NCBI RefSeq assembly: GCF_000317595.1
Contig: NZ_AEJC01000638.1
Location: forward strand, 1-64,000
Length of the DNA stretch: 64,000 bases
Direction of reading: 5' to 3'
Source of the DNA: Streptomyces ipomoeae 91-03
GTDB taxonomy: Bacteria > Actinomycetota > Actinomycetes > Streptomycetales > Streptomycetaceae
A model generated the notes under the pieces. The model saw only the letters and a list, made by a program, of their open reading frames with translations. It was not told the origin of the DNA and did no database searches. This document shows positions 1 to 64,000 of this stretch, one piece after another; within the stretch, counting starts at the first letter, position 1; each line of letters starts with the position of its first letter. Position numbers and translations under genes: made by a program.

Positions 1-117
1 CCACCCACCCCGCGACACCCGAGCGTGATCGGGCGCAGCGGCACCTCGCACGCGCCGGTGAGCGACAGCCCACCCCCGCCCGGCCCCACCCACCGGGCGT
101 CCATGACCCCGGCCCGC

Positions 118-2334
118 TCAGCCGGCCCCGCCCTCCCCCAGCAACCGCACCAACTCGATCCGCGACCTGATCCCCAACCGAGCGAAAACCCCCCGCAAAT
201 GGTGATCGATCGTGCGCGGGCTGAGCAGCAGCCGGGCGGCGATCTCCCGGTTCGTGGCGCCCTCGGCCGCCATGCGGGCTACCATCAGCTGCTGGGCCGT
301 GAGCCGGTTGGCGAGATCCGCCACGTCGCGTGCCGCTGGGGCCCGCTCCCCCAACGCGCGTAGCTCCCCCCGAGCCTGAGCCGCACAGTGCGGCGACCCG
401 AAGTGCTCGAAAGCCTCCAGCGCACTGTGCAACCGGTCACGCGCCTCGGTGCGGTTGCGGAGCCGACGCAACGCGCTGCCGAACAGCAGCTCCGTGCGGG
501 CCCGTTCGAAGTCACGGGTGCCGCCGGCGTGGAGGTCGAGGGCGGCACGGTAGTGCTCGACGGCCCCCTCCCCGGTGGCGAGCAGCGCCCGGCAGCGGGC
601 GCTGAGGGCGAGGTCGTCGGCGCTGCGGACGGTACGGGCCCAGCGGTCGTAGTCGGCGTGCGCGGCTCGGGCCACGCGGGTGTCACCGGTGCGGACGGCG
701 GCCTCGACGTAGTGCGGGGTGGCGATGTGACGGATGGCCCGGTGGCCGTGCCCGGGACCGAAACCGGCGAGCGCGCGCAGCCGGGCGGCCGAGGCGGCGT
801 ACCGCCCGGTGCTCAGGTCGAGGAAGGCGAGGGCGAACATGGCGAGAGCGGCCGGCAGCCCCAGTCCGCGTCCGAGGGCGTAGGCGCGGGCGGACTCGGC
901 GCGTTCCCGGCAGACCTCCTCGTCGCCGGTGACGGCGGCGAACATCGCGAGGGCGGCCTGGAGATGGCAGGCCCCGTTGTCCTGTCCGGTCGAGTACGCC
1001 TGGTGCAGGGCGTCGAGGGCGGCGGCCTCGGCGGTCTTGGGGCGCCCGGTCCAGAACTCGGCGTAGGCCCGGAACTCCATGGCCTGCGGCACGGTGGCCG
1101 CCTCGCCCCGGGCCCGGGCGGAGGCGGCGGCCCGGGCGGTGGCGGTGGCGGCGAGGGTGTGGTCGCCGAGGAGGAGGGCGGCGATCCCGGAGTGGATGAG
1201 CAGGGTGGGGTCGCCGCCGGGTCCGCAGCGTCCGGCGGCGGCTTCGAGGGCGTCACGGGCGTCGTCGTACCGTCCCTCGAACGCGGCGGTGAGCGCGCCG
1301 AGCGTGCTGGGCGGCAGGATGCCGAGCGCGGCGGCGACGGCGGAGGCCTCGCGGCAGCGGCGCAGGTCGCCGGTGTAGATGGCGGCTTCGGTGGCTCGTG
1401 CCAGCAGATGGGCGGCGGTGTCGGAGGAGTGCTCGCGGGCGTGGCGAACCGTGGCGGTGAGCAGGGCGTCGAAGGCCTCGGAGGCGTTGCCGGCGCGCAG
1501 GGCGAGGAGTCCGCCGAGGGCGTCGTGGTCGGTGGCCGCGACCAGTCGGCGGGCCCGGTCGCCGTCGCCCGACTGCCAGGCCTCGGCCGCCGCCTGGGCG
1601 AGCAGGTGCGGGCGTTCGGCCGGTTCGGGGGTGAGGGCGGCGGCGCGTTCGGCGAGGGCGGAGGCCAGCGCGGGTTCGCCGATGGCACGTGCCACCCGCG
1701 CCGACAGACGGAGTTCGGCGGCGAGCCGGCGGCTGGGGCCGAGGGCGGCGGCGGCCCGGTGCCAGGAACGCCGGGGTCTCTCGCCCTCGCCGCTCAGCAC
1801 CCCGGCGAGCAGCCGGTGGGCCGCACGCCGGTCGTCCATGGCGGCGGACTCGTAGACGGCGATGCGTGTCCAGGCGTCCCGGAAGACGATGCCCTGGGCG
1901 GTGGCGTGGGCGAGGCCCGCCGCCTCCGCCGCGTCGACGGGACCGGTGTCGAGGCGGGCGGCGGTCACGGCACGCGCGTAGGCGTGGGTCGGGAACGGGT
2001 GTTGGTCGGCCGCGGCGAGCAGCAGCAGGAACCGGGTGTCGTCGGGCAGGGCCCGTACGTCGCGCCGGTGGTCCCGCAGCAAGGCGGGGACGAGTGCCAA
2101 CGGCTCGGCGGGGAGCGGGTCGAGGCCGCAGGCCTGGCGTTCGGTCAGGGCGGCGGCCAGTTCCGCGGCAGCGCGGGGGTCGCCGTGCGCGGCGTGCAGC
2201 AGGCGTACGCGTACGCCTTCGGAGAGCGCGGCCTTCGCGGCCGGCTCGGCCTCCGGGCTCGGCCACTCGTTCATGGGGGGCGGTGGCGAGCGATGCGGAA
2301 GTTGTGGGGGGTTCACCGGAGTCACCACACTCAT
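118..2334 (-). CDS. LuxR-family transcriptional regulator, ATPase-less
   Basis: Cytoplasmic DNA-binding regulator of about 738 residues. The last 65 residues form a LuxR/GerE helix-turn-helix (seen: LTAQQLMVARMAAEGATN, then REIAARLLLSPRTIDHHL). The rest is an Ala/Arg-rich all-helical, TPR-like body such as that in the C-terminal half of LAL (large ATP-binding LuxR) regulators. No Walker A motif is visible, so it is a shortened relative of that family. ATG at 2334 follows a GTG at 2337; neither has a clear Shine-Dalgarno, and the message may be leaderless. A downstream ATG at 2274 is an alternative start. It is divergent from the lipase gene, with a palindrome between them. Regulating the lipase is a guess from position only. 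Confidence 0.85.
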   Translation of the reverse strand: MSVVTPVNPPQLPHRSPPPPMNEWPSPEAEPAAKAALSEGVRVRLLHAAHGDPRAAAELAAALTERQACGLDPLPAEPLALVPALLRDHRRDVRALPDDTRFLLLLAAADQHPFPTHAYARAVTAARLDTGPVDAAEAAGLAHATAQGIVFRDAWTRIAVYESAAMDDRRAAHRLLAGVLSGEGERPRRSWHRAAAALGPSRRLAAELRLSARVARAIGEPALASALAERAAALTPEPAERPHLLAQAAAEAWQSGDGDRARRLVAATDHDALGGLLALRAGNASEAFDALLTATVRHAREHSSDTAAHLLARATEAAIYTGDLRRCREASAVAAALGILPPSTLGALTAAFEGRYDDARDALEAAAGRCGPGGDPTLLIHSGIAALLLGDHTLAATATARAAASARARGEAATVPQAMEFRAYAEFWTGRPKTAEAAALDALHQAYSTGQDNGACHLQAALAMFAAVTGDEEVCRERAESARAYALGRGLGLPAALAMFALAFLDLSTGRYAASAARLRALAGFGPGHGHRAIRHIATPHYVEAAVRTGDTRVARAAHADYDRWARTVRSADDLALSARCRALLATGEGAVEHYRAALDLHAGGTRDFERARTELLFGSALRRLRNRTEARDRLHSALEAFEHFGSPHCAAQARGELRALGERAPAARDVADLANRLTAQQLMVARMAAEGATNREIAARLLLSPRTIDHHLRGVFARLGIRSRIELVRLLGEGGAG

Positions 2335-2338
2335 CACG

Positions 2339-2364
2339 TTACTGGCGAGTTAACCGGCCAGTAA
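2339..2364. promoter_or_regulatory. Palindrome in the LuxR/lipase divergent region
   Basis: TTACTGGC at 2339-2346 and GCCAGTAA at 2357-2364 are perfect inverted repeats around a central GTTAAC, giving a 26-bp near-palindrome. It sits directly against the LuxR start codon and about 80 bp before the lipase start. Such symmetry is typical of a dimeric repressor operator; autoregulation by the LuxR protein is inference. Confidence 0.45.
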
Positions 2365-2443
2365 AGACCGGCGACTTCACCGATGCGGCGCGCGTAGACC
2401 CCACCCGACACTCCTGTCGACCCCACCCGCTTCAGGAGGCACC

Positions 2444-3130
2444 ATGCATCGCCGCATGCGCCGTATCGCCACGGCCCTAGCGACCGTGACCACCACGTTC
2501 CTGCTTTCCCTGTCATTCGCCGCCGTCCCCGCTCAGGCCGCGACCCACAACCCGATCGTCTTCGTGCACGGGCTCAGCAGTTCGTCCAGCAGTTGGGACG
2601 ACTGGGTGGCGTACTTCAAGCAGGACGGCTACACGTCCTCCGAGTTGTACGCCTGGTCCTACGACTGGGGCCAGTCCAACGTCACGACGGCACAGCAGCT
2701 GAAGAGCAAGATCCAGAGCGTGCTCGCCGCGACGGGCGCCTCCAAGGTCGACGTGGTCGTCCACTCGATGGGCGCGCTGAGCTCCCGCTACTACCTCAAG
2801 AACCTCGGCGGGACGTCGTACGTGGACGACTTCGTCTCCACGGCCGGTGTGAACCACGGGACGACCGTGGCCGGTTGGTGCCGGTGGCTGTACACCTCCT
2901 GCGGGGAGATGTACACGGGCAGTTCGTTCCTCACCGCGCTCAACTCCGGTGACGAGACCCCGGGCAGCGTGTCGTACGCCAGCTACTGGTCGAACTGCGA
3001 CGACGCGCTCACCCCGGACACCACCGCGATCCTCAGCGGCGCCACGAATGTCGAGGTGGGCTGCATCTCGCACAACGAGATGAACAACGACCACGGCGTC
3101 TACGAGCAGGTGCGGAACTTCATCGCCTGA
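2444..3130 (+). CDS. Secreted alpha/beta-hydrolase lipase (lipase class 2 type)
   Basis: Predicted extracellular triacylglycerol lipase or esterase, 228 aa. The N-terminus is a Sec signal peptide (RR, hydrophobic stretch, AQAA-type cleavage site near residue 30). The oxyanion segment [12 protein letters not shown] and the nucleophile elbow HSMGA (GxSxG-type, Ser near residue 108) are visible. A C-terminal [10 protein letters not shown] supplies the His. Cysteines in the second half probably form disulphides. AGGAGG lies 7 nt before the ATG. A strong hairpin follows the stop, so it is probably monocistronic. The substrate cannot be read from sequence. Confidence 0.88.
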
Positions 3131-3156
3131 CGCATCCGGCTCGTCGTACGCCCCCC

Positions 3157-3201
3157 CTCACCCGTCGCGCAACCACTCCCCAGGGTCGCGCGACGGGTGA
3201 G
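3157..3201 (+). terminator. Hairpin terminator after the lipase gene
   Basis: CTCACCCGTCGCGC at 3157-3170 pairs perfectly with GCGCGACGGGTGAG at 3188-3201, a 14-bp GC-rich stem with a 17-nt loop. There is no U tract, as is common for Streptomyces terminators. Confidence 0.75.
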
Positions 3202-3256
3202 CCGGTGCTTCCCTGGGGACAATCGCGGTATCTGTCGTCCTCTCGGGAGGTACGCC

Positions 3257-3916
3257 ATGGCCCGCACCGCCAAGGACGCCGTGCACCACCCCCTGTTCGC
3301 CCGGTTCTACGCCCGGCTGAGCGTGTCGGCGGAGCCGAGGATCGGCCCTCTGCGCGACGAACTGCTCGCCGGGATCTCGGGGCGCGTCATCGAGATCGGC
3401 GCCGGGAACGGCCTGAACTTCGCCCACTACCCGCGTACGGTCTCGGAGGTCGTGGCGATCGAACCGGAGCGCTCTCTGCGGCAGTTGGCCCTGGAGTCCG
3501 CCCTGCGTGCCGATGTGCCCGTGGACGTGGCGCCGGGCGCGGCGGAGGCGCTGCCGGTCAAGAGCGAGGCGTTCGACGCCGCCGTCGTGTCTCTGGTGCT
3601 GTGCAGCGTGCGGGATGTGCGGCGTTCACTGAGCGAGGTGCGGCGGGTACTGCGGCCCGGCGGTGAGCTGCGGTTCTTCGAGCACGGCCGGGGCGGCGGC
3701 AGCGTGATGCGGACGGCCCAGCGGGCACTGGACGGCACGGTGTGGCCGCTGCTGTTCGGCGGCTGCCATGTGGCCCGCGACCCGCTCGGCGAGGTCCGGG
3801 CCGCCGGGTTCGAGATCGCGTCGCACCGGGAGATGCTCGTCCCCGAGAAGGGGCCGCGCATGCCCACCTCCTACTGCGTGGTCGGCAGGGCGCGGCGGCC
3901 CGAACTCGGCGACTAG
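3257..3916 (+). CDS. Class I SAM-dependent methyltransferase
   Basis: 219-aa cytosolic methyltransferase of the UbiE/Methyltransf_11 type. Motif I is IEIGAGNGLNF (SAM-binding glycine loop, residues about 45-55), followed by an acidic residue in VVAIEPE. Motif IV-like DAAVVSLVLCSV and LRPGGELRFFEHG follow. The start at 3257 is chosen because GGGAGG lies 7 nt upstream; an in-frame earlier ATG would begin inside the preceding terminator. The substrate is unknown. It is unlikely to belong to the PABA/prenyl cluster 7 kb away. Confidence 0.85.
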   Translation: MARTAKDAVHHPLFARFYARLSVSAEPRIGPLRDELLAGISGRVIEIGAGNGLNFAHYPRTVSEVVAIEPERSLRQLALESALRADVPVDVAPGAAEALPVKSEAFDAAVVSLVLCSVRDVRRSLSEVRRVLRPGGELRFFEHGRGGGSVMRTAQRALDGTVWPLLFGGCHVARDPLGEVRAAGFEIASHREMLVPEKGPRMPTSYCVVGRARRPELGD

Positions 3917-3953
3917 GACGACCGGTCCGAAGACACAGGCGGCCGGGGGTCGT

Positions 3954-4328
3954 TCACAGGCCCCACTGGCGCAGCTCCCGGGTGATGTCGTGCACGGTGG
4001 CCTCGCCGCTCTTGACCAGCTTGGCCAGTTCGCGCACCTGCTCGGCGGAGGTGACGACCTTGACGCCGCTGGCGACGAGATAGCCGTAGGCGACGGCGCA
4101 GGCGAACAGCGCGTTGGAGCGCTCAAGCGCCGGGATGTGCATCAGGAGCTGAAGGAGGGACGCGGCTCGGGCGTGCGGGGTGTCGTAGACGGGGACGTCG
4201 AAGATCTCGGCCTCGTGCCGGGCGACGGCCGCGACGAGGGCGCCCCAGTCGGTGATCTGGGGATCTCCGGGCGTCTTCTGTTCGGCGACCATCAGAAGCC
4301 AGGCGAGGTCGATGCGGAGCTGACTCAA
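3954..4328 (-). CDS. Doc/Fic-family toxin-like protein
   Basis: 124-aa protein matching the streptomycete Fic/Doc toxin component type. Fic proteins transfer AMP or, in Doc, phosphate to target proteins. The helical Fic core is recognisable around residues 60-85 (HIPALERSNALFA). The canonical HxFx(D/E)GNxR loop is reduced to His, Glu and Asn, lacking the Gly and Arg, so activity is doubtful. It starts 4 bp after the stop of an RHH-type antitoxin gene and so forms a typical antitoxin-toxin pair on the minus strand. Confidence 0.7.
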   Translation of the reverse strand: MSQLRIDLAWLLMVAEQKTPGDPQITDWGALVAAVARHEAEIFDVPVYDTPHARAASLLQLLMHIPALERSNALFACAVAYGYLVASGVKVVTSAEQVRELAKLVKSGEATVHDITRELRQWGL

Positions 4329-4332
4329 GGGA

Positions 4333-4572
4333 TCAGTGACGTCCTTCGCGCCGGCCTTCGAGTTCCCTGCCGAACTCCTCGACGAAGACCGTCTCGTACT
4401 GCTTCATGAAATCGGCGGCGGACTCCACGAAGGTGTTCCCCACTTCTCCGGTGTCCTGCCGGACCAGTTCCTCGATGTACCGGTTCACACTCATCCCGCG
4501 CTCCAGGGCTCGCTCCCGGGCTGCCCGGGCCGTGTCCTCGTCCACCCGTACGTTCAGCTGGGTCTTGGCCAT
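4333..4572 (-). CDS. Ribbon-helix-helix antitoxin
   Basis: 79-aa protein with an N-terminal ribbon-helix-helix: beta strand TQLNVRVDED, then helices around ERGMSVNRYIEELVRQ. RHH antitoxins bind operator DNA as dimers and cover the toxin with their C-terminal half. Here that half (residues 45-79) is charged and helical. It is the first gene of the pair with the Doc-like protein. The upstream DNA contains two GCTAGCG-like half sites (near 4583 and 4594) that could be its operator; this is inference. Confidence 0.75.
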   Translation of the reverse strand: MAKTQLNVRVDEDTARAARERALERGMSVNRYIEELVRQDTGEVGNTFVESAADFMKQYETVFVEEFGRELEGRREGRH

Positions 4573-4790
4573 GACTCGACGCTAGCGCCGGAGCGCTAGC
4601 GCGGCAAGGGCGCCCTCGCGATGTGCGCCCCTTAAGGGCAGGACATGGGTGCCCCTTACATCGGTACCGGAGACCCGACCTGCGACGGAGACGGCCTCGG
4701 ACTTCGGGGGGATACCGGATGTGCGGTGGATCACATTAGGCTCGTCCGGGAACGCCCGGAATTCGAACTGGTTCGAGCCTGGAGGCCGTT

Positions 4791-5750
4791 TTGTCCACTG
4801 TTGCCGCTGAGCACCCCTTCGGCCGCGCGGAAGCCGACGGCGTCGCCGCCCGCGCCCGGGGTCTGACGAAGGCGTACGGCTCGGGTGAGACGACGGTGCT
4901 CGCCCTCGACTCGGTCGACGTGGACATCGCGCGCGGCCGGTTCACCGCGGTGATGGGTCCCTCGGGTTCGGGGAAATCCACGCTGATGCACTGTCTGGCG
5001 GGGCTCGACACCGTGTCGGCGGGGCAGGTGTGGCTCGGGGACACCGAGATCACCCGGCTCAGGGAACGCGATCTGACCCGGCTGCGCCGGGACCGGATCG
5101 GCTTCATGTTCCAGTCCTTCAATCTGATCCCGACGCTGAACGCGGCCGAGAACATCACCCTGCCCATGGACATCGCGGGCAAGAAGCCCGACGAGAAGTG
5201 GCTGGACCAGGTCATCGACACACTGGGCCTGCGGGACCGGCTGGGGCACCGGCCGTCGCAGCTGTCCGGCGGCCAGCAGCAGCGGGTGGCCTGCGCCCGG
5301 GCGCTCGCCTCCCGGCCGGAGCTGATCTTCGCGGACGAGCCGACCGGCAACCTCGACTCCCGGGCCGGCCTCGAAGTGCTGGGCTTCCTGCGCGAGGCCG
5401 TCGACGAGCTGGGCCAGACCGTCGTCATGGTCACCCACGACCCCGGGGCCGCCGCCCACTCCGACCTGGTGCTCTTCCTCGCCGACGGACGGATCGTGGA
5501 CCGCATGGAGCGCCCGACGGCCGAGGCCGTGCTGGAACGGATGCGCCTCTTCACCAGCGGAAACCCGCCGGCCTCCGGCACGGGCCGGGCGGCCTTCGAC
5601 GCAGCGGGCACCCCCGCCGACGTACGCGCGACCGGGCGCACCGGCCTCGGCAAGGACACGACCGGACCCACCGACCTGGGCAAGCACACGACCGGACCCA
5701 CCAATCTCGACAAGGACACGACCGGACCCGTCGACCGCGACAAGGACTGA
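4791..5750 (+). CDS. ABC transporter ATP-binding protein, MacB/LolD type
   Basis: 319-aa cytosolic ATPase energising the FtsX-type permease that follows 4 bp later. Seen: Walker A GPSGSGKST (about residue 58), Q-loop FMFQSFN, signature LSGGQQQRVACARAL, Walker B LIFADEPTGNLDS and the H-loop VTHD. TTG start with GGAG 7 nt upstream; the N-terminus STVAAEHPFG precedes the conserved domain sensibly. Odd: the last 35 residues are a Lys/Asp/Thr-rich tail made of three 10-residue repeats encoded by a 30-bp tandem repeat, beyond the usual end of the family. Such pairs export peptides, lipids or antibiotics; the substrate is unknown. Confidence 0.9.
   Translation: MSTVAAEHPFGRAEADGVAARARGLTKAYGSGETTVLALDSVDVDIARGRFTAVMGPSGSGKSTLMHCLAGLDTVSAGQVWLGDTEITRLRERDLTRLRRDRIGFMFQSFNLIPTLNAAENITLPMDIAGKKPDEKWLDQVIDTLGLRDRLGHRPSQLSGGQQQRVACARALASRPELIFADEPTGNLDSRAGLEVLGFLREAVDELGQTVVMVTHDPGAAAHSDLVLFLADGRIVDRMERPTAEAVLERMRLFTSGNPPASGTGRAAFDAAGTPADVRATGRTGLGKDTTGPTDLGKHTTGPTNLDKDTTGPVDRDKD
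5651..5750 (+). repeat. 30-bp in-frame tandem repeat at the 3' end of the ABC ATPase gene
   Basis: Three consecutive 30-bp units starting CAAGGACACG, CAAGCACACG and CAAGGACACG at 5651, 5681 and 5711, then a partial unit that runs into the stop codon. They encode K(D/H)TTGP-type decapeptides. The period is a multiple of three, so copy-number change alters only the length of the protein tail. Confidence 0.85.
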
Positions 5751-5754
5751 GACC

Positions 5755-8325
5755 GTGCTCAAGGCGACCCTGCGGAGTTTCCTGGCGCACAAGGGGCGGC
5801 TGGTGCTCTCGGCGCTGGCCGTCATCCTGTCGGTGGCGTTCGTCGCGGGCAGTCTGATCTTCTCGGACACGGTCACCCGCACCTTCGACCGGCTCTTCGC
5901 CTCGACCTCGGCCGACGTCACCGTGGGCCCGAAGGACGACGACCTGGGGGGACAGATGCCGACCGGGGCGGTGGAGACCGTACCCGCGTCCCTCGCGGAG
6001 CGCGTCGCGGGGATCGACGGCGTCGCGGACACGCATGTCGACGCGGCCGTGGAGAACATCACGGTCGTCAACAGCGAGAACGAGTCGGTGGGGCCGACGA
6101 CCGGCGCCCCCACCATCGCCACCAACTGGTACCTCACCGACCGCAGCCCCGTGGAGCTGACCAGCGGACACGCCCCGGAAGGCCCCGGCCAGGCGCTGCT
6201 CGACGCGGACACCGCGAAGCAGAAGGACGTGAAGATCGGCGACACGCTCACCGTGCTCGCCCGGCCCGGCTCCTTCGAGGTGAAGGTCGTCGGCATCGCC
6301 ACCTTCACCACCACCAACCCCGGAGCCGCCCTCGTCTTCCTCGACACCCCGACCGCGCAGGCCAAGCTCCTGGGCGACCCCGACGCCGCCACCAGCATCT
6401 CGGTGACCGCGGCTCCGGGCGTCAGCGACGACCGGCTCAAGCAGCGGATCGCCGACGAGCTGGGGCCGCGCGCGTACGAGTACCAGACCGCCGACGAGCA
6501 GGCCGAGTCGGCGGCGGCCTCGCTCGGCGGGTTCCTCGACGTCATCAAGTACGTGATGTTGGGATTCGCCGGGATCGCGACGCTCGTGGGTGTCTTCCTC
6601 ATCGTCAACACCTTCTCCATGCTGATCGCCCAACGCACTCGTGAGCTGGGACTGTTGCGCGCCCTGGGCGCCGACCGACGGCAGGTGCGCCGGTCCGTGC
6701 TCACCGAGGCGGCGCTGCTGGGCCTCGTCGGATCGACGCTCGGCCTCGCGGCCGGCATCGGGCTGGCGTTCGGGCTGATCGAGCTCATGGGTGTCTTCGG
6801 GATGAACCTGAAGTCCACCGAGATGGTCATCGGCGTGGGGACCCCGATCGCGGCGTACGTCGTCGGCCTCGGCGTCACCTTCGTCGCGGCCTATCTCCCG
6901 GCACGGCGGGCGGCGGCCGTGTCGCCGATGGCGGCGCTCACGGACGCCGAGATCGCCGGGGTCGGCCGGCCGCTACGGGTGCGCGCGGTGGTCGGCGGGA
7001 TCGTGGGGGCGGCCGGTGCCGCCGCGCTCGTGGGGTGCGCGGTGTCGACGGACACGGGCTCGGCGGCCTCGCTGCTCGGCCTCGGGGTGGTCCTCACCCT
7101 GGTCGCGACCGTCGTGGCGGGCCCGCTCCTCGTACGGCCGGTGATCCGGGTGCTCGGCGGCGCGTTCCCCGCGTTGTTCGGCTCGGTCGGGCGGATGAGC
7201 CAGCGCAACGCCCTGCGCAACCCGCGCCGGACCGGGGCCACCGCCGCCGCGCTGATGGTGGGGCTCGCGCTGGTCGCCGGGATGTCCGTGGCGAGCGCGT
7301 CGATGACCAAGTCGTTCGACGACGAGATCGACCGGACCCTGGGCGCCGACTTCGTCGTCCAGAACCAGAACTTCATGCCGTTCCCGCAGGAGATCACCGA
7401 CAAGGTCCGCGCCACCGACGGCGCCGGACTCGTCGTACGACAGCGGTTCTCCCCCGTCGCGGTACGGCTGCCGGACGGGAAGCGGATCGAGACGACCGCC
7501 GCGGCCTACGACTCACGGCTCGACGAGGTCGCCGACGTCACCTATGCCGAGGGCGACAGCGCCGCCGCGCTGGCGGACGGCGCCATCGCCATGGACGTGG
7601 ACTTCGCCAAGGACCACGACGTGACGATCGGCAGCACGATCCCGGTACGGTTCCCGGCCGGGAAGAACGCCGAGCTGAAGGTCACCGCGCTCACCGACCA
7701 GGACGCCGCCGAGGGCTTCGGGATGCAGGGCGGGCTGTACTTCGGGATGCCGACCATCGAAAAATACGTGCCCGACGGTCAGGACTCGGCGCTGTACGTG
7801 AACGCCGGTTCCGGAGTGAGCGCCGACGAGCTGCGCGCGAACCTGGAGCGGACGCTGGAGGAGTATCCGCAGGTGCAGGTCCGTGACCAGGCCGACTACA
7901 AGGAGCTGATCCGCGGCCAGATCGCCGTACTGCTGTACCTCGTCTACGCGTTGCTCGGGCTCGCGATCGTCATCGCCGTCCTCGGGGTGGTCAACACCCT
8001 CGCCCTGTCGGTGGTCGAGCGCACCCGGGAGATCGGCCTGCTGCGCGCGATCGGACTCGCCCGGCGGCAGCTGCGGCGGATGATCCGGCTGGAGTCCGTG
8101 GTCATCGCCGTGTTCGGCGCGGTCCTCGGGCTCGCGCTGGGGCTGGTCTGGGGCGTGTGCGTACAGCAGGTGCTGGCGTTGCAGGGCATGCGGGCGCTGG
8201 CGATCCCCTGGGGCACGGTCGTCGCCGTGGTCGTGGGCTCGGCGGTGGTGGGCGTGGTGGCCGCGCTGCTCCCCGCGCTGCGCGCGTCCCGCATGAACGT
8301 GCTGGCGGCGATCGCGCACGAGTGA
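5755..8325 (+). CDS. ABC transporter permease with two FtsX domains (MacB-like)
   Basis: 856-aa membrane protein. An N-terminal transmembrane helix (about residues 15-35) is followed by an extracytoplasmic MacB_PCD-like domain. An FtsX domain with three helices (about 265-385) contains TRELGLLRALGADRRQVRR. A second periplasmic-type domain and a second FtsX block (about 725-855) contain TREIGLLRAIGLARRQLRRM. The duplicated 10-TM plan is usual for actinobacterial exporters of this class. GTG start 4 bp after the ATPase stop, so one operon. The final 35 bp of the gene are repeated in diverged form at 8948-8982. Confidence 0.92.
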   Translation: MLKATLRSFLAHKGRLVLSALAVILSVAFVAGSLIFSDTVTRTFDRLFASTSADVTVGPKDDDLGGQMPTGAVETVPASLAERVAGIDGVADTHVDAAVENITVVNSENESVGPTTGAPTIATNWYLTDRSPVELTSGHAPEGPGQALLDADTAKQKDVKIGDTLTVLARPGSFEVKVVGIATFTTTNPGAALVFLDTPTAQAKLLGDPDAATSISVTAAPGVSDDRLKQRIADELGPRAYEYQTADEQAESAAASLGGFLDVIKYVMLGFAGIATLVGVFLIVNTFSMLIAQRTRELGLLRALGADRRQVRRSVLTEAALLGLVGSTLGLAAGIGLAFGLIELMGVFGMNLKSTEMVIGVGTPIAAYVVGLGVTFVAAYLPARRAAAVSPMAALTDAEIAGVGRPLRVRAVVGGIVGAAGAAALVGCAVSTDTGSAASLLGLGVVLTLVATVVAGPLLVRPVIRVLGGAFPALFGSVGRMSQRNALRNPRRTGATAAALMVGLALVAGMSVASASMTKSFDDEIDRTLGADFVVQNQNFMPFPQEITDKVRATDGAGLVVRQRFSPVAVRLPDGKRIETTAAAYDSRLDEVADVTYAEGDSAAALADGAIAMDVDFAKDHDVTIGSTIPVRFPAGKNAELKVTALTDQDAAEGFGMQGGLYFGMPTIEKYVPDGQDSALYVNAGSGVSADELRANLERTLEEYPQVQVRDQADYKELIRGQIAVLLYLVYALLGLAIVIAVLGVVNTLALSVVERTREIGLLRAIGLARRQLRRMIRLESVVIAVFGAVLGLALGLVWGVCVQQVLALQGMRALAIPWGTVVAVVVGSAVVGVVAALLPALRASRMNVLAAIAHE

Positions 8326-8340
8326 GAACTCGCTTCGGCG

Positions 8341-8982
8341 GGTGGGGCGTATGAGTGAACGCCTGCTCGGCGGTCGGCACGTATGAGTGAGCCGTGCTCG
8401 GCGGTCGGCACGTATGAGTAAGCCGTGCTCGGCGGTCGGCACGTATGAGTGAGCCCTGCTCGGCGGCCGACGCGCGCGAGTCGTGTTCGGCGTCCGGCTG
8501 CTGTAAGCGAGTCGCGTTCGCCGGCCGACTGCTGCGAGCGAGTCATGCTCGGCGGTCGGCCGCTGCGAGCGAGTCGTGCTCGGCGGCCCGTGTGTGTGCG
8601 AGCAGGCGTTCGATGGCCCGGCACGCACGGTCGAGCTCCGCCGACAGCCTGGCACACGACTGAGCCCCGCCGACGGTCGGCACGCATGAGTGAGCCGTGC
8701 TCGCCGGTCGACTGCTGCGAGCGAGTCATGCTCGGCGGTCGGCCGCTGCGAGCGAGTCGTGTTCGGCGGCCCGTGTGTGTGCGAGCGGGTGTTCGGCGGC
8801 CCGGCGTGCACGGTTGAAGTACGGCGGCAGCTGGGCATATGGGCTTCGCCGACAGCCTGGGCACGCGGCTGAGCCCCGCCGGCGGTCGGGGCCTCGGATG
8901 CGCCCCGGCGGCGACCGGCGCGCACACGCGCGGTTGTGCGTCCGTCGGCGTGAATGTGCTGGCGGCACCCGCGCACGAGTGA
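8341..8982. repeat. Degenerate 31-bp tandem-repeat field with a duplicated gene end
   Basis: About 640 bp without a credible gene. Two related 31-bp unit types alternate: one centred on CGTATGAGTGAGCC and one on GCTGCGAGCGAGTC, each followed by GTGCTCGGCGGTCGG. A higher-order copy exists: 8525-8600 is repeated at about 8704-8780. The field closes with 8948-8982, which matches 30 of 35 positions of the permease 3' end at 8291-8325. ORFs across it are Ser/Arg/Ala-rich artefacts of the repeats. Confidence 0.8.
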
Positions 8983-9031
8983 TGTACTCGCCGGTATCAC
9001 GGCTCAAGTCCCCTTCAGATGAGGAGAGTTC

Positions 9032-9949
9032 ATGCCGCGCCCGTTCCGCTTCGGAGTCAGTCTGCTCAATCCCACGTCCGCCGAGGAGTGGCGAGCGAAG
9101 TGCCGCCGCGCCGAACAGCTCGGTTACGACGTGATCCTCGTCCCGGACCATCTGGGCATGCCGGCGCCCTTCCCGTCCCTGGTGGCCGCGGCGGAGGCGA
9201 CCGAGCGACCACGGCTCGGCACCTTCGTGCTCAACGCGGGCTTCTGGAACCCCACGCTGCTGGCGCGCGAGGTGGCCACCACGGACGCGCTGACCGGCGG
9301 GCGCCTGGAGCTGGGGCTGGGCACCGGCTACGTCCAGGCCGAGCACGACAAGGCCGGGCTGCCCTGGGGGTCGCCCGGTGAGCGCATCGACCACCTTCTG
9401 CGCACGATCGAGGAGTTGGACCGTCTCCTCGCCTCCGACGAACTCCCCCACTCTCGACCGCGCTCGAGCGGGGGGACCCCCACGCCGCGCCCCGCGCAAC
9501 ACCGCCGGGTGCCGCTGCTCATCGGCGCCAACGGCGACCGGATGCTGAGGATCACCGCCGAGCACGCGGACATCGCGGCGTTCACGGGCGCCCGCCCGGC
9601 GGGGGACGGCCGGCTGGAAGCGCTCACGGCGGAGGAGCTCGACGACCGGGTCGCCCGCTACCAGGAGTTCGCCGCCGACCGCAAGGAACCGGCCGAGCTC
9701 AACCTGCTGATCCAGATCGTCGAGATCACCGACGACCGCTCAGCCGCCGTCCAGCCGTGGCTCAGCCACGTGCCGCATCTGACCGAGGAGCAGGTCCTCC
9801 AGCTGCCGCTGATCCTCGTGGGCACGCTGGACGAGATCGTCGCCCAGGTGCTGGCACAGCGGGAGCGGTACGGCTTCTCGTATCTGACGGTCCTGGAACC
9901 CAACATGGAGGTGTTCGGACGGGTCATGGAGGCCCTGCGCGGCCGATGA
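9032..9949 (+). CDS. LLM-class F420-dependent oxidoreductase (TIGR03621-like)
   Basis: 305-aa TIM-barrel flavin/F420 oxidoreductase of the bacterial luciferase superfamily. Seen: N-terminal FRFGVSLLNP strand, EQLGYDVILVPDHLG, the cofactor-loop segment GGRLELGLGTGYVQAEHDKAG, and PLLIGANGDRML near residue 170. GAGGAG precedes the ATG by 7 nt. Residues about 138-152 (a Pro/Ser/Arg/Gly-rich loop) come from a palindromic repeat inserted in frame. The substrate cannot be inferred; relatives include actinobacterial dehydrogenases of unknown function. Confidence 0.88.
   Translation: MPRPFRFGVSLLNPTSAEEWRAKCRRAEQLGYDVILVPDHLGMPAPFPSLVAAAEATERPRLGTFVLNAGFWNPTLLAREVATTDALTGGRLELGLGTGYVQAEHDKAGLPWGSPGERIDHLLRTIEELDRLLASDELPHSRPRSSGGTPTPRPAQHRRVPLLIGANGDRMLRITAEHADIAAFTGARPAGDGRLEALTAEELDDRVARYQEFAADRKEPAELNLLIQIVEITDDRSAAVQPWLSHVPHLTEEQVLQLPLILVGTLDEIVAQVLAQRERYGFSYLTVLEPNMEVFGRVMEALRGR
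9442..9482. repeat. Palindromic Streptomyces repeat inserted in frame in a CDS
   Basis: ACTCCCCCACTCTCG at the left and CGAGCGGGGGGACCCCCA at the right form an imperfect palindrome about 41 bp long. This is the recognisable C5/G5-bounded small repeat scattered through many Streptomyces genomes. Here it adds about 14 codons to the oxidoreductase without breaking the frame. Confidence 0.6.
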
Positions 9950-9989
9950 CCTCTGACCTCCAAGGCCGACTCCAGCATCCGTTCGGTCA

Positions 9990-10787
9990 GCGGCTGGGGC
10001 AGCCAGTCCTCGCCGGCCAGCTGCAGGCCCCCGGGCCGGGCCCGCTCACAACCCGTCGATCAGTTGCTCGTCCACGGCTTCGATTCGGGCTGCATCGGGA
10101 GCTGCGGAAGATCCGCCACGCCTTCAGTCGCGCGACGCCGCGCTCGACCGGTGCCCGAGCCGCAGACAGCGCGCGGTTGACGGTGTGCTGGGCCGGCGTG
10201 TACTCGCCGCCCGGCGGGGGTCTGAGGGGTGCTGTCACCCACGAGCCGGCTCCCATGTAGGCGCGATCGGCGAGGAGCGGAACGCCCTGGCGTTCGCAGA
10301 TCCGGATGATCCGGTGCGTGCGGGCCGCGGTGAGATCCGCGCGCGGCCGGGCAGTGCCGGCGAGATCCACAGCAGCCGCCCCCCTCCCCCGCGGGGTCGG
10401 TCACCACCTGCACGTTCACTCCGTGTCGGCGGTGCTTGTGGAATAGTCGGCCCGGCTGTCGCCGATCCGGTCGCACTCCGTGAGAGTGCCGTCGAGCAGG
10501 ACGTGGTCGGGGGCGGCCCCGCGTGGCGCCTTGAGCAGGCCCGGCGCGCGGTCGGCGAGCAGGCCGATCACCGCGCTGGTGCAGGCGTGGGCGGTGCCGA
10601 CAAAGATGCCGAAACCCGCCGCGATCTGCGCGAAGGTGACGTGCCGGGGCAGGTACACCAGCCCGACCAGGGCACGCTGGTGCGGCGGGAGCTTGCAGCG
10701 GCGGTCACCCTCCCTGGTGACGATGAGCATCGTGACCCGCTCGACCAGGACGTGAGGCAGGTCGAGCGCGGCAGAATACGGAACCAA
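9990..10787 (-). pseudogene. Frameshifted IS5-family transposase
   Basis: Two minus-strand pieces are homologous to the intact transposase at 23148-23984. 10416-10787 carries the N-terminal half ([19 protein letters not shown] through [21 protein letters not shown]). 9990-10370 carries the C-terminal DDE half ([47 protein letters not shown]). At least one frameshift lies near 10380-10420 and the extreme C-terminus diverges. This is an inactive IS remnant marking the left border of the biosynthetic cluster. Confidence 0.8.
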
Positions 10788-10909
10788 CGCGGCTCCTGTG
10801 CCTGGGGGTTGAGACGTCGAACACCTCCCCCAACGGCATGGGAGCCTCGTGCGTCGCGCACACCACCAGCGTCACCCGATCAGTGGCCGTACTGAAAACG
10901 CTCAGTCAT

Positions 10910-11496
10910 TCAGCTGACCGGCCGCCGCTTCCGGTGATGATGGCGACCCCTGTCAAAGCACGAGGCGGTCCGACTTCGGGCGTCAGCCCCTCGAAAGAAC
11001 GGCCACGGGCACTGGGAGTCCTCTGGGACTCCGGCCGCGTCAACGGACATGCCCGCGAAACAGCCGCAAGGCCATTTGCGCAGGGCGGCTTCGATGCGGA
11101 CGAGCCAGTCACGGTAGCCCGCGATCCGCTCGATACCGTGGCCGTCCTCGATGAGCCACTCCACGAACGTGTCGAGTGAGACGCCGTCATCGTGCGGGTT
11201 CACCAGGCTGAAGGTCCGGTAGAAGGAATTCGGGGTCACGCCCGTCGCGAGGAGCCTGAACAGCAGTCGGCTGAACATGTCGTGCACGTTCGGCTGCCCG
11301 GTGTACCGGCTGTGCGCGAGGATCATATTGGAGCGGAACACCGTCACCGGCAGGTCGCACAGGTCGTGCGCCTCCCGCAGGCAGCACTTCCCCTGCCCAC
11401 TTGCTCGTCGTGTACCCGCTGGCGTACCCGTCGTAGCGAGTAAGGGTCCTGCCCGAACGCGTCGTCGAGTTCCAGAGGGGTGGAATCCTGCCTCAT
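10910..11496 (-). pseudogene. Carboxylic acid reductase (CAR), C-terminal reductase-domain remnant
   Basis: Fragments in different minus-strand frames match the end of the thioester-reductase domain of aryl carboxylic acid reductases. In order: [16 protein letters not shown] (contains the SDR YxxxK pair), [50 protein letters not shown], then [20 protein letters not shown] and [21 protein letters not shown] frameshift lies near 11390, about 35 residues are missing between SFY and VNPHDD, and the adenylation and carrier domains are absent. An intact enzyme would reduce an aryl acid such as a PABA derivative to the aldehyde. It is dead here. Confidence 0.75.
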
Positions 11497-11524
11497 GGGC
11501 GCATCCTCGAAAACGTTGTTGGCT

Positions 11525-12949
11525 TCACGCGCCGAACGGGGCGGGAGAATTACCGTGACTTGCGCCCCAGGCCGCGGCATTCACCGCTGCGTCCGGCGCC
11601 ACGCCGCCGGTTGCCCCAGGGTTGAACATCTCGGCGACCAGGAAGGCCAGGTCAAGCGCCTGGCCTCCGTTCAGGCGCGGGTCGCACGCCGACTCGTACC
11701 TGCGGTGCAGGTCGTCGAAACCCAGTTCGGCGCCGCCGCCGACGCACTCGGTCACGTCCTCGCCGGTCAGCTCCACGTGCAGTCCGCCGACGTGGGTGCC
11801 GAGCGCCTCGTGCACCTCGAAGAAGCCTGCGACCTCGGCGAGGATGTCGTCGAACCGCCTGGTCTTGTGCCCGCTGGGCGCCTCGAAGGTGTTGCCGTGC
11901 ATCGGATCGCACACCCACACCACCGGCGCGCCGGAAGCCGTGACCTTCTCCACGAGCTCCGGCAGCAGGTACCGCACGCGGTGCGCCCCCATGCGCACGA
12001 CGAACGTCAGCCGGCCCGGCCGCCGGTCGGGGTCGAGGCGGTCGATCAGGGCCAGCGCCTGCTCGGGCGTGGCGGCAGGGCCCAGCTTCACCGCGATCGG
12101 ATTGTCGATGCTCGCGAAGTAGGCGACGTGGGCGCCGTCGAGCTGTCTGGTGCGGTCGCCGATCCACAGCATGTGGCCACTGCCCGCATACCTTCGGCCG
12201 GAACGCGGGTTGTAGCGGGTCAGCGCGGCCTCGTAGTCGAGCAGCAGTCCCTCGTGGCTGGCGAACAACTCCGTGGTGCTGGGCGGATCGCCGCTGCCGC
12301 ACGCGTCTTTGCAGGACAGTGCCTGGCCGATTCGACTGGCGAGTCCGCCGTAGCGTTCACCGGCAGGCGAGCGTGAGACGAAGTCCTGGATCTCCCTGTG
12401 CAGTTGGCGTAGGTCGGTGCCGCCACGAGCGCATGCGCGCATGACGTCCAGGGTGTAGCGCGAAGCGTCGTACATCCGAAGCAGCCGGGCCGGGTCCGGC
12501 CGTCGTTCGGCCTGGCTGAAGCCGATGCCGTTCACCGCGTCGCCCCGGTAGACCGGCAGCGTGCGCCCGTCGACGGTCTCGGTCGGCCGGGATCGGGGCT
12601 TCGCGTACTGCCCGGCCATCCGGCCCACCTTGACCACCGGCAGCGCCGACGCGTACGTCAGGATCACGGCCATCTGCTGCAGGAGGCGCAGTTTGCTGTG
12701 AATCGCCTGTGCCGAGAGGCGGTCGAAACGTTCGGCGCAGTCGCCACCCTGCAGCAGGAACGCCTTGCCCTCTGCCGCCTGGGCGAGTCGTGCGGTGAGC
12801 GTGTCGCACTCCTGTGGCGTGACCAACGGGAGCAGGGCCGCCAGGTGATCCGCCACATCGCCGAGCTCGGCCGGGCTGGGCCACTCCGGCCGCTGGTGGG
12901 CGACGAGTGTCCGCCAGTGCGCGGCGGCTTCGCCGGTGGGGCTCAACAT
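11525..12949 (-). CDS. Type II 3-deoxy-7-phosphoheptulonate synthase (DAHP synthase)
   Basis: First enzyme of the shikimate pathway (PEP plus erythrose 4-phosphate), 475 aa from ATG 12949 or 484 from TTG 12976. Class II motifs are seen: LLQGGDCAER, a metal-ligand Cys environment; VGRMAGQYAKPR; VVRMGAHRVR; WVCDPMHGNT; and HVELTGEDVTECVGG. ACGGAG is just upstream of the ATG. The gene lies at the end of the minus-strand operon, 37 bp after the N-oxygenase. Second DAHP synthases are common in clusters that need chorismate, here for PABA. Confidence 0.92.
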   Translation of the reverse strand: MLSPTGEAAAHWRTLVAHQRPEWPSPAELGDVADHLAALLPLVTPQECDTLTARLAQAAEGKAFLLQGGDCAERFDRLSAQAIHSKLRLLQQMAVILTYASALPVVKVGRMAGQYAKPRSRPTETVDGRTLPVYRGDAVNGIGFSQAERRPDPARLLRMYDASRYTLDVMRACARGGTDLRQLHREIQDFVSRSPAGERYGGLASRIGQALSCKDACGSGDPPSTTELFASHEGLLLDYEAALTRYNPRSGRRYAGSGHMLWIGDRTRQLDGAHVAYFASIDNPIAVKLGPAATPEQALALIDRLDPDRRPGRLTFVVRMGAHRVRYLLPELVEKVTASGAPVVWVCDPMHGNTFEAPSGHKTRRFDDILAEVAGFFEVHEALGTHVGGLHVELTGEDVTECVGGGAELGFDDLHRRYESACDPRLNGGQALDLAFLVAEMFNPGATGGVAPDAAVNAAAWGASHGNSPAPFGA

Positions 12950-12986
12950 GATCTCCGTCCGCTTCTCATGGCTCAACGGTGCGGGG

Positions 12987-13916
12987 TCAGCGCTGGACCA
13001 TCTCGACGAGGTCGTGGCTGATGCCCAGGTCGTCGAGCAGCAGCTGCAACGGTCCGGTGTCCCGCGCGGGCACGGGACGGGACGCGGCCCACTCGCTCAG
13101 CTGACCGGTGTCGATCTCGAAGCCTCCCTGGGCCGCCACGGTCACCCAGGGTTCCAGGTCCGCGGAGCGGAACGCGGTCAGCCCGGTGACGAGCGCTTCG
13201 CGGAACGTCCGCTGCTGTGCGCCGTCCAGGTTCCGGTAGAGCGAGCCGCACAACTCGCGGAACACCACCGCGTGTCCGCTCTCGTCCCGCCGGTGCAGAT
13301 CGGTGGTGATCCGGTTCATCGGCTGGATCTCCTGGGCGGTGGCGAGTGCGGAGAGGAATCCGCTGATCGTCGTCTCGGCGGCCAGGGAGAACGCGATGTC
13401 GACGATGTCGCGGTCGAACCCGGACAGCCCGGCGCGGACCGCGTTCAGTCCCTGGACGACCGACCAGACGCCCGGCGCGAACCGCACGTCCTCCAGGCCG
13501 CGCCGCCTGCGGGTGACGCCGACGGCGTTGTGGCACATCAGGATGTGGTAATGCTCATCGATGATCGTCTGGTGCAGCGCGTCGACGGCGACGTCGTCGC
13601 GGCGGACGGGGATCCGTTCCTGGAGCATCAACCGGCAGGCCGGCAGGATGATCTCGTTCTCGATGGCCGCGGTCTTGGCGTTGTAGGCGATCCACGCCGC
13701 GGACAGGATGCGCTCGCGAGCGTCCCGGTCGAGCCGGTCGGCACCCGGCAGGCCCAGCACCGGGACGAGGTGTTCGGGGAAGTCCGGCAGCGCCGCGTCG
13801 AAGTGACCGTCGAGGTCGAGCTCGTCCTTCTTGACGGCCACCCGCTTCCCCCAGCGGAGCGTCAACTGCACCAGCAAGTCACGCTCGTACTCGGGCACTT
13901 CACGTGCCGCGGTCAT
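12987..13916 (-). CDS. AurF-like diiron N-oxygenase
   Basis: 309-aa ferritin-like non-haem diiron enzyme of the p-aminobenzoate N-oxygenase (AurF/CmlI) family. The metal-ligand pattern is present in order: TAAIENEIILPACRL, TIIDEHYHILMCHNAVG (ExxH), SLAAETTISGFL, and HRRDESGHAVVF (HxxxExxH). AAGGAGG precedes the ATG. Among PabAB, PabC and an arylamine N-acetyltransferase, the likely substrate is PABA or a prenylated PABA. Whether it stops at hydroxylamine or continues to nitro is not readable from sequence. Confidence 0.85.
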   Translation of the reverse strand: MTAAREVPEYERDLLVQLTLRWGKRVAVKKDELDLDGHFDAALPDFPEHLVPVLGLPGADRLDRDARERILSAAWIAYNAKTAAIENEIILPACRLMLQERIPVRRDDVAVDALHQTIIDEHYHILMCHNAVGVTRRRRGLEDVRFAPGVWSVVQGLNAVRAGLSGFDRDIVDIAFSLAAETTISGFLSALATAQEIQPMNRITTDLHRRDESGHAVVFRELCGSLYRNLDGAQQRTFREALVTGLTAFRSADLEPWVTVAAQGGFEIDTGQLSEWAASRPVPARDTGPLQLLLDDLGISHDLVEMVQR

Positions 13917-13929
13917 CGGGAAACCTCCT

Positions 13930-14757
13930 TCATGGGTTCACCACAGGAATCAGGGAGGCGTCGGCCGGAACGGCGAGCGCGGCCAGGCGCGACTGCCAGC
14001 GCTCGGCCACTGCGGCGTCCGTGTCCTGGAACCGGCCCAGCGCCTCGGTTACCGGCCGGATGCCGTGCAGGGCGTTCAGCGTCCAGACGGGCACGCCGAC
14101 GAGATCCGGCGCGGTGGCCTGCTCGGTGACGACCCGGTGCCCTGCCGTACCGGCGAGCTCGCCGAGCAGGGCGCGGGTGATCCCGGGGAGCAGGCCGGGG
14201 CCGGGTGGTGGCCCGCACAGCATGTCGCCCCGCCACCAGACGATGCTCGTGGACGCCCCTTCGACCACGTGCCCTTCCGTCGAGACCAGCAGCGCCTCGT
14301 CAGCTCCCGCCGTAGCCGCGGCAGCGCGCAGGGAAGCCAGGTGGTCCAGGTCGGCGCCCTTGACGGCCGGCAGCCGACGACGGTCGGGTCCCGCCGCGGT
14401 CCACAAGCGGACGGTCGCGGTGCGCGGTGGCGCGGGGCGCAGCCACATCCGCAGCCGCGTTTTCGACCCGATCTCCACGAGTTCGACGCGAGGAAACCAT
14501 CGGCCTCGCGCGGGCAACGACTCGGCGACCGCCCGCAGGAACCGGTTCGTCTGTTCCGCTCCCGGTTCGGAGAACCGGTCGCAGGCCCGACCGAAGCGTT
14601 CGGCGTGCCGGTCGAGTCCCCGCACCCGCCCCTCGTCCACGAGCCAGGAGTCGATGACCCGCACCGTCCCTGCGGCGTCGGCCGGCGACCATCCGCCATC
14701 GGCGTCCCACCACCGGCGGACGCCCTGGGCGGTCGCTGTGCTCATCGCTGTGTTCAT
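13930..14757 (-). CDS. pabC: Aminodeoxychorismate lyase, class IV aminotransferase fold
   Basis: PLP enzyme that splits 4-amino-4-deoxychorismate into p-aminobenzoate and pyruvate; 275 aa. The PLP lysine is in LPAVKGADLDHLASL. GADEALLVSTEGHVVEGAST is the fold-type IV cofactor segment, and TPDLVGVPVWTLNALHGI-like residues near the C-terminus fit the family (seen: APDLVGVPVWTLNALHGI). Its ATG overlaps the pabAB stop (ATGA), so translation is coupled. It provides the aryl precursor for the cluster. Confidence 0.88.
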   Translation of the reverse strand: MNTAMSTATAQGVRRWWDADGGWSPADAAGTVRVIDSWLVDEGRVRGLDRHAERFGRACDRFSEPGAEQTNRFLRAVAESLPARGRWFPRVELVEIGSKTRLRMWLRPAPPRTATVRLWTAAGPDRRRLPAVKGADLDHLASLRAAAATAGADEALLVSTEGHVVEGASTSIVWWRGDMLCGPPPGPGLLPGITRALLGELAGTAGHRVVTEQATAPDLVGVPVWTLNALHGIRPVTEALGRFQDTDAAVAERWQSRLAALAVPADASLIPVVNP

Positions 14758-16833
14758 CGCTGGGAGCCGCCCACGTCCGACGCCGCCGGCGCACGCCAGG
14801 CGCGGAGCGACGCTGCCGCCTTGAGCAGCATCTCCTCGTACTCTTCATGCGGGTCGGAGTCGAGCACGATCGCCCCGCCGGCTCCGATGGTCAACCGGTC
14901 ACCGACGCGAACCGCGGTGCGGATCACGATGTTCAGGTCCGTGCCGCCGGAGAGGCCGAAGTAGCCGAGGGCGCCGGAGTAGACACCCCGGGCCTCCGTC
15001 TCCAAGCGGTCGATGATCTCCATGGTGCGCAGCTTCGGCGCCCCGGTCATCGACCCGCCCGGGAAGCACTGCCGGGCGCAGTCCATCGCGCTGACCCCGT
15101 CTTTGAGCCGTCCACGAACAGTGGAGACCAGTTGGTGCACGGTCTCGTAGCTCTCGACAGCCAGGTACGGGTCGACCTCGATGCTGCCCACCTCACACAC
15201 CCGGCCCAGGTCGTTGCGCAACAGGTCGACGATCATCAGGTTCTCGGCCTGCGTCTTGGCGCTCGAAGCGAGGGTGGCAGCCAGTTCGGCGTCGCGCACC
15301 GGGTCGGCGTCGCGAGGGGCTGTGCCCTTGATCGGCTTGCTGGTGACCGTGCGGTCTCTCTCGATGCGCAGGAACCGCTCCGGCGAGGAGCTGAAGACCG
15401 TGACGTCGCCGAGGCGTAAGAGCGCGGCGTACGGTGCCGGGTTCGCCCGGCGCAGCCTCAGGTAGAAGGAGGTGTCGTCGTCATGGAACGGCATGTGCAA
15501 CTTGTTGGTCAGGCAGATCTCGTAGCTCTCGCCCAGGTTCAGCTGCCGTTGGCACTCCGTGATGTCCGCCAGGTACTGGCTCCGGCCGCGACCGAGGTAC
15601 TCCTCGGGATTCGGGGGCTGGTCGGCGGCAGGGTCGCCCGGCGGCTCGGTGTCGGCCGGGTTCAGGCCCATCAGGAGCGCGGACGTTCGTTCCACCCACT
15701 CCTGCGCGTCGCGCCGGGTCTTCTCGTCGTGGACGGCCACCAGGTAGGTCAGTCCCTCCTGGTGGTCGACCGCGATGACGCGATCGGCGAACATCCAGAC
15801 GGCGTCCAGCGTTTCGGCGGTGTGGCGGGCCGTGGCCCCGCATTCGGCCTTGAGTTCGTAGCCGAAGTAGCCGACGTAGCCGCCGGTCAGGTCGAAGGGC
15901 AGGTCCGAGTCGGGGATACGCCGTTCGCGCAGCCGCTGCTCAAGGACGTCGAACACGCTGCCGGTGACGAGGCGGACGCCGTTCGCGTCGCGCACTTCCA
16001 CTGTCCCGCTGCCGGTGCGGTAGGTCAGGACCTCGCTGAGCGGACCTGACGTGTCGCCGAGGAACGAGAACCGGGACAGGCCTTCCTCCACCCGGCTGCT
16101 GTCCAGCCAGAAGCAGTACGGGATGTTGTCGAAGAGCTTGAGAAAAATGGCCTCGGAGTCGGCAGCGGTCGACACGACCGTGCTGATGATTCCCAGTCCC
16201 TCGACCGCGCTGGGCGTGTCGTCGGACAGTGCGGTGACGGTGTCGGTGACGGTGACGGACGGCCGTTGTCCGTGCTGCGTCCGGCGGGTCAGTTCGGCGA
16301 AGTTCTGCAGGATCTCACGCCCGTACTGGGAAGCGATCGACTCTGGGTGGAACTGCACGCCCCACTGCGGCAGTTCGCGGTGACGCAGCGACATGAGCAC
16401 ACCGTCGTCTGCCCACGCGGTGGCGACGAGTTCCTCGGGCAGGGGCTCCTGCACGCACAGCGAGTGGTAGCGAACCGCGACGAATTCACGCGGAATTCCG
16501 GCGAACAGCGGATCTCCCTCGTGGGAGACCTTGGCGAGGTGCCCGTGTTTCGGTTCGGGCGCGGCGACCACCGACGCTCCGGCCAGGTGCGCGATCATCT
16601 GATGGCCGAAGCAGACGCCCAGCACGGGCAGCGTGGTGCGGCGCAGCAGGTCGCCGAGGAGGCCGACGTCGCGGGGGTTCTGCGGCCGTCCAGGGCCGGG
16701 TGAGACCACGATGTTGTCGAAGTTCTCCAGCCGCAGGCTGGACAACATCGGATCGTCGTTGACCATGACGACCGGCTCCTGGCCGTTGATGTCGGCGATC
16801 AACTGGTACAGGTTGAAGGTGTACGAGTCATAG

Positions 16834-18246
16834 TAGGGCTTGGTTATCTTGGATGGGGAATAGCGTGTCGGCCTCGCGGGGGTGAGGGCCATGACCCCGC
16901 AGGAGCTGGTGGAGGCCCAGGACCGGCTGGCGGCGTTCGCGGCCGAGGTGTTCGCCCCGCTGGGGCGGGTTGACCAGCGGCGGTGGGGCGAGCGGTATGT
17001 GCGGGGGCTGCTCGGCGAGGGGCGGCGCAAGTCGATGGAGCCGATGGCGGCCCGGCTGGGGGTGGACCGGCAGGGGCTGCAGCAGTTCCTGGCCGACTCC
17101 CCGTGGTCGCACCAGATGGTGCTGGCCGAGGTGGCCTGGAGGATGGAGCCGGTCATCCGCCCGGATGCCTGGGTGGTCGATGACGTGTCCTTCCCCAAGG
17201 ACGGGCACGCCTCCCCGGGCGTGGCCGCGCAGTACTGCGGGGCGTTGGGCAAAACCGCGAACTGCCAGGTCGCGCCGAGCGTGCACCTGGTCACCGATGC
17301 CGCCTCCTGCCCGGTGAACCGGCGGCTGTTCCTGCCGGCCGCGTGGGATGCGGCCGCCGCGCCCGCCGAGGAGGCCGGCCGGGCGGAGCACAGGCGGCGC
17401 CGGGCCCGGATCCCCGCCGGCGTGGGGCATGCCGAGAAGTGGCAGCTGGCCGTCGACATGGTCGACGAGCTGCGCTGCTGGGGCCTGGAGCCGCCGCTGG
17501 TGGTGGCCGACGAGGGCTACGGGCAGGACGGGGCCTTCCGCGAGGCGCTGACCGAGCGCGGCATCGCCTACGTGGTCGGGGCGCGCTCGGACACCGCGGT
17601 CCTGCCCGAGACCGCCACGCGCACCGCCCCTGCCTGGTCGGGCACCGGCCGCAAGCCCGTTGTGCGCTACCGGGACCAGCCCGTCGCGGTGCGCGAGCTG
17701 GTCCTGGGCATCGGGCGCGGCGCCCTGCACCGGGTGACCTGGCGCCAGGGCTCCAAGGGGCCGCTGCGCTCGCGGTTCGCCGCACTGCGGGTGCGCCCGG
17801 CCGGGGTCCGCCTGCGCCGGGCGCACCGGGGCGCGGACCTTCCGGTGTGCTGGCTGCTGGCCGAGTGGCCCGCCGGGGAGGAACAGCCGGTGAAGTACTG
17901 GCTGTCCACCCTGCCGGCTGACACCCCGCTGCGGCACCTGGTGCGTGCGGCGAAGATCCGCTGGCGGGTGGAGCACGACTACCGGGAACTGAAGACCGCC
18001 CTGGGACTGGGCCACTTCGAAGGCCGCACCTTCAACGGCTTCCTGCGGCACGTCACCCTGGCCTCGGTGGCGCAGGCGTTCTGCACCCTGGAGCGGCTGT
18101 GCCCGCCAGCAGCGGCCACGGCCTGACGACCTACCAGGTTGTGGCCGAGCTCCAAGTCCTCCTCGTCTGCTGGGCAGGAACATGCCCCACCTGCCGAAGA
18201 CCCTGGACCCGATACGACACGCCGGTCCCAACCTAACCAAGCCCTA
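16834..18246 (+). mobile_element. IS701-family insertion sequence, 1413 bp
   Basis: Ends are TAGGGCTTGGTTA at 16834 and its inverse TAACCAAGCCCTA at 18234-18246, imperfectly extended inward. The flanks 16830-16833 and 18247-18250 are both ATAG, a 4-bp target duplication as expected for IS701 elements. One transposase gene fills it. It is inserted in codon 11 of pabAB in antisense orientation. Confidence 0.9.
16882..18126 (+). CDS. IS701-family transposase
   Basis: 414-aa DDE transposase (DDE_5). Catalytic regions: WVVDDVSFPKDGHAS for the first Asp, PPLVVADEGYGQD for the second, and IRWRVEHDYRELKTALGLG with the Glu (YREL motif). N-terminal LGVDRQGLQQFLADSPWSHQ is the family DNA-binding region. 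GTG at 16882 or ATG at 16891 may start it. The frame is intact, so the element may be mobile. Confidence 0.92.
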   Translation: MRAMTPQELVEAQDRLAAFAAEVFAPLGRVDQRRWGERYVRGLLGEGRRKSMEPMAARLGVDRQGLQQFLADSPWSHQMVLAEVAWRMEPVIRPDAWVVDDVSFPKDGHASPGVAAQYCGALGKTANCQVAPSVHLVTDAASCPVNRRLFLPAAWDAAAAPAEEAGRAEHRRRRARIPAGVGHAEKWQLAVDMVDELRCWGLEPPLVVADEGYGQDGAFREALTERGIAYVVGARSDTAVLPETATRTAPAWSGTGRKPVVRYRDQPVAVRELVLGIGRGALHRVTWRQGSKGPLRSRFAALRVRPAGVRLRRAHRGADLPVCWLLAEWPAGEEQPVKYWLSTLPADTPLRHLVRAAKIRWRVEHDYRELKTALGLGHFEGRTFNGFLRHVTLASVAQAFCTLERLCPPAAATA

Positions 18247-18272
18247 ATAGTTGTCCAGCAGCAAAGTACGCA

Positions 18273-19121
18273 TCATGGACCGTCCAAGAATTTCCAGAGC
18301 GCCTGGACGTCGCCCGGTTCCAAGGTGATCCCGAAGATCTCCTCGGGAGCGGAAAGCATCTCGTCCACATCGAGTTCCCGGGAGGTCGCCGGCTCTGCGG
18401 GACGTATTTCCGTGAGAGTGCTGCCGGCGAGGAGGTGCCTCACTTCGGGCTGTGTGCGCTGGAGGACCATCCGGTGGTTGAACGGCGAGCGCGGATGCGT
18501 GAGGCAGAAGTGGTTGAGGAGCTCGAAGTCCGACGGATAGCGCACGTCCGTGGTGAAGCCGTAGAGCTCCGCCGGCCCCTCCGGCCGCAGGAACCGCAGC
18601 ACGTGTTCACCGGTCGGCTCTCGCACGAGATCGAACGACCAGTCGCCGTCCAGCCGCGCGTTCTCCGCGAGCCGGATCGGCTCGTGCGGCCCGTAGGCAC
18701 CGAAACTCACGTCGTGGAGCCAGCGTTCGCCGTCGAGCTCCACGCACAGGGCCACGTGCAGGGCCGGCCCGAACTTGCTCCCGGTGCGGATCCGCGTCCT
18801 GCCGGCGAACGCCGTGAACGTGAACCCGATACGGTCCAGCACGGCCGCCATCAGCACGACCTGTTCCAGACACCAGCCGCCGCGGCCCTGCCGCACGATC
18901 TTCTCCTGGACGCTGTCCAGGTCCAGCGGCACCGTCGTGCGCCCGAGCAGCGCGTCGAGGTTGTCGAAGGCGATCGCGTCGACGTGGGCGGCGTGCAGGC
19001 CCCGCAGCGTGGAGAGGTCCGGAGCCACGTCGCCCTGGTAGCCCACGCGGGTCAGGTAGGCGTCCAGGTCGACGCCACTCCCCTGCCACATCGAATCTGT
19101 CACACGTAGCTCATCCTTCAT
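18273..19121 (-). CDS. Arylamine N-acetyltransferase
   Basis: 282-aa cytosolic acetyl-CoA-dependent acyltransferase of the NAT family. Catalytic triad seen in order: Cys in RQGRGGWCLEQVVL (about residue 72), His in GPALHVALCVELDG, and Asp in ERWLHDVSFGAYG. ATG overlaps the UbiA stop (ATGA) and its own stop overlaps the pabAB start (TGATG), so the operon is coupled on both sides. In a PABA/N-oxygenase cluster the plausible acceptor is an aryl hydroxylamine or amine. In the published benzastatin pathway an N-acetoxy leaving group feeds a P450 cyclase; this role is inferred here. Confidence 0.88.
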   Translation of the reverse strand: MKDELRVTDSMWQGSGVDLDAYLTRVGYQGDVAPDLSTLRGLHAAHVDAIAFDNLDALLGRTTVPLDLDSVQEKIVRQGRGGWCLEQVVLMAAVLDRIGFTFTAFAGRTRIRTGSKFGPALHVALCVELDGERWLHDVSFGAYGPHEPIRLAENARLDGDWSFDLVREPTGEHVLRFLRPEGPAELYGFTTDVRYPSDFELLNHFCLTHPRSPFNHRMVLQRTQPEVRHLLAGSTLTEIRPAEPATSRELDVDEMLSAPEEIFGITLEPGDVQALWKFLDGP

Positions 19122-20014
19122 GTGAACTGCCCGGCGACCACGGCCGCGAGAATGATCCAACCGAAGTAAGTGTTGGCGACAAAGGCGTCCCAGCACGATT
19201 TCGGATCATCCAGGTCCACACGTACGACCAGATAGGAGAAAAAGATTCCCGCGAGCACGACGATCAGATAGAACGCCCACCCCATCGGCGTCTGGGAACC
19301 GGCCCACAGCACGCCGCCGACGCTGAGCACGACGAAAATCGCCAGCCACGCCTTGGTGGTCTTGCCGAACAGCAGAGCGGAAGATCTGACACCGATGTTC
19401 CGGTCGTACTCCTTGTCCTGATGGGAGTAGATCGCGTCGTGAATCAGGGTCCAGAAGGCCCCGCAGGCGTACAGGCCGTACACCGCAAGCGGGTAGTCGA
19501 CGCTCCCGGTCACCGCCGTCCAGCCGATCAGCACGTAGACGCTCATCACCAACGCCAGGAACGCCGAGGGCCAGAAGAAGAAGCGCTTCATATAGGGGTA
19601 CGCGACGATCAACGGGAACGAGGCCCCGACGACCAGGGCTGTCTCCACGTTCGCCACCGCCAGGACCAGCAGTGCGACCACGGCCTGGGCGGCGGCGAAC
19701 AGGAGTGCGTTCCCGACACTGATCGTCCCCGACGCGACAGGACGCGACGCGGTGCGGGCGACTCGGGCGTCGACGTCCCTGTCGACCACATCGTTGACCG
19801 CGCAGGCCGCGCCGCGCACCAGCACCGCGGCGACAGCGAGAACCACCACCGCCAGCAGGTCCGGTCGTTGCCCGGAGGCGAGGACGGCAGCCAACAGCCC
19901 TGGAAGCAGGTAAAGCACGTACCCCGTAGGCCTGTCCAGTCGCATCAACAGGAGATATGCGCGGACTGAATCCGGGCTCTTCGTGACTACGCCTGTAGAT
20001 ATCTTGTGCAGCAT
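19118..20014 (-). CDS. UbiA-family aromatic prenyltransferase
   Basis: 298-aa integral membrane enzyme with about eight to nine helices. It transfers a polyprenyl group from an allylic diphosphate to an aromatic acid. First Asp-rich motif NDVVDRDVDARV near residue 84; second motif DAIYSHQDKEYDR near 210; RPVASGTIS is the family loop. Homologous to 4-hydroxybenzoate polyprenyltransferases. With PABA supply genes adjacent, p-aminobenzoate or an N-substituted form is the likely acceptor. Start at 20014; it begins 10 bp after the P450 gene. Confidence 0.9.
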   Translation of the reverse strand: MLHKISTGVVTKSPDSVRAYLLLMRLDRPTGYVLYLLPGLLAAVLASGQRPDLLAVVVLAVAAVLVRGAACAVNDVVDRDVDARVARTASRPVASGTISVGNALLFAAAQAVVALLVLAVANVETALVVGASFPLIVAYPYMKRFFFWPSAFLALVMSVYVLIGWTAVTGSVDYPLAVYGLYACGAFWTLIHDAIYSHQDKEYDRNIGVRSSALLFGKTTKAWLAIFVVLSVGGVLWAGSQTPMGWAFYLIVVLAGIFFSYLVVRVDLDDPKSCWDAFVANTYFGWIILAAVVAGQFT

Positions 20015-20024
20015 CAGGATCCAA

Positions 20025-21197
20025 TCACCATGTCACCGGAAGTTGGATCAACCCGCCGATCAACGTGTCGTGGCGCAGCCTCAGCTCCTCTACACCGACA
20101 GCCAGACGCATGGTCGGGAATCGTGCGACGAGCTGGGTGAGCACCACCTGCAGCTGCATCCGGGCCAGCATCGCGCCGACGCAGTAGTGCGCACCGTGCC
20201 CGAACATGAGGCTGCCCGTGGTGTCGCGAGTGACATCGACCCGGCCGGGGTCGGCGAAGACCGTCTCGTCGTGGTTGGCCGCGATGATGTTCAGCAGCAC
20301 GAAGTCGCCGGTCCGGATGGTGACCCCGTCGATCTCGAAGTCCGTCAGCGCATAACGGGGCATGCCGCCGTTGTGCGGGTTCGGCATCGACATCCGCAGG
20401 GTTTCCTCAACCGCTCCGGGGATGAGACTCGGGTCGTGCAGCAACGCCTGCCACTGCTCGGGGTTGGCCAACAACAGCAACACACAGGTGCCGATCCGGG
20501 CCACCGTGGTCTCATAACCACCGAACAGCAACAACGCCGTCAGCCCGATGACCTCGTTGTCGTTGATCCCCTCGGTCGCGCAGATCCTGGAGATCACGTC
20601 ATCGCCCGGATTTTGCCGTTTATCAGCGACAAGTTGCCTGCAATAGCCGAACAACTCGCCCAGCCCCTGCTTGGACCTGACCGGGTCCCCGACGTTGGCG
20701 GCGTCCTGGGTCCAGCTGCCGAACCGGTCCTTGTCCTCCTGGGGCACGCCCAACCACTCGCACATCACCTGAATCGGCAGCGACAGCGCCAACGCCTGGC
20801 GCAGGTCCACCGGTGGCTTCTGCCCGGCCAATCCGTCCAGGAGTTGCCCGGTCAGTTTTTCGACGTAGGGCCGCAGCGCCAGCATCCGCTCGGGTGAGAA
20901 GTGCGGCTCCAGCAGCGCACGCAACCGAGCATGGTCGGTTGCGAAGCCGCCCAGCAGGCCGGCGAGAAGCGCCGACCCTCTGTCCTTCGCCGCGGCCTCC
21001 GGATCGGGATTCGAGCGGCCGAGCCGGTCATCGTCGAGCAACTGCCTCACCCAGGCATGACCGGTGACCAGCCACGCCTCGTCGCCCTCGGCAGTACGAA
21101 CCCGATGGACCGCGCCCTGGGATTGGAGCGTGCGCAGCCCTGGCGCGAGTTGCAGCACATTCGTCTGCTCGAAAGGCAATTGAGCTGGGGTACTCAC
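20025..21197 (-). CDS. Cytochrome P450
   Basis: 390-aa soluble bacterial P450. Haem-binding loop FGHGAHYCVGAMLARMQ (Cys ligand near residue 340), ExxR in EETLRM, I-helix LLLFGGYETTVARIG, and PRYALTDFEIDGVTI before the K helix end. GTG start overlaps the preceding stop (GTGA). The position between UbiA and the prenyl synthase suggests it acts on the prenylated arylamine. In benzastatin biosynthesis a P450 (BezE) cyclises the prenyl chain by nitrene-type chemistry. The I-helix has Gly-Gly-Tyr-Glu-Thr-Thr with Tyr in the variable position. Confidence 0.9.
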   Translation of the reverse strand: MSTPAQLPFEQTNVLQLAPGLRTLQSQGAVHRVRTAEGDEAWLVTGHAWVRQLLDDDRLGRSNPDPEAAAKDRGSALLAGLLGGFATDHARLRALLEPHFSPERMLALRPYVEKLTGQLLDGLAGQKPPVDLRQALALSLPIQVMCEWLGVPQEDKDRFGSWTQDAANVGDPVRSKQGLGELFGYCRQLVADKRQNPGDDVISRICATEGINDNEVIGLTALLLFGGYETTVARIGTCVLLLLANPEQWQALLHDPSLIPGAVEETLRMSMPNPHNGGMPRYALTDFEIDGVTIRTGDFVLLNIIAANHDETVFADPGRVDVTRDTTGSLMFGHGAHYCVGAMLARMQLQVVLTQLVARFPTMRLAVGVEELRLRHDTLIGGLIQLPVTW

Positions 21198-21457
21198 TGA
21201 CGGCCTCCGCCGGAATCGAGGTTCGGACCACCTTGTCGAAGACGATCACGACGTACTGGCGCTCGTCGCCCCGGTGTCCGTCGCGGAACGAGGAAGGCAG
21301 ACCTGCCGGCCAACCCCCATGCGGTGGGCGGAAAGTCGCCCAGCGGCAGGTTGATCGGGTCCTGGGTCCTGGTCACGTAGTGGGCCTGCTCCCAGCGCTC
21401 GAACTCGCCGCGGATGACGGGCGGGGCCGGGTGGTCGTGGGTGCTAGCCATGATCAT
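21194..21457 (-). CDS. Small protein of unknown function, possibly frameshifted
   Basis: 87-aa ORF coupled to the P450 by GTGA overlap, with GGAG before ATG 21457. Residues 1-55 (e.g. RGEFERWEQAHYVTRTQDP, NLPLGDFPPTAWGLAGRSAF) look like real protein; the remainder is Arg/Gly-rich. A +1 shift near 21290 gives FRDGHRGDERQYVVIVFDKV and then VRTSIPAEAVSEY, which reads more naturally. The true gene may therefore be broken like its neighbours. I do not recognise the family. Confidence 0.45.
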   Translation of the reverse strand: MIMASTHDHPAPPVIRGEFERWEQAHYVTRTQDPINLPLGDFPPTAWGLAGRSAFLVPRRTPGRRAPVRRDRLRQGGPNLDSGGGRQ

Positions 21458-21496
21458 GTACTCCGATCCGGATGCCGCCCCTGTCGGGAGTACGGG

Positions 21497-22533
21497 TCAT
21501 GCCGTGCGATTGACGATGCGGTCGAACAGCGCGGTCAGTTCGGTGGACGCGGCCGGGGACAGCTCGGCTCGTCCGAGGTGCTCCAGAGCCGAGTCCAGAT
21601 GGCTGCGGGACAGCTGCTCGGCCGTGTGCCGGCTGCCGGATTCCTCGACGAGGTCGGCCATCTCCTGCAGGTGCGCTGCCGTGGTGCCGTCGGCGTGCCA
21701 CAGCCGACGCAGTCGTTCGCCGGCCGGGCTGTCGGTGGACAAGGCCGCCAGCACCGGAAAAGTCGGGTTGCGCCGCAGGATGTCGCTCCGGACGGGCTTG
21801 CCGGTCACTGTGGGGTCGCCCCAGATGTCCTCGACGTCGTTGAAGATCTGAAAAGCGAGGCCCAGATGCCTGCCCGCGCTGCGCAGGGCAGCCAGGACGT
21901 GCTCCGGTTTGCCCGCCCGCAGTGCGGGCGTCACCAGTGCGCACTCCAGCAGCGCGGACGTTTTCTCCTCCACGATTCGGTCGTACTCCGCGATGCCGGT
22001 GCCCGAACCCAGCCGGACGGTGAGCTCGCGAGCCTGCCCGCGAGAACCAGACCGAGGGCTTCGGCGAACACGCTGGAGATCTCCGCACGGCCGGGGCCGG
22101 GGTCGTCGACGACCATCTGCAGCCCGAGAGCCTGCAACGCGTCCCCGGCCAGGATGGCCAGACTGGCGCCGAACACCTTCCACGCGGCTGGGCGCCCGCG
22201 ACGCAGCTCGTCCGCGTCGATGATGTCGTCGTGGATCAGGGTCGAGTTGTGCAGCAACTCCAGTGCTGCCGCCTGGCACCGCACGTCCTCCGGCCGCAGG
22301 CCGACTCCATCAGCCGCCGCCATCATGAGGGCGGCGCGGGTCAGCTTGCCGCCCTCTGCGCTGCTGGGGTCACCGTGTTCGTCGGTGAAGCCGAGGTGGT
22401 AAGAGCAGATCCGGGCCAGGGTCGGCTCCAGCACGGAAACCTACTGCCGCATAACGGGCAATACCGTGGACCGCACCATCCCCGGCGACAGGAGGGCTTG
22501 GAGCCCGGTCGACGAGGTGTCGAGTGCGCTCAT
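21497..22533 (-). pseudogene. Polyprenyl diphosphate synthase with two frameshifts
   Basis: Isoprenyl chain-elongation enzyme (GPP/FPP/GGPP synthase type). Three frames must be joined: MSALDTSSTGLQALLSPGMV from ATG 22533 (GGAGGA upstream) to a TAG near 22444; then SVLEPTLARICSYHLGFTDE with the first Asp-rich motif LIHDDIIDAD; then, after a second shift near 22038, QARELTVRLGSGTG with the second motif FQIFNDVEDIWGD. Its DDxxD is altered to NDxxD. Both shifts could be sequencing slips in GC-rich runs; as given, no full product is made. Chain length cannot be read reliably. Confidence 0.8.
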
Positions 22534-23119
22534 CGGGATTCTCCTCCGGTCGCACGCCTTCCCGATTTCTGGTCAGGCCTACGCACATAGTGTTCACGAA
22601 TTGAATCACTGAAAACGCATCACTGCGTTGGATATGTTGCGTACATATCTTCTCAGCCCTTGACTTACTTCGCCGTACGGTGAGACCTCAGCGAACCGTC
22701 GATGACGAGGGCTTGCGCAAAGCCCATGATCACCCGACATCATCGCAGGTCAACACGTAGGTAACTCCCGATCTACGCGCAATCTGAATCCGGAGTGATG
22801 CCTGGGAATTTGCGTGGCAGTTCCGACCACTATCCTGAACGGCCTCTCCTGTCGTGTCAACGACGGGGCGCGAGCATCTTCGACTTTAGGAAAAACCCCA
22901 AAGAAGACGGCGTAAGGCCTGGATTAGACTACCCTGCGGATTGGTAGCCGCTGTGCGGCACCAAGGCCGTATTCGAGTCCGGCCACTAAGCCGGCACCCA
23001 ACGGCAGACAAGACTTCCCGAGAAGGACTCGGTTTCTACCGACCGGCGTGGATGCCCTGTTCGGCAACGCGAAGCCAGGCGTTCCGACGCGGACGTCATG
23101 GCACGGAACGGAGTGGAAT
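22534..23119. other. Intergenic region upstream of the minus-strand biosynthetic operon
   Basis: About 590 bp without a credible gene. It should contain the promoter of the prenyl synthase operon and, before the IS insertion, that of the divergent ispH-dxs-ispG unit. A less GC-rich stretch occurs around 22600-22670. No convincing operator or terminator palindrome was identified. Confidence 0.5.
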
Positions 23120-23992
23120 GAGGGTTTTCAGGGTGGCCCCCGAATGAGTGACAGCGGGACCGGAGGCAACGGACAGGGCTCCCATGCCGTTGAGAGAGGT
23201 GTCTAGGTCTCAACTCTCCAGCTCAGGAGCCCTGTTGGTCCCATATCCTGCCGCACTCGACCTGCCGCACGCACTCGTGGAGTGGGTGACGATGCTGATC
23301 GTCACCCACGAGGGTGACCGACGCTGCAAACTCCGGCCGTCCGAGCGTGCGGTGATCGCTCTGGCATACCTGCGCCGACACGACCCCCTGGCGCAACTGG
23401 CCGCAGGTTTCCGTATTTCCGTCGGCACCGCCCACGCGTACGTCACCGCCGTCGTCGAGTACCTCGCGGACAAGGCGCCGGGCCTGCTGAAGGTCCTGCG
23501 CGAGGCAGACTCCGACTACGTTCTCGTGGACGGCACGCTCGCCGAGTGCGACCGGGTCGGCGACGGACGCGCGGACTACTCGACCAAGCGCAAGCGACAC
23601 GGTGTGAACGTGCAGGTCGTCACGGACCCGGACGGCCGGACGCTGTGGCTCTCGCCTGCCCTGCCCGGACGCACACACGACCTGACCGCCGCCCGCACAC
23701 ACAAGATCATCAGGATCTGTGAGCGCCAGGGCGTCCCCGTCCTTGCCGACACGGCCTACATCGGCGCGGGCGAGTGGGTCACCACCCCCAAGCGCCGGCC
23801 GCCCCATGGCGAACTCACCACAACCGAGCAGACGGTCAACCGGGCCCTGGCCGCCACTCGCGCACCCGTCGAACGAGGCATCACCCGCCTGAAGTGCTGG
23901 CGAATCTTCCGTCACGCCCGGTGCAGCCCGAACCGCATGACGTCAATCGCCAAGGCCGTCCTCACCCTGGAGCGGCACCACTGAAAAGGCTC
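23120..23992 (+). mobile_element. IS5-family insertion sequence beside truncated ispH
   Basis: GAGGGTTTTCAGGG at 23120 and the inverse CTGAAAAGGCTC ending at 23992 are imperfect terminal repeats. The length is about 873 bp with one transposase. It lies directly before an ispH gene lacking most of its 5' third. Exact ends and target duplication are uncertain. Confidence 0.7.
23148..23984 (+). CDS. IS5-family transposase (DDE_Tnp_4 type)
   Basis: 278-aa transposase with an N-terminal helix-turn-helix ([20 protein letters not shown]) and a DDE domain. First Asp in [14 protein letters not shown], second in [15 protein letters not shown], Glu in [17 protein letters not shown]. The reading frame is complete; ATG at 23184 is an alternative start. 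It is the intact relative of the broken copy at 9990-10787. Confidence 0.9.
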
Positions 23993-24002
23993 AATGAGTG
24001 GC

Positions 24003-24798
24003 GGTAAGCAGGTCCTGTCGGCCGAGCCGCGGAGTTTGTGCGCCGGGCGATAGCCTCGTCGACCTCGCACCGGAACAGCACGGCGTCTCCCCGCAGGTGC
24101 GGCAGAACGCGGACGCACGCGGGCCGGACGTGCTCGACGCGACCTGCCCCTGGCGGCCGAGGTGCACCAGGAGGCCCGCCGATTCGCCCGCGACGGGCGG
24201 ACGTTGCCGCTGGTCGGGCACGCGGACCACGAGGAGGTCGAGGGCACCCGCGGGCACGCTCCCGACCAGACGGTCATCGTCGAGACGGTTGCCGACGCGG
24301 AGGCACTGGACCTTCCCCCCCGACGCACCGGTCGCCTACCTCACCCAGACCACGCTCTCGGTGGACGAGACCAGGGACATCATCGCCGTGCTCCAGCGCA
24401 GGTTCACCGACCTGCGCGGGCCCGCCACCGACGACATCTGTTACGCCAGCCAGAACCGCCAGGACGGCATCAGGGCCATCATGGACCGGTGCGACCTGGT
24501 GCTGGTGGTCGGTTCGACCAACTCCAGCAACTCGATCCGGATGGTCGAGGTGGCGCGCAGGCTCGGCGGCAGGGCCGAACTGGTGCCGGACGTGACCCAC
24601 TTCGACCCCACGTGGTTGGCCGGCGTGAGCACGGTCGGCGTGAGCGCCGGGGCGAGCGCGCCGGAGATCCTCGTCGACCAGCTGCTCGACCGGCTCGCCG
24701 AACTGGGTTACGCGGACACGTCCGTGGAACGGGTGGCGACCGAGGACATCGTGTTCTCCCCGCCCACGCGGCTGACCGGAGTGGCGGACGTGCCGTGA
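24003..24798 (+). pseudogene. ispH: IspH (HMBPP reductase), truncated and frameshifted
   Basis: Last MEP-pathway enzyme, a 4Fe-4S reductase making IPP and DMAPP. Residual N-terminus KQVLSAEPRSLCAG (first cluster Cys) runs straight into HGVSPQVRQNADARG, so about 70 residues are missing. The frame then shifts after DATCP near 24150 (AAEVHQEARRFARDG in another frame) and again in a C run near 24310. From 24330 the rest is intact: LTQTTLSVDET, DDICYASQNRQDG (third Cys), VVGSTNSSNSIRMVEV. It sits immediately right of an IS. An intact housekeeping ispH elsewhere is expected. Confidence 0.85.
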
Positions 24799-25060
24799 CC
24801 GATCGAGATCGGGCGACCCCTGTCGCTGATGGCGCCGGCGAGGACTCTGTCGGCAAGAGCGCGTCGGCGGTGAGCCGCGTCGGCCGTCGTTCCGACCTGT
24901 CCGGCCAGCCGCGGCCACCACATGCCATGAGGGTCCTTCCAGGCGTCAGCCGGCGTACGAGGCCGTCGGCCGAACCGGCATCGCGCCGAGCAGTCGGCCC
25001 GAACTGACCGAGAGAGCGGCCTCGGCCGCCCACCACACCCGGTGAGGAGCACTGTTCGAC

Positions 25061-26884
25061 ATGGCGCTGCTGGAAACCGTGCGCGACCCGGCGCGGCTGC
25101 GTGAGCTGACCGCCGGGGAGCTCCGCGACCTCGCCGGGGAGATCCGCGCGTTCCTGATCGAGCGGGTCTCCGCGACCGGGGGACACCTCGGGCCCAACCT
25201 GGGTGTGGTCGAGCTGACCATCGCGTTGCACACGGTGTTCGAGTCCCCGCGGGACCGGTTGCTGTGGGACACCGGGCACCAGTCCTACGTGCACAAGATC
25301 CTCACGGGCCGCCAGGCCGGGTTCGACCGGCTGCGCAAGTCGGGCGGGGTCTCCGGCTACCCGAGCCGGGAGGAGTCCGAGCACGACCTGGTGGAGAACT
25401 CGCACGCGTCCACCGCGCTGTCCTATGCGGACGGGCTGGCCAGGGCGGACGCCCACCTCGGCCGACGCGACCGGGCGACCGTCGCGATCATCGGCGACGG
25501 CGCGATGACCGGCGGCATGGCCTGGGAGGCGCTCAACAACATCGCGGGCGGGCCGGAGCGGCCGCTCGTCATCGTGCTCAACGACAATCAACGCTCCTAC
25601 GCGCCGACCGTAGGCGGGCTGGCCGAGCACCTGGCCGACCTGCGCGCCGGGCGCGGGCCGGGCGTGTTCGAACAACTCGGGCTCGGTTACCTCGGCCCCG
25701 TCGACGGTCACGACCTCTCCGCCGTCCAGGACTCCCTGCGCCACGCGGTCGCACTGGGCGGGCCGGTGGTGGTGCATGTGATCACCGCCAAGGGCAAGGG
25801 ATACCGGCACACCGAGATCAACGACCTCGACCTCGGCCACGCCGTCAAACCGATGGACCCGCGCACCGGGCAGGCGCTGAAGGCGTCGCCCCCGTCGTTC
25901 ACGTCGGTGTTCGGCGAGAAGCTGGTCGAACTGGCCGAGCAGCGCGACGACCTCGTGGCGATCACGGCCGCGATGACCGAGCCGACCGGGCTCCTGCCGC
26001 TGCAGCGCAGATTTCCGCACCGGGTGATCGACGTCGGCATCGCCGAGCAGCACGCGGTCACGATGGCCGCCGGGTTGTCCATGGGCGGCGTGCACCCGGT
26101 GGTGGCCATCTACTCCACGTTCGTCAACCGCGCGCTCGACCAACTGCTCATGGACGTCGCGCTGCACCGCCGCCCGGTGACGTTCGTCCTCGACCGGTCC
26201 GGGGTGACCGGCGACGACGGGCCGAGCCACAACGGCATGTGGGACCTGTCGGTGCTGCAGGTGGTGCCGGGGCTGCGGATCGCGGCGCCGAGGGACGGCA
26301 CCCGGCTGGCCGAACTGCTGGCTGAGGCGGTGGCATGGCATGAAGGCCCGACACTGCTGCGGTTCCCCAAAGGCCCCGCCGGTGAGGACTTGCCCGCCAC
26401 CGCCACGTTCAACGGGATTGACGTGCTGCGCCGTTCCGGCCGGCTGGACGTGCTGATCATCGCGGTAGGTGCGCTGGCCGGGCTCGCGCTCACCGTCGCC
26501 GACGGTGTGCGGGCACAGGGCATCGGGGTGACGGTGGTGGACCCGAGGTGGGTCACCCCGGTCAACCCCGCGTTGGCCGACCTGGCCCGCCGCCACCGGC
26601 TCGCGATCACGGTCGAGGACAACAGTCGCGCGGGTGGTGTCGGTTCCGCGATCGCGCAGGCTCTGCGGGACGCCGACGTGCACACCCCGCTGCGCGAGTT
26701 CGGCATCCCGAGGCGGTTCCTCAGCCACGGCTCCAGGGCCGAGGTGCTCGCCGCCTGCGGTCTGACCGCGCAGAACATCACCAGGGTCGTGGTGGAGCCG
26801 CTGACCGGCCTCGACGCCGCACCGGCGCCGGCAGGCATCGACGACCCCGGCACCTGGCCGGTTCACTCAGGGGAGGAACATTGA
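25061..26884 (+). CDS. dxs: 1-deoxy-D-xylulose-5-phosphate synthase
   Basis: TPP enzyme joining pyruvate and glyceraldehyde 3-phosphate, the first MEP step; 607 aa, near family length. TPP motif [17 protein letters not shown] around residue 146, [20 protein letters not shown] near the N-terminus, catalytic [14 protein letters not shown] around 330, and [18 protein letters not shown] in the pyrimidine-binding domain. GGTGAGGAG lies upstream of ATG 25061. Its stop overlaps the ispG TTG start. As a cluster copy it would raise isoprenoid precursor supply. Confidence 0.95.
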
Positions 26885-28023
26885 CGACCGTCGATTTGGG
26901 AATGCCCTTGCCGCGCAAGGACGAGGTCCCGCTCTCGGTGGCCACGCGGCGGACCTCCCGCCAGATCATGGTGGGCACGGTGCCGGTCGGCGGCGACGCG
27001 CCGGTGTCGGTGCAGTCGATGACCACCACGTGCACCGCTGACATCGACGCCACGCTGCAGCAGATCGCCGAGCTCACCGCGGCGGGCTGCGAGATCGTGC
27101 GGGTCGCCGTGCCGTCGGCGGACGACGCGGCGGCGCTGCCGGCGATCGCCCGCAAGTCGGGCATCCCGGTGATCGCCGACATCCACTTCCAGCCGAAGTA
27201 CGTGTTCGCCGCGATCGACGCCGGCTGCGCCGCAGTAAGGGTCAATCCCGGCAACATCCGCCAGTTCGACGACCAGGTCGGCGCGATCGCCCGTGCGGCC
27301 AAGGACGCGGGCATCCCGATCCGGATCGGCGTGAACGCCGGGTCGCTGGACAAGCGGTTGCTGCACAAGCACGGCGGCGTCACCCCGGAGGCGCTGGTGG
27401 AGTCGGCGTTGTGGGAGTGCTCGTTGTTCGAGGAGCACGGCTACACCGACCTGAAGATCTCGGTGAAGCACCACGACCCGGTGGTGATGATCGAGGCGTA
27501 CCGCAAGCTCGCCGGCCGGTGCGACTACCCGCTGCATCTCGGCGTGACTGAGGCAGGCCCCCGGTTTCAGGGCACTGTCAAGTCCGCGGTCGCGTTCGGC
27601 GCGCTGCTCGCGGAGGGCATCGGCGACACCATCCGCGTCTCGCTCTCCGCACCACCGGTCGAGGAGGTCAAGGTCGGCGTGCAGATCCTGGAGTCGCTTG
27701 GGTTGCGGCCCCGGGGACTGGACATCGTGTCGTGCCCGTCCTGCGGCCGGGCCCAGGTCGATGTGCACACCCTCGCCGAGCGGGTCACCGCGGCACTCGA
27801 GGGGTTCCCGGTGCCGTTGCGGGTGGCGGTGATGGGCTGTGTCGTCAACGGGCCTGGCGAGGCGCGCGAGGCCGACATCGGTGTCGCCGCCGGCAACGGC
27901 AAGGGCCAGATCTTCGTCAAGGGCGAGGTGATCCGCACGGTCCCCGAGTCACAGATCGTGGAGACCCTCCTGGCCGAGGCCGTGCGCATCGCCGAGGAGA
28001 TGGGCGTGGACGTCGAGGCGTGA
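26881..28023 (+). CDS. ispG: 4-hydroxy-3-methylbut-2-en-1-yl diphosphate synthase
   Basis: 380-aa 4Fe-4S enzyme converting MEcPP to HMBPP. Seen: [17 protein letters not shown] at the N-terminus, TIM-barrel strands with [10 protein letters not shown] and VNPGNI, and the cluster-binding half with [11 protein letters not shown] (two Cys) and [16 protein letters not shown] (third Cys and Glu). TTG start is used because TTGA overlaps the dxs stop, implying coupled translation. It continues the local MEP set together with dxs and the broken ispH. Confidence 0.95.
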
Positions 28024-28063
28024 CCGGCCGCAGCCGGTCCGACGACGAGAGAAGAGGTCTTCC

Positions 28064-28231
28064 ATGACGAACCCGACGAGCTTCACGGGGAACGGAACCC
28101 GTCTGCCTCCACCGGAACTTGACCTGTCCCCACCACCGCCCGCTGACCCACGCCGCACTCGTGGCCGGTCAGCGCCTGGCCTCCGGCCTGACCAGAAGGA
28201 GCGAGATAAAGTAAACGCCCAGGAAACATGA
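28064..28231 (+). CDS. Small Pro-rich hypothetical ORF, possibly a gene remnant
   Basis: 55 aa, starting 40 bp after ispG with AGAAGAGG upstream of the ATG. The centre is Pro-rich (RLPPPELDLSPPPPADP) and the tail charged. No domain is recognised. It may be the start of a lost third gene of the dxs-ispG unit. Confidence 0.35.
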   Translation: MTNPTSFTGNGTRLPPPELDLSPPPPADPRRTRGRSAPGLRPDQKERDKVNAQET

Positions 28232-28288
28232 CACAAAACGCAGTTCACGCATGAACGTACGGATTACGATCTCGCGAACCACCGAGCG

Positions 28289-28582
28289 TTAATCCAAAAT
28301 TTCAGACGTAATGCGCGGGGGCCACGAATCTGTTCGCAGAATCTGGAGGACGAACGCCCTCGAAACCAACGCGACACGATTCGGCGCCTGCAGCTTGTCG
28401 GACATGACGCGGACGTGATAGTCGATGGTCTTCGAACTGAGGTGCAACTCTCTCGAAAGTCGCCCACTGGAGAAGCCGGCCGCAACACCTTCCAGGATTC
28501 TGGCCTGAACCGAGCTGAGAACCCAGCCACCGACCGGCTGGGACACTTCGCAGCCGTTCTGATCATTATCCATGGCACCCAT
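28289..28582 (-). CDS. Stand-alone LuxR-type HTH protein
   Basis: About 97 aa, consisting mostly of a GerE-type helix-turn-helix: LSSVQARILEGVAAGFSSGR, LSRELHLSSKTIDYHVRVM, DKLQAPNRVALVSRAFVL. No receiver or ligand-binding domain is present. Start chosen at ATG 28582; a longer in-frame extension to 28642 has no better signal. It is convergent with ispG at the edge of the cluster, so a cluster regulator is possible, as is a remnant of a larger gene. The GC is lower than in the cluster. Confidence 0.65.
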   Translation of the reverse strand: MGAMDNDQNGCEVSQPVGGWVLSSVQARILEGVAAGFSSGRLSRELHLSSKTIDYHVRVMSDKLQAPNRVALVSRAFVLQILRTDSWPPRITSEILD

Positions 28583-28642
28583 CCATTCCGTACAGCCGAC
28601 TAGGCCAGGACCGCAAACGGAGAAATGCAGAGCGAGAAGCAC

Positions 28643-29341
28643 TGGAATAAGATCTTAGGTGGACCACTCACTCTTGTCACTGTCGTGCCGTCGCAACCCA
28701 TCAATTTCCGGCCACCTCGGAATTCCCTCCAAAATTTGCGGAATTCCGGCCTTGTTCGTCCTGTCGTGTGCCGGGGAATGGCGTTGGCCGACGAGCTACG
28801 CCATGAAGATCATCGGTTCCCGCGCATGCGACCCCGGGGAGGAGACTCAGCCTTGCGTCCACAGGGGAGCAGCTTCGAGGAACGGCCGCGGCGAACTTCG
28901 CGCGCGACACCAAGACCGCAGCGCCGGCAGAACCGGACGTCCTGATTCAGACCCTGTACGAGGACCTGAGCAGACTGCCGGGCCAACGCACAGCTGGACG
29001 CGATGTTGTGCCTGCTGGAGGGGCCACCAGTCGCACCGGCTTCGCGGACGCCTCTTCTCCGGCACAGCGGTCGGCTCGCCAGTCGGATGGCGTCACTCAG
29101 GCCGCACCCCCAGGCGGCGAACCTGTCCGACTCGTCGAACCGCGGTCACAGCCCAGGCCTGAGATTGACGGCTCATCGAACTTGACCGGGGTCGAGCCTG
29201 GTCGGCTCAGGTTCTGCCCGTGGGGGGCCACCGGGAAGTCGTTCGCCGCGGAAGCGGGATCGTGACGGTCGAGCTCTCATGGCCAGGGTGACCCTCCAAG
29301 ACGCCCGCGACTACGGCGACGCCGGCACCTGCGGAAGGACG
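28643..29341. other. Gene-poor spacer
   Basis: About 700 bp in which no frame shows a recognisable domain or a good start signal. It links the biosynthetic cluster to a zone of transposase and regulator fragments. Nothing else was identified. Confidence 0.5.
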
Positions 29342-29458
29342 GTATGTGCCTGGCTGGCCCGCTACAACACCCGCCGTCGGCACTCCGCCAACGGCCACCT
29401 CAGCCCCAACGAATACGAACGCCGACACCACGCGGCTGAGCTCACGCTCGCCGCGTGA
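29342..29458 (+). pseudogene. IS3-family OrfB C-terminal fragment
   Basis: Encodes CAWLARYNTRRRHSANGHLS then PNEYERRHHA, the conserved last 40 residues of the IS3-type integrase core (WxxxYNxxRxHSxLGxxSPxxYE). Nothing upstream in frame continues the transposase. It is a small IS scar. Confidence 0.75.
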
Positions 29459-29754
29459 TCAACGAAGCGTGTCCACCATCACGGGGGAAGGCCCGGTCGA
29501 CATTCCGGGAAAAGCGACCGCCTTCTTCGCGAGCGACCGCCTTCTTCGCGCAGGACAAGATGAGGTAGACACCGCCGCGCGGTGCCGCTTCATCGGTGCG
29601 ACGGGCCGCACGGCGCGAGGAGGTGACCGAAGGAGCCCGCGGCGTGGCTCTGCTGAAGGACGCCGTCGACGGGCTGGGGCCGCCGGACCGTCATTGGTCG
29701 AAGGACAGGGAGCATGTGGCAGATCTGAGGCCTTCGGCGCGTTCCGGCGCGTCC

Positions 29755-29983
29755 GCGTTCGGAGTTCCGGCGTTCACCATCGGTGAACGCCGGGTCGCCG
29801 AACTCATCGCGACAGGGAGAACCAGCACTGAGATCGCTGCAACGCTCGAGGTCAGCAGGCGTTTCGTCGAGAAACCTCATCATCTGCTCCAGCAAGCTCG
29901 CAGTGGGAGGCAGGGCAGGATTGGTAGAGGTGCTCGAGTCTGCCGCGAGCCGGTCCGCGGCGGAATCCCTGACCGAGCGGTAG
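29755..29983 (+). pseudogene. LuxR-family regulator C-terminal fragment, frameshifted
   Basis: FTIGERRVAELIATGRTSTE and IAATLEVSRRFVEK in one frame continue as SSKLAVGGRAGLVEVLESAA in the next, reconstructing a GerE helix-turn-helix with its dimerisation helix. The shift lies near 29880. The rest of the regulator is missing. Confidence 0.7.
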
Positions 29984-30185
29984 TGCTGTCGGGACGGACC
30001 TGTCCACGGTGCGTGAGTGTGCGATCCGGTACGGAAACGCCGCTGGGGCCCTGTTACCACTACATCTGCACGCACGCGATCACGCCCAAGTCGCGAGCGT
30101 CGTCCGACCGCTGCAGGTCCGCTGCGGAAGCAGCGACGCGCGGTCGGCTACGAGCCGTCCTGCACGGCGATCAGCGCACACCTGG

Positions 30186-31106
30186 TCATCCCTGCAGGGC
30201 CTCGGCGATCATCGCCGCCGTCAGCATCTGCGCGCCCCTGCCACTGGTCGGGTCGCAGCCGGTGACGTCTCCGATCCGCCTCAGGCGGTAGTCCAGCGTG
30301 CTGCGGTGGATGAACAGGCTGCGGGCCGCCTTGTTCCTGCTGTAGTCGGAGTCGACGAAGGCAGTCAACGTCTCCCACAGGACCTTGTGCGCCCGAAGCG
30401 GCCTGATCACCGCGGCCAGGTCGGTCCGCACCTTCTCGTTCAGCGTGACCGCATACTCGACCAACACGTCCGAGATCGTGTAGGCACCGCTCGGGCGCAG
30501 TCCCGCCACCACCAGCCTCAGCACGTAGGACGCCTCGTTGAACCCATCGACGAGGCGTGCTCTGTCCCGTTCCGCAGTCGCGAGCCAGCCCCTGCCGCCA
30601 AGACACTGGGTCAGCCTCGTCACCGAGCGTTCGCCGCTGCCTGGACCGGCTGCCGGGATGAAGAGAACGACGTTGCCGTCCCGGTGCGTCAGCAGCGTGT
30701 CCTCTCCCGCCACCGCGCGTAACGCGTCCACCTCGCAGCCGGGCTCCGCAAGCCTCACCACGGCGATCAGATATCGAGCAGTAAGCCCTTCGAGCACGTC
30801 CGCGGACAGCGGATGACTGTCGGCGAGGTCGCCTGCCAGATCACGCGAAACATCCGCGGTGGTTTTTTGCTGGTATCCGTCGAGGAAGTCCTGCAGCAGG
30901 CTACCCCCGGCGCGCACGATGGCGGCCAGCCTCGGATCACCTGCCACCGCCTTGGTCAGCAGCTCAACCAGCTCGTCCGGCTCGTTACCGGTCCACTCCT
31001 GCCCTGCGGCCCGCACCTTCGCCCTGAAGTCAGCGACCCTGTCCTCCTCCGGCGTCGAGCGGAGCGCCTCGACCGGAGATAACGACCTGCCCATCATTTC
31101 GGTCAT
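30186..31106 (-). CDS. PucR/CdaR-family transcriptional regulator
   Basis: 306-aa regulator. The C-terminal 60 residues are a PucR-type helix-turn-helix (HTH_30): FVDSDYSRNKAARSLFIHRS then TLDYRLRRIGDVTGCD. The centre is a GGDEF-like helper domain, and the N-terminal 90 residues are helical. The frame is intact. Such proteins activate catabolic or secondary-metabolite operons. This is the only full-length regulator on this side of the MEP genes, but control of the cluster is conjecture. Confidence 0.85.
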   Translation of the reverse strand: MTEMMGRSLSPVEALRSTPEEDRVADFRAKVRAAGQEWTGNEPDELVELLTKAVAGDPRLAAIVRAGGSLLQDFLDGYQQKTTADVSRDLAGDLADSHPLSADVLEGLTARYLIAVVRLAEPGCEVDALRAVAGEDTLLTHRDGNVVLFIPAAGPGSGERSVTRLTQCLGGRGWLATAERDRARLVDGFNEASYVLRLVVAGLRPSGAYTISDVLVEYAVTLNEKVRTDLAAVIRPLRAHKVLWETLTAFVDSDYSRNKAARSLFIHRSTLDYRLRRIGDVTGCDPTSGRGAQMLTAAMIAEALQG

Positions 31107-31139
31107 TTCTTACCTCATCTTCCCGAATGGCGCGGCTGC

Positions 31140-31760
31140 CCCATGATCCCGCACCTGACGCTTTCTGGAGATGCCGCTCAGATAGTTCCTGACGGTCTTT
31201 TCGGTCAGGCATATATTGAGGGCCGCTTCGCGGGTCACCACGCCGGGGGCGAGCAGCACCATAATTCACTTTCCCGGTGCGACATCCGGACAGTATGCTT
31301 TTGCCTTCCCCTCGCCACCGGAGTCGGTTGCGCCGACACCGCTCACGGGGGGCGAGACAACTGCCTCCGCGTGCCGTGCACAGCAACATCTCGTCGAGGG
31401 ACGCAAATGCATCTTGGTTCTCCAGCATGCAGCCGGCCGCTCCGTACTCCGATGCCGGCCACACGTCGTCCCAGTCAAGCCAATGGGCCACAACCGCGAC
31501 AGGCGGCAGCTCGCGTCCGACTCGATCGAGAACCGCCTCACTTCCCGGGCCATGCCAGGTCCGTAAAACAAAAGGACGTCATCGCTCGAACGGACCTCGT
31601 GGGGTTCGCTTATCAGCCGGGCTTCCGGCCAGGAAAGGCAAATCGATCCGGCACCGTGAGGACCGACCAAAGCCATTGACAATAACGCCGGAGAAAATTC
31701 TCCCGCCGGAGCAGTGTGGGTTTTCGGCACGGCATTCTCCGTCCATGTCCACGAGGGCAC
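31140..31760 (-). pseudogene. Response-regulator/LuxR-like gene, multiply frameshifted
   Basis: Minus-strand pieces in three frames line up in order. First SSDDVLLFYGPGMAREVRRF, then HWLDWDDVWPASEYGAAGCM with LENQDAFASLDEMLLCTARG (end of a receiver-like domain), then LAPGVVTREAALNICLTEKT with VRNYLSGISRKRQVRD (recognition helix of a LuxR HTH). At least two shifts (near 31460 and 31270). GC is below that of the neighbours. Confidence 0.6.
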
Positions 31761-31989
31761 ATCGGAGCCTGCGGCGAGCCCCTCCGATCCTGAAGATCAT
31801 AACACGGTTACTTGAATCTTGTAACTTATTACCCGCCAGTTGCGTTCCTATATGTCTTATATCCACTTCTTTTCCTTGGACTTTCCATACCCCTTGAACA
31901 TCGTCAGGCATATTCCAATCGCTTGAGCGAGTACGCCGTCGGCCGACGATGTCGTCGTGGTGGTCGAGCGGGATCAACTCGTGGTGCCC

Positions 31990-32375
31990 GAGCAGCCCTG
32001 CGCACCCAGTTTGATCACACTTCGGCGGGACCCCAGGGCTTGATCAAGTTCCGTAGGTGTCCGGGGTGTTGGTGATGCCCAGGATGCTGAGTGCTCGTTC
32101 GGGGCGTCCTCGGCGAAGGTGACGTCCCTGATGTGGTGCGAGGAGTTTCCCCACTCGCCGGTGCCCACGGATCGCGGCGGCCGGATCGGCCGGGCCGGTC
32201 GGTGAGCGTCGAGGCCGGTGACGGCGTAGACGCTCTCGCAGGTCTCGCGTTCGCCGGTGGGCTCGCGCCGGCGGTGGACATGGATGGCCAGGCGAGCGTG
32301 GGGGAAGGAGATCCCGCCGAGTTGATCCGCGATGACGCGGGTCCTGATCGAGCGGGACTCCCGCCTGCCGTGCAC
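31990..32375 (-). pseudogene. ISAs1-like transposase remnant
   Basis: Degenerate C-terminal pieces of an ISAs1-type transposase: RETCESVYAVTGLDAH, then HHIRDVTFAEDAPN (family: ALHHxRDVTxxED), then LRNLIKPWG in a shifted frame. No intact ORF or ends were found. Confidence 0.6.
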
Positions 32376-32608
32376 TACTGCACCGGGGAGCGTGCCCTCC
32401 GTCCGTGGTGTGCGCGCCGCTCACTGGAGGAGCACTCTGAAAGCAGGAGTTCCGGACGTGATCGTCGAAGGGGCGGTACTCCGCCTCCAGCCCCCTCCGG
32501 GTCACCAGCTCCAGCAAGGACGCCACATGCGTATCCGGCCATGGCTGGCAGGCCGGACGTGGTATGGGGATGATGACACGGAGGGCCCTGTACGAAGGGG
32601 ACACCGGC

Positions 32609-33925
32609 GTGAGCCCCGTGCACGACGACACACATGTCGACACATATGTCGACGCGAACCGGCGACTGAGCGACGCACAGCAGTCGGACAACCTTCGGAC
32701 GTTCATGGGAGCGGCTGCCCGGCACAGTGGGGGCACCGTTACCGACCGCATGCACCTGCGGATCACCCGGGACATCGCGGAAGGATTCGCGGCTCACAGC
32801 GGTCAGGGCGGAGCGACGAAGACCCAGGTGTGGGAGTGGATCACACAGCACGCCTCTCCGACCTATTCAGTGGAGGCGTTCGAGTCCCGGTGGGAGGTCT
32901 TCGAGAGCGAGCGGCTCATCCGTCCCCACCGGTCCAAGAAGCACCAGCAGCGGCACTCCTTCCACCCCCTCGGCACGGTCTTCCTGATGATCTGCGACCG
33001 GCTGGAAAGCCGCGGCGGCATCGACGAGCTGATCGACCTGCTGGACCGTACACAGGAGCTCCTCGACCGCGACCACCCCGACCGTGAAGCGGTCGCCCAC
33101 AACATCGTTTTCTGCCAGTGGGTGTTCCAGACGTTCGCCGTGCAGCTGGCAGCGCTGGTTGTCGACGGCTCGCTGCAGGAGCTGATGGAGGACCAGTGGC
33201 AGTACCGCCATCAGGACCTGGACCAGCGGATCCTGCGCCTGAATCACGAGGTGAACCGCCACTTCCCGAAGGACGTCGACCTCGCCCACAAGGCCATCGC
33301 CATGGTCGAGGCCGAGCAGCGGTACGCGCACTGGGCGGCACAGGCTGTGCTGCGTGTGCTGGACCGCGCCGGGACGACGCTGGACTTCGATGTCCTGTCG
33401 GCGGAGGAGTACCTGGACGCCGCCCGGAACGCCCCGCCGGAGCAGCTCGCCGAGGCCGGCCTCGCGCTGGTGGCGGACGCGCCGCAGGTGTGGCTCGACG
33501 CCGGGGCCGTCGTGGACGCCCTGGAAGCGTTCGTGCCTCGTCACCGGGTGCGCTACCGGCCCCCGCTGCCCGAGGGGTCCCCCGACCGGGATCCGTTCGG
33601 CGCGGTGGCCGAGCGAGCGGTACGGGAACGGGCACGGCGCGAGCGGGCCGCCGACCGCATGCTCCTGGAGCAGGACCGGGCCGAGATGACGGAGGAGCTG
33701 CGTCGCTCGCGGTGGCCGCGGGCCGTCCGGCTCCTGACCGACCTGATCCTGCTGGATGCCGATCCCCACGCCCCGTACCGGGTGGAGATGGGCACCGAGC
33801 TGATCATCGACCGCGAGGCGTGGGTGACCCACCTGCACCCGGTCACGGTGCACCGTACAAACACCCCGGCGGTCCTGCCACCGCCGGTTCCGGTGGCAAC
33901 CGAGCAAGGCGATGAAGAACCCTGA
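32609..33925 (+). CDS. Subunit 1 of SMC-like operon, candidate kleisin (JetA/MksF-like)
   Basis: 438 aa, helical and charged. Residues about 45-110 look like a winged-helix segment (TKTQVWEWITQHASPTYSVE, SFHPLGTVFLMICDRLES); the centre is helical, and residues 320-370 are an Arg/Glu-rich helix (ERAVRERARRERAADRMLLE). No catalytic motif is seen. Assignment as kleisin rests on size, fold type and first position in an operon ending with an SMC-like ATPase, as in mksFEB/jetABC. GTG 32609 is chosen for GAAGGGG 8 nt upstream; an in-frame start at 32564 is possible. It overlaps the next gene by 14 bp. Confidence 0.6.
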   Translation: MSPVHDDTHVDTYVDANRRLSDAQQSDNLRTFMGAAARHSGGTVTDRMHLRITRDIAEGFAAHSGQGGATKTQVWEWITQHASPTYSVEAFESRWEVFESERLIRPHRSKKHQQRHSFHPLGTVFLMICDRLESRGGIDELIDLLDRTQELLDRDHPDREAVAHNIVFCQWVFQTFAVQLAALVVDGSLQELMEDQWQYRHQDLDQRILRLNHEVNRHFPKDVDLAHKAIAMVEAEQRYAHWAAQAVLRVLDRAGTTLDFDVLSAEEYLDAARNAPPEQLAEAGLALVADAPQVWLDAGAVVDALEAFVPRHRVRYRPPLPEGSPDRDPFGAVAERAVRERARRERAADRMLLEQDRAEMTEELRRSRWPRAVRLLTDLILLDADPHAPYRVEMGTELIIDREAWVTHLHPVTVHRTNTPAVLPPPVPVATEQGDEEP

Positions 33926-34502
33926 CGCGGCGCTGATCCTCGCCGCCGCCCGAGCAGACGGCGCACTCCACCCCGACCGTTTCCCGGCGAGCCTTGTGGC
34001 GCAGGCCGACGAGGTGGCTCATGCCGCAGGGCGCAGTCTGGTGGAGTGCGACTGCCCGTGGCCCGCACCGGCCGGTACCGTCGACCGGCCGGGCCCGCCC
34101 GGCCGCGCGCTCGTGCTGGGCTGGTCGGAGGCTCCGGTTCCCGAGGAACTGGGCACCTACCCGGTCGCCCGCCTCACCCCGACTCAGACGATCACCTTCG
34201 CCCTGTGCCTGGCTCAGGCGTGGCCGGACCCGCGCCTGCCTCCGTATCCGGGCCGTCCTTTCGAACGGGCCCAGATCCTGGACCTGGCCGGTGACATCGG
34301 ACTGGACGTGAAATTCGCCAAGGCCGCCCTCGACGGCGAACTGCGATGGCTGTTGCTGATCGTCCGCGACGGTCCCCTGCTGCGGCTGGGGCCGGCGGTG
34401 GCCGCGCTGCCCGGCACCTTCGCCGAAACCATGCGGCGCTTTCACGACCGGCTCCCGAGCCCGGACGACGCCCCGCCGACGTGGGAGGACGAGGATGAAT
34501 GA
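33912..34502 (+). CDS. Subunit 2 of SMC-like operon, unknown
   Basis: 196-aa soluble protein, no domain recognised with confidence. It has an acidic C-terminus (DDAPPTWEDEDE) and a helical stretch RAQILDLAGDIGLDVKFAKA followed by LDGELRWLLLIVRDGPLLRL that could be a small winged helix. It overlaps the gene before by 14 bp and the gene after by 8 bp, so it is co-translated and probably part of the complex. Classical Mks/Wadjet loci have one small E/B-type subunit; this operon has two. Confidence 0.6.
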   Translation: MKNPDAALILAAARADGALHPDRFPASLVAQADEVAHAAGRSLVECDCPWPAPAGTVDRPGPPGRALVLGWSEAPVPEELGTYPVARLTPTQTITFALCLAQAWPDPRLPPYPGRPFERAQILDLAGDIGLDVKFAKAALDGELRWLLLIVRDGPLLRLGPAVAALPGTFAETMRRFHDRLPSPDDAPPTWEDEDE

Positions 34503-35151
34503 GGCACCGCTCTCCGACGACGACGAGGCACAGGTCCAGGCCGCCGTCGCCGCGGTGGAAACCACTGACGGGCTCGTGCCCCGCGAGGCGTTTCCCGCGC
34601 TGCGGAGCGATGCGCTGCGGGCGGTCGTCGCCCGTCGCCTGGCCGCGCTGGGCCGCGTGTTGCTGGTCCGCGAGCACCACGGGATCAAGGGCTTCACCAG
34701 CGGTTACGAAGACAGCGTGGCCGAGCGCCTGGCCGCCGAGGGCATCGGGGTCCTGCCCCCGGTGGACCGGGCGGTACTGGTGCTGGTGCTGCTGCGTACC
34801 GTGGCGGCCCCCAGAGCCCGCGGCGTGCACGGCTCGGCGACCTGGCTCACGGACGGGCCGGGCACGAGCATCGAGGAGTTGTACGCCAACCCGCACTTCA
34901 CCTACGAGGACCTCCGTCCGGCGGTACGCCGCCTCAAGGCACGGCGCCTGCTACGGGAAGGCTTCCACCGCACCCTGCTGCCCGGGCCCGCGCTGCTGCG
35001 CCTCACCGACACGCAGTCCGCCCGGCTGTGGGAGGACCTGGTCCTGGTCACCCGGCCCGACTCCCCGTACGCACGGGCCATCCGCCGACGCCGTCAAGAG
35101 CAACCGCACTCCGGCCGCCGGTCCGGCCCCCAGCCCGAGACAGCACCATGA
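34495..35151 (+). CDS. Subunit 3 of SMC-like operon, MksE/JetB-like
   Basis: 218 aa. The central part (LVLVLLRTVAAPRARGVHGS) and FTYEDLRPAVRRLKARRLLR then EGFHRTLLPGPALLRLTD look like the tandem winged-helix architecture of MukE/MksE subunits. Those bind the kleisin and SMC heads. No enzymatic motif. ATG overlaps the previous gene, and its TGA overlaps the ATG of the SMC-like gene. Family placement is by pattern and position; a profile search would decide. Confidence 0.55.
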   Translation: MNEAPLSDDDEAQVQAAVAAVETTDGLVPREAFPALRSDALRAVVARRLAALGRVLLVREHHGIKGFTSGYEDSVAERLAAEGIGVLPPVDRAVLVLVLLRTVAAPRARGVHGSATWLTDGPGTSIEELYANPHFTYEDLRPAVRRLKARRLLREGFHRTLLPGPALLRLTDTQSARLWEDLVLVTRPDSPYARAIRRRRQEQPHSGRRSGPQPETAP

Positions 35152-38100
35152 TCACTTTCACCCCGACGCACGAAACGCAGCCTTCGGACGATGCCCCGAT
35201 GAGCCTGGGGATCATCGGGGACCGGCAACTGCTGTGCGTCCAGACCTTCGACATCGCCCGGCACCCCGCCACCGCGGTCGGGATCGTCCCCGGCTGCTTC
35301 GTCGCCGTCTCCGGAAAAGGCCCCAGGGACGCGAACGAGTCCGGGAAGACCAGCTGGCTGGCCTCCGTCGCCCTGCTCCTCGGAGATCCGGAATGGCGCA
35401 TGCACAGCAGCGGTCCGGCCACCGTCGCGGACCTGCTCTTCGAGCCGCAGACCGCCGGGGTGGCCGCCCAGGGCTACGCACCCGCGACCACCGGCTACAT
35501 CGCCGGGCTCTTCGCCGCCCCGGACGACGTCTCCGGCACAGCCCACACCGTCTGGATGAAGCTGTCCGCCACTCCGACGTACGTCGAGGTCCGGCACGCT
35601 CCCGGCATTCACCTGGCCACCGCCCAGGACGACGACGAACGCCACCGCCAGGCCGCGGAGATCTACCGCGGCCTGCCGTCGGCGTCCTCGCTGGGAGCGA
35701 CCCGGTACGCGACCGCCCTGTACGGGCCCGTCCCCCGCTGCCTCGCCTTCCTGACCTCCCGGGGGAAACGGCGCGGCGGGCCCTCCCTGCTCAAGCTCGA
35801 CACCGGCCTGTTCACCCCTGCCGGCATCGGCACCGCACTGATCGGACTCACCGGCCGCGCCTCCCTGCTGGACACCGACGCCTCCCTGCGCCATGACCTG
35901 GGCGAAGCGGAGCACGAGCTGCAGACCAGCCGGACCGAGGACGTCGACAGTCACGCGATCGAGGAACGAGCCCTGCGCGCCGTCACCCAGCGTGGCAACG
36001 CGCGCGAGGAACTCGCCCGCGCTCAGGAGCTGTGGGCCCTGCACTACGCCCGCGGGCTGCTCGACGCTCTTGAGCGCGCCGAGCAGCTGCATGCCGCGCT
36101 GGACGATCAAGCCGAGACGCTCGCACGAGCCCGGGACGAGCGTGCGTCGGCCGAAGCCGTCCAGCGGGCGCTCGAGGACCCTGCGCGCCTGGAACACCGG
36201 CGCGACGAGACGGAACTCGCCGAGCAAATGGCCGAGCGGCTGCTGGACCAGGCCCACGACGAGGAGAGCGGTGCACGTCACCGGCTCGCCTCGCACAACA
36301 GGGCGCTCCAAGAAGCCGAGGACGCCGCGGCCGGGGCGCGCGGGGACCTCGATGACGCCCGCCACGAGGCTGGGCGAGCCCATCAGCGCACCGTCGCCTG
36401 CGGGGTCCGCCTGGCCGAGGCCGACGCGCGGCTTCAGCACGCCCGCGACGACCTCTCCCGGGCAGCAGAAGGACGCTACGGCGCCGTCGGACGGACCATC
36501 GGCACCTTGAGCACGGCGGGAATCAGCGCCAGGGGGCTGCTCGACTGGCTCGTCCTGCCCCCCGAGGAGCGCTCCGCATGGGAGCCGCGGCTGGCGCTGT
36601 ACGGCGACGCCGTGTGCATCGGGGCATCCGAGGTCCCCGCCGCCCGCAGAGCACTCGCCGACCAGCCGGGCGCCGTCCTGATCGCCGTACCCGACGACAC
36701 GGGCGAACACCCCGACGACCCCGTACGGGACTTCCTGAACGCCCTGGCCAGGCGCATGCGCCTGGAGCGCGGCCCGGACACCGCGGTCGATGACGCCCTC
36801 GGCCTGTGCGTGCTGGGCGGGTTCACCGAACCGTTCACCGGCCGAGCCGCCCTTGTCGACCGCCTTCGCACCGAGGTGGCACGGGCAGAGCAGGATCTCG
36901 CCGCCGCGCGCCGGTTGTGTGACCGGGCCGAGGAAGCCGAAGCGCAGAGCGAGGAACTGGTCCGCCGCCTGGTGGCCGCGGCTTCGGCCGCTCGACTGCG
37001 GTCCCAGCGCCCCGCGCTCGAACGCGAACTCGCCGCTCTCCAGCGCAGGACCGCGGCGCGCAGGCAGGCACGGGACGCTGCCGAGAGCGCCCTGCGGCAA
37101 GCGGTCGTCGCCCACGCCACCCGCGCTCTCCAGCACGCCCAGGCCCAGAGCGTGATCGACAAGGCCCGGTCGGTCGAACGGCAGGCCGCCCAACAACACG
37201 CGGCCCTCGAGAAGCAGATCGCCGCTCTCGACATCACCTACTGGCAGGAACACGGCGGCAGCCGCGAAGCCGCCCTCCGCGCCCTGCGCCGGCCCACTAC
37301 CTCACCCGTGGTCGAGGGCCGGCAGACCCCGCAACCCGAACGCCGCAGCGAAAGCACCCTGCGCCTACGGGCCGGCCGTCACCTCGACCACGCCCTCGAA
37401 GCGGTCGGTATCGACACCGACACCGGTGCCGGCGCGCCGACCACCGCACTCCAGGACGCCGTCCGGCACCGCAACAATCTCAGCGACGACAGTGCCGGCC
37501 GCGCGTTCGCCGATGCCACCGCGTTCGAAACGCCCGCCCACGCTCTGCAGGGCTGGCTCGACCGCTTCACCGACTCCGACGCCTCGGCCGCTCAGCGCAT
37601 CGCCGCCGAGCGCGCCGGACGGGCCGACCGGATCGCCTTCGGCGAGCAGAAGGCCGCCGACCTTCGGATGAGCCTGCGCACCATGCAGGGCAGCATCGCC
37701 CTGCGGCTCGCACAGGCCCTGGACGACATCGAAGACGCCCTCGCCACGCTGAACCGCGACGCCGGTCTGTACGGTGCCGAACTCCACCGTGTGCTCACCC
37801 CGCCGCCCTCCCCGCGGGACGTATGGCGCTGCGAAGTGACTCCGTACTGGCGGCGTAGTCCCCACGGCCCCCTGCTGCCCTACGACAACATCACCAACTC
37901 GGCGCAGGAGAAGCTGTTCTCCATCCATCTGGTCCTGGCCGCGCTCCTCGCCTCACCACATCCACGCGGCCGCGTGCTCATCCTCGACGAACTGGGCGAC
38001 TCCCTCGGCACACACCATCGCCAGGAGGTCCTCGGAGCCCTGGCCAAATGCACGCGGGAACACGGCATCACGGTGCTTGGCACCTGCCAGGAGTCGCTCC

Positions 38101-38261
38101 TCGACGACGCCGCCGAACACTGCGGCGAACTCCTCTACTTCACCTATCCCAGCCACACCGAGGCGCTCAACGCGCCCACCCGCATGTTCGGCTACGACGC
38201 CAACGGCGAGCGCGTCGAGCTCACCGCGGACGCCCTGCTGGCCGGGCGCGCCTGGTGGTGA
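35148..38261 (+). CDS. SMC/MukB-like ATPase (JetC/MksB-like)
   Basis: 1037-aa split-ABC ATPase. An atypical Walker A, SGKGPRDANESGKTSW, lies near residue 65. Long Ala/Glu/Arg-rich coiled coils run about 265-440 and 575-720. Between them is a globular hinge-like part (about 440-575, LLDWLVLPPEERSAWEPRLA). The C-terminal head holds a signature-like ITNSAQEKLFSIHLVLAALL and Walker B RVLILDELGDSLG. ATG overlaps the preceding TGA. These features match SMC-like subunits of Mks and Wadjet systems, which entrap DNA and in Wadjet cleave plasmids through JetD. No JetD homologue follows in the window. Confidence 0.8.
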   Translation: MITFTPTHETQPSDDAPMSLGIIGDRQLLCVQTFDIARHPATAVGIVPGCFVAVSGKGPRDANESGKTSWLASVALLLGDPEWRMHSSGPATVADLLFEPQTAGVAAQGYAPATTGYIAGLFAAPDDVSGTAHTVWMKLSATPTYVEVRHAPGIHLATAQDDDERHRQAAEIYRGLPSASSLGATRYATALYGPVPRCLAFLTSRGKRRGGPSLLKLDTGLFTPAGIGTALIGLTGRASLLDTDASLRHDLGEAEHELQTSRTEDVDSHAIEERALRAVTQRGNAREELARAQELWALHYARGLLDALERAEQLHAALDDQAETLARARDERASAEAVQRALEDPARLEHRRDETELAEQMAERLLDQAHDEESGARHRLASHNRALQEAEDAAAGARGDLDDARHEAGRAHQRTVACGVRLAEADARLQHARDDLSRAAEGRYGAVGRTIGTLSTAGISARGLLDWLVLPPEERSAWEPRLALYGDAVCIGASEVPAARRALADQPGAVLIAVPDDTGEHPDDPVRDFLNALARRMRLERGPDTAVDDALGLCVLGGFTEPFTGRAALVDRLRTEVARAEQDLAAARRLCDRAEEAEAQSEELVRRLVAAASAARLRSQRPALERELAALQRRTAARRQARDAAESALRQAVVAHATRALQHAQAQSVIDKARSVERQAAQQHAALEKQIAALDITYWQEHGGSREAALRALRRPTTSPVVEGRQTPQPERRSESTLRLRAGRHLDHALEAVGIDTDTGAGAPTTALQDAVRHRNNLSDDSAGRAFADATAFETPAHALQGWLDRFTDSDASAAQRIAAERAGRADRIAFGEQKAADLRMSLRTMQGSIALRLAQALDDIEDALATLNRDAGLYGAELHRVLTPPPSPRDVWRCEVTPYWRRSPHGPLLPYDNITNSAQEKLFSIHLVLAALLASPHPRGRVLILDELGDSLGTHHRQEVLGALAKCTREHGITVLGTCQESLLDDAAEHCGELLYFTYPSHTEALNAPTRMFGYDANGERVELTADALLAGRAWW

Positions 38262-38537
38262 GCCATGCGGCACGCTGGACCGAGGACAAGCCCCCTTGGC
38301 CCGACCACGATCTTCAGGAGCCGGTGCCCCGGCCGCGGAACCGCCGATCGCGTCCATGACGCTGACCAGTGGGCGGCGGTTGCGGCATACGCGACCGGTC
38401 GCGGGGACCGGGCGATCTTGTGCCGGCCCGAGTACGTACCACTCGCACGGCACGCATGGGCATCGGGTGCACCCCGCCGGCCGCCGGAACAAGACGGAGC
38501 CGAGCCGGAACAAGACGGAGCCGATACGGAGCACGAC

Positions 38538-39071
38538 ATGCCGACGAGAATTCTGCTCGAGGGACGCCCCGGCGTGGGCAAAACGACCATTGTCCGTCGA
38601 TTGGCCGCGCTACTGAGCACCCGTAGGGCTGTCGGCTTCACCACGGAGGAGATCCGGCACGGCGGTACCCGGAGCGGTTTCGCGCTGGAAACACTGGAGG
38701 GCGACATGCGAGCCGTGCTCGCCCATGTCGACTTCCCGGGTCCACCGCGGGTGGGCCGGTACGGCGTCGACCTGGGCGTCATGGAGCGGCTCGCGCTGCC
38801 GCCGCTCAGGTCAGCGGCGGCAGAGCCCGCTCCTGGAGATCTCGTGCTGATCGACGAGCTCGGGCGTATGGAGCTGGCGTGCACCGCGTTCCAGGAGACG
38901 GTCCGGATCCTGTTCGCGTCCGACATCGACATCGTGGCCACGGTCCACGCGCACAGTGACCCCTTCACCGACGCCCTCAAACAGCGCCCCGACATCACAC
39001 TCGTCCAGGTGACCCGGGCCAATCGGGACGCCCTCCCCGAGGATTTGGCGGCCCGGCTCGAAGGGCCATGA
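38538..39071 (+). CDS. THEP1-type nucleoside triphosphatase
   Basis: 177-aa P-loop protein of the NTPase_1/THEP1 family. Walker A LLEGRPGVGKTTIVRRL at the N-terminus, TEEIRHGGTRSGFALET family segment, and Walker B LVLIDELGRMELACTAF. It hydrolyses nucleotides in vitro in characterised relatives; the role in bacteria is unclear. ATG 38538 places the P loop at the usual distance. The frame is open further upstream to 38265, and that stretch contains two 21-bp repeats (Glu-Gln-Asp-Gly-Ala coding), so a longer N-terminus is possible. It follows the SMC operon by 276 bp. Confidence 0.8.
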   Translation: MPTRILLEGRPGVGKTTIVRRLAALLSTRRAVGFTTEEIRHGGTRSGFALETLEGDMRAVLAHVDFPGPPRVGRYGVDLGVMERLALPPLRSAAAEPAPGDLVLIDELGRMELACTAFQETVRILFASDIDIVATVHAHSDPFTDALKQRPDITLVQVTRANRDALPEDLAARLEGP

Positions 39072-39257
39072 CGACCGCCCACCATCCCGGGCTGGCCGGG
39101 GCAGGCCGGTCCGGGCGGACGCACACAAGTATCGGCGGCGGGCTCACGGCTCACGGCTCACGGCTCGCGGAAAACCGGGACCAAGCCCGCCCCTCCGTCG
39201 ACTCCCTGGCACGGAAACGGTTCGCCAGACAGGCCGGCGCTCTGCTTGGCTCACCCC

Positions 39258-39677
39258 ATGAGCGATCTCCACATCCGCCACGCCACCCTCTCGGACATCG
39301 ACACCGTGCTGCGGTTCTGGCGCGACGCCGCGGAAGGAACGAGCATCAGCGACGACCACGACGGAGTGGCCCGACTCATCACACGCGACCCCGAAGCCCT
39401 GCTCCTCGCAGAGCGCGACAGCCTCCTCCTCGGAACCGTCATAGCCGGCTTCGACGGATGGCGATGCTCCGCCTACCGACTGGCCGTACACCCCGGCCAC
39501 CGCCGACAGGGCATCGCCACCGCCTTGCTGGAAGCAGCCGAACAACGCTTCGCCGCCCTGGGCGGACGACGCGTCGACGCCATGGTCCTGGAAGCCAACG
39601 AACAGGCCCACCACACCTGGACCGCGACCGGCTACCACCGCGAGGACCGCTGGCGACGCTGGGTCAAGCCCCTATAG
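39258..39677 (+). CDS. GNAT-family N-acetyltransferase
   Basis: 139-aa single GNAT domain. The acetyl-CoA pyrophosphate loop is VHPGHRRQGIATALLEAAEQ (Q/RxxGxG/A pattern), preceded by strand CSAYRLAV and followed by DAMVLEANEQAHHTWTATGY. The C-terminus RWRRWVKPL is tandemly duplicated in the DNA, and a decayed relative lies just downstream. Substrate unknown. Confidence 0.85.
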   Translation: MSDLHIRHATLSDIDTVLRFWRDAAEGTSISDDHDGVARLITRDPEALLLAERDSLLLGTVIAGFDGWRCSAYRLAVHPGHRRQGIATALLEAAEQRFAALGGRRVDAMVLEANEQAHHTWTATGYHREDRWRRWVKPL

Positions 39678-39700
39678 AGACGCTGGGTCAAGCCCCTGTA
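39657..39700 (+). repeat. 22-bp tandem duplication at the GNAT stop codon
   Basis: Two adjacent 22-bp units beginning CGCTGGGTCAAGCCCCT at 39657 and 39679, differing at one base (TATAGA versus TGTAGA). The first contains the GNAT stop codon, so the second is untranslated. Confidence 0.85.
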
Positions 39701-39734
39701 GACACGGGCAGGGGCAGGATGTTGTGAGCAACCA

Positions 39735-39893
39735 GGATTCGACGGCTGGCGGTGCCATCTGTACCGGCTCTGGGGGTGCCTGGCCGACGCGATGGTGCTC
39801 GTACGGAACGAGAGCGCCCCTCATGCGTGGGGAGCGGCTGGGTACGAGCCCCAGGAACAGTGGCGGCGGTGGGTGAAGCCGCTCGAGGACTGA
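39735..39893 (+). pseudogene. Remnant of a second GNAT gene
   Basis: Encodes GFDGWRCHLYRLWG then DAMVLVRNESAPHAWGAAGY and QWRRWVKPLED to a TGA. It aligns with the intact GNAT just upstream but lacks about 27 residues including the acetyl-CoA loop, and has no start region. A deleted paralogue left by tandem duplication is likely. Confidence 0.75.
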
Positions 39894-40111
39894 CGCGTCG
39901 GCGGCCTGACGGGACTGGACGGAAGGCCGCCGCACGTCACTTTGCTGATCCTTTACCATGGGTGGGACCAGTCACCTCCACGGAAAGGTTGTGAGCGTCC
40001 GCCCATGGGCGAGCCTCCCAGTACCCGACCCGGCACACCACGTGCCCGAGCCGGTGCACGACATCGCGCGATCCTCCCGCCACTGCCGGACCATGGGACG
40101 GAGGTGACCCG

Positions 40112-41443
40112 ATGACCGAAGTGCTCCTCCTTCTGGTGGCAGTGCTGCTGTCGCTGGCCTGTGGTGCCTTCGTCGCGGCCGAGTTCTCACTGACCACGGT
40201 CGAGCGCGGCCAGCTGGAGCGCGCGGCGGAGCGCGGTGAGCGGGGTGCCGTCGGCGCCCTCAAGGCCGTACGGAATCTGACGTTCCAGCTCTCCGGCGCC
40301 CAGCTCGGCATCACCGTCACCAACCTGGTGGTCGGCATGCTCGCCGAGCCGTCCATCGCCAAGCTGATCTCCGGCCCGCTGGAAGCGGTCGGTGTGCCCG
40401 CCTCCGCGTCGAGTTCGGTGGCGCTGGTCATCGGTACGGCCCTGTCGACCGTGGTCCTGATGGTCGTCGGCGAGCTGGTGCCGAAGAACTGGGCGATCTC
40501 CTCGCCGCTGCCCGTGGCGAAGACGGTGGCCAATCCGCAGCGCTGGTTCAGCGCCGCGTTCCGGCCCTTCATCGCTCACCTCAACAACACCGCCAACCAT
40601 CTCGTACGCCTGTTCGGCATCGAGCCCGCCGAGGAGCTGGCCTCCGCGCGCGGCCCCCAGGAACTTGCGGCCCTCGCCCGGCACTCGGCCAAGGAGGGGG
40701 CGCTGGAGGCGGACACCGCCGAGCTGTTCGTGCGCACCCTGAACCTGGCCGATCTGACCGCGGAGAACGTGATGACCCCGCGTGTCCAGGTCATCGCCCT
40801 GGAGGCCCAGGCGACCTGCGAGGACGTGGCGAACGCGACCCGGGCCACCGGACTGTCCCGCTTCCCCGTCTACCGCGGCAGCCTCGACTCGGTGATCGGC
40901 ACCGCGCACATCAAGGACGTCCTCGCCGTGCCCGCGGAACACCGCCTGCACACCTCCGTGGCGGAGCTGCTGCGCGAACCGCTCCTCGTCCCCGAGACGC
41001 TGACCGTGGACCGGCTCCTGGACCGGCTCTCCGGCAAGCGCACCATGGCCGTCGTCATCGACGAGTACGGTGGGACCGCCGGCGTGGTGACGCTGGAGGA
41101 CATCGTCGAGGAGGTCGTCGGCGAGGTGCGGGACGAGCACGACCCGCACGAGACGCCCGACCTGGCCTCCGTCGGCACCGACGAGGACGGCCGCGCGCTG
41201 TACTCGGCCGACGGCTCGGCCCGCACCGACCAGCTCGCCCGCGTGGGCCTGCGGGTGCCGGAGGGGCCGTACGAGACGCTCGCCGGGCTCGTCGCCACCG
41301 AGCTGGGCCGCATACCGACCGTCGGCGACACCGTCGACGTCACCGGCTGGCGGCTCGACGTGGTGGACGCCACCGGGCGCCGGGCCGCGCGGGTGCTGCT
41401 GCACGCGCCGACGGTCATGTCCGATGAGGAGGGGGAGCGATGA
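40112..41443 (+). CDS. CNNM/CorC-type membrane protein with CBS pair (hemolysin family)
   Basis: 443 aa. N-terminal CNNM (DUF21) transmembrane domain of three to four helices with SGAQLGITVTNLVVGMLAEP, two CBS domains (about residues 210-335; VMTPRVQVIALE, MAVVIDEYGGTAGVVTLEDI) and a C-terminal CorC/HlyC domain (ALYSADGSARTDQL). The family is linked to Mg2+/Co2+ efflux; hemolysin is a historical label. ATG 40112 follows GGAGGTGACC. Its TGA overlaps the next ATG. Confidence 0.9.
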   Translation: MTEVLLLLVAVLLSLACGAFVAAEFSLTTVERGQLERAAERGERGAVGALKAVRNLTFQLSGAQLGITVTNLVVGMLAEPSIAKLISGPLEAVGVPASASSSVALVIGTALSTVVLMVVGELVPKNWAISSPLPVAKTVANPQRWFSAAFRPFIAHLNNTANHLVRLFGIEPAEELASARGPQELAALARHSAKEGALEADTAELFVRTLNLADLTAENVMTPRVQVIALEAQATCEDVANATRATGLSRFPVYRGSLDSVIGTAHIKDVLAVPAEHRLHTSVAELLREPLLVPETLTVDRLLDRLSGKRTMAVVIDEYGGTAGVVTLEDIVEEVVGEVRDEHDPHETPDLASVGTDEDGRALYSADGSARTDQLARVGLRVPEGPYETLAGLVATELGRIPTVGDTVDVTGWRLDVVDATGRRAARVLLHAPTVMSDEEGER

Positions 41444-42465
41444 CCGCCGTCCAGCTGCTGATCGGTTTGGCGACGCTCGTCGTCAACGCCTTCTTCGTGG
41501 GCGCCGAGTTCGCGCTGATCTCCGTACGCCGCAGCCAGATCGAGCAATACATCGAAGGCAGCGCACAGGGCGACCGGCGGGCGCGCAGTGTGCTGTGGGG
41601 CCTGGAGCATGTGTCGGCGCTGATGGCCGCCGCCCAGCTCGGTATCACCCTGTGCACCCTGGTGCTCGGTGTGGTCGCGGAACCGGCGATCGAGCATCTG
41701 CTGGAGCCGGTGTTCCACGCGGTCGGCGTGCCGGAGAGCGCCGGGCACGCGGTGTCCTTCGTGATCGCGCTGGCACTGGCCACCTATCTGCACATGCTGC
41801 TGGGTGAGATGGTGCCGAAGAACATCGCGCTCGCGGAGCCGGTGCGCAGTGCCCTGCTGCTCGGCCCGCCGCTGGTGACGCTGTCGCGTGCGCTGCGCCC
41901 GGTGATCTTCGCCATCAACGCCTTCGCGAACGCTCTCCTGAGGCTGATGCGGATCGAGACCAAGGACGAGGTCACGGCGACCTTCTCGGACACCGAGCTC
42001 GCCCGGCTCGTCCGGGACTCCAGCGAGGCGGGGCTCATCGACGACCGCGCGCAGGAGCGACTGCGTGACGCGCTGGAACTGGGCCGCAGGCCCGTGCGTG
42101 ACGTCGTCCTCCCGCTGGAACGTGTCGTCTACGCGCGCATGGGCGTCACCCCGGAGGAGTTGGAGCGGCTGTCGGCCGAGTCCGGGTTCTCCCGTTTCCC
42201 CGTCGTGGACGAGGGACGCCGGATCGTGGGCTACCTCCATGTGAAGGACGCCCTCGACGCGGCCCCGCGCGATGTGCCGTTCGCCGTCCGCGACATGCGG
42301 TCCATCGCCCGGGTCCGGGAGACCACACCCCTGGACGACGTCCTCACCGCGATGCGGCGCAGCCGCACGCACCTGGCGGCCGTCCTGGGCGCGGACGGGC
42401 GCCTGGCGGGCATCGTGACCATGGAGGACGTGCTGCAGGAGCTGTTCGGACAGCCTGCGGTCTGA
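41440..42465 (+). CDS. Second CNNM/CBS membrane protein (hemolysin family)
   Basis: 341-aa paralogue of the preceding gene, ATGA-coupled to it. CNNM domain with AAAQLGITLCTLVLGVVAEP, then CBS pair with RDVVLPLERVVYARMGVTPE and LAGIVTMEDVLQELFGQ. It ends after the CBS domains, lacking the C-terminal CorC domain. The two-gene arrangement (long plus short) is common in Streptomyces and suggests hetero-oligomerisation in the membrane; that is inference. Confidence 0.9.
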   Translation: MTAVQLLIGLATLVVNAFFVGAEFALISVRRSQIEQYIEGSAQGDRRARSVLWGLEHVSALMAAAQLGITLCTLVLGVVAEPAIEHLLEPVFHAVGVPESAGHAVSFVIALALATYLHMLLGEMVPKNIALAEPVRSALLLGPPLVTLSRALRPVIFAINAFANALLRLMRIETKDEVTATFSDTELARLVRDSSEAGLIDDRAQERLRDALELGRRPVRDVVLPLERVVYARMGVTPEELERLSAESGFSRFPVVDEGRRIVGYLHVKDALDAAPRDVPFAVRDMRSIARVRETTPLDDVLTAMRRSRTHLAAVLGADGRLAGIVTMEDVLQELFGQPAV

Positions 42466-42546
42466 GTCCCGCCGGGCGTGCGGGGATCCGGGAGGAAGAG
42501 GCCGACCGACCGCTGGGTATGTGCACGGGATAGCATCGCTCTCGCC

Positions 42547-43359
42547 ATGCAGACGAACGCCACGCATCCCAGCACCACCCCTCCCGGCCCCGCGTACTCC
42601 AGCCTCGTCGCGGTCGGCGACTCCTTCACCGAGGGCATGTCGGACCGGTTGCCCGACGGTTCGTACCGGGGCTGGGCGGATCTCCTCGCGGGCCGGATGG
42701 CCGCGCGGACGCCCGGCTTCCGGTACGCCAATCTGGCGGTGCGCGGAAAGCTGATCGGCCAGATCGTCGCCGAGCAGGTGGACGTGGCCGCCGCGATGGA
42801 CGCGGACGTGATCACGCTGGTCGGCGGTCTGAACGACACCCTGCGCCCCAAGTGCGACATGGGCCGGGTACGCGGTCTGCTGGAGGAGGCGGTGGAACGG
42901 CTGGCCCCCGCCTGCAAGCAGCTCGTCCTGATGCGCAGCCCCGGCCGCCAGGGCCCCGTCCTGGAGCGCTTCCGGCCGCGCATGGAGGAACTGTTCGCGT
43001 GCGTCGACGACCTGGCCGCACGGCATGGCGCCCTCGTCGTCGACCTGTACGGCGCGCCCTCGCTGGCCGACCCCCGCATGTGGGACGTGGACCGGCTGCA
43101 CCTCACCGCCGAGGGACACCGCCGGGTCGCCGAGGCGGTGTGGCAGACGCTCGGCCACCCGGCCGAGGACACCGAGTGGCGTACGCCGATGCCCGCGACG
43201 CCGCCGCCCGCGTGGGTCGCGCGCCAGATGGCCCACGCCCGTTTCGCCCGGCAGTACCTGCTGCCGTGGATCGGACGCCGCCTCACGGGCCGCTCGTCGG
43301 GCGACGGCCTGCCGGCCAAGCGCCCCGAGTTGCTGCCGTACGAGGGACCGGCGACCTAG
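42547..43359 (+). CDS. SGNH/GDSL hydrolase
   Basis: 270-aa esterase-fold enzyme. Block I AVGDSFTEGMSDRL with nucleophile Ser, block III GGLNDTLRP, block V DRLHLTAEGHRRVAE with Asp and His. No signal peptide at ATG 42547, so probably cytoplasmic. Start chosen because the conserved domain begins 20 residues later; an upstream GTG extension (42478) is low-complexity. Substrate unknown. Confidence 0.88.
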   Translation: MQTNATHPSTTPPGPAYSSLVAVGDSFTEGMSDRLPDGSYRGWADLLAGRMAARTPGFRYANLAVRGKLIGQIVAEQVDVAAAMDADVITLVGGLNDTLRPKCDMGRVRGLLEEAVERLAPACKQLVLMRSPGRQGPVLERFRPRMEELFACVDDLAARHGALVVDLYGAPSLADPRMWDVDRLHLTAEGHRRVAEAVWQTLGHPAEDTEWRTPMPATPPPAWVARQMAHARFARQYLLPWIGRRLTGRSSGDGLPAKRPELLPYEGPAT

Positions 43360-43402
43360 AGTCCGTACGGGTCCGTGTGGGCCGTGCCGGAGGGAGCCGC
43401 GT

Positions 43403-43753
43403 GTGACCACCACTGTGATCAACCTCAAGGGCCGCATCCACGACTTCGGCCCACGGCTGGAAAGCGCCCCCGACGACCTCGTCCACGTCGGCCGCCGCTG
43501 GACCATGGGCCACTGGGACCTGCCCCAGCACCCGCTCTACAACCCGTTCCGGTACGACACCGCCAGGAAGAAACGCGACGGAACCCGGGCCGAGGTCATG
43601 GCCAAGTACCGCGAGTACCTGATGTCCCACCCCGCCCTCCTGGCCCTGGTCCCGCCCCTACGCGGCAAGACCCTGGCCTGCTGGTGCGCCCCGGAGCTGT
43701 GCCACGCGGACATCCTGGCGGAGCCGGCCGACGCCCAGGACCGGGCTTCGTAG
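43403..43753 (+). CDS. DUF4326 domain protein
   Basis: 116 aa. The domain is recognisable by VGRRWTMGHWDLPQHPLYNP, a YREYLMSHPALLALVPPLRG helix and the invariant LACWCAPELCHADILAE near the C-terminus, whose two Cys and His suggest metal binding. The family is also carried by phages; function unknown. GTG 43403 follows GGAGGGAG. Confidence 0.8.
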   Translation: MTTTVINLKGRIHDFGPRLESAPDDLVHVGRRWTMGHWDLPQHPLYNPFRYDTARKKRDGTRAEVMAKYREYLMSHPALLALVPPLRGKTLACWCAPELCHADILAEPADAQDRAS

Positions 43754-43812
43754 GTTCCTCCGAAGAGGCCCGCTGCGTCCACCTGCACGAATCGCCAGTA
43801 GAATCCGTACAC

Positions 43813-45255
43813 GTGACTTCTGCGCCAGCCAAGCCCCGCATCCCCAACGTCCTCGCCGGACGGTACGCCTCCGCCGAGCTCGCCACGCTCTGGTCGCCCG
43901 AGCAGAAGGTGAGGTTGGAGCGGCAGCTCTGGCTGGCCGTGCTGCGGGCTCAGAAGGACCTCGGGATCGAGGTGCCGGACGAGGCGCTCGCCGACTACGA
44001 GCGGGTGCTGGACACCGTCGACCTGGCCTCGATCGCCGAGCGCGAGAAGGTCACGCGGCACGATGTGAAGGCGCGGATCGAGGAGTTCAACGACCTCGCC
44101 GGGCACGAGCACGTGCACAAGGGCATGACCTCCCGCGACCTCACCGAGAACGTGGAGCAGCTGCAGATCCGGCTCTCGCTGGAGCTGATGCGCGACCGTA
44201 CGGTGGCCGTCCTCGCACGACTGGGCAAGCTGGCCGGTGAGTACGGGGAACTGGTCATGGCCGGCCGCTCGCACAACGTGGCCGCGCAGGCCACCACCCT
44301 CGGCAAGCGGTTCGCGACCGCCGCCGACGAACTCCTCGTGGCATACGGCCGCGTCGAGGAGCTGCTCGGCCGCTACCCGCTGCGCGGCATCAAGGGTCCG
44401 GTGGGCACGGCGCAGGACATGCTCGACCTGCTGGGCGGCGACGCGGGCAAGCTGGCGGAGCTGGAGGACCGGATCGCCGGGCACCTCGGTTTCGCGCAGG
44501 CGTTCACCTCGGTGGGCCAGGTCTACCCTCGCTCGCTGGACTACGAGGTCGTGACCGCGCTGGTGCAGCTGGCGTCGGCGCCGTCGTCGCTGGCCAAGAC
44601 GATCCGGTTGATGGCCGGGCACGAGCTGGTGACCGAGGGTTTCAAGCCCGGCCAGGTCGGCTCGTCGGCGATGCCTCACAAGATGAACACGCGGTCGTGC
44701 GAGCGCGTCAACGGACTCATGGTCATCCTGCGCGGCTACGCGTCGATGACCGGCGAGCTGGCGGGCGACCAGTGGAACGAGGGCGACGTGTCCTGCTCGG
44801 TGGTGCGCCGGGTGGCCCTCCCCGACGCCTTCTTCGCGCTCGACGGTCTGCTGGAGACGTTCCTGACCGTCCTCGACGAGTTCGGTGCCTTCCCCGCCGT
44901 CGTGGCGCGTGAGCTGGACCGTTACCTGCCGTTCCTCGCCACGACCAAGGTGCTGATGGGCGCGGTGCGCGCGGGGGTCGGCCGTGAGGTCGCGCACGAG
45001 GCGATCAAGGAGAACGCCGTCGCCTCCGCCCTCGCGATGCGCGAGCAGGGTGCCGAGCGCAACGAACTGCTCGACAAGCTCGCCGCCGACGAGCGCATCC
45101 CGCTGGACCGCGCCCAGCTCGACGCCCTGATGGCCGACAAGCTCTCCTTCACGGGCGCCGCCGCCGACCAGGTCGCCGCCGTCGTCGGCCGGATCGAGGA
45201 GATCGTCAAGCAGCGGCCCGAGGCCGCCGGTTACGCCCCCGGAGCGATCCTCTGA
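43813..45255 (+). CDS. purB: Adenylosuccinate lyase
   Basis: 480-aa fumarase/aspartase superfamily enzyme acting twice in purine synthesis (SAICAR and adenylosuccinate cleavage). Signature loop VGSSAMPHKMNTRSCERVNG (catalytic Ser) near residue 275; KGMTSRDLTENVEQLQ and AGRSHNVAAQATTLGKR contain the substrate-binding Thr/Ser and general-acid His. GTG 43813 matches the family N-terminus. Housekeeping gene, intact. It overlaps mug by CTGA. Confidence 0.96.
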   Translation: MTSAPAKPRIPNVLAGRYASAELATLWSPEQKVRLERQLWLAVLRAQKDLGIEVPDEALADYERVLDTVDLASIAEREKVTRHDVKARIEEFNDLAGHEHVHKGMTSRDLTENVEQLQIRLSLELMRDRTVAVLARLGKLAGEYGELVMAGRSHNVAAQATTLGKRFATAADELLVAYGRVEELLGRYPLRGIKGPVGTAQDMLDLLGGDAGKLAELEDRIAGHLGFAQAFTSVGQVYPRSLDYEVVTALVQLASAPSSLAKTIRLMAGHELVTEGFKPGQVGSSAMPHKMNTRSCERVNGLMVILRGYASMTGELAGDQWNEGDVSCSVVRRVALPDAFFALDGLLETFLTVLDEFGAFPAVVARELDRYLPFLATTKVLMGAVRAGVGREVAHEAIKENAVASALAMREQGAERNELLDKLAADERIPLDRAQLDALMADKLSFTGAAADQVAAVVGRIEEIVKQRPEAAGYAPGAIL

Positions 45256-45758
45256 CGCGCTTCACCCAGGCCGACCTGGAGGCCGCCCGCGACCGGCTGG
45301 TGCCGGATGTCGTCGCGGACGGCCTCCGGGTGCTGTTCTGCGGCATCAACCCGGGGCTGATGACGGCGGCCACCGGCCACCACTTCGCCCGCCCCGGCAA
45401 CCGCTTCTGGCCCGTACTGCATCTGTCCGGCTTCACGCCTCGGTTGCTGAAGCCGTCCGAGCAGGACGAGCTGCCGTCGTACGGGCTCGGCATCACCAAC
45501 GTGGTCGCCCGGGCCACGGCACGCGCCGACGAGCTGACGGCGGACGAGTACCTGGAGGGCGGGCGGCTGCTCACCGCCAAGGTCGAACGGCTCCGGCCCC
45601 GATGGCTCGCGGTGGTCGGCGTGACCGCGTACCGCGCCGCCTTCGGTGACCGCAAGGCCGCCGTCGGGCCACAGGAGCGCAGCATCGGGGACTCCCGGGT
45701 GTGGGTGCTGCCCAATCCCAGCGGTCTCAACTCGGTTACAACTACCCCTCGCTCATGA
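45252..45758 (+). CDS. mug: Mismatch-specific uracil/thymine DNA glycosylase, C-terminally replaced
   Basis: Base-excision repair enzyme of UDG family 2. GINPGLMTAATGHHFARPGN holds the catalytic Asn; LGITNVVARATARADEL and VWVLPNPSGLN (second active-site motif) follow. No good ATG/GTG: CTG 45252 overlaps the purB stop and matches the family N-terminus, while GTG 45300 would remove 16 residues. After NPSGLN the normal tail (about 20-30 residues) is replaced by SVTTTPRS and a stop. This marks the edge of an inserted region near 45727. Confidence 0.8.
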   Translation: MTRFTQADLEAARDRLVPDVVADGLRVLFCGINPGLMTAATGHHFARPGNRFWPVLHLSGFTPRLLKPSEQDELPSYGLGITNVVARATARADELTADEYLEGGRLLTAKVERLRPRWLAVVGVTAYRAAFGDRKAAVGPQERSIGDSRVWVLPNPSGLNSVTTTPRS

Positions 45759-45915
45759 TCAACTTCACCCCAGGCAGAGCAAGCCCGAACGGTCTTCGTT
45801 GATCTTGCCGGAGGGGCGTATACGCAGCTCAGAGCCCTTGTCAGCGTCGCGGGTACCAGTCGAATCGCTACGACACTCTCACAGGGCGACCGACTTCACT
45901 CCTGATCTTGCACGC

Positions 45916-45956
45916 AAAGCGCGCCCAACCACGAGGGGGAGTCGGGCGCGCTTTGA
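45916..45956. terminator. Bidirectional-type hairpin terminator
   Basis: CAAAGCGCGCCC at 45916-45927 pairs perfectly with GGGCGCGCTTTG at 45945-45956. The 12-bp stem has a 17-nt loop, and A/T-ended arms suit termination in both directions. It lies between mug and the convergent STAND gene region. Confidence 0.75.
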
Positions 45957-45969
45957 CTCGGGAGTGTAG

Positions 45970-46092
45970 CTACGCCTGGTGACGTGCTGCCAGAACCGGG
46001 ATTGCCGCGATCTTCTCGGGTGTCAGATCTCCCCAGACCAACGTGCTCTGCTGCCCGTAGTTGAAGTGTCTTATCACCCGCAGGGCGGAAGT
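45970..46092 (-). pseudogene. Tail fragment of a formyl-THF cyclo-ligase-like gene
   Basis: Directly after the STAND stop the minus strand reads STLVWGDLTPEKIAAIPVLA and a TAG. This closely matches the last 20 residues of the intact gene at 53217-53946 (GLVWNDLTAEKIAAIPVLAA). About 44 of 57 bases match over the common core, so it is a diverged copy and not a recent repeat. There is no start or body; see findings for a possible attachment-site meaning. Confidence 0.6.
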
Positions 46093-49000
46093 CGCTAGCG
46101 CTCGGCTGTCTCTACTAGGTTCGCAACACCATAGGCGTCGATGAGTAGTAGCTGATCTAGTAGATCAAGAATCTGAGTACGGCTTGAAATCGAAGTGGCT
46201 TGCGCATATGCCCGAATCAATAGCTCGCCAACATGCCGGGCATCCGCTGCTGCACGGGTCCGGATGTCTCCGGCATCCTGTCCATGGATTTCGACGAATC
46301 GGCGAGCACATTCCAAGGCCAAGTAATCAACGCGATCAGGTGCGTGCTCAAGACTGATTAGCAGCTGCGGCAGAGCGTCTTCAAAAGAGGCAGAACTTAT
46401 TAGTTGCGTGAGGGGGTCTCTAAGAGGGCGAAGACGTTCACCACGCACAACTGATGCGACCTCAGCAATTGCCTGGCGCACCTCGTGCTCCGGGTCATTA
46501 ATCAGCTGCTCGAAGGCTCGCAGGGTAACGACTGTATCGGCTGTACTCGATAGCCCTTGCGCGCACGAGTTGGCGGCTCCAGTGCGACTCGCTACGTCGC
46601 CCCCCGAGAGCACTGAATCCAGCAAGTCTGGCATGCTCCATTGCATGGCAGCTAGGGCGGCTAGTTGCCCGCCAGATTTTCTTGTCTCAAAGTTATTCGA
46701 ATGCAACATTCGTTCAATAACAGGTCTTGCAACGTCAGGGCTTCCAAAGCCGATGTGAGCGATGAGTCGCACCACGGTGTGCGTAGCCAAGAGTGAATCA
46801 TCTGTATTAATGAGTTGGGTGAACGCTCGTAGAGCCTCAGGTCGAGCATGGCGCATGGAAGCATGGATCAGGTGAGCAACGCAGGAGCGCACCGTGATAG
46901 CCGGGTCCTCAGCCATCCCGTCTAGTGCCGGAAGAACCAATGCCGTACGAGAACCGTCGGTGTCGTAGATGATGAGGTCACCCAGAACCTCTGCGGCGCT
47001 TCCACGCGAAGAGTTAATTCCCGATGTGTAAAGATCTCGCCCCTGGGTGTGCTCCTGATTGGTAGTCTGCACGCTCAAGCTGCCGTCGACCGGATCGCCA
47101 GCACTTGTTGCACGATCAAGGATGATTCGAAAAATATCCTCAGGTACCGACCGAAGGTACTTCCGGAGAGCAGAGCCAAGCCAACGGTCGTTTGCGGGCT
47201 GCCCGAAGGAAGCAATGTGGCGAACTACTTGAAACACTGCTGTTGGGTCGGCTAGCGCCTCGGCCTCCCCAAGTCCCATGAGAATCGCATCACTGTAAGC
47301 GGGATGGATGGTGTCATCAAATCGGAGAGCAAGCCGAGAGAACCTCTCGGGTTCACGCTTCGTTTGTTCGTGCAGTACATGGGACTGCTCGTACGCACCG
47401 CCAGTATTGGTCTGCCAGTCGGTTCTTTCAGAGTTGTGTTTTGCCATTGCGCTCAACCACTGCTCATCGTTCATATGAGCGGCGGCAGCTTGACTGATGG
47501 GAGCACCGATAAATCCACCCATAATTCCCTGAGGCGCTGCCGGCTGATCGGCACCGATCTTTCGACGCAGTTCCCCGAGCCGACGACGACCCTGTGGTGA
47601 AAGGCGATCTTCTTCCAGCGCTGACAGAAGGTTGAACTGGTGCCAATCAGACGGCTTGGAGTTCCACGGAAAACGAACTTCGAGAATCGCACCTTCAAGC
47701 CTGGAAAACATCTCATCTGACATGAACTGGCTAGTGCTCTGAATCAGTTCACGTGCTTTCCAGACGGCATTCGCGGCATAATACCCACTGATGAACCGAT
47801 GATTCCCTTGAAGTAGGAGCTCACCCGCCCACTCGGCATAGTGACTGCCCGCCGCTCGCAGCGTTTCGTAAGCAAGCCATTGCGCAGTGTCGTGAGGGCT
47901 AGATGTGAGGCTTTCGAGGATGGGCCGAACTGACGCGGCGTCCCTCTCAACAATGTTACGAATTGCTGTAACAGCACCTGCTAGAAGTGCCCCTTCAAGT
48001 TGGCGACTGCTCCTTCCTGGGTGGCGATAGGAGAAATGCCTGTCCCTAATAGGTCGGCCATCGCTCTCCTCGTATGCCGTTGCAGCCATCACTTGCAGCA
48101 TGTAGGGGATGAGGCGTTCGCAAAAAAGATCGGGGGCACCAGCTGCCGCGAGCTGCACTAGCTGGATTACGGAGTAATCCTGATCAAGGAGCGCCACGAC
48201 CTTTCCCTCGTCGTCTACGGCCATCGCGCCGGGCCGATCAACAAGGTAGGCAGCCAATAGCTCGACGGTCCAATCTGGCCGCTGCTTACCAAGGTCGTGC
48301 GCAGAGAGCCAAAGTGCATCTTCTGAGCCCGCAAATTGACCAATCCTCACGGCTTCGAGGAGCAATTCGAACAATGGACGGCTCTGGTAGATGTCAGAGA
48401 AACGAGTCACCCATTGCAGCCATCGCGGGTATGCCACTGAATTCTTGTATCCGTGAAGGATTTCAGCAAGGCGATCGGAACTTACTTTTGCAGCAGCAGC
48501 CATCACCCCCAAAGCTTGCTCATGCTCGGCCTTGTTAGTCCCACTAAGCCAGTCATCGATGATGCCTTCCGCATCAAGGCACTCAAACCACGAGGGTGTC
48601 TGGAGGGTCCGCCATAGGCGGGCCTCAAAGTCTGGGTGCGTCTCTTGAACGGTTGCCACCATCTCCCATTCACGGGCTGATGGGTTAGGAATAAATCCAA
48701 GCAGTTTCAATACCACGTCTTTGATATGATATCGAACCGCGGTGCTCGTGAGTACAGATTCAACTTCAAAAGTGAAGCGCTCAGGTTCAAGCTCTCGCAA
48801 GTGGTTCATGATTTGCCGAACCTGCGCGCGGCGGAAAAGTTCTTGCTCCCCGCTCAGCAAGAACTCTACAAGCGACTGATTGCGTTCAATCCAGCCACGG
48901 GCAAACGCATAGTCGAAGAACGTCTCGTGGAAGAAAGCGATCTGCTGGCCATCGCGAACCAAAATATGCTCTGAAACAAGGACATCCGCGTCGACGCTCA

Positions 49001-50949
49001 AATCGTCAGCGTCCAGAGCAGTGATGGGAACAGAGAGCCGCTGTCGCGCGCTTACAGCCTCTGCAAGGGTTGAGATGACCTTGTTAAAGCGAACTGAATT
49101 GCGTCGATGAATGCAATCCGTCAGCTTGCGCCTCCAGAACGCATCGAAAAGGTTTTTCGTAGTTTGAAATGTCAACGCTTCTTCATCGCCAGCGATGCCC
49201 TTCAGCAGCACGAGATGCAGCGGGGAACGAAGAAGCTTTTTCTGGCGTTCATTTAGAGCAGCTGCATCCAATCCCATCGCGCGGACAGAATCTATGACTT
49301 GCTGCTCGGAGAGGTCACTAACCTCAACATGCGCACAACGCTTGGCATCGACCAGTTCGCGAATCCTGTGGTCGTTCTCAACGTCAAATTTGCGACAGGC
49401 AAAAACAACGGTCATATTAGGGAAGGCTGACGCTTCGCGTACCAGATCTGCGACGGCCTGAAAGTTATCCGGCATTCGACCTGATGCGAGGCTAACGGCA
49501 TCCAGCTGGTCCACAATCAGAAGGCTTGGACGTTCACCGGATACCGCAGCAAGCGCAGTGACAGGAGAAACCTCCAGGCCGATCCTGTTTCCCAGCTCAG
49601 TTGTAGAAGAGAAGGGATCGAGACGATCAAGGCGGAAAGCAAGAACTGATACCGCAGATGTATCAAGAGTGCTATAGACCTGCTGGAGTGAAGCGCTCTT
49701 TCCGCCACCACCATGCCCCATCAGCAACAACAGCTTATCCGGCCCGTTCACCAGATCAACCAGTCGATCTGCCTCGGTTCGAGCAATGGTGGGTTGCAGC
49801 AACTCACGCTGGATGCTTGAAGCCCACCCTTCGGTGACTGCATTAACCTGTTCTGCAATACCGATCGCGTTAATCAAATGAGCCCGACTCAGCCCATACG
49901 TACCCAGACGAGATTCAATTGCTGGAGCATCGAGCGTGACACCAAGAGCATTTTGAACCAAGTCTCCCAGGCCAACAGCAGAAAGACTTCCGGCAGCGCC
50001 CACCAAGAGAAGTTCAGACAAGGCTGCGTTCATACTCACGATGTCCTGCTCATCTGGCCATGAGATCCAGAAACCTCTCAACACTCTCCAGGCCACTTCC
50101 GGTGACCCAAAGATTTTTTCGGATGACAGATCCCCGAATGGGTCTTGGAGATCCTTAGTTAGCCAGTCTTTAACAAAGGATTCATGGGTTCCTGAGCGCC
50201 TCGCTCGGTCGGCCAGCTCTTGAAGGGAACTAGCTGGAAGGAGCGAAATGAAGCGAAACTGGCGGCCACTCTCGACGTGGCGGCGAACGTTCGCCCAGAT
50301 TCCCTTGTCATCGAGAGACTTTACCGTCCAACCATTCGCGTTACCGTTCTGCCGCTTTAGTTGATGAACTTCTACAGTGTCGCCATAGCGATAGGTGAAC
50401 TCGGCTCCTTGACCTAAGGGCTGTCCCGTAAATGATCTACGGCATGCTGGTTGACCTGCTCGTTTCCCGTCACTCGGCGAGGGTGAGGTTGTGCAGGCGG
50501 GCGATACCGAGCATGGCGTGGTGGACGCCGTCGCCTTTCAGCGGCAGTCGCGCAGATCTTCCAGCTCTTCATCCGGGCGAATACGTGCTCGACGCGGGCG
50601 CGGACCTTGCGGTGGGAGGCGTTGTGCTCTTCCTGCCAGGCCGGGAGTTCGGCCTGGCCGCGTTCGCGGCGGTGCGGGATGACCAGGCCGGTGCCCCGGT
50701 AGCCGCCGTCCGCGATCACGGTCGTCTTTCCGACGGCGTCCTTTGCGCCGGACAGTTCCCACGCCTTGCAATCGTTGCGGTTGCCCGGCAGTGGCCGGCC
50801 GACGGCGACGACGAGCCGGGTGTCGGCGTCGATGACGACCTGGTGGTTGGTGGAGTACCGGTAGTTCTAATAGGTCATCGGTGAGCCCGAGCGCGTGAGC
50901 GCAAGGGCCGCCAGGCGAGGCAGAAGGCTGCCGTTCTGGGACTGGATCC

Positions 50950-51245
50950 CCGTGCTCAGACCGGCCCTGCCTCGCCCGCGCCCTGCCGGGCGGAGACCTT
51001 CGGTAGTTCCGGGACCTTGATCTCTCGTCAAAGACCGGTCCCGCCCGGCAGAAGCCCAGAACCCACCGGTTTCATGTCCCCAGCCCGCCGACAGGGGCCG
51101 ACCTCTCAGCAGTTCGCGAGCCCCAGAGCTCTCCAGCAGACCGAGGTCCCTGCCGGTCGCTGGAGACACGAACGGCTCATGAGATGGCGTGCCTTGAGCA
51201 CTTCTATTAGAGCGCCGCGTGCTCCGCACAGGACCGATCTGCAGG
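50950..51245 (+). ncRNA. IS110 bridge RNA (target- and donor-binding loops)
   Basis: Non-coding leader between the left IS end and the recombinase gene. Hairpin 1: CTGCCGGGCGG 50983-50993 pairs with 51041-51051, then GACC/GGTC. Its loop contains CGGTAGTTC (51001-51009), identical to the left target at 50859-50867, and GTCAAAG (51027-51033), complementary at 6 of 7 positions to the right target CTTCGAC. Further 3', CATGAGATG (51178-51186) equals the right IS end, and CTATTAG (51204-51210) is the exact complement of the left end CTAATAG. This is the four-guide layout described for IS621 bridge RNAs. The outer limits of the RNA are estimates. Confidence 0.82.
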
Positions 51246-51264
51246 TTGAAATGGAGGTACAAGG

Positions 51265-52500
51265 TTGAGCGCGATCTTCTGCGGCATCGACTGGGCGGAA
51301 GGGCACCACGACATAGCCCTGGTCGACCAAAACGGCGCCCAGGTGGCCAAGCTGCGCATCAGTGACGACAGCGCTGGTTTCCATGCGCTGATGGAACTAC
51401 TGACCCGGCACGGTGACACTGCGGAGGATCCGATCCCGGTCGCCATCGAGACCCCGCGCGGCCTCCTTGTCGCCTCCTTGCGGGCAACCGGCCGCCAGAT
51501 CTACGCGATCAACCCCCTGGCCGCCGCCCGCTATCGCGATCGCGCCAGCGTCTCCCGAGCCAAGTCCGACGCAGCCGACGCCCGGGTCCTGGCCAACATC
51601 CTGCGGACCGACCGGCACGCCCACCGGCCCCTGCCCGATGACAGCGAAGCCGGACAGGCCGTCGCTGTCCTGGCCCGTGCTCACCAGGACGCGATCTGGG
51701 ACCGGCAGCAGATGATCAATCGGCTCCGCTCGCACCTGCGCGAGTACTATCCGGCCGCCCTCACGGCCTTCCACGGCCCCGGAAAACCCGGACTCGACTC
51801 GCCACGCGCCCGCCTGATCCTGGCTGCCGCACCGACGCCAGCCGACGCCGCCAGACTCACCCGCAGCCAGCTGCGCGCACTCCTCAAGCGCGGCGAGCGC
51901 CCACGCTGCGGAATCGAAGCCGAGGTCGAGCGGCTTCGGGACATCTTCCGCGCGGACCACCTCCGCCAGTTGCCCCAGGTCGAACAGGCCTTGGGACACC
52001 AAGCAACGGCGCTCATCCGGCAGGTCGACGCCGCTTGCATCAGCGTCGCCCAACTCGCAGCAGCAACGGAGAAGGCATTCCTCGCGCATCCGGATGCCGA
52101 CATCATCACGAGCTTCCCGGGTCTGTCCGTACTGTCCGGAGCACGCGTCCTCGCCGAGATCGGAGATGACCGCGAACGTTTCGCGGACGCCCGAGCCATG
52201 AAGGCATACGCCGGCGCGGCCCCCATTACACGGGCCTCGGGCCGCAGCCACGTCGTCGTGGCCCGAACCGTCAAGAACCAACGACTGGCCTCGGCCGGGC
52301 ACATGTGGGCCTTCGCGGCCCTCCGCACCCAGGCTCCACGCGCCCACTATGACCGACGACGAGCTGGCGGAGAACGCCACACCGCAGCTCTCAGAAACCT
52401 GTTCAACAAGCTTCTCGGCTGCCTCTACCACTGCCTACGGCGCCGCACGCTTTACGACCCCGATCGGGCCTTCGCAGCGGCCCTGGACCTTGCTGCCTGA
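51265..52500 (+). CDS. IS110-family bridge recombinase (transposase)
   Basis: 411 aa. N-terminal RuvC-like DEDD domain: FCGIDWAEGHHDIALVDQ, VAIETPRGLLVASL, and SRAKSDAADARVLANIL. C-terminal Tnp (transposase_20) domain with ITSFPGLSVLSGARVLAEIG and the conserved Ser region YAGAAPITRASGRS. It directs seamless recombination using the RNA encoded just upstream. GTG/TTG start at 51265 after GGAGGTACAAG. The frame is intact, so the element is probably active. Confidence 0.93.
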   Translation: MSAIFCGIDWAEGHHDIALVDQNGAQVAKLRISDDSAGFHALMELLTRHGDTAEDPIPVAIETPRGLLVASLRATGRQIYAINPLAAARYRDRASVSRAKSDAADARVLANILRTDRHAHRPLPDDSEAGQAVAVLARAHQDAIWDRQQMINRLRSHLREYYPAALTAFHGPGKPGLDSPRARLILAAAPTPADAARLTRSQLRALLKRGERPRCGIEAEVERLRDIFRADHLRQLPQVEQALGHQATALIRQVDAACISVAQLAAATEKAFLAHPDADIITSFPGLSVLSGARVLAEIGDDRERFADARAMKAYAGAAPITRASGRSHVVVARTVKNQRLASAGHMWAFAALRTQAPRAHYDRRRAGGERHTAALRNLFNKLLGCLYHCLRRRTLYDPDRAFAAALDLAA

Positions 52501-53216
52501 GCCCTTACTTGACCTGCCAGCGACATGAGATGTCTTCGACTGCTCGGCGATGCTGTGGTCGCGGGTCGGCACCAGGGTTCCGTCCGCGATCAGCACGGTG
52601 TCCTTGCGGAACCGTTTGCGCTGCTGGAGCGCGAGCGACGGCCCGAGGCGGTCGACGATGCGGTCGGCCGCCGACTTCGATACCCCGAACAACAGGGCGA
52701 GCTGGCGCAGGGTGAGGTTCGTGCGCCAGTACGCGGCGACCAGCAGGACCCGGTCCTCCAGCGGCAGGCTCCAGGGCCGGCCCTTACGGACCGGATCCGC
52801 GCCCTCCCGCCGCAAGGCGGTGATCAGCTTGCTGAACTGACGCGGACTCAGCCCGGTGAACGGGGCTATCCAAGACGGCTCCGACGCCGTGATCACACCA
52901 GCCACACCAAGATCATCTCACCCGTGACCAGCAGTTACGGGACAACCCTTAGCTCATCAATGTCCTCAACAGTTACAGACTGACCCGTGCCGAGAAGTAC
53001 GTACAGAAGATGCCGAATCGTCCAGGCACCTTCGTAGCGGTTACCGAATTTGTCAGCCTCACCCCCCGGTCGAGGACTCATGAAACTCTCCGTTCCTGCT
53101 GTGAGTCGCGCGCAATTTTATTCATTTGCAACTAAGGAGACCGCATCTCGGCCCCCACCTTCCTTGCTACCATTCTACTACTTCTTGCTATCGAGTTGTC
53201 GCGCTAAGTGACGCCC

Positions 53217-53946
53217 CTAGTTGGACCGCCCAGATGCGGCAAGCGCAGCCAGCACAGGAATCGCCGCGATCTTCTCGGCGGTGAGGTCGTTCCACACCAA
53301 CCCTGACGGCCGGCGTCGATTGGTGCAGGGGATCACCTCGTCGGGTGTGACGATGTAGTCCACGGAAAAATCATGCTCGGTTTCGGGGATGTCGTCGTCG
53401 ATGACCTGGAGTGTATGGACGGGTGCGACGATCACCGTCTGATCTGTCACGAGACCCGCCTCGATCAACAGCGCAACCTCAAGGTCGGAGTACCCGGCCC
53501 CCTTGCCGATGCGCGCCCCGGATCGGTTCACGGCGACACTGCCGCACACCACCACGTCGATAGGTTCCATCGACTCTGGCGCAAGCCGGCGGGCGACTTG
53601 AGCCGCACCCTTCTTCTCGGCAGCTTCCTCGGGCGGAAGCCCCAGGTTCTTGGGGTCGAGCAGGTAGAAGGGTTCGAGCGACGCCATACGCGAGACGGCC
53701 ATGTAAACGCGCTTGCCGTCATGAAGAGCACGAACACGTACCGGAAGCTGCGCCCAGTCAGGGTTGGCCTTCACAGTGGTGGCGCGTCGCCAGAAGTCTT
53801 GACCGGCCAGTTGCTCCGCGGTGGCTTCAGCACCGTAGAAGCCAGGAATCTTGCCGTACGAATCGGCGGGTGCGCCGCCGCCGTCGATGAGGCGACGCCA
53901 CACCTTCTCGCGCAGCTCCTGCTTAGCCTGGTCGATGCCGTTCACG
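53217..53946 (-). CDS. 5-formyltetrahydrofolate cyclo-ligase family protein
   Basis: 242 aa from GTG 53946. Family core: KQELREKVWRRLIDG at the N-terminus, and the nucleotide/substrate-binding GARIGKGAGYSDLEVALLIE near residue 160, followed by VAPVHTLQVID. The fold is MTHFS-like. Relatives in actinobacterial gene cassettes are annotated this way, but the ligase activity is not assured. It lies 16 bp after the XRE-TPR regulator stop and is probably co-transcribed. The last 85 bp have a diverged copy at 45970. Confidence 0.8.
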
Positions 53947-53962
53947 TGCAACCCCGCCCTAC

Positions 53963-55129
53963 TTAGATAGCTGCCATCAGGGCCAGCAGCCGATCGTTGA
54001 TCTCCTGTGCCCACGGCTCCTGTCGCCACTGCCGAAGCTCGCGCTCAGCAGAGAACGCCAGGTTAAGACCGCCGCCGCCCCGCGTCAGCTCCACGGCATC
54101 AATCGTCCGGTGCATGGCCGCCGCTGCCTCGTCGAACTTCCGTTGCCGGATGAGCGCCAAGGTCAGGTTTCCGAGCGCGATGGCCTGAGATTTCTTCTTG
54201 GCAGCGAGCGCCCGCGTGGTCATACGGAGGATCGGTTCGGCCCGTTCGGGAAGATCCAGGAACAGGTAACACGAACCAGCGAGCCGGTTGTACTCGTTGA
54301 TCGTGTAGTACGGCGCGGCCACGTCATCGGGGTGAGCGCGGTCGAACTGATCTTCCGCCTTCTTCAGCGCTGCTTCGCACTCGGTGAGCGCGCCCGTCAT
54401 GGCGTGTCCCTCGGCAACGTGAAGAAGGCTCAATCCAGTGAGTGAGGGACTGACCAGTGTGGCGACGTCGGCTGCTTGCTGGGCAAGCGTTGCCCCTCTC
54501 CGGGGGTTCTTCTCACCGTAGAGCGCGACGTAGGACATCCGCAGCGTTGCGTACGCCTCGATAGATGGATCGCGGACGTGGCGAGCAGCGTCGACTGCTT
54601 CTTGAAAGTAGCTGAGGGGTGCATGGTGGTCGCGGCGTTGACTGACGTCCCATACCAACTGCCCCATGAACGTTGCCGAGTCAGCTTCGACTTCGTACAG
54701 CGCCCGGCGCACGCGCGGGTTCGCTGCGTTCTCCCGGAGGAACTTCACCTGGCCGTGCAGTTGTCCAGCTCGACCAAGCAGCGCCGTCGATGCTTCTTTG
54801 TCATACGACTCATCCAACTGCCGCAGCCGCTCGTGCAGGTAGGCAACCACCATCAGGTCAGCAGACGCTGGATTCTCCAGGGCATACGTCATGCGGTCAC
54901 TGGGGTGAGTGTCGGTAACCGTCACGTCGTCGAGCAGCGCTTGAAGTTCCTCTGCCGACACCCGGAGCGCACTCGCCAGTTTTGGCCGCAACCATGCTTG
55001 TGGTTCGGTGTCGGCACTCTCCCAGCGACCTACCGTGGAACGCTCGACACCGAGGTACTCGGCAAGCCCCTCCTGTGTGAAGCCTGCCGCTTTACGCCGC
55101 CTGGCGAGGCGTATCCGCTTCGCTGCCAT
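53963..55129 (-). CDS. XRE-family regulator with TPR-like C-terminus
   Basis: 388 aa. N-terminal XRE helix-turn-helix: RRRKAAGFTQEGLAEYLGVE then RSTVGRWESADTEPQ. The remaining 300 residues are TPR-like helical repeats (YFQEAVDAARHV, TECEAALKKAEDQFDRAH, IRQRKFDEAAAAMHRTIDAV). ATG 55129 is chosen because GGAGGG lies 7 nt upstream; an ATG two codons earlier is too close to it. It is divergent from the resolvase-like operon across a 218-bp promoter region. Similar regulators sense small molecules or peptides; the signal here is unknown. Confidence 0.85.
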   Translation of the reverse strand: MAAKRIRLARRRKAAGFTQEGLAEYLGVERSTVGRWESADTEPQAWLRPKLASALRVSAEELQALLDDVTVTDTHPSDRMTYALENPASADLMVVAYLHERLRQLDESYDKEASTALLGRAGQLHGQVKFLRENAANPRVRRALYEVEADSATFMGQLVWDVSQRRDHHAPLSYFQEAVDAARHVRDPSIEAYATLRMSYVALYGEKNPRRGATLAQQAADVATLVSPSLTGLSLLHVAEGHAMTGALTECEAALKKAEDQFDRAHPDDVAAPYYTINEYNRLAGSCYLFLDLPERAEPILRMTTRALAAKKKSQAIALGNLTLALIRQRKFDEAAAAMHRTIDAVELTRGGGGLNLAFSAERELRQWRQEPWAQEINDRLLALMAAI

Positions 55130-55347
55130 CGCCATCCCTCCGGGTGTATGGGGCGGGCTATCACCATAGTCACGTTGACCGCATCCGTGCAGGCCAGCCC
55201 GAAGAGTGCAACACGGATGCGTCATTGGTGCGGCACCTTTGCTGTGGCGTTTGCGCAGGTCAAACCGCTTGTCTGGCATGCAGGTTGGCGAGCGGTTGAG
55301 GACGGTGCCACCGCTCGCCAGCCGTTCCAGTCCGCCAGGAGGAACGG

Positions 55348-55677
55348 ATGCCACCAGCCATGTTCGGCTACATGCGGCTCACCGCAGGCGAAGACAGCAG
55401 CGACGAAATCCAGACCATCCAAACGGAGTTGGCAACTCACGCCACCCGCGAAGGCTTCTCCTTGGAGCGGGTGTTCATCGAACGCCTCGGTTCTGACGAC
55501 GAGTCGGCGTTCTTCACGCTTGTCGACGCCCTCAAGACCACCGAGATCAAGCACGTCATCGTGCCGTCGCTGTGGCACTTCGCCCGGTTGCCCGGACTCC
55601 AAGCGGCCATGCGCGACCACATCGAACGTGAAATCGGCGCGCGCCTCTACATCGTGCAGGGGGTGAGGACGCGGTGA
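55348..55677 (+). CDS. Serine-resolvase-like small protein 1
   Basis: 109 aa with the overall pattern of a resolvase catalytic domain fold: FGYMRLTAGEDSSDEIQTIQ at the N-terminus, a middle REGFSLERVFIERLG, then IKHVIVPSLWHFARLPGL. The catalytic Arg-Val-Ser-Thr motif of true recombinases is replaced by RLTAGED, and there is no DNA-binding C-terminus. Recombination is therefore unlikely. AGGAGGAACGG precedes the ATG. GTGA overlap with the next gene. Confidence 0.65.
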   Translation: MPPAMFGYMRLTAGEDSSDEIQTIQTELATHATREGFSLERVFIERLGSDDESAFFTLVDALKTTEIKHVIVPSLWHFARLPGLQAAMRDHIEREIGARLYIVQGVRTR

Positions 55678-56048
55678 CCACGCCCGCCCCGCTGTGCGTC
55701 GGCTATCTCAGACGGCTCCCCGGTACCGATCCCAAAGAAGAACCGCGCCTCATAGCGGAGCTGTGCGCTTTCGCTAAACGCGAGGGCTTCACCCCTGAGC
55801 TGGTGTTCGTTGAGCGCCATTGGGCACGGACGCTCGCCCTACACGCGCTGACTGCCTACTGCACGCAGCACGACATCCGGAACGTAATCGTGCCGACAGC
55901 CGAGCACCTGAACACAGTGCTGCCGCTCGCGGACATCTCGAAGGAAGAGCTTGCGAAGGACATCGGCGGTCAGGTCTGGATCGTCGCCCCTGAAGAAGAG
56001 GAGCAGTCGTGCCCGCCCCGAAGTGTGAGGAACGGCGGGAGCACATGA
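55674..56048 (+). CDS. Serine-resolvase-like small protein 2
   Basis: 124-aa paralogue of the preceding product: CVGYLRRLPGTDPKEEPRLI, KREGFTPELVFVERHWAR, IRNVIVPTAEHLNTVLPLAD. The active-site Ser motif is again absent, and the C-terminus is acidic. GTG start overlaps the upstream TGA; its TGA overlaps the ATG of the ATPase gene. Coupled translation of all three argues that they work together. Confidence 0.65.
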   Translation: MTTPAPLCVGYLRRLPGTDPKEEPRLIAELCAFAKREGFTPELVFVERHWARTLALHALTAYCTQHDIRNVIVPTAEHLNTVLPLADISKEELAKDIGGQVWIVAPEEEEQSCPPRSVRNGGST

Positions 56049-56632
56049 CCGCCACGCCTTCTGTCGCAAGGACGTTTCACTTGTCCCGCCTCCACTTGGC
56101 CGCCGTTCCCGCTGCTGTGTCGGTGTCACGGGCGTTCGTCCGGCAGGTGCTCATGCACTGGAAGCTGGAAGACCAGGCCGCCGACGTTGCCCTGATGACC
56201 TCTGAACTCGTCAGCAACGCGGTCAAGGAAACCGGCTTCGGTGACCGGCAACCGAAGCCGTGGGAAGTCACCGCCCGGCACGTCATCGCCTTGCAGCTCC
56301 GCGTTCTCGATGGGTCGCTGTTCATCGAGGTGTGGGACCGCAGCGTGCAGGTTCCGGTGAAACAAACGGTCACCGACGAGACGGAGGGTGGGCGCGGACT
56401 TCACCTCGTCGAAGCGCTCGCGAAGGACTGGGGCATCTACCGACCGCCGGCCGGGGGCAAGATCGTGTGGGCGAGGGTTCTGCTGACTTTGCCGCCGCGT
56501 CCCGACCTGGATGGTTCGACGCTTCATCTGCGCGTGCCCGACGAGGCCGCCCCCGTTTCCGGTGCGGTGAAGGACCAAGCGTCCACCGGCCTCATGCAGC
56601 GCGTTCTTGATGGCCTCCATCGCCTCCTCTAA
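56045..56632 (+). CDS. HATPase_c (RsbW-like) ATP-binding protein
   Basis: 195-aa GHKL-fold protein of the anti-sigma-factor kinase-like type abundant in Streptomyces. N box TSELVSNAVKE, G1 box LFIEVWDRSVQ, G2 box EGGRGLHLVEALAKDWG. No sensor or phospho-acceptor domain. Such proteins are Ser/Thr kinases or ATP-dependent partners of regulators. Here it sits in an operon with resolvase-like proteins, opposite an XRE regulator, so a signalling role is likely but unproven. Confidence 0.8.
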   Translation: MTATPSVARTFHLSRLHLAAVPAAVSVSRAFVRQVLMHWKLEDQAADVALMTSELVSNAVKETGFGDRQPKPWEVTARHVIALQLRVLDGSLFIEVWDRSVQVPVKQTVTDETEGGRGLHLVEALAKDWGIYRPPAGGKIVWARVLLTLPPRPDLDGSTLHLRVPDEAAPVSGAVKDQASTGLMQRVLDGLHRLL

Positions 56633-56680
56633 TCCCCCCCACGCCGCTCCGCGCGACACCCTCCCCAAGCAGGTGACCCC

Positions 56681-57016
56681 GTGAAGGAAAAACCCATCGC
56701 GTACGGCTACATGCGCGTTCGCAAGGAAGCCAGCGACCAAGAGCTCAAGCTGATCGATGACCGGATGCACGCCTGCGCCGACGCACACGGCTTGTGGCTG
56801 ACGTACACCCACTACGAGTGGGGGTCGGGGATCGAGCCGCACCGCTTGATCCGTCGGCTTATCAAGGACGACGTACGCCACGTGATCGTGCCGAGTCTCG
56901 TGCAGATCACGGAGCATCCCCTGATGCAGTTCATCGTGTCCGAGTCGATCACCTTGGACGCCGGGGCGCTGCTGTACGAAGCCAGCGGCCTCTACGGTCG
57001 GGCCAGCGTCTCGTGA
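56681..57016 (+). CDS. Serine-resolvase-like small protein 3
   Basis: 111 aa, third member of the local resolvase-like set: IAYGYMRVRKEASDQELKLI, ADAHGLWLTYTHYEWGSG, VRHVIVPSLVQITEHPLMQF. It has the Tyr-x-Arg start of the fold but no Ser at the catalytic place. GTG start with AGGTGA upstream; the TGA overlaps the GTG of the zinc-ribbon gene. Confidence 0.65.
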   Translation: MKEKPIAYGYMRVRKEASDQELKLIDDRMHACADAHGLWLTYTHYEWGSGIEPHRLIRRLIKDDVRHVIVPSLVQITEHPLMQFIVSESITLDAGALLYEASGLYGRASVS

Positions 57017-57324
57017 AGCCGCAGCAGCTATGGGACCTGTTCGACTGGTACCGGGGAGCGTGCTTCCGCTGCGAAGCGTCGGGCGTTCCCGTGGCGCACG
57101 TCGGAGACATAACCGTGAAGGACTCAGCACTCCCCCTGTTCGCCTGTCATCGCTGCATCTTCCGTATGCAGCAGTCGCATTGGTTCCGGACGACCACGCG
57201 AGCCTGGCCGCTGTATCGGTTGCAGCTTCCGGGACCGAGGGAACCGCGTGCTTCGCGTCCGCAGCTTGGTCGGTGGCTGTTGTTCGGTACGCGGCGAAAA
57301 GGCAGGCATCGCTACGCAAGTTGA
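57013..57324 (+). CDS. Small zinc-ribbon-like protein
   Basis: 103 aa, GTGA-coupled to resolvase-like gene 3. Two Cys pairs (ACFRCEASG and ACHRCIFRM, 29 residues apart) form a probable zinc ribbon; the C-terminus is Arg-rich and basic, suggesting nucleic-acid or protein binding. No family recognised. Confidence 0.55.
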   Translation: MKPQQLWDLFDWYRGACFRCEASGVPVAHVGDITVKDSALPLFACHRCIFRMQQSHWFRTTTRAWPLYRLQLPGPREPRASRPQLGRWLLFGTRRKGRHRYAS

Positions 57325-57459
57325 TGGTGCTAACGAGACTGCTCAACTCGGCTGATAGGCCACTTTCAGTCATTTGGTAGACAGCTAGGCGCAAACCTCC
57401 ATACTCCGCATACTTGGTCCGTCCTTGACCTTTCGCCATGAGATGACCTTGGGGGACAA

Positions 57460-58608
57460 GTGAGCTCAGGCGCGCACGAGGCAAGCACCATCGGCTTAGA
57501 CACGGCTGCTCGGTATCTGGACCGTGTGGGTATTACGGAAGCCCCCTTGATCGACCTGTACTGGCGTCAAGGGGGCTCCTGCTTGGGACTGGCCATTTTG
57601 AAGCGCGTCGCCGACCGCTTCACCCTGGTCGTTCCCGACGACCTGATCCTGCGTCTGGAAGATGCCGCGAGGATCGGCGCAGATCGGCTCGTTGCGTCGC
57701 TGCCTTCTCCGCTGCTGGCCGGCTTTGCCTTGAAGTACTCCGGCCACCAGGAAAGTTTCTCGCCCGGCTGTACCCGTGGACGTCACTCCTCGCGCCGCCG
57801 CTTCTGGGACGGCGCGGATCTCGACCAGGCGCGCACGCTGGTCGCCGAAGCGATCATCAACGCACCACCCGGGACACAGACCGTCGTGTTCCAGCAGTAC
57901 GTCAAGGCCGAAGGGTTGTCGGGCGTCTTCTACGCCTATGGCTACCAGGGGCGCGTGCTGGTGGAAGCCGTCAGTCGAGGGCGACGGACGTTCACGGAAA
58001 TCCGGGGCGGTCAGGTCGTCGACTACGCCACGGTGACCGGCGAGCACATTCGATCCGGCACTGTCCTTGAAGCGGACCCGCTTCAGCTGTACCGCTCGAT
58101 CAGCGGACTACGCGATGCCGTCGGGTTCGACCTCGACATGGAAGGCTTCGCGTCTCCAAACGGGGTCATCGCCGTGCAGCTCCGACCGATCCCAGAAGAC
58201 ATGCCGCGCGTGCTGCACCCGGCGCATCTCCCGAGCGCTCGGGATGACTGGTACCGCACTCCGTGGATCTGGGGTTCATGGCAAGGCGGCCCCAGCACTG
58301 TGGACGAGGACGTTCCGGGACGCCCGGCCGTCATGGTGAAGCGGACAACGTCTCTTGCCGACTGTCCAGACATTGTGCGGCGGCTTCACCGAGGTGACCG
58401 CACGTTGGTGATCGATCTCCTCGACGGCTTCCGTCTGAGTCATGACCCCCGGCATCTTCCCGAGGTCATCCCGCACCGCAGCGCCTTCGCCTACATCTCC
58501 GTGGCGGGGAGTTCACTCGCCGCGCTTCGTCCTGGTGAAACCGTCGAAGCCTTTGTCGACGGCAACACCGGCTTGATCCGACGCACCACCGCCAAGGCAC
58601 TCACCTGA
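57460..58608 (+). CDS. PEP synthase/PPDK N-terminal-like protein
   Basis: 382 aa. The middle part resembles the ATP-grasp pyruvate-phosphate-dikinase N-terminal domain: QQYVKAEGLSGVFYAYGYQG, LVEAVSRGRRTFTEIRGGQV, VIAVQLRPIPEDMPRV. The ATP-grasp N-lobe is short and no swivelling His domain is present, so it is probably not a full dikinase. GTG 57460 follows a GGGGGA. It ends 10 bp before the radical SAM gene and is presumably co-transcribed. It may phosphorylate or ligate a substrate of that pathway. Confidence 0.6.
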   Translation: MSSGAHEASTIGLDTAARYLDRVGITEAPLIDLYWRQGGSCLGLAILKRVADRFTLVVPDDLILRLEDAARIGADRLVASLPSPLLAGFALKYSGHQESFSPGCTRGRHSSRRRFWDGADLDQARTLVAEAIINAPPGTQTVVFQQYVKAEGLSGVFYAYGYQGRVLVEAVSRGRRTFTEIRGGQVVDYATVTGEHIRSGTVLEADPLQLYRSISGLRDAVGFDLDMEGFASPNGVIAVQLRPIPEDMPRVLHPAHLPSARDDWYRTPWIWGSWQGGPSTVDEDVPGRPAVMVKRTTSLADCPDIVRRLHRGDRTLVIDLLDGFRLSHDPRHLPEVIPHRSAFAYISVAGSSLAALRPGETVEAFVDGNTGLIRRTTAKALT

Positions 58609-58618
58609 AAGGTCACCC

Positions 58619-59815
58619 ATGTCATCCACGACCGCCGGCGTACCCGTTACGCGGTTCGACTTCGTCGCCCGCGACGAGGGCAAGCAGTGGCTGCTCTTCG
58701 ACACCGTGAAGCATTCGGTTGATCCCGTCACCGAGGAGCACGTCACCAAGCTGGAAGCGTCCGGCAAGGTAGTCCGACGCATCCAGCGGCCACAGTTGCC
58801 GGGAGCGTTATCCGCTCCACTCAAGCTGTTCGTCAGCGTCTCGAATCGCTGCAACCTGACGTGCCTGCACTGCATGTCGGACTCATCACCAGCCGGACGA
58901 ACCGAGCCGACTACTGACGAGCTGCTGGCGCTCATCCGTGAAGCCGGGGAACTTGGCGTCTTCCTGATCGTGGTGGGTGGCGGTGAACCCCTGATGCGTC
59001 ACGACATCTGGAAACTGGTCGGTGCCATGCGCGACGAGGGCATGGGCGTATCGCTCACCACCAACGGCACGATCGTGCGGGAACGTGATCTCCGGGGCTT
59101 CAAGCGCCACGACGTGCGCGTGAACGTCAGCCTCGACGGGGCCGAGCAGAACCACGACCGCATCCGGGGACAACAGGGTGCATTCCAGCGGACCATGCGC
59201 GGCATCCGCACCATGTTGGATGCGGGGATCAGGCCGACGATCCGCTTCACCCTGATGAACTCGAACCTGTGTGACGTCGACGCGGTACTCGACCTCTGCA
59301 TCGAGCTGGGCGTCTCGGTGAAGGCTCGCCGTGCCAAACCGTCGGGCAGGGTCATCGGGACGAGCGACATCATCACCGAGGGAACACCCGAGTACTTCGA
59401 CGCCGTGGTCAAGCTGAACAACGCCGCGCACTGCGGCGTCGAAGACCTCATGAACGTGGAGGCCGGGGCCAAGGAACCCTTGCTGCTGTCGGAAAACGAC
59501 TGCGGCGCAGGTACGCGGATCATGTTCGTAGACGAAGACGGCACCGTGTCACCGTGCACGTTCCTTGGTCGAGGGTTCGAGGCGGGACGCTGGACGCCGG
59601 GAAGTCTCGGCGACTTCTGGCGAAGCGCCCCCGCCTTCGAGCAGATGCGGAACCTTCCCGAGAACAAGACGTGTGGGTCGTGCTCGCGTCACACCACCTG
59701 CCACGCCGAGTGCCCGGCGATGCGCCTGCACATCAACGGGTCGCTAGATGGTGACGACCCCGGGTGCATCAAGCCGCTGCTGGTCCAGCTCGGTCCTACG
59801 CGCCGGAAGGGATGA
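58619..59815 (+). CDS. Radical SAM/SPASM domain enzyme
   Basis: 398 aa. Radical SAM cluster CNLTCLHC near residue 83 with VVGGGEPLM and SLTTNGTIV. The C-terminal SPASM-type region has many Cys: ENDCGAGTR, VSPCTFLGRG, and TCGSCSRHTTCHAECPAMRL. It is preceded by about 75 residues that could be a peptide-recognition segment. SPASM enzymes usually modify ribosomal peptides (PqqE, MftC) or proteins. No obvious precursor peptide was found nearby. AAAGGT upstream of the ATG; the next gene starts 4 bp after the stop. Confidence 0.88.
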   Translation: MSSTTAGVPVTRFDFVARDEGKQWLLFDTVKHSVDPVTEEHVTKLEASGKVVRRIQRPQLPGALSAPLKLFVSVSNRCNLTCLHCMSDSSPAGRTEPTTDELLALIREAGELGVFLIVVGGGEPLMRHDIWKLVGAMRDEGMGVSLTTNGTIVRERDLRGFKRHDVRVNVSLDGAEQNHDRIRGQQGAFQRTMRGIRTMLDAGIRPTIRFTLMNSNLCDVDAVLDLCIELGVSVKARRAKPSGRVIGTSDIITEGTPEYFDAVVKLNNAAHCGVEDLMNVEAGAKEPLLLSENDCGAGTRIMFVDEDGTVSPCTFLGRGFEAGRWTPGSLGDFWRSAPAFEQMRNLPENKTCGSCSRHTTCHAECPAMRLHINGSLDGDDPGCIKPLLVQLGPTRRKG

Positions 59816-59818
59816 CGA

Positions 59819-60511
59819 GTGTTCACAGACATCGCGCCCTTCTACGACCTCGTGAAATCGCACCGTAACCACGACGCCGAGGCCGCCTCAATCCGGAGTC
59901 TCATCCAGCAGCACGCCCCGCAGGCGAAGACCATCCTCGAAGTTGCATGCGGCACGGGCACCTTGCTTGCTCGGCTCAACGGGTACGAGCGGATCGGGGT
60001 GGACGTCAGCGAAGCCATGCTGCACCAGGCGCGGAAGAAGCTCGGCGACGAGGTGGTGCTCGTCCCCGGGAAGATGCAGGACTTCCAGCTCCCGCGGTCG
60101 GGTGCGGAGGTGCTGCTCCTTCTTGATGGGGCGATCGGGTACGTGGGGCCGGCTGAGCTTGAACCGACGCTTTCAACGTTCGCTGGGCATCTGGTGAGTG
60201 GCGGGCTTCTCGTCGTCGAACCCTGGTACACCCCGGACGAGTGGCAGCCGAAGAAGATTCACGTCACCCACCACACGGACAATGCGGTGACGGTGGTTCG
60301 GGCAGGCTACGGACACCCCTGCGGACGGATCGACTTTCACGTCACGATCGGGACGAGCGCAGGACTGCACGCCTTCGATGAACGCTACGACTTCACGTTG
60401 CACTTCGAGGACGTGATGGAAGCGGCGTTCACGGCAGCCGGGTTCGTCGAGGTACGCAAAGAGGCCGCGCCCGAGTTCAGGCGTGGCCTCTGGGTGGCGC
60501 GGAAACCGTAG
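59819..60511 (+). CDS. Class I SAM-dependent methyltransferase
   Basis: 230 aa, GTG start 4 bp after the radical SAM gene. Motif I ILEVACGTGTLLARLNG, acidic VGVDVSEAML-like segment (seen: RIGVDVSEAMLHQARKK), and EVLLLLDGAIGYVGPAELEP. Of the small-molecule methyltransferase type (Methyltransf_25). Operon context suggests it acts after or before the radical SAM step. Convergent with the NUDIX gene. Confidence 0.85.
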   Translation: MFTDIAPFYDLVKSHRNHDAEAASIRSLIQQHAPQAKTILEVACGTGTLLARLNGYERIGVDVSEAMLHQARKKLGDEVVLVPGKMQDFQLPRSGAEVLLLLDGAIGYVGPAELEPTLSTFAGHLVSGGLLVVEPWYTPDEWQPKKIHVTHHTDNAVTVVRAGYGHPCGRIDFHVTIGTSAGLHAFDERYDFTLHFEDVMEAAFTAAGFVEVRKEAAPEFRRGLWVARKP

Positions 60512-60518
60512 GTCGCGT

Positions 60519-61085
60519 TCAGCCCTTGGCCGCGCGGCGTACCTCGTAGGCGATGCGGTACAGCGCGGCCAAGTGGTGCTCGTCGTTCTGCTCCAGGCGC
60601 GCGACGGCAGCCTGAATCGGAAGGATCGAGACTTCGAGGATGGATTCCATCTCGATGCCGCCGTCGTCATCCGACGACCCGGAGATGGTGACGTCAGCCC
60701 ACCCAAGCGCGATGGCGAACTTGGGATGCGGGAGCCACGGTCGGTAGGCAGTCTCGGCCGTGGTCTCGCTGTCCCACTGTCCGAAGAGTTCAAAGCGGGT
60801 GGCTTCGCCGCCGATCTCTTCCGCCAGCTCGCGCGTCACGCACGTCTCGAAGGCTTCGCCTTCCAGCAGCGTGCCACCAGACGGACCCCAGCCGGATTCC
60901 TTGGCGTGCAGCAGCACGACCCGGTCCCCGACGAACGGCACGACGTGCACGTTGCTGGTGTAGTCGCGGGGCGGTACCTCGTCCTTGAAGTACGACGTCA
61001 CCGCCCGCCACTTGTACGGGGTCTTGAGGGTGGCGAAGGCGTCGTCAAGGTCGGTGCGGACGGCGGCTGATAAATCGAGACTCAT
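60519..61085 (-). CDS. NUDIX hydrolase
   Basis: 188 aa. NUDIX box GGTLLEGEAFETCVTRELAE then EIGG (Gx5Ex7REUxEExGU) near residues 75-97. N-terminal TPYKWRAVTSYFKDEVPPRD and VHVVPFVGDRVVLLHAKESG fit the fold. ATG 61085 has no strong SD. NUDIX proteins also accompany Streptomyces integrative elements such as pSAM2. Substrate unknown. Confidence 0.85.
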   Translation of the reverse strand: MSLDLSAAVRTDLDDAFATLKTPYKWRAVTSYFKDEVPPRDYTSNVHVVPFVGDRVVLLHAKESGWGPSGGTLLEGEAFETCVTRELAEEIGGEATRFELFGQWDSETTAETAYRPWLPHPKFAIALGWADVTISGSSDDDGGIEMESILEVSILPIQAAVARLEQNDEHHLAALYRIAYEVRRAAKG

Positions 61086-61582
61086 TCTGCTCCCATTCTA
61101 CTGAAATAGGTGCGTTTCACCTAGAGAGGCAGGTTTCTGGCCAACCGCCAGCAGTCTAGCGCCGGGGTCGTACCGAACGGATGCGCGCAGCAGAAGGGGG
61201 CGATCAACCCGGCGCCGGCCGAGGGTGGCTGGTCGGACTGATCGCGACCGCAGTAAAGGCCGAGAAGAGCACCGCCGCTCCTGCGGCGGTGCTCTTCTAG
61301 TTACCGGTAAGTCATTTCCATTCAAGAGTGGAATGTAGGGTCACTTCAAGCCAGGTGGCCGAAAATGTCAGTAAAACTAAATAGCTTTGGCCAAAGCAAA
61401 TAGATAGCGCGTTCGAACGCTAGCGACTTTGTCGGCTCTGCCCCCGTAACCGCTGGGACGCCTGCTACGATCCTCGACACTTGTTCGAAGGGCGTGCTCG
61501 TGGAGCCTCGTGGGGAGCCTGGTTCCGCTGATCAAACTTATGCTCGCCCCCGGTAAGTGAAAGTTTTATACTAGGGGGGCGT
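61086..61582. other. Intergenic region before the OLD-type nuclease gene
   Basis: About 500 bp without a convincing gene. It contains a strong hairpin (61263-61298) and, next to the nuclease start, TATACT at 61568 just ahead of AGGGGGG and ATG 61583. GC falls sharply from about 61310 onward, suggesting that a separately acquired module begins here. Confidence 0.55.
61263..61298. terminator. Strong hairpin terminator
   Basis: AGAAGAGCACCGCCGC (61263-61278) pairs perfectly with GCGGCGGTGCTCTTCT (61283-61298): a 16-bp stem with a TCCT loop. It is the most stable hairpin noticed in the island and separates the NUDIX region from the nuclease gene. Confidence 0.8.
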
Positions 61583-62497
61583 ATGCTTTCTAAAATTGTC
61601 ATTCAGAACTACCGCGCGTTTCGCAACTTCAGGCTCGACTTCGACGCCGAGATGAACATTTTGGTTGGCGACAACGATGCGGGCAAGTCGACGATTTTGG
61701 AGGCGATCGATCTCGGTCTGACGGGCAAGCTACGCGGACGGCCCCTCTATCAGGACCTGTCGCCGTACCTGTTTCACCAGGACGCCGTGGCCGAGTGGAT
61801 CGACGCCCTGAAGGGCAGCCGCGCGGTCCCGCCTCCGGAAATCATCATCGACCTCTTTCTTGAATCGACACCCGAGACAGCCGCACTCAAGGGGAATAAC
61901 AACCTCCTCAAGGCCGACGAGCCCGGCGTTCGCATTCGGGTTGCACTTAACCCTGACTATGAGGCGGAGTACAAGGAATTCATCAAGCACCCGGCGAAGG
62001 TGCGGCTGATTCCGACGGAGTACTACAAGGTCGATTGGTTGGCTTTCGACGGGAACGGCGTCACGTTCCGCAGTATCCCGGCCACCGCTTCCCTCATCGA
62101 CGCTGCGAACATCCACCTTCAAAGCGGCGTCGACTACTATATGAGGCACATCCTTAATGACCTCCTCGTTCCGGACGAGCGCGTAAAGCTGACACGCGCG
62201 TACCGCAGTCTGCGTGAGACGTTCGCGGAGGACGAGTCGATCGTGAAGATCAACGACGCGCTACGGGGTGCCCCGAGCGACGTGAGCGACCGCGAACTAA
62301 CGCTGAACATCGACGTATCACAGAAGTCGAGTTGGGAAAGCGGCATCGTGCCGCACCTTGATGACCTTCCCTTCCAGTTTGTCGGCAAGGGAGAGCAGAG
62401 CACACTGAAGATCTTGCTTGCACTCAACAAGAGGGTCGACGACGCGCACATCGTCCTCGTCGAGGAGCCGGAGAACCACCTGTCGTTCCCGAACCTA

Positions 62498-63365
62498 AGG
62501 GTTGTCCCGTAACTGCTGGTCACGGGTGAGATGATCTTGGTGTGGCTGGTGTGATCACGGCGTCGGAGCCGTCTTGGATAGCCCCGTTCACCGGGCTGAG
62601 TCCGCGTCAGTTCAGCAAGCTGATCACCGCCTTGCGGCGGGAGGGCGCGGATCCGGTCCGTAAGGGCCGGCCCTGGAGCCTGCCGCTGGAGGACCGGGTC
62701 CTGCTGGTCGCCGCGTACTGGCGCACGAACCTCACCCTGCGCCAGCTCGCCCTGTTGTTCGGGGTATCGAAGTCGGCGGCCGACCGCATCATCGACCACC
62801 TCGGGCCGTCGCTCGCGCTCCAGCAGCGCAAACGGTTCCGCAAGGACACCGTGCTGATCGCGGACGGAACCCTGGTGCCGACCCGCGACCACAGCATCGC
62901 CGAGCAGTCGAAGAACTACCGGTACTCCACCAACCACCAGGTCGTCATCGACGCCGACACCCGGCTCGTCGTCGCCGTCGGCCGGCCACTGCCGGGCAAC
63001 CGCAACGATTGCAAGGCGTGGGAACTGTCCGGCGCAAAGGACGCCGTCGGAAAGACGACCGTGATCGCGGACGGCGGCTACCGGGGCACCGGCCTGGTCA
63101 TCCCGCACCGCCGCGAACGCGGCCAGGCCGAACTCCCGGCCTGGCAGGAAGAGCACAACGCCTCCCACCGCAAGGTCCGCGCCCGCGTCGAGCACGTATT
63201 CGCCCGGATGAAGAGCTGGAAGATCCTGCGCGACTGCCGCCTGAAAGGCGACGGCGTCCACCACGCCATGCTCGGTATCGCCCGCCTGCACAACCTCACC
63301 CTCGCCGAGTGACGGGAAACGAGCAGGTCAACCAGCATGCCGTAGATCATTTACGGGACAGCCCT
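62498..63365 (+). mobile_element. IS5-like insertion sequence, intact copy 2 (868 bp)
   Basis: Terminal inverted repeats AGGGTTGTCCCGTAA and TTACGGGACAGCCCT differ at one position. TA is present on both sides (62496-62497 and 63366-63367). One transposase gene is intact. Same element as that in the STAND gene, so it transposed twice within this island or the two sites were hit independently. Confidence 0.93.
62542..63312 (+). CDS. IS5-family transposase
   Basis: 256 aa. N-terminal HTH (LTLRQLALLFGVSKSAADRI) and DDE domain: LIADGTLVPTRDH, TTVIADGGYRGTGL, and RVEHVFARMKSWKILRD. GTG start 44 bp inside the element. Intact, in contrast to the copy at 50417-52949. Confidence 0.93.
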   Translation: MAGVITASEPSWIAPFTGLSPRQFSKLITALRREGADPVRKGRPWSLPLEDRVLLVAAYWRTNLTLRQLALLFGVSKSAADRIIDHLGPSLALQQRKRFRKDTVLIADGTLVPTRDHSIAEQSKNYRYSTNHQVVIDADTRLVVAVGRPLPGNRNDCKAWELSGAKDAVGKTTVIADGGYRGTGLVIPHRRERGQAELPAWQEEHNASHRKVRARVEHVFARMKSWKILRDCRLKGDGVHHAMLGIARLHNLTLAE

Positions 63366-64000
63366 TAGGCAAGCTGGTCAAGAAAATTAGTGAAAAGTGC
63401 AAGGACCGACAGGTCTTCATCACTACGCACAGCTCGTTCGTACTGAACAAGCTTGGACTAGACAAGCTTGTCCTACTGTCCCAGGCCGAGGGCGTTCGGC
63501 TCGACCGGCTTCCGGCCGACACGCAGGACTACTTCAGGAAGCTGTCCGGCTACGACACCCTTCGCCTGGTGCTGGCCCGGCGGTCGATCCTCGTCGAGGG
63601 GCCATCGGATGAGCTGGTAATTCAGCGCGCCCACATGGATACGCGCGGCGGCACGCTCCCCGTTGAAAATGGAATCGACATCATCAACGTCCGCGGCCTC
63701 TCCTTTAAACGATTCCTCGACATCGCACAGCTACTGCCGCAGAATCTCGTAGCCGTCGTCACGGACAACGACGGGAAGGACGCCAGCGACGTAAAGCAGC
63801 GGTACGCGAGCTACACGGCACATCCCAACATCACTGTCCACGTTGGTGAGGACGCGACCTTCAAGACACTAGAACCGCAGCTTTTCAAGGTGAACGACAG
63901 GGCCACGATGAACGCCGCCCTCGGGCAGAGCTTCACATCAGACGATGACCTGCTCGACTACATGAAGAAGCACAAGACGGACTGCGCGCTGGCCATCTTC

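What the first reader, a model, noticed from the sequence alone, without database searches (positions are those of the whole stretch)
32609..38261. Four-gene SMC-like operon resembling Mks/Wadjet but without JetD and with an extra small subunit
Four genes overlap by 14, 8 and 4 bp. The last encodes an SMC-like ATPase with a variant Walker A (DANESGKTS), two coiled coils, a hinge-like domain and Walker B LILDELGDSLG. The first looks kleisin-like, the third MksE-like; the second is unrecognised. Wadjet loci carry jetABCD with a nuclease. Here the gene after jetC-like is 276 bp away and is a THEP1-type NTPase. It may be a nuclease-free plasmid or chromosome-organising system, or use another effector. 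The operon is intact and next to mobile-element debris.
Basis: partly seen in the sequence, partly recalled or inferred. Interest (0 to 1): 0.75.

Follow-up and report, generated by a model that had tools for sequence, protein, structure and literature searches.

The report
Nuclease-free Wadjet-like SMC operon in Streptomyces
Four overlapping genes in a soil bacterium encode what looks like a DNA-handling motor distantly related to an anti-plasmid machine called Wadjet, but without the DNA-cutting part that several of its relatives still carry, so the family can be used to study how such a machine gains or loses its weapon.

Summary
In detail: four intact genes (A 32609-33925, B 33912-34502, C 34495-35151, D 35148-38261) overlap by 14, 8 and 4 bp. 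D is SMC-like. No nuclease gene is adjacent, and no cognate JetD was found elsewhere in this genome.

Homologous operons occur in many actinobacteria. The window group (4 genomes) is nested among JetD-bearing operons, which implies JetD loss. A second clade (28 loci) shows no Toprim JetD in the fetched stretches; it includes a genus with the operon in 12 of 12 held genomes. Two Streptomyces operons carry a JetD-arm-like stretch fused to a protein kinase.

Profile comparison links D to JetC (E 3.5e-13; reversed control 4e-5). B and C, fused in 13 of 42 loci, may be a split KITE pair; the sequence support is weak. A shows no JetA signal, and both AlphaFold models were unusable.

Best reading: a functional, nuclease-less SMC motor core of an unclassified Wadjet-like family that handles DNA without cutting it. 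No function was tested.

The parts
32609..33925 (+). Gene A (438 aa), putative kleisin (JetA/MksF position); the ORF can be extended to 32564
   Evidence: matched in 43 of 44 scanned loci; HTH_IclR match in 2 of 19 members, best 0.0019; no JetA similarity
33912..34502 (+). Gene B (196 aa), putative first KITE subunit
   Evidence: one ORF with C in 13 of 42 loci; weak match to JetB, hhalign E 0.0033, which is not specific because A scores 0.0014 against JetB in the same call
34495..35151 (+). Gene C (218 aa), putative second KITE subunit; winged helix in its second half in relatives
   Evidence: winged-helix families match members (DprA_WH in 7 of 18, best 1.9e-6); a JetB1 model matches 1 of 18 members at 1.7e-4
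35148..38261 (+). Gene D (1037 aa), SMC-like ATPase of the JetC kind
   Evidence: SMC_N in 6 of 18 members, best 2.4e-4; D versus JetC profile E 3.5e-13, reversed control 4e-5
35328..35351 (+). Walker A DANESGKT in D
37896..37907 (+). NSAQ in D, at the place of the ABC signature
   Evidence: falls in the third hhalign segment with JetC (E 4.9e-4)
37977..37997 (+). Walker B LILDELG in D
38538..39071 (+). THEP1-type NTPase (conserved part); neighbour in the shared block, probably not a subunit
   Evidence: present beside A-D in L002 and L003, beside a D remnant in L005, not in L004; no match in the other loci scanned

Best explanation
A-B-C-D is the motor core of an unclassified, strongly diverged Wadjet-like (JetABC-like) SMC complex: D is the SMC ATPase, A the kleisin, and B plus C a pair of different winged-helix KITE subunits in place of the usual MukE/JetB homodimer. 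In the window lineage the nuclease subunit JetD has been lost while the motor genes stayed under purifying selection. It most likely acts as an ATP-driven, condensin-like DNA loop extruder that binds or folds DNA (chromosome or incoming plasmid) without cutting it. Shown here: the gene set and its conservation, JetD in relatives, no cognate JetD found in this lineage, D-JetC profile similarity, B-C fusions. Inferred: the roles of A, B and C, loop extrusion, and the cellular role.
For: JetD-like genes lie next to the operon in L010, L011 and L072-L077 (profile and cluster); Pfam was run on three of them (L010, L074, L011) and gives JetD_C at 3.6e-17 to 2.9e-14, and DUF2399 at 7.3e-9 for L025. 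The E and the DLD are invariant in five of these JetDs. Profile comparison: D versus JetC E 3.5e-13 over 314 columns, reversed D 4e-5, five column shuffles at 0.13 or worse; cognate JetD versus JetD 4.3e-13. Tree of A+C+D: window group sister to JetD-bearing L075-L077, FastTree support 1.0. Best match to the cognate JetD profile in 30 genomes with complete JetD-less operons is 3.5e-6. Purifying selection. Operon in 12 of 12 genomes of genus g233, with recurring neighbours in most f88 loci, which fits a resident role in that clade.
Against: A shows no similarity to JetA (E 0.25) and scores better against JetB (0.0014) than B does (0.0033), so the JetB match is not specific. The hinge slice of D against JetC is not significant (0.43). 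B-C is weak (0.0055). Part of the D-JetC score is coiled coil, as the reversed control shows. PADLOC models for other P-loop proteins match more D members (mad8 13, LmuB 11, mad3 8 of 18) than JetC models do (3 of 18), and the JetC3 model gives matches of similar strength in 21 of 296 genomes. Both AlphaFold models were too poor to use (mean pLDDT 41.9 and 44.9). No experimental work on this family was seen in the paper searches made.
Confidence: 0.6

Rival explanations
1. The window operon is a plasmid-restricting Wadjet that borrows a nuclease in trans, for example JetD of the complete canonical JetABCD elsewhere in the same genome (contig C626).
For: The genome does carry a canonical JetABCD.
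Against: The three closest relatives (G453, G546, G451) show no JetD-like match at E 0.01 or better, although the same search detects the canonical JetD of G000 at 3.8e-6. Cognate JetDs of this family are quite unlike the canonical one, which scores only 33.9 bits with their profile.
Confidence: 0.08
2. Another effector replaced JetD: the THEP1 NTPase downstream is the functional fifth component in this lineage.
For: THEP1 lies in the shared block in the window, L002 and L003, and next to a 3' remnant of D in L005; two other operons have a kinase where Toprim would be, so effector exchange may happen.
Against: No THEP1 match in L004, whose A-D is open, nor in the more distant loci scanned; a 276-bp gap, unlike the overlapping A-D.
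Confidence: 0.1
3. The window operon is a decaying remnant that lost JetD and now drifts.
For: JetD loss; a D remnant in L005 and interrupted D genes in L076 and L176; patchy in the genus (14 of 295 genomes, the own included).
Against: All four genes are open, and dN/dS is at most 0.38 for A, C and D in all pairs; JetD-less operons are in 12 of 12 genomes of genus g233.
Confidence: 0.12
4. It is not Wadjet-related but another SMC/Rad50-like system (Lamassu-type or a private coiled-coil ATPase) with which JetD became associated secondarily.
For: LmuB models match 11 of 18 D members weakly (best 1.1e-5); no JetA similarity and only weak, unspecific JetB similarity.
Against: D matches JetC (3.5e-13) far better than an SbcC profile of two sequences (0.0063); JetD adjacency on several branches of clade 1.
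Confidence: 0.1

Closest known systems
Wadjet JetABCD (types I-III)
   Same: Order kleisin position - KITE position - SMC; SMC profile similarity to JetC; a JetD with Toprim beside the operon in part of the family
   Different: A-D of the window match no PADLOC model at E up to 1; two genes in the KITE position; JetD not found here, upstream of A in L075-L077 and convergent in L011
MksBEF / MukBEF condensins
   Same: Nuclease-less SMC set; possible chromosome role where fixed in a genus (inference)
   Different: No useful Pfam, PADLOC or NCBIfam match; B and C are different proteins, whereas C. glutamicum MksE is one protein with two copies per MksF (passages of PMC10123090)
Smc5/6 with Nse1/Nse3 (recalled, no call)
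   Same: Two different KITE subunits, as proposed here for B and C
   Different: Eukaryotic; no sequence test was made
Smc-ScpAB
   Same: SMC ATPase with accessory winged-helix proteins
   Different: Matches to SMC models are weak (SMC_N best 2.4e-4; TIGR02168 at 20.5 bits against a cut-off of 567)

Membership tests
Wadjet | SMC-like JetC ATPase | tested here: met
   hhalign D versus JetC E 3.5e-13, reversed control 4e-5; Walker motifs. The hinge slice alone was not significant.
Wadjet | JetA kleisin | tested here: inconclusive
   No profile similarity (E 0.25); model too poor
Wadjet | JetB KITE | tested here: inconclusive
   B versus JetB E 0.0033, but A versus JetB 0.0014; a JetB1 model matches 1 of 18 C members
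Wadjet | JetD Toprim nuclease in the operon | tested here: not met
   Not found in the 64-kb window or in the window group; present in 9 of 41 treeable homologous loci
Wadjet | Plasmid restriction | not testable with these tools
   Needs a transformation assay
Wadjet types I-III as modelled in PADLOC | Match to JetA/B/C models | tested here: not met
   No match of A-D of the window at E up to 1; weak matches of some relatives were judged unspecific
MksBEF condensin | SMC complex without nuclease that organises the chromosome | not testable with these tools
   No cognate nuclease found; subunit identity of A-C and function not shown
KITE proteins | Tandem winged-helix domains forming a dimer that binds the kleisin | tested here: inconclusive
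   Winged helix in C relatives; B-C in one ORF in 13 of 42 loci; B-C hhalign E 0.0055; structure failed

The most novel reading that the evidence does not exclude
A-B-C-D is the core of a fourth, undescribed Wadjet type with a split (B plus C) KITE dimer and exchangeable effectors: Toprim nuclease JetD in some lineages, a JetD arm fused to a protein kinase in another, and none in lineages where the motor has become a resident, condensin-like chromosome factor.
Probability: 0.5. Interest if true: 0.75.

Novelty: new variant of a known kind. Interest (0 to 1): 0.6.

Why it matters
A review (PMC10586767, section 7 read) leaves the origin of Wadjet unresolved and speculates that MukBEF and MksBEF have a history as defence systems. 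This family would make that testable: related motors exist with the nuclease, with a kinase in its place, and with neither, the last in all 12 held genomes of one genus. The B/C pair would also be a bacterial case of a KITE dimer made of two different proteins.

Tried and rejected
Pfam, PADLOC and NCBIfam on A-D of the window gave no useful match. PDB sequence searches gave only weak matches, for D mostly to coiled coils, ABC ATPases and SMC pieces and for C to winged helices. Viral contigs: three scans with D or C alignments, no relative. With the D protein, the phage collection held no match and the plasmid collection one, an 11.85-Mb Nonomuraea replicon. Comparisons with single canonical Jet proteins were uninformative; deep profiles helped only for D and JetD. 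The JetC3 PADLOC match was discarded as unspecific. AlphaFold models of A and C (4 near-identical sequences each) were too poor, so no fold search was run. THEP1 as a subunit, and JetD in trans, were considered and rated low. Not in the tree: L026 (fragment), L080 (only a C part) and L078 (truncated D; no JetD match in L177 or in its genome). In the tree although partial: L077 (D cut by the contig end) and L076 (interrupted D, first part only). L002, L003 and L004 are taken as the same genomes as L070, L071 and L069 (contig lengths agree) and were counted once. L176 was found after the tree and is not in its counts.

Full report
What is there. The four ORFs are as described: A 32609-33925, B 33912-34502, C 34495-35151, D 35148-38261, with overlaps of 14, 8 and 4 bp. 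None of A-D of the window has a useful match in Pfam, PADLOC or NCBIfam. The next gene is a THEP1-type NTPase.

Relatives. Near-identical operons (87-89% for D) lie in S. brasiliensis, Streptomyces sp. NWU339 and Ru72. The shared block is about 32.55-38.28 kb. THEP1 follows at its end in L002 and L003, but not in L004; S. hirsutus (L005) keeps the downstream neighbours, THEP1 and only a 3' remnant of D. Distant relatives were found with the D protein in 2 of 60 other genomes, and with the C profile in 14 of 295 genomes of the genus, 28 of 394 of the class and, at strong E-values, 3 of 296 of the phylum (the other 9 listed matches there are weak); these three tallies include the own genome. Of 44 scanned loci, 42 have all four parts, always in the order A-B-C-D on one strand. 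L026 has no B match, and L080 has only C. The best B and C matches lie in one ORF in 13 of 42 loci (L006, L075-L077, L098-L106).

JetD in relatives. A gene cluster beside several operons proved to be a divergent JetD. Pfam JetD_C gives E 3.6e-17, 2.9e-14 and 5.1e-15 in L010, L074 and L011, and DUF2399 7.3e-9 in L025; PADLOC JetD models agree. A profile of six such proteins, run on all loci then held and on the whole 64-kb window, matches L010, L011, L072-L077 (and L008 and L009, copies of two of these loci), more weakly L025 (1.4e-12), the canonical JetD of the own genome (1.1e-8, L012) and L079 (3e-7), and nothing in the window. The gene is downstream of D in L010 and L072-L074, upstream of A in L075-L077, and convergent in L011. 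Invariant residues of five of them include E and DLD, as expected of a Toprim domain (the meaning of these motifs is recalled). A comparison with a canonical JetD profile of 27 rows gives E 4.3e-13.

JetD absence. The tree of A+C+D (41 loci, midpoint-rooted) has two clades. In the first (13 loci) 9 have JetD. The 4 without it are the window group, sister to JetD-bearing L075-L077 with support 1.0, so one loss is the simplest history. In the second (28 loci: 14 of family f88, 12 of f86, Nonomuraea L006, and L079) none has a Toprim JetD in the fetched stretch; two of these stretches reach less than 2.5 kb beyond the operon on one side (L084, L097). A whole-genome search with the cognate JetD profile (36 genomes) covers 30 with complete JetD-less operons (4 of the window group, 14 f88, 12 f86). 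None has a strong match; the best are 3.5e-6 (G645), 3.8e-6 (G000, its canonical JetD) and 1.7e-5 (G688), and weaker ones occur in G741 and G630. In G645 and G688 a canonical JetC lies next to the match. The Nonomuraea genome was not searched in this way. The root is not known, so I cannot say whether the second clade lost JetD or never had it.

Kinase in place of the nuclease. In L079 the gene that overlaps the end of D by 4 bp has a stretch similar to the JetD arm (profile positions 59-193, 28.6 bits), followed by a protein kinase domain (E 6.4e-26) and no Toprim match. A second genome (G1005, 86% identical over the full length) has the same gene directly after D (L176), so this rests on two closely related copies. 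The other 25 of the 27 genomes matched match only from residue 186 onwards, that is the kinase part.

Is D a JetC? A JetC profile of 31 rows (the own JetC is in it twice) against 43 D rows gives probability 97.9%, E 3.5e-13, 314 columns through coiled coil, middle region and coiled coil. Controls: reversed D 4e-5; five column-shuffled versions 0.13 or worse; D versus an SbcC profile of two sequences 0.0063. Slices: N-terminal head 8.7e-5, C-terminal head 0.018, first coiled coil 0.0014, second 0.00042, hinge 0.43. So the likeness is real in my judgement but rests on the whole length, partly on coiled coil, and the hinge by itself proves nothing. PADLOC JetC3 and JetC2 matches (3 of 18 members each at most) count little: mad8, LmuB and mad3 models match more members, and the JetC3 model alone gives matches of similar strength in 21 of 296 genomes.

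A, B and C. A: no JetA similarity; HTH_IclR in 2 of 19 members. B versus JetB E 0.0033, model positions 84-158 against 85-163, but A versus JetB is 0.0014, so this is winged-helix likeness at best; C versus JetB 0.035; B versus C 0.0055. C: winged-helix families in several of 18 members, JetB1 in 1 of 18. AlphaFold models of A and C had mean pLDDT 41.9 and 44.9 and were not used. In the model of A the order helix-helix-helix-strand-strand at 47-118, as in a winged helix, had the better local confidence.

Selection and distribution. Pairwise dN/dS in the window group: A 0.17-0.27, B 0.38-0.72, C 0.14-0.33, D 0.29-0.38. All 12 held genomes of genus g233 carry the operon. Neighbour clusters c4 and c6 each recur in 12 of the 14 f88 loci; by eye they look like a solute-binding protein and a TrmB-like regulator. 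In two genomes of the genus (G365, G439) the JetD-bearing operon lies about 39 kb from both ends of the chromosome contig. Wadjet in general is reported to be enriched towards Streptomyces chromosome ends (passages of PMC10482375).

Mechanism proposed. By analogy with JetABC and MksBEF (PMC10586767, passages and section 7; PMC10123090, passages): D dimers hydrolyse ATP, A links heads and accessory subunits, B and C form the KITE pair, and the complex extrudes or clamps DNA. With JetD the complex would cut; without it, it can only hold or fold DNA. These steps are inference.

Novelty. Searches (held open-access papers only; listings seen) show no paper that I could recognise as describing such a four-gene Wadjet-like family, a two-subunit KITE in Wadjet, or a JetD-arm kinase. 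Subscription papers and preprints are not covered. Wadjet types I-III are mentioned in PMC10586767 (passage).

Noticed in passing
L079:3917-5287 and L176:7205-8587: JetD-arm-like N-terminus fused to a Ser/Thr protein kinase, directly downstream of D in two genomes of the genus: an apparent effector swap.
   Followed up: partly
L012:3971-10654 (G000 contig C626): The same genome carries a complete canonical JetABCD Wadjet.
   Followed up: yes
L076:2035-8401: D gene interrupted near the hinge by ORFs that look like transposase genes by eye.
   Followed up: partly
L176:8572-13376: D appears in two separated parts with about 1.5 kb between them.
   Followed up: no
L072, L073 (G365, G439): JetD-bearing operon's C gene is found twice, about 39 kb from each end of the chromosome contig.
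   Followed up: no
L081:12268-14049, L089:12389-14125: Another gene, kinase-like by eye and by clustering with the L079 kinase, lies directly downstream of D in two f86 genomes; L090 of the same branch lacks it.
   Followed up: no
38538-39071: THEP1 NTPase follows A-D in three Streptomyces but not in Ru72.
   Followed up: partly
29290-29496: Stretch 96.6% identical to part of an IS3 family transposase gene on a Streptomyces globosus plasmid.
   Followed up: no
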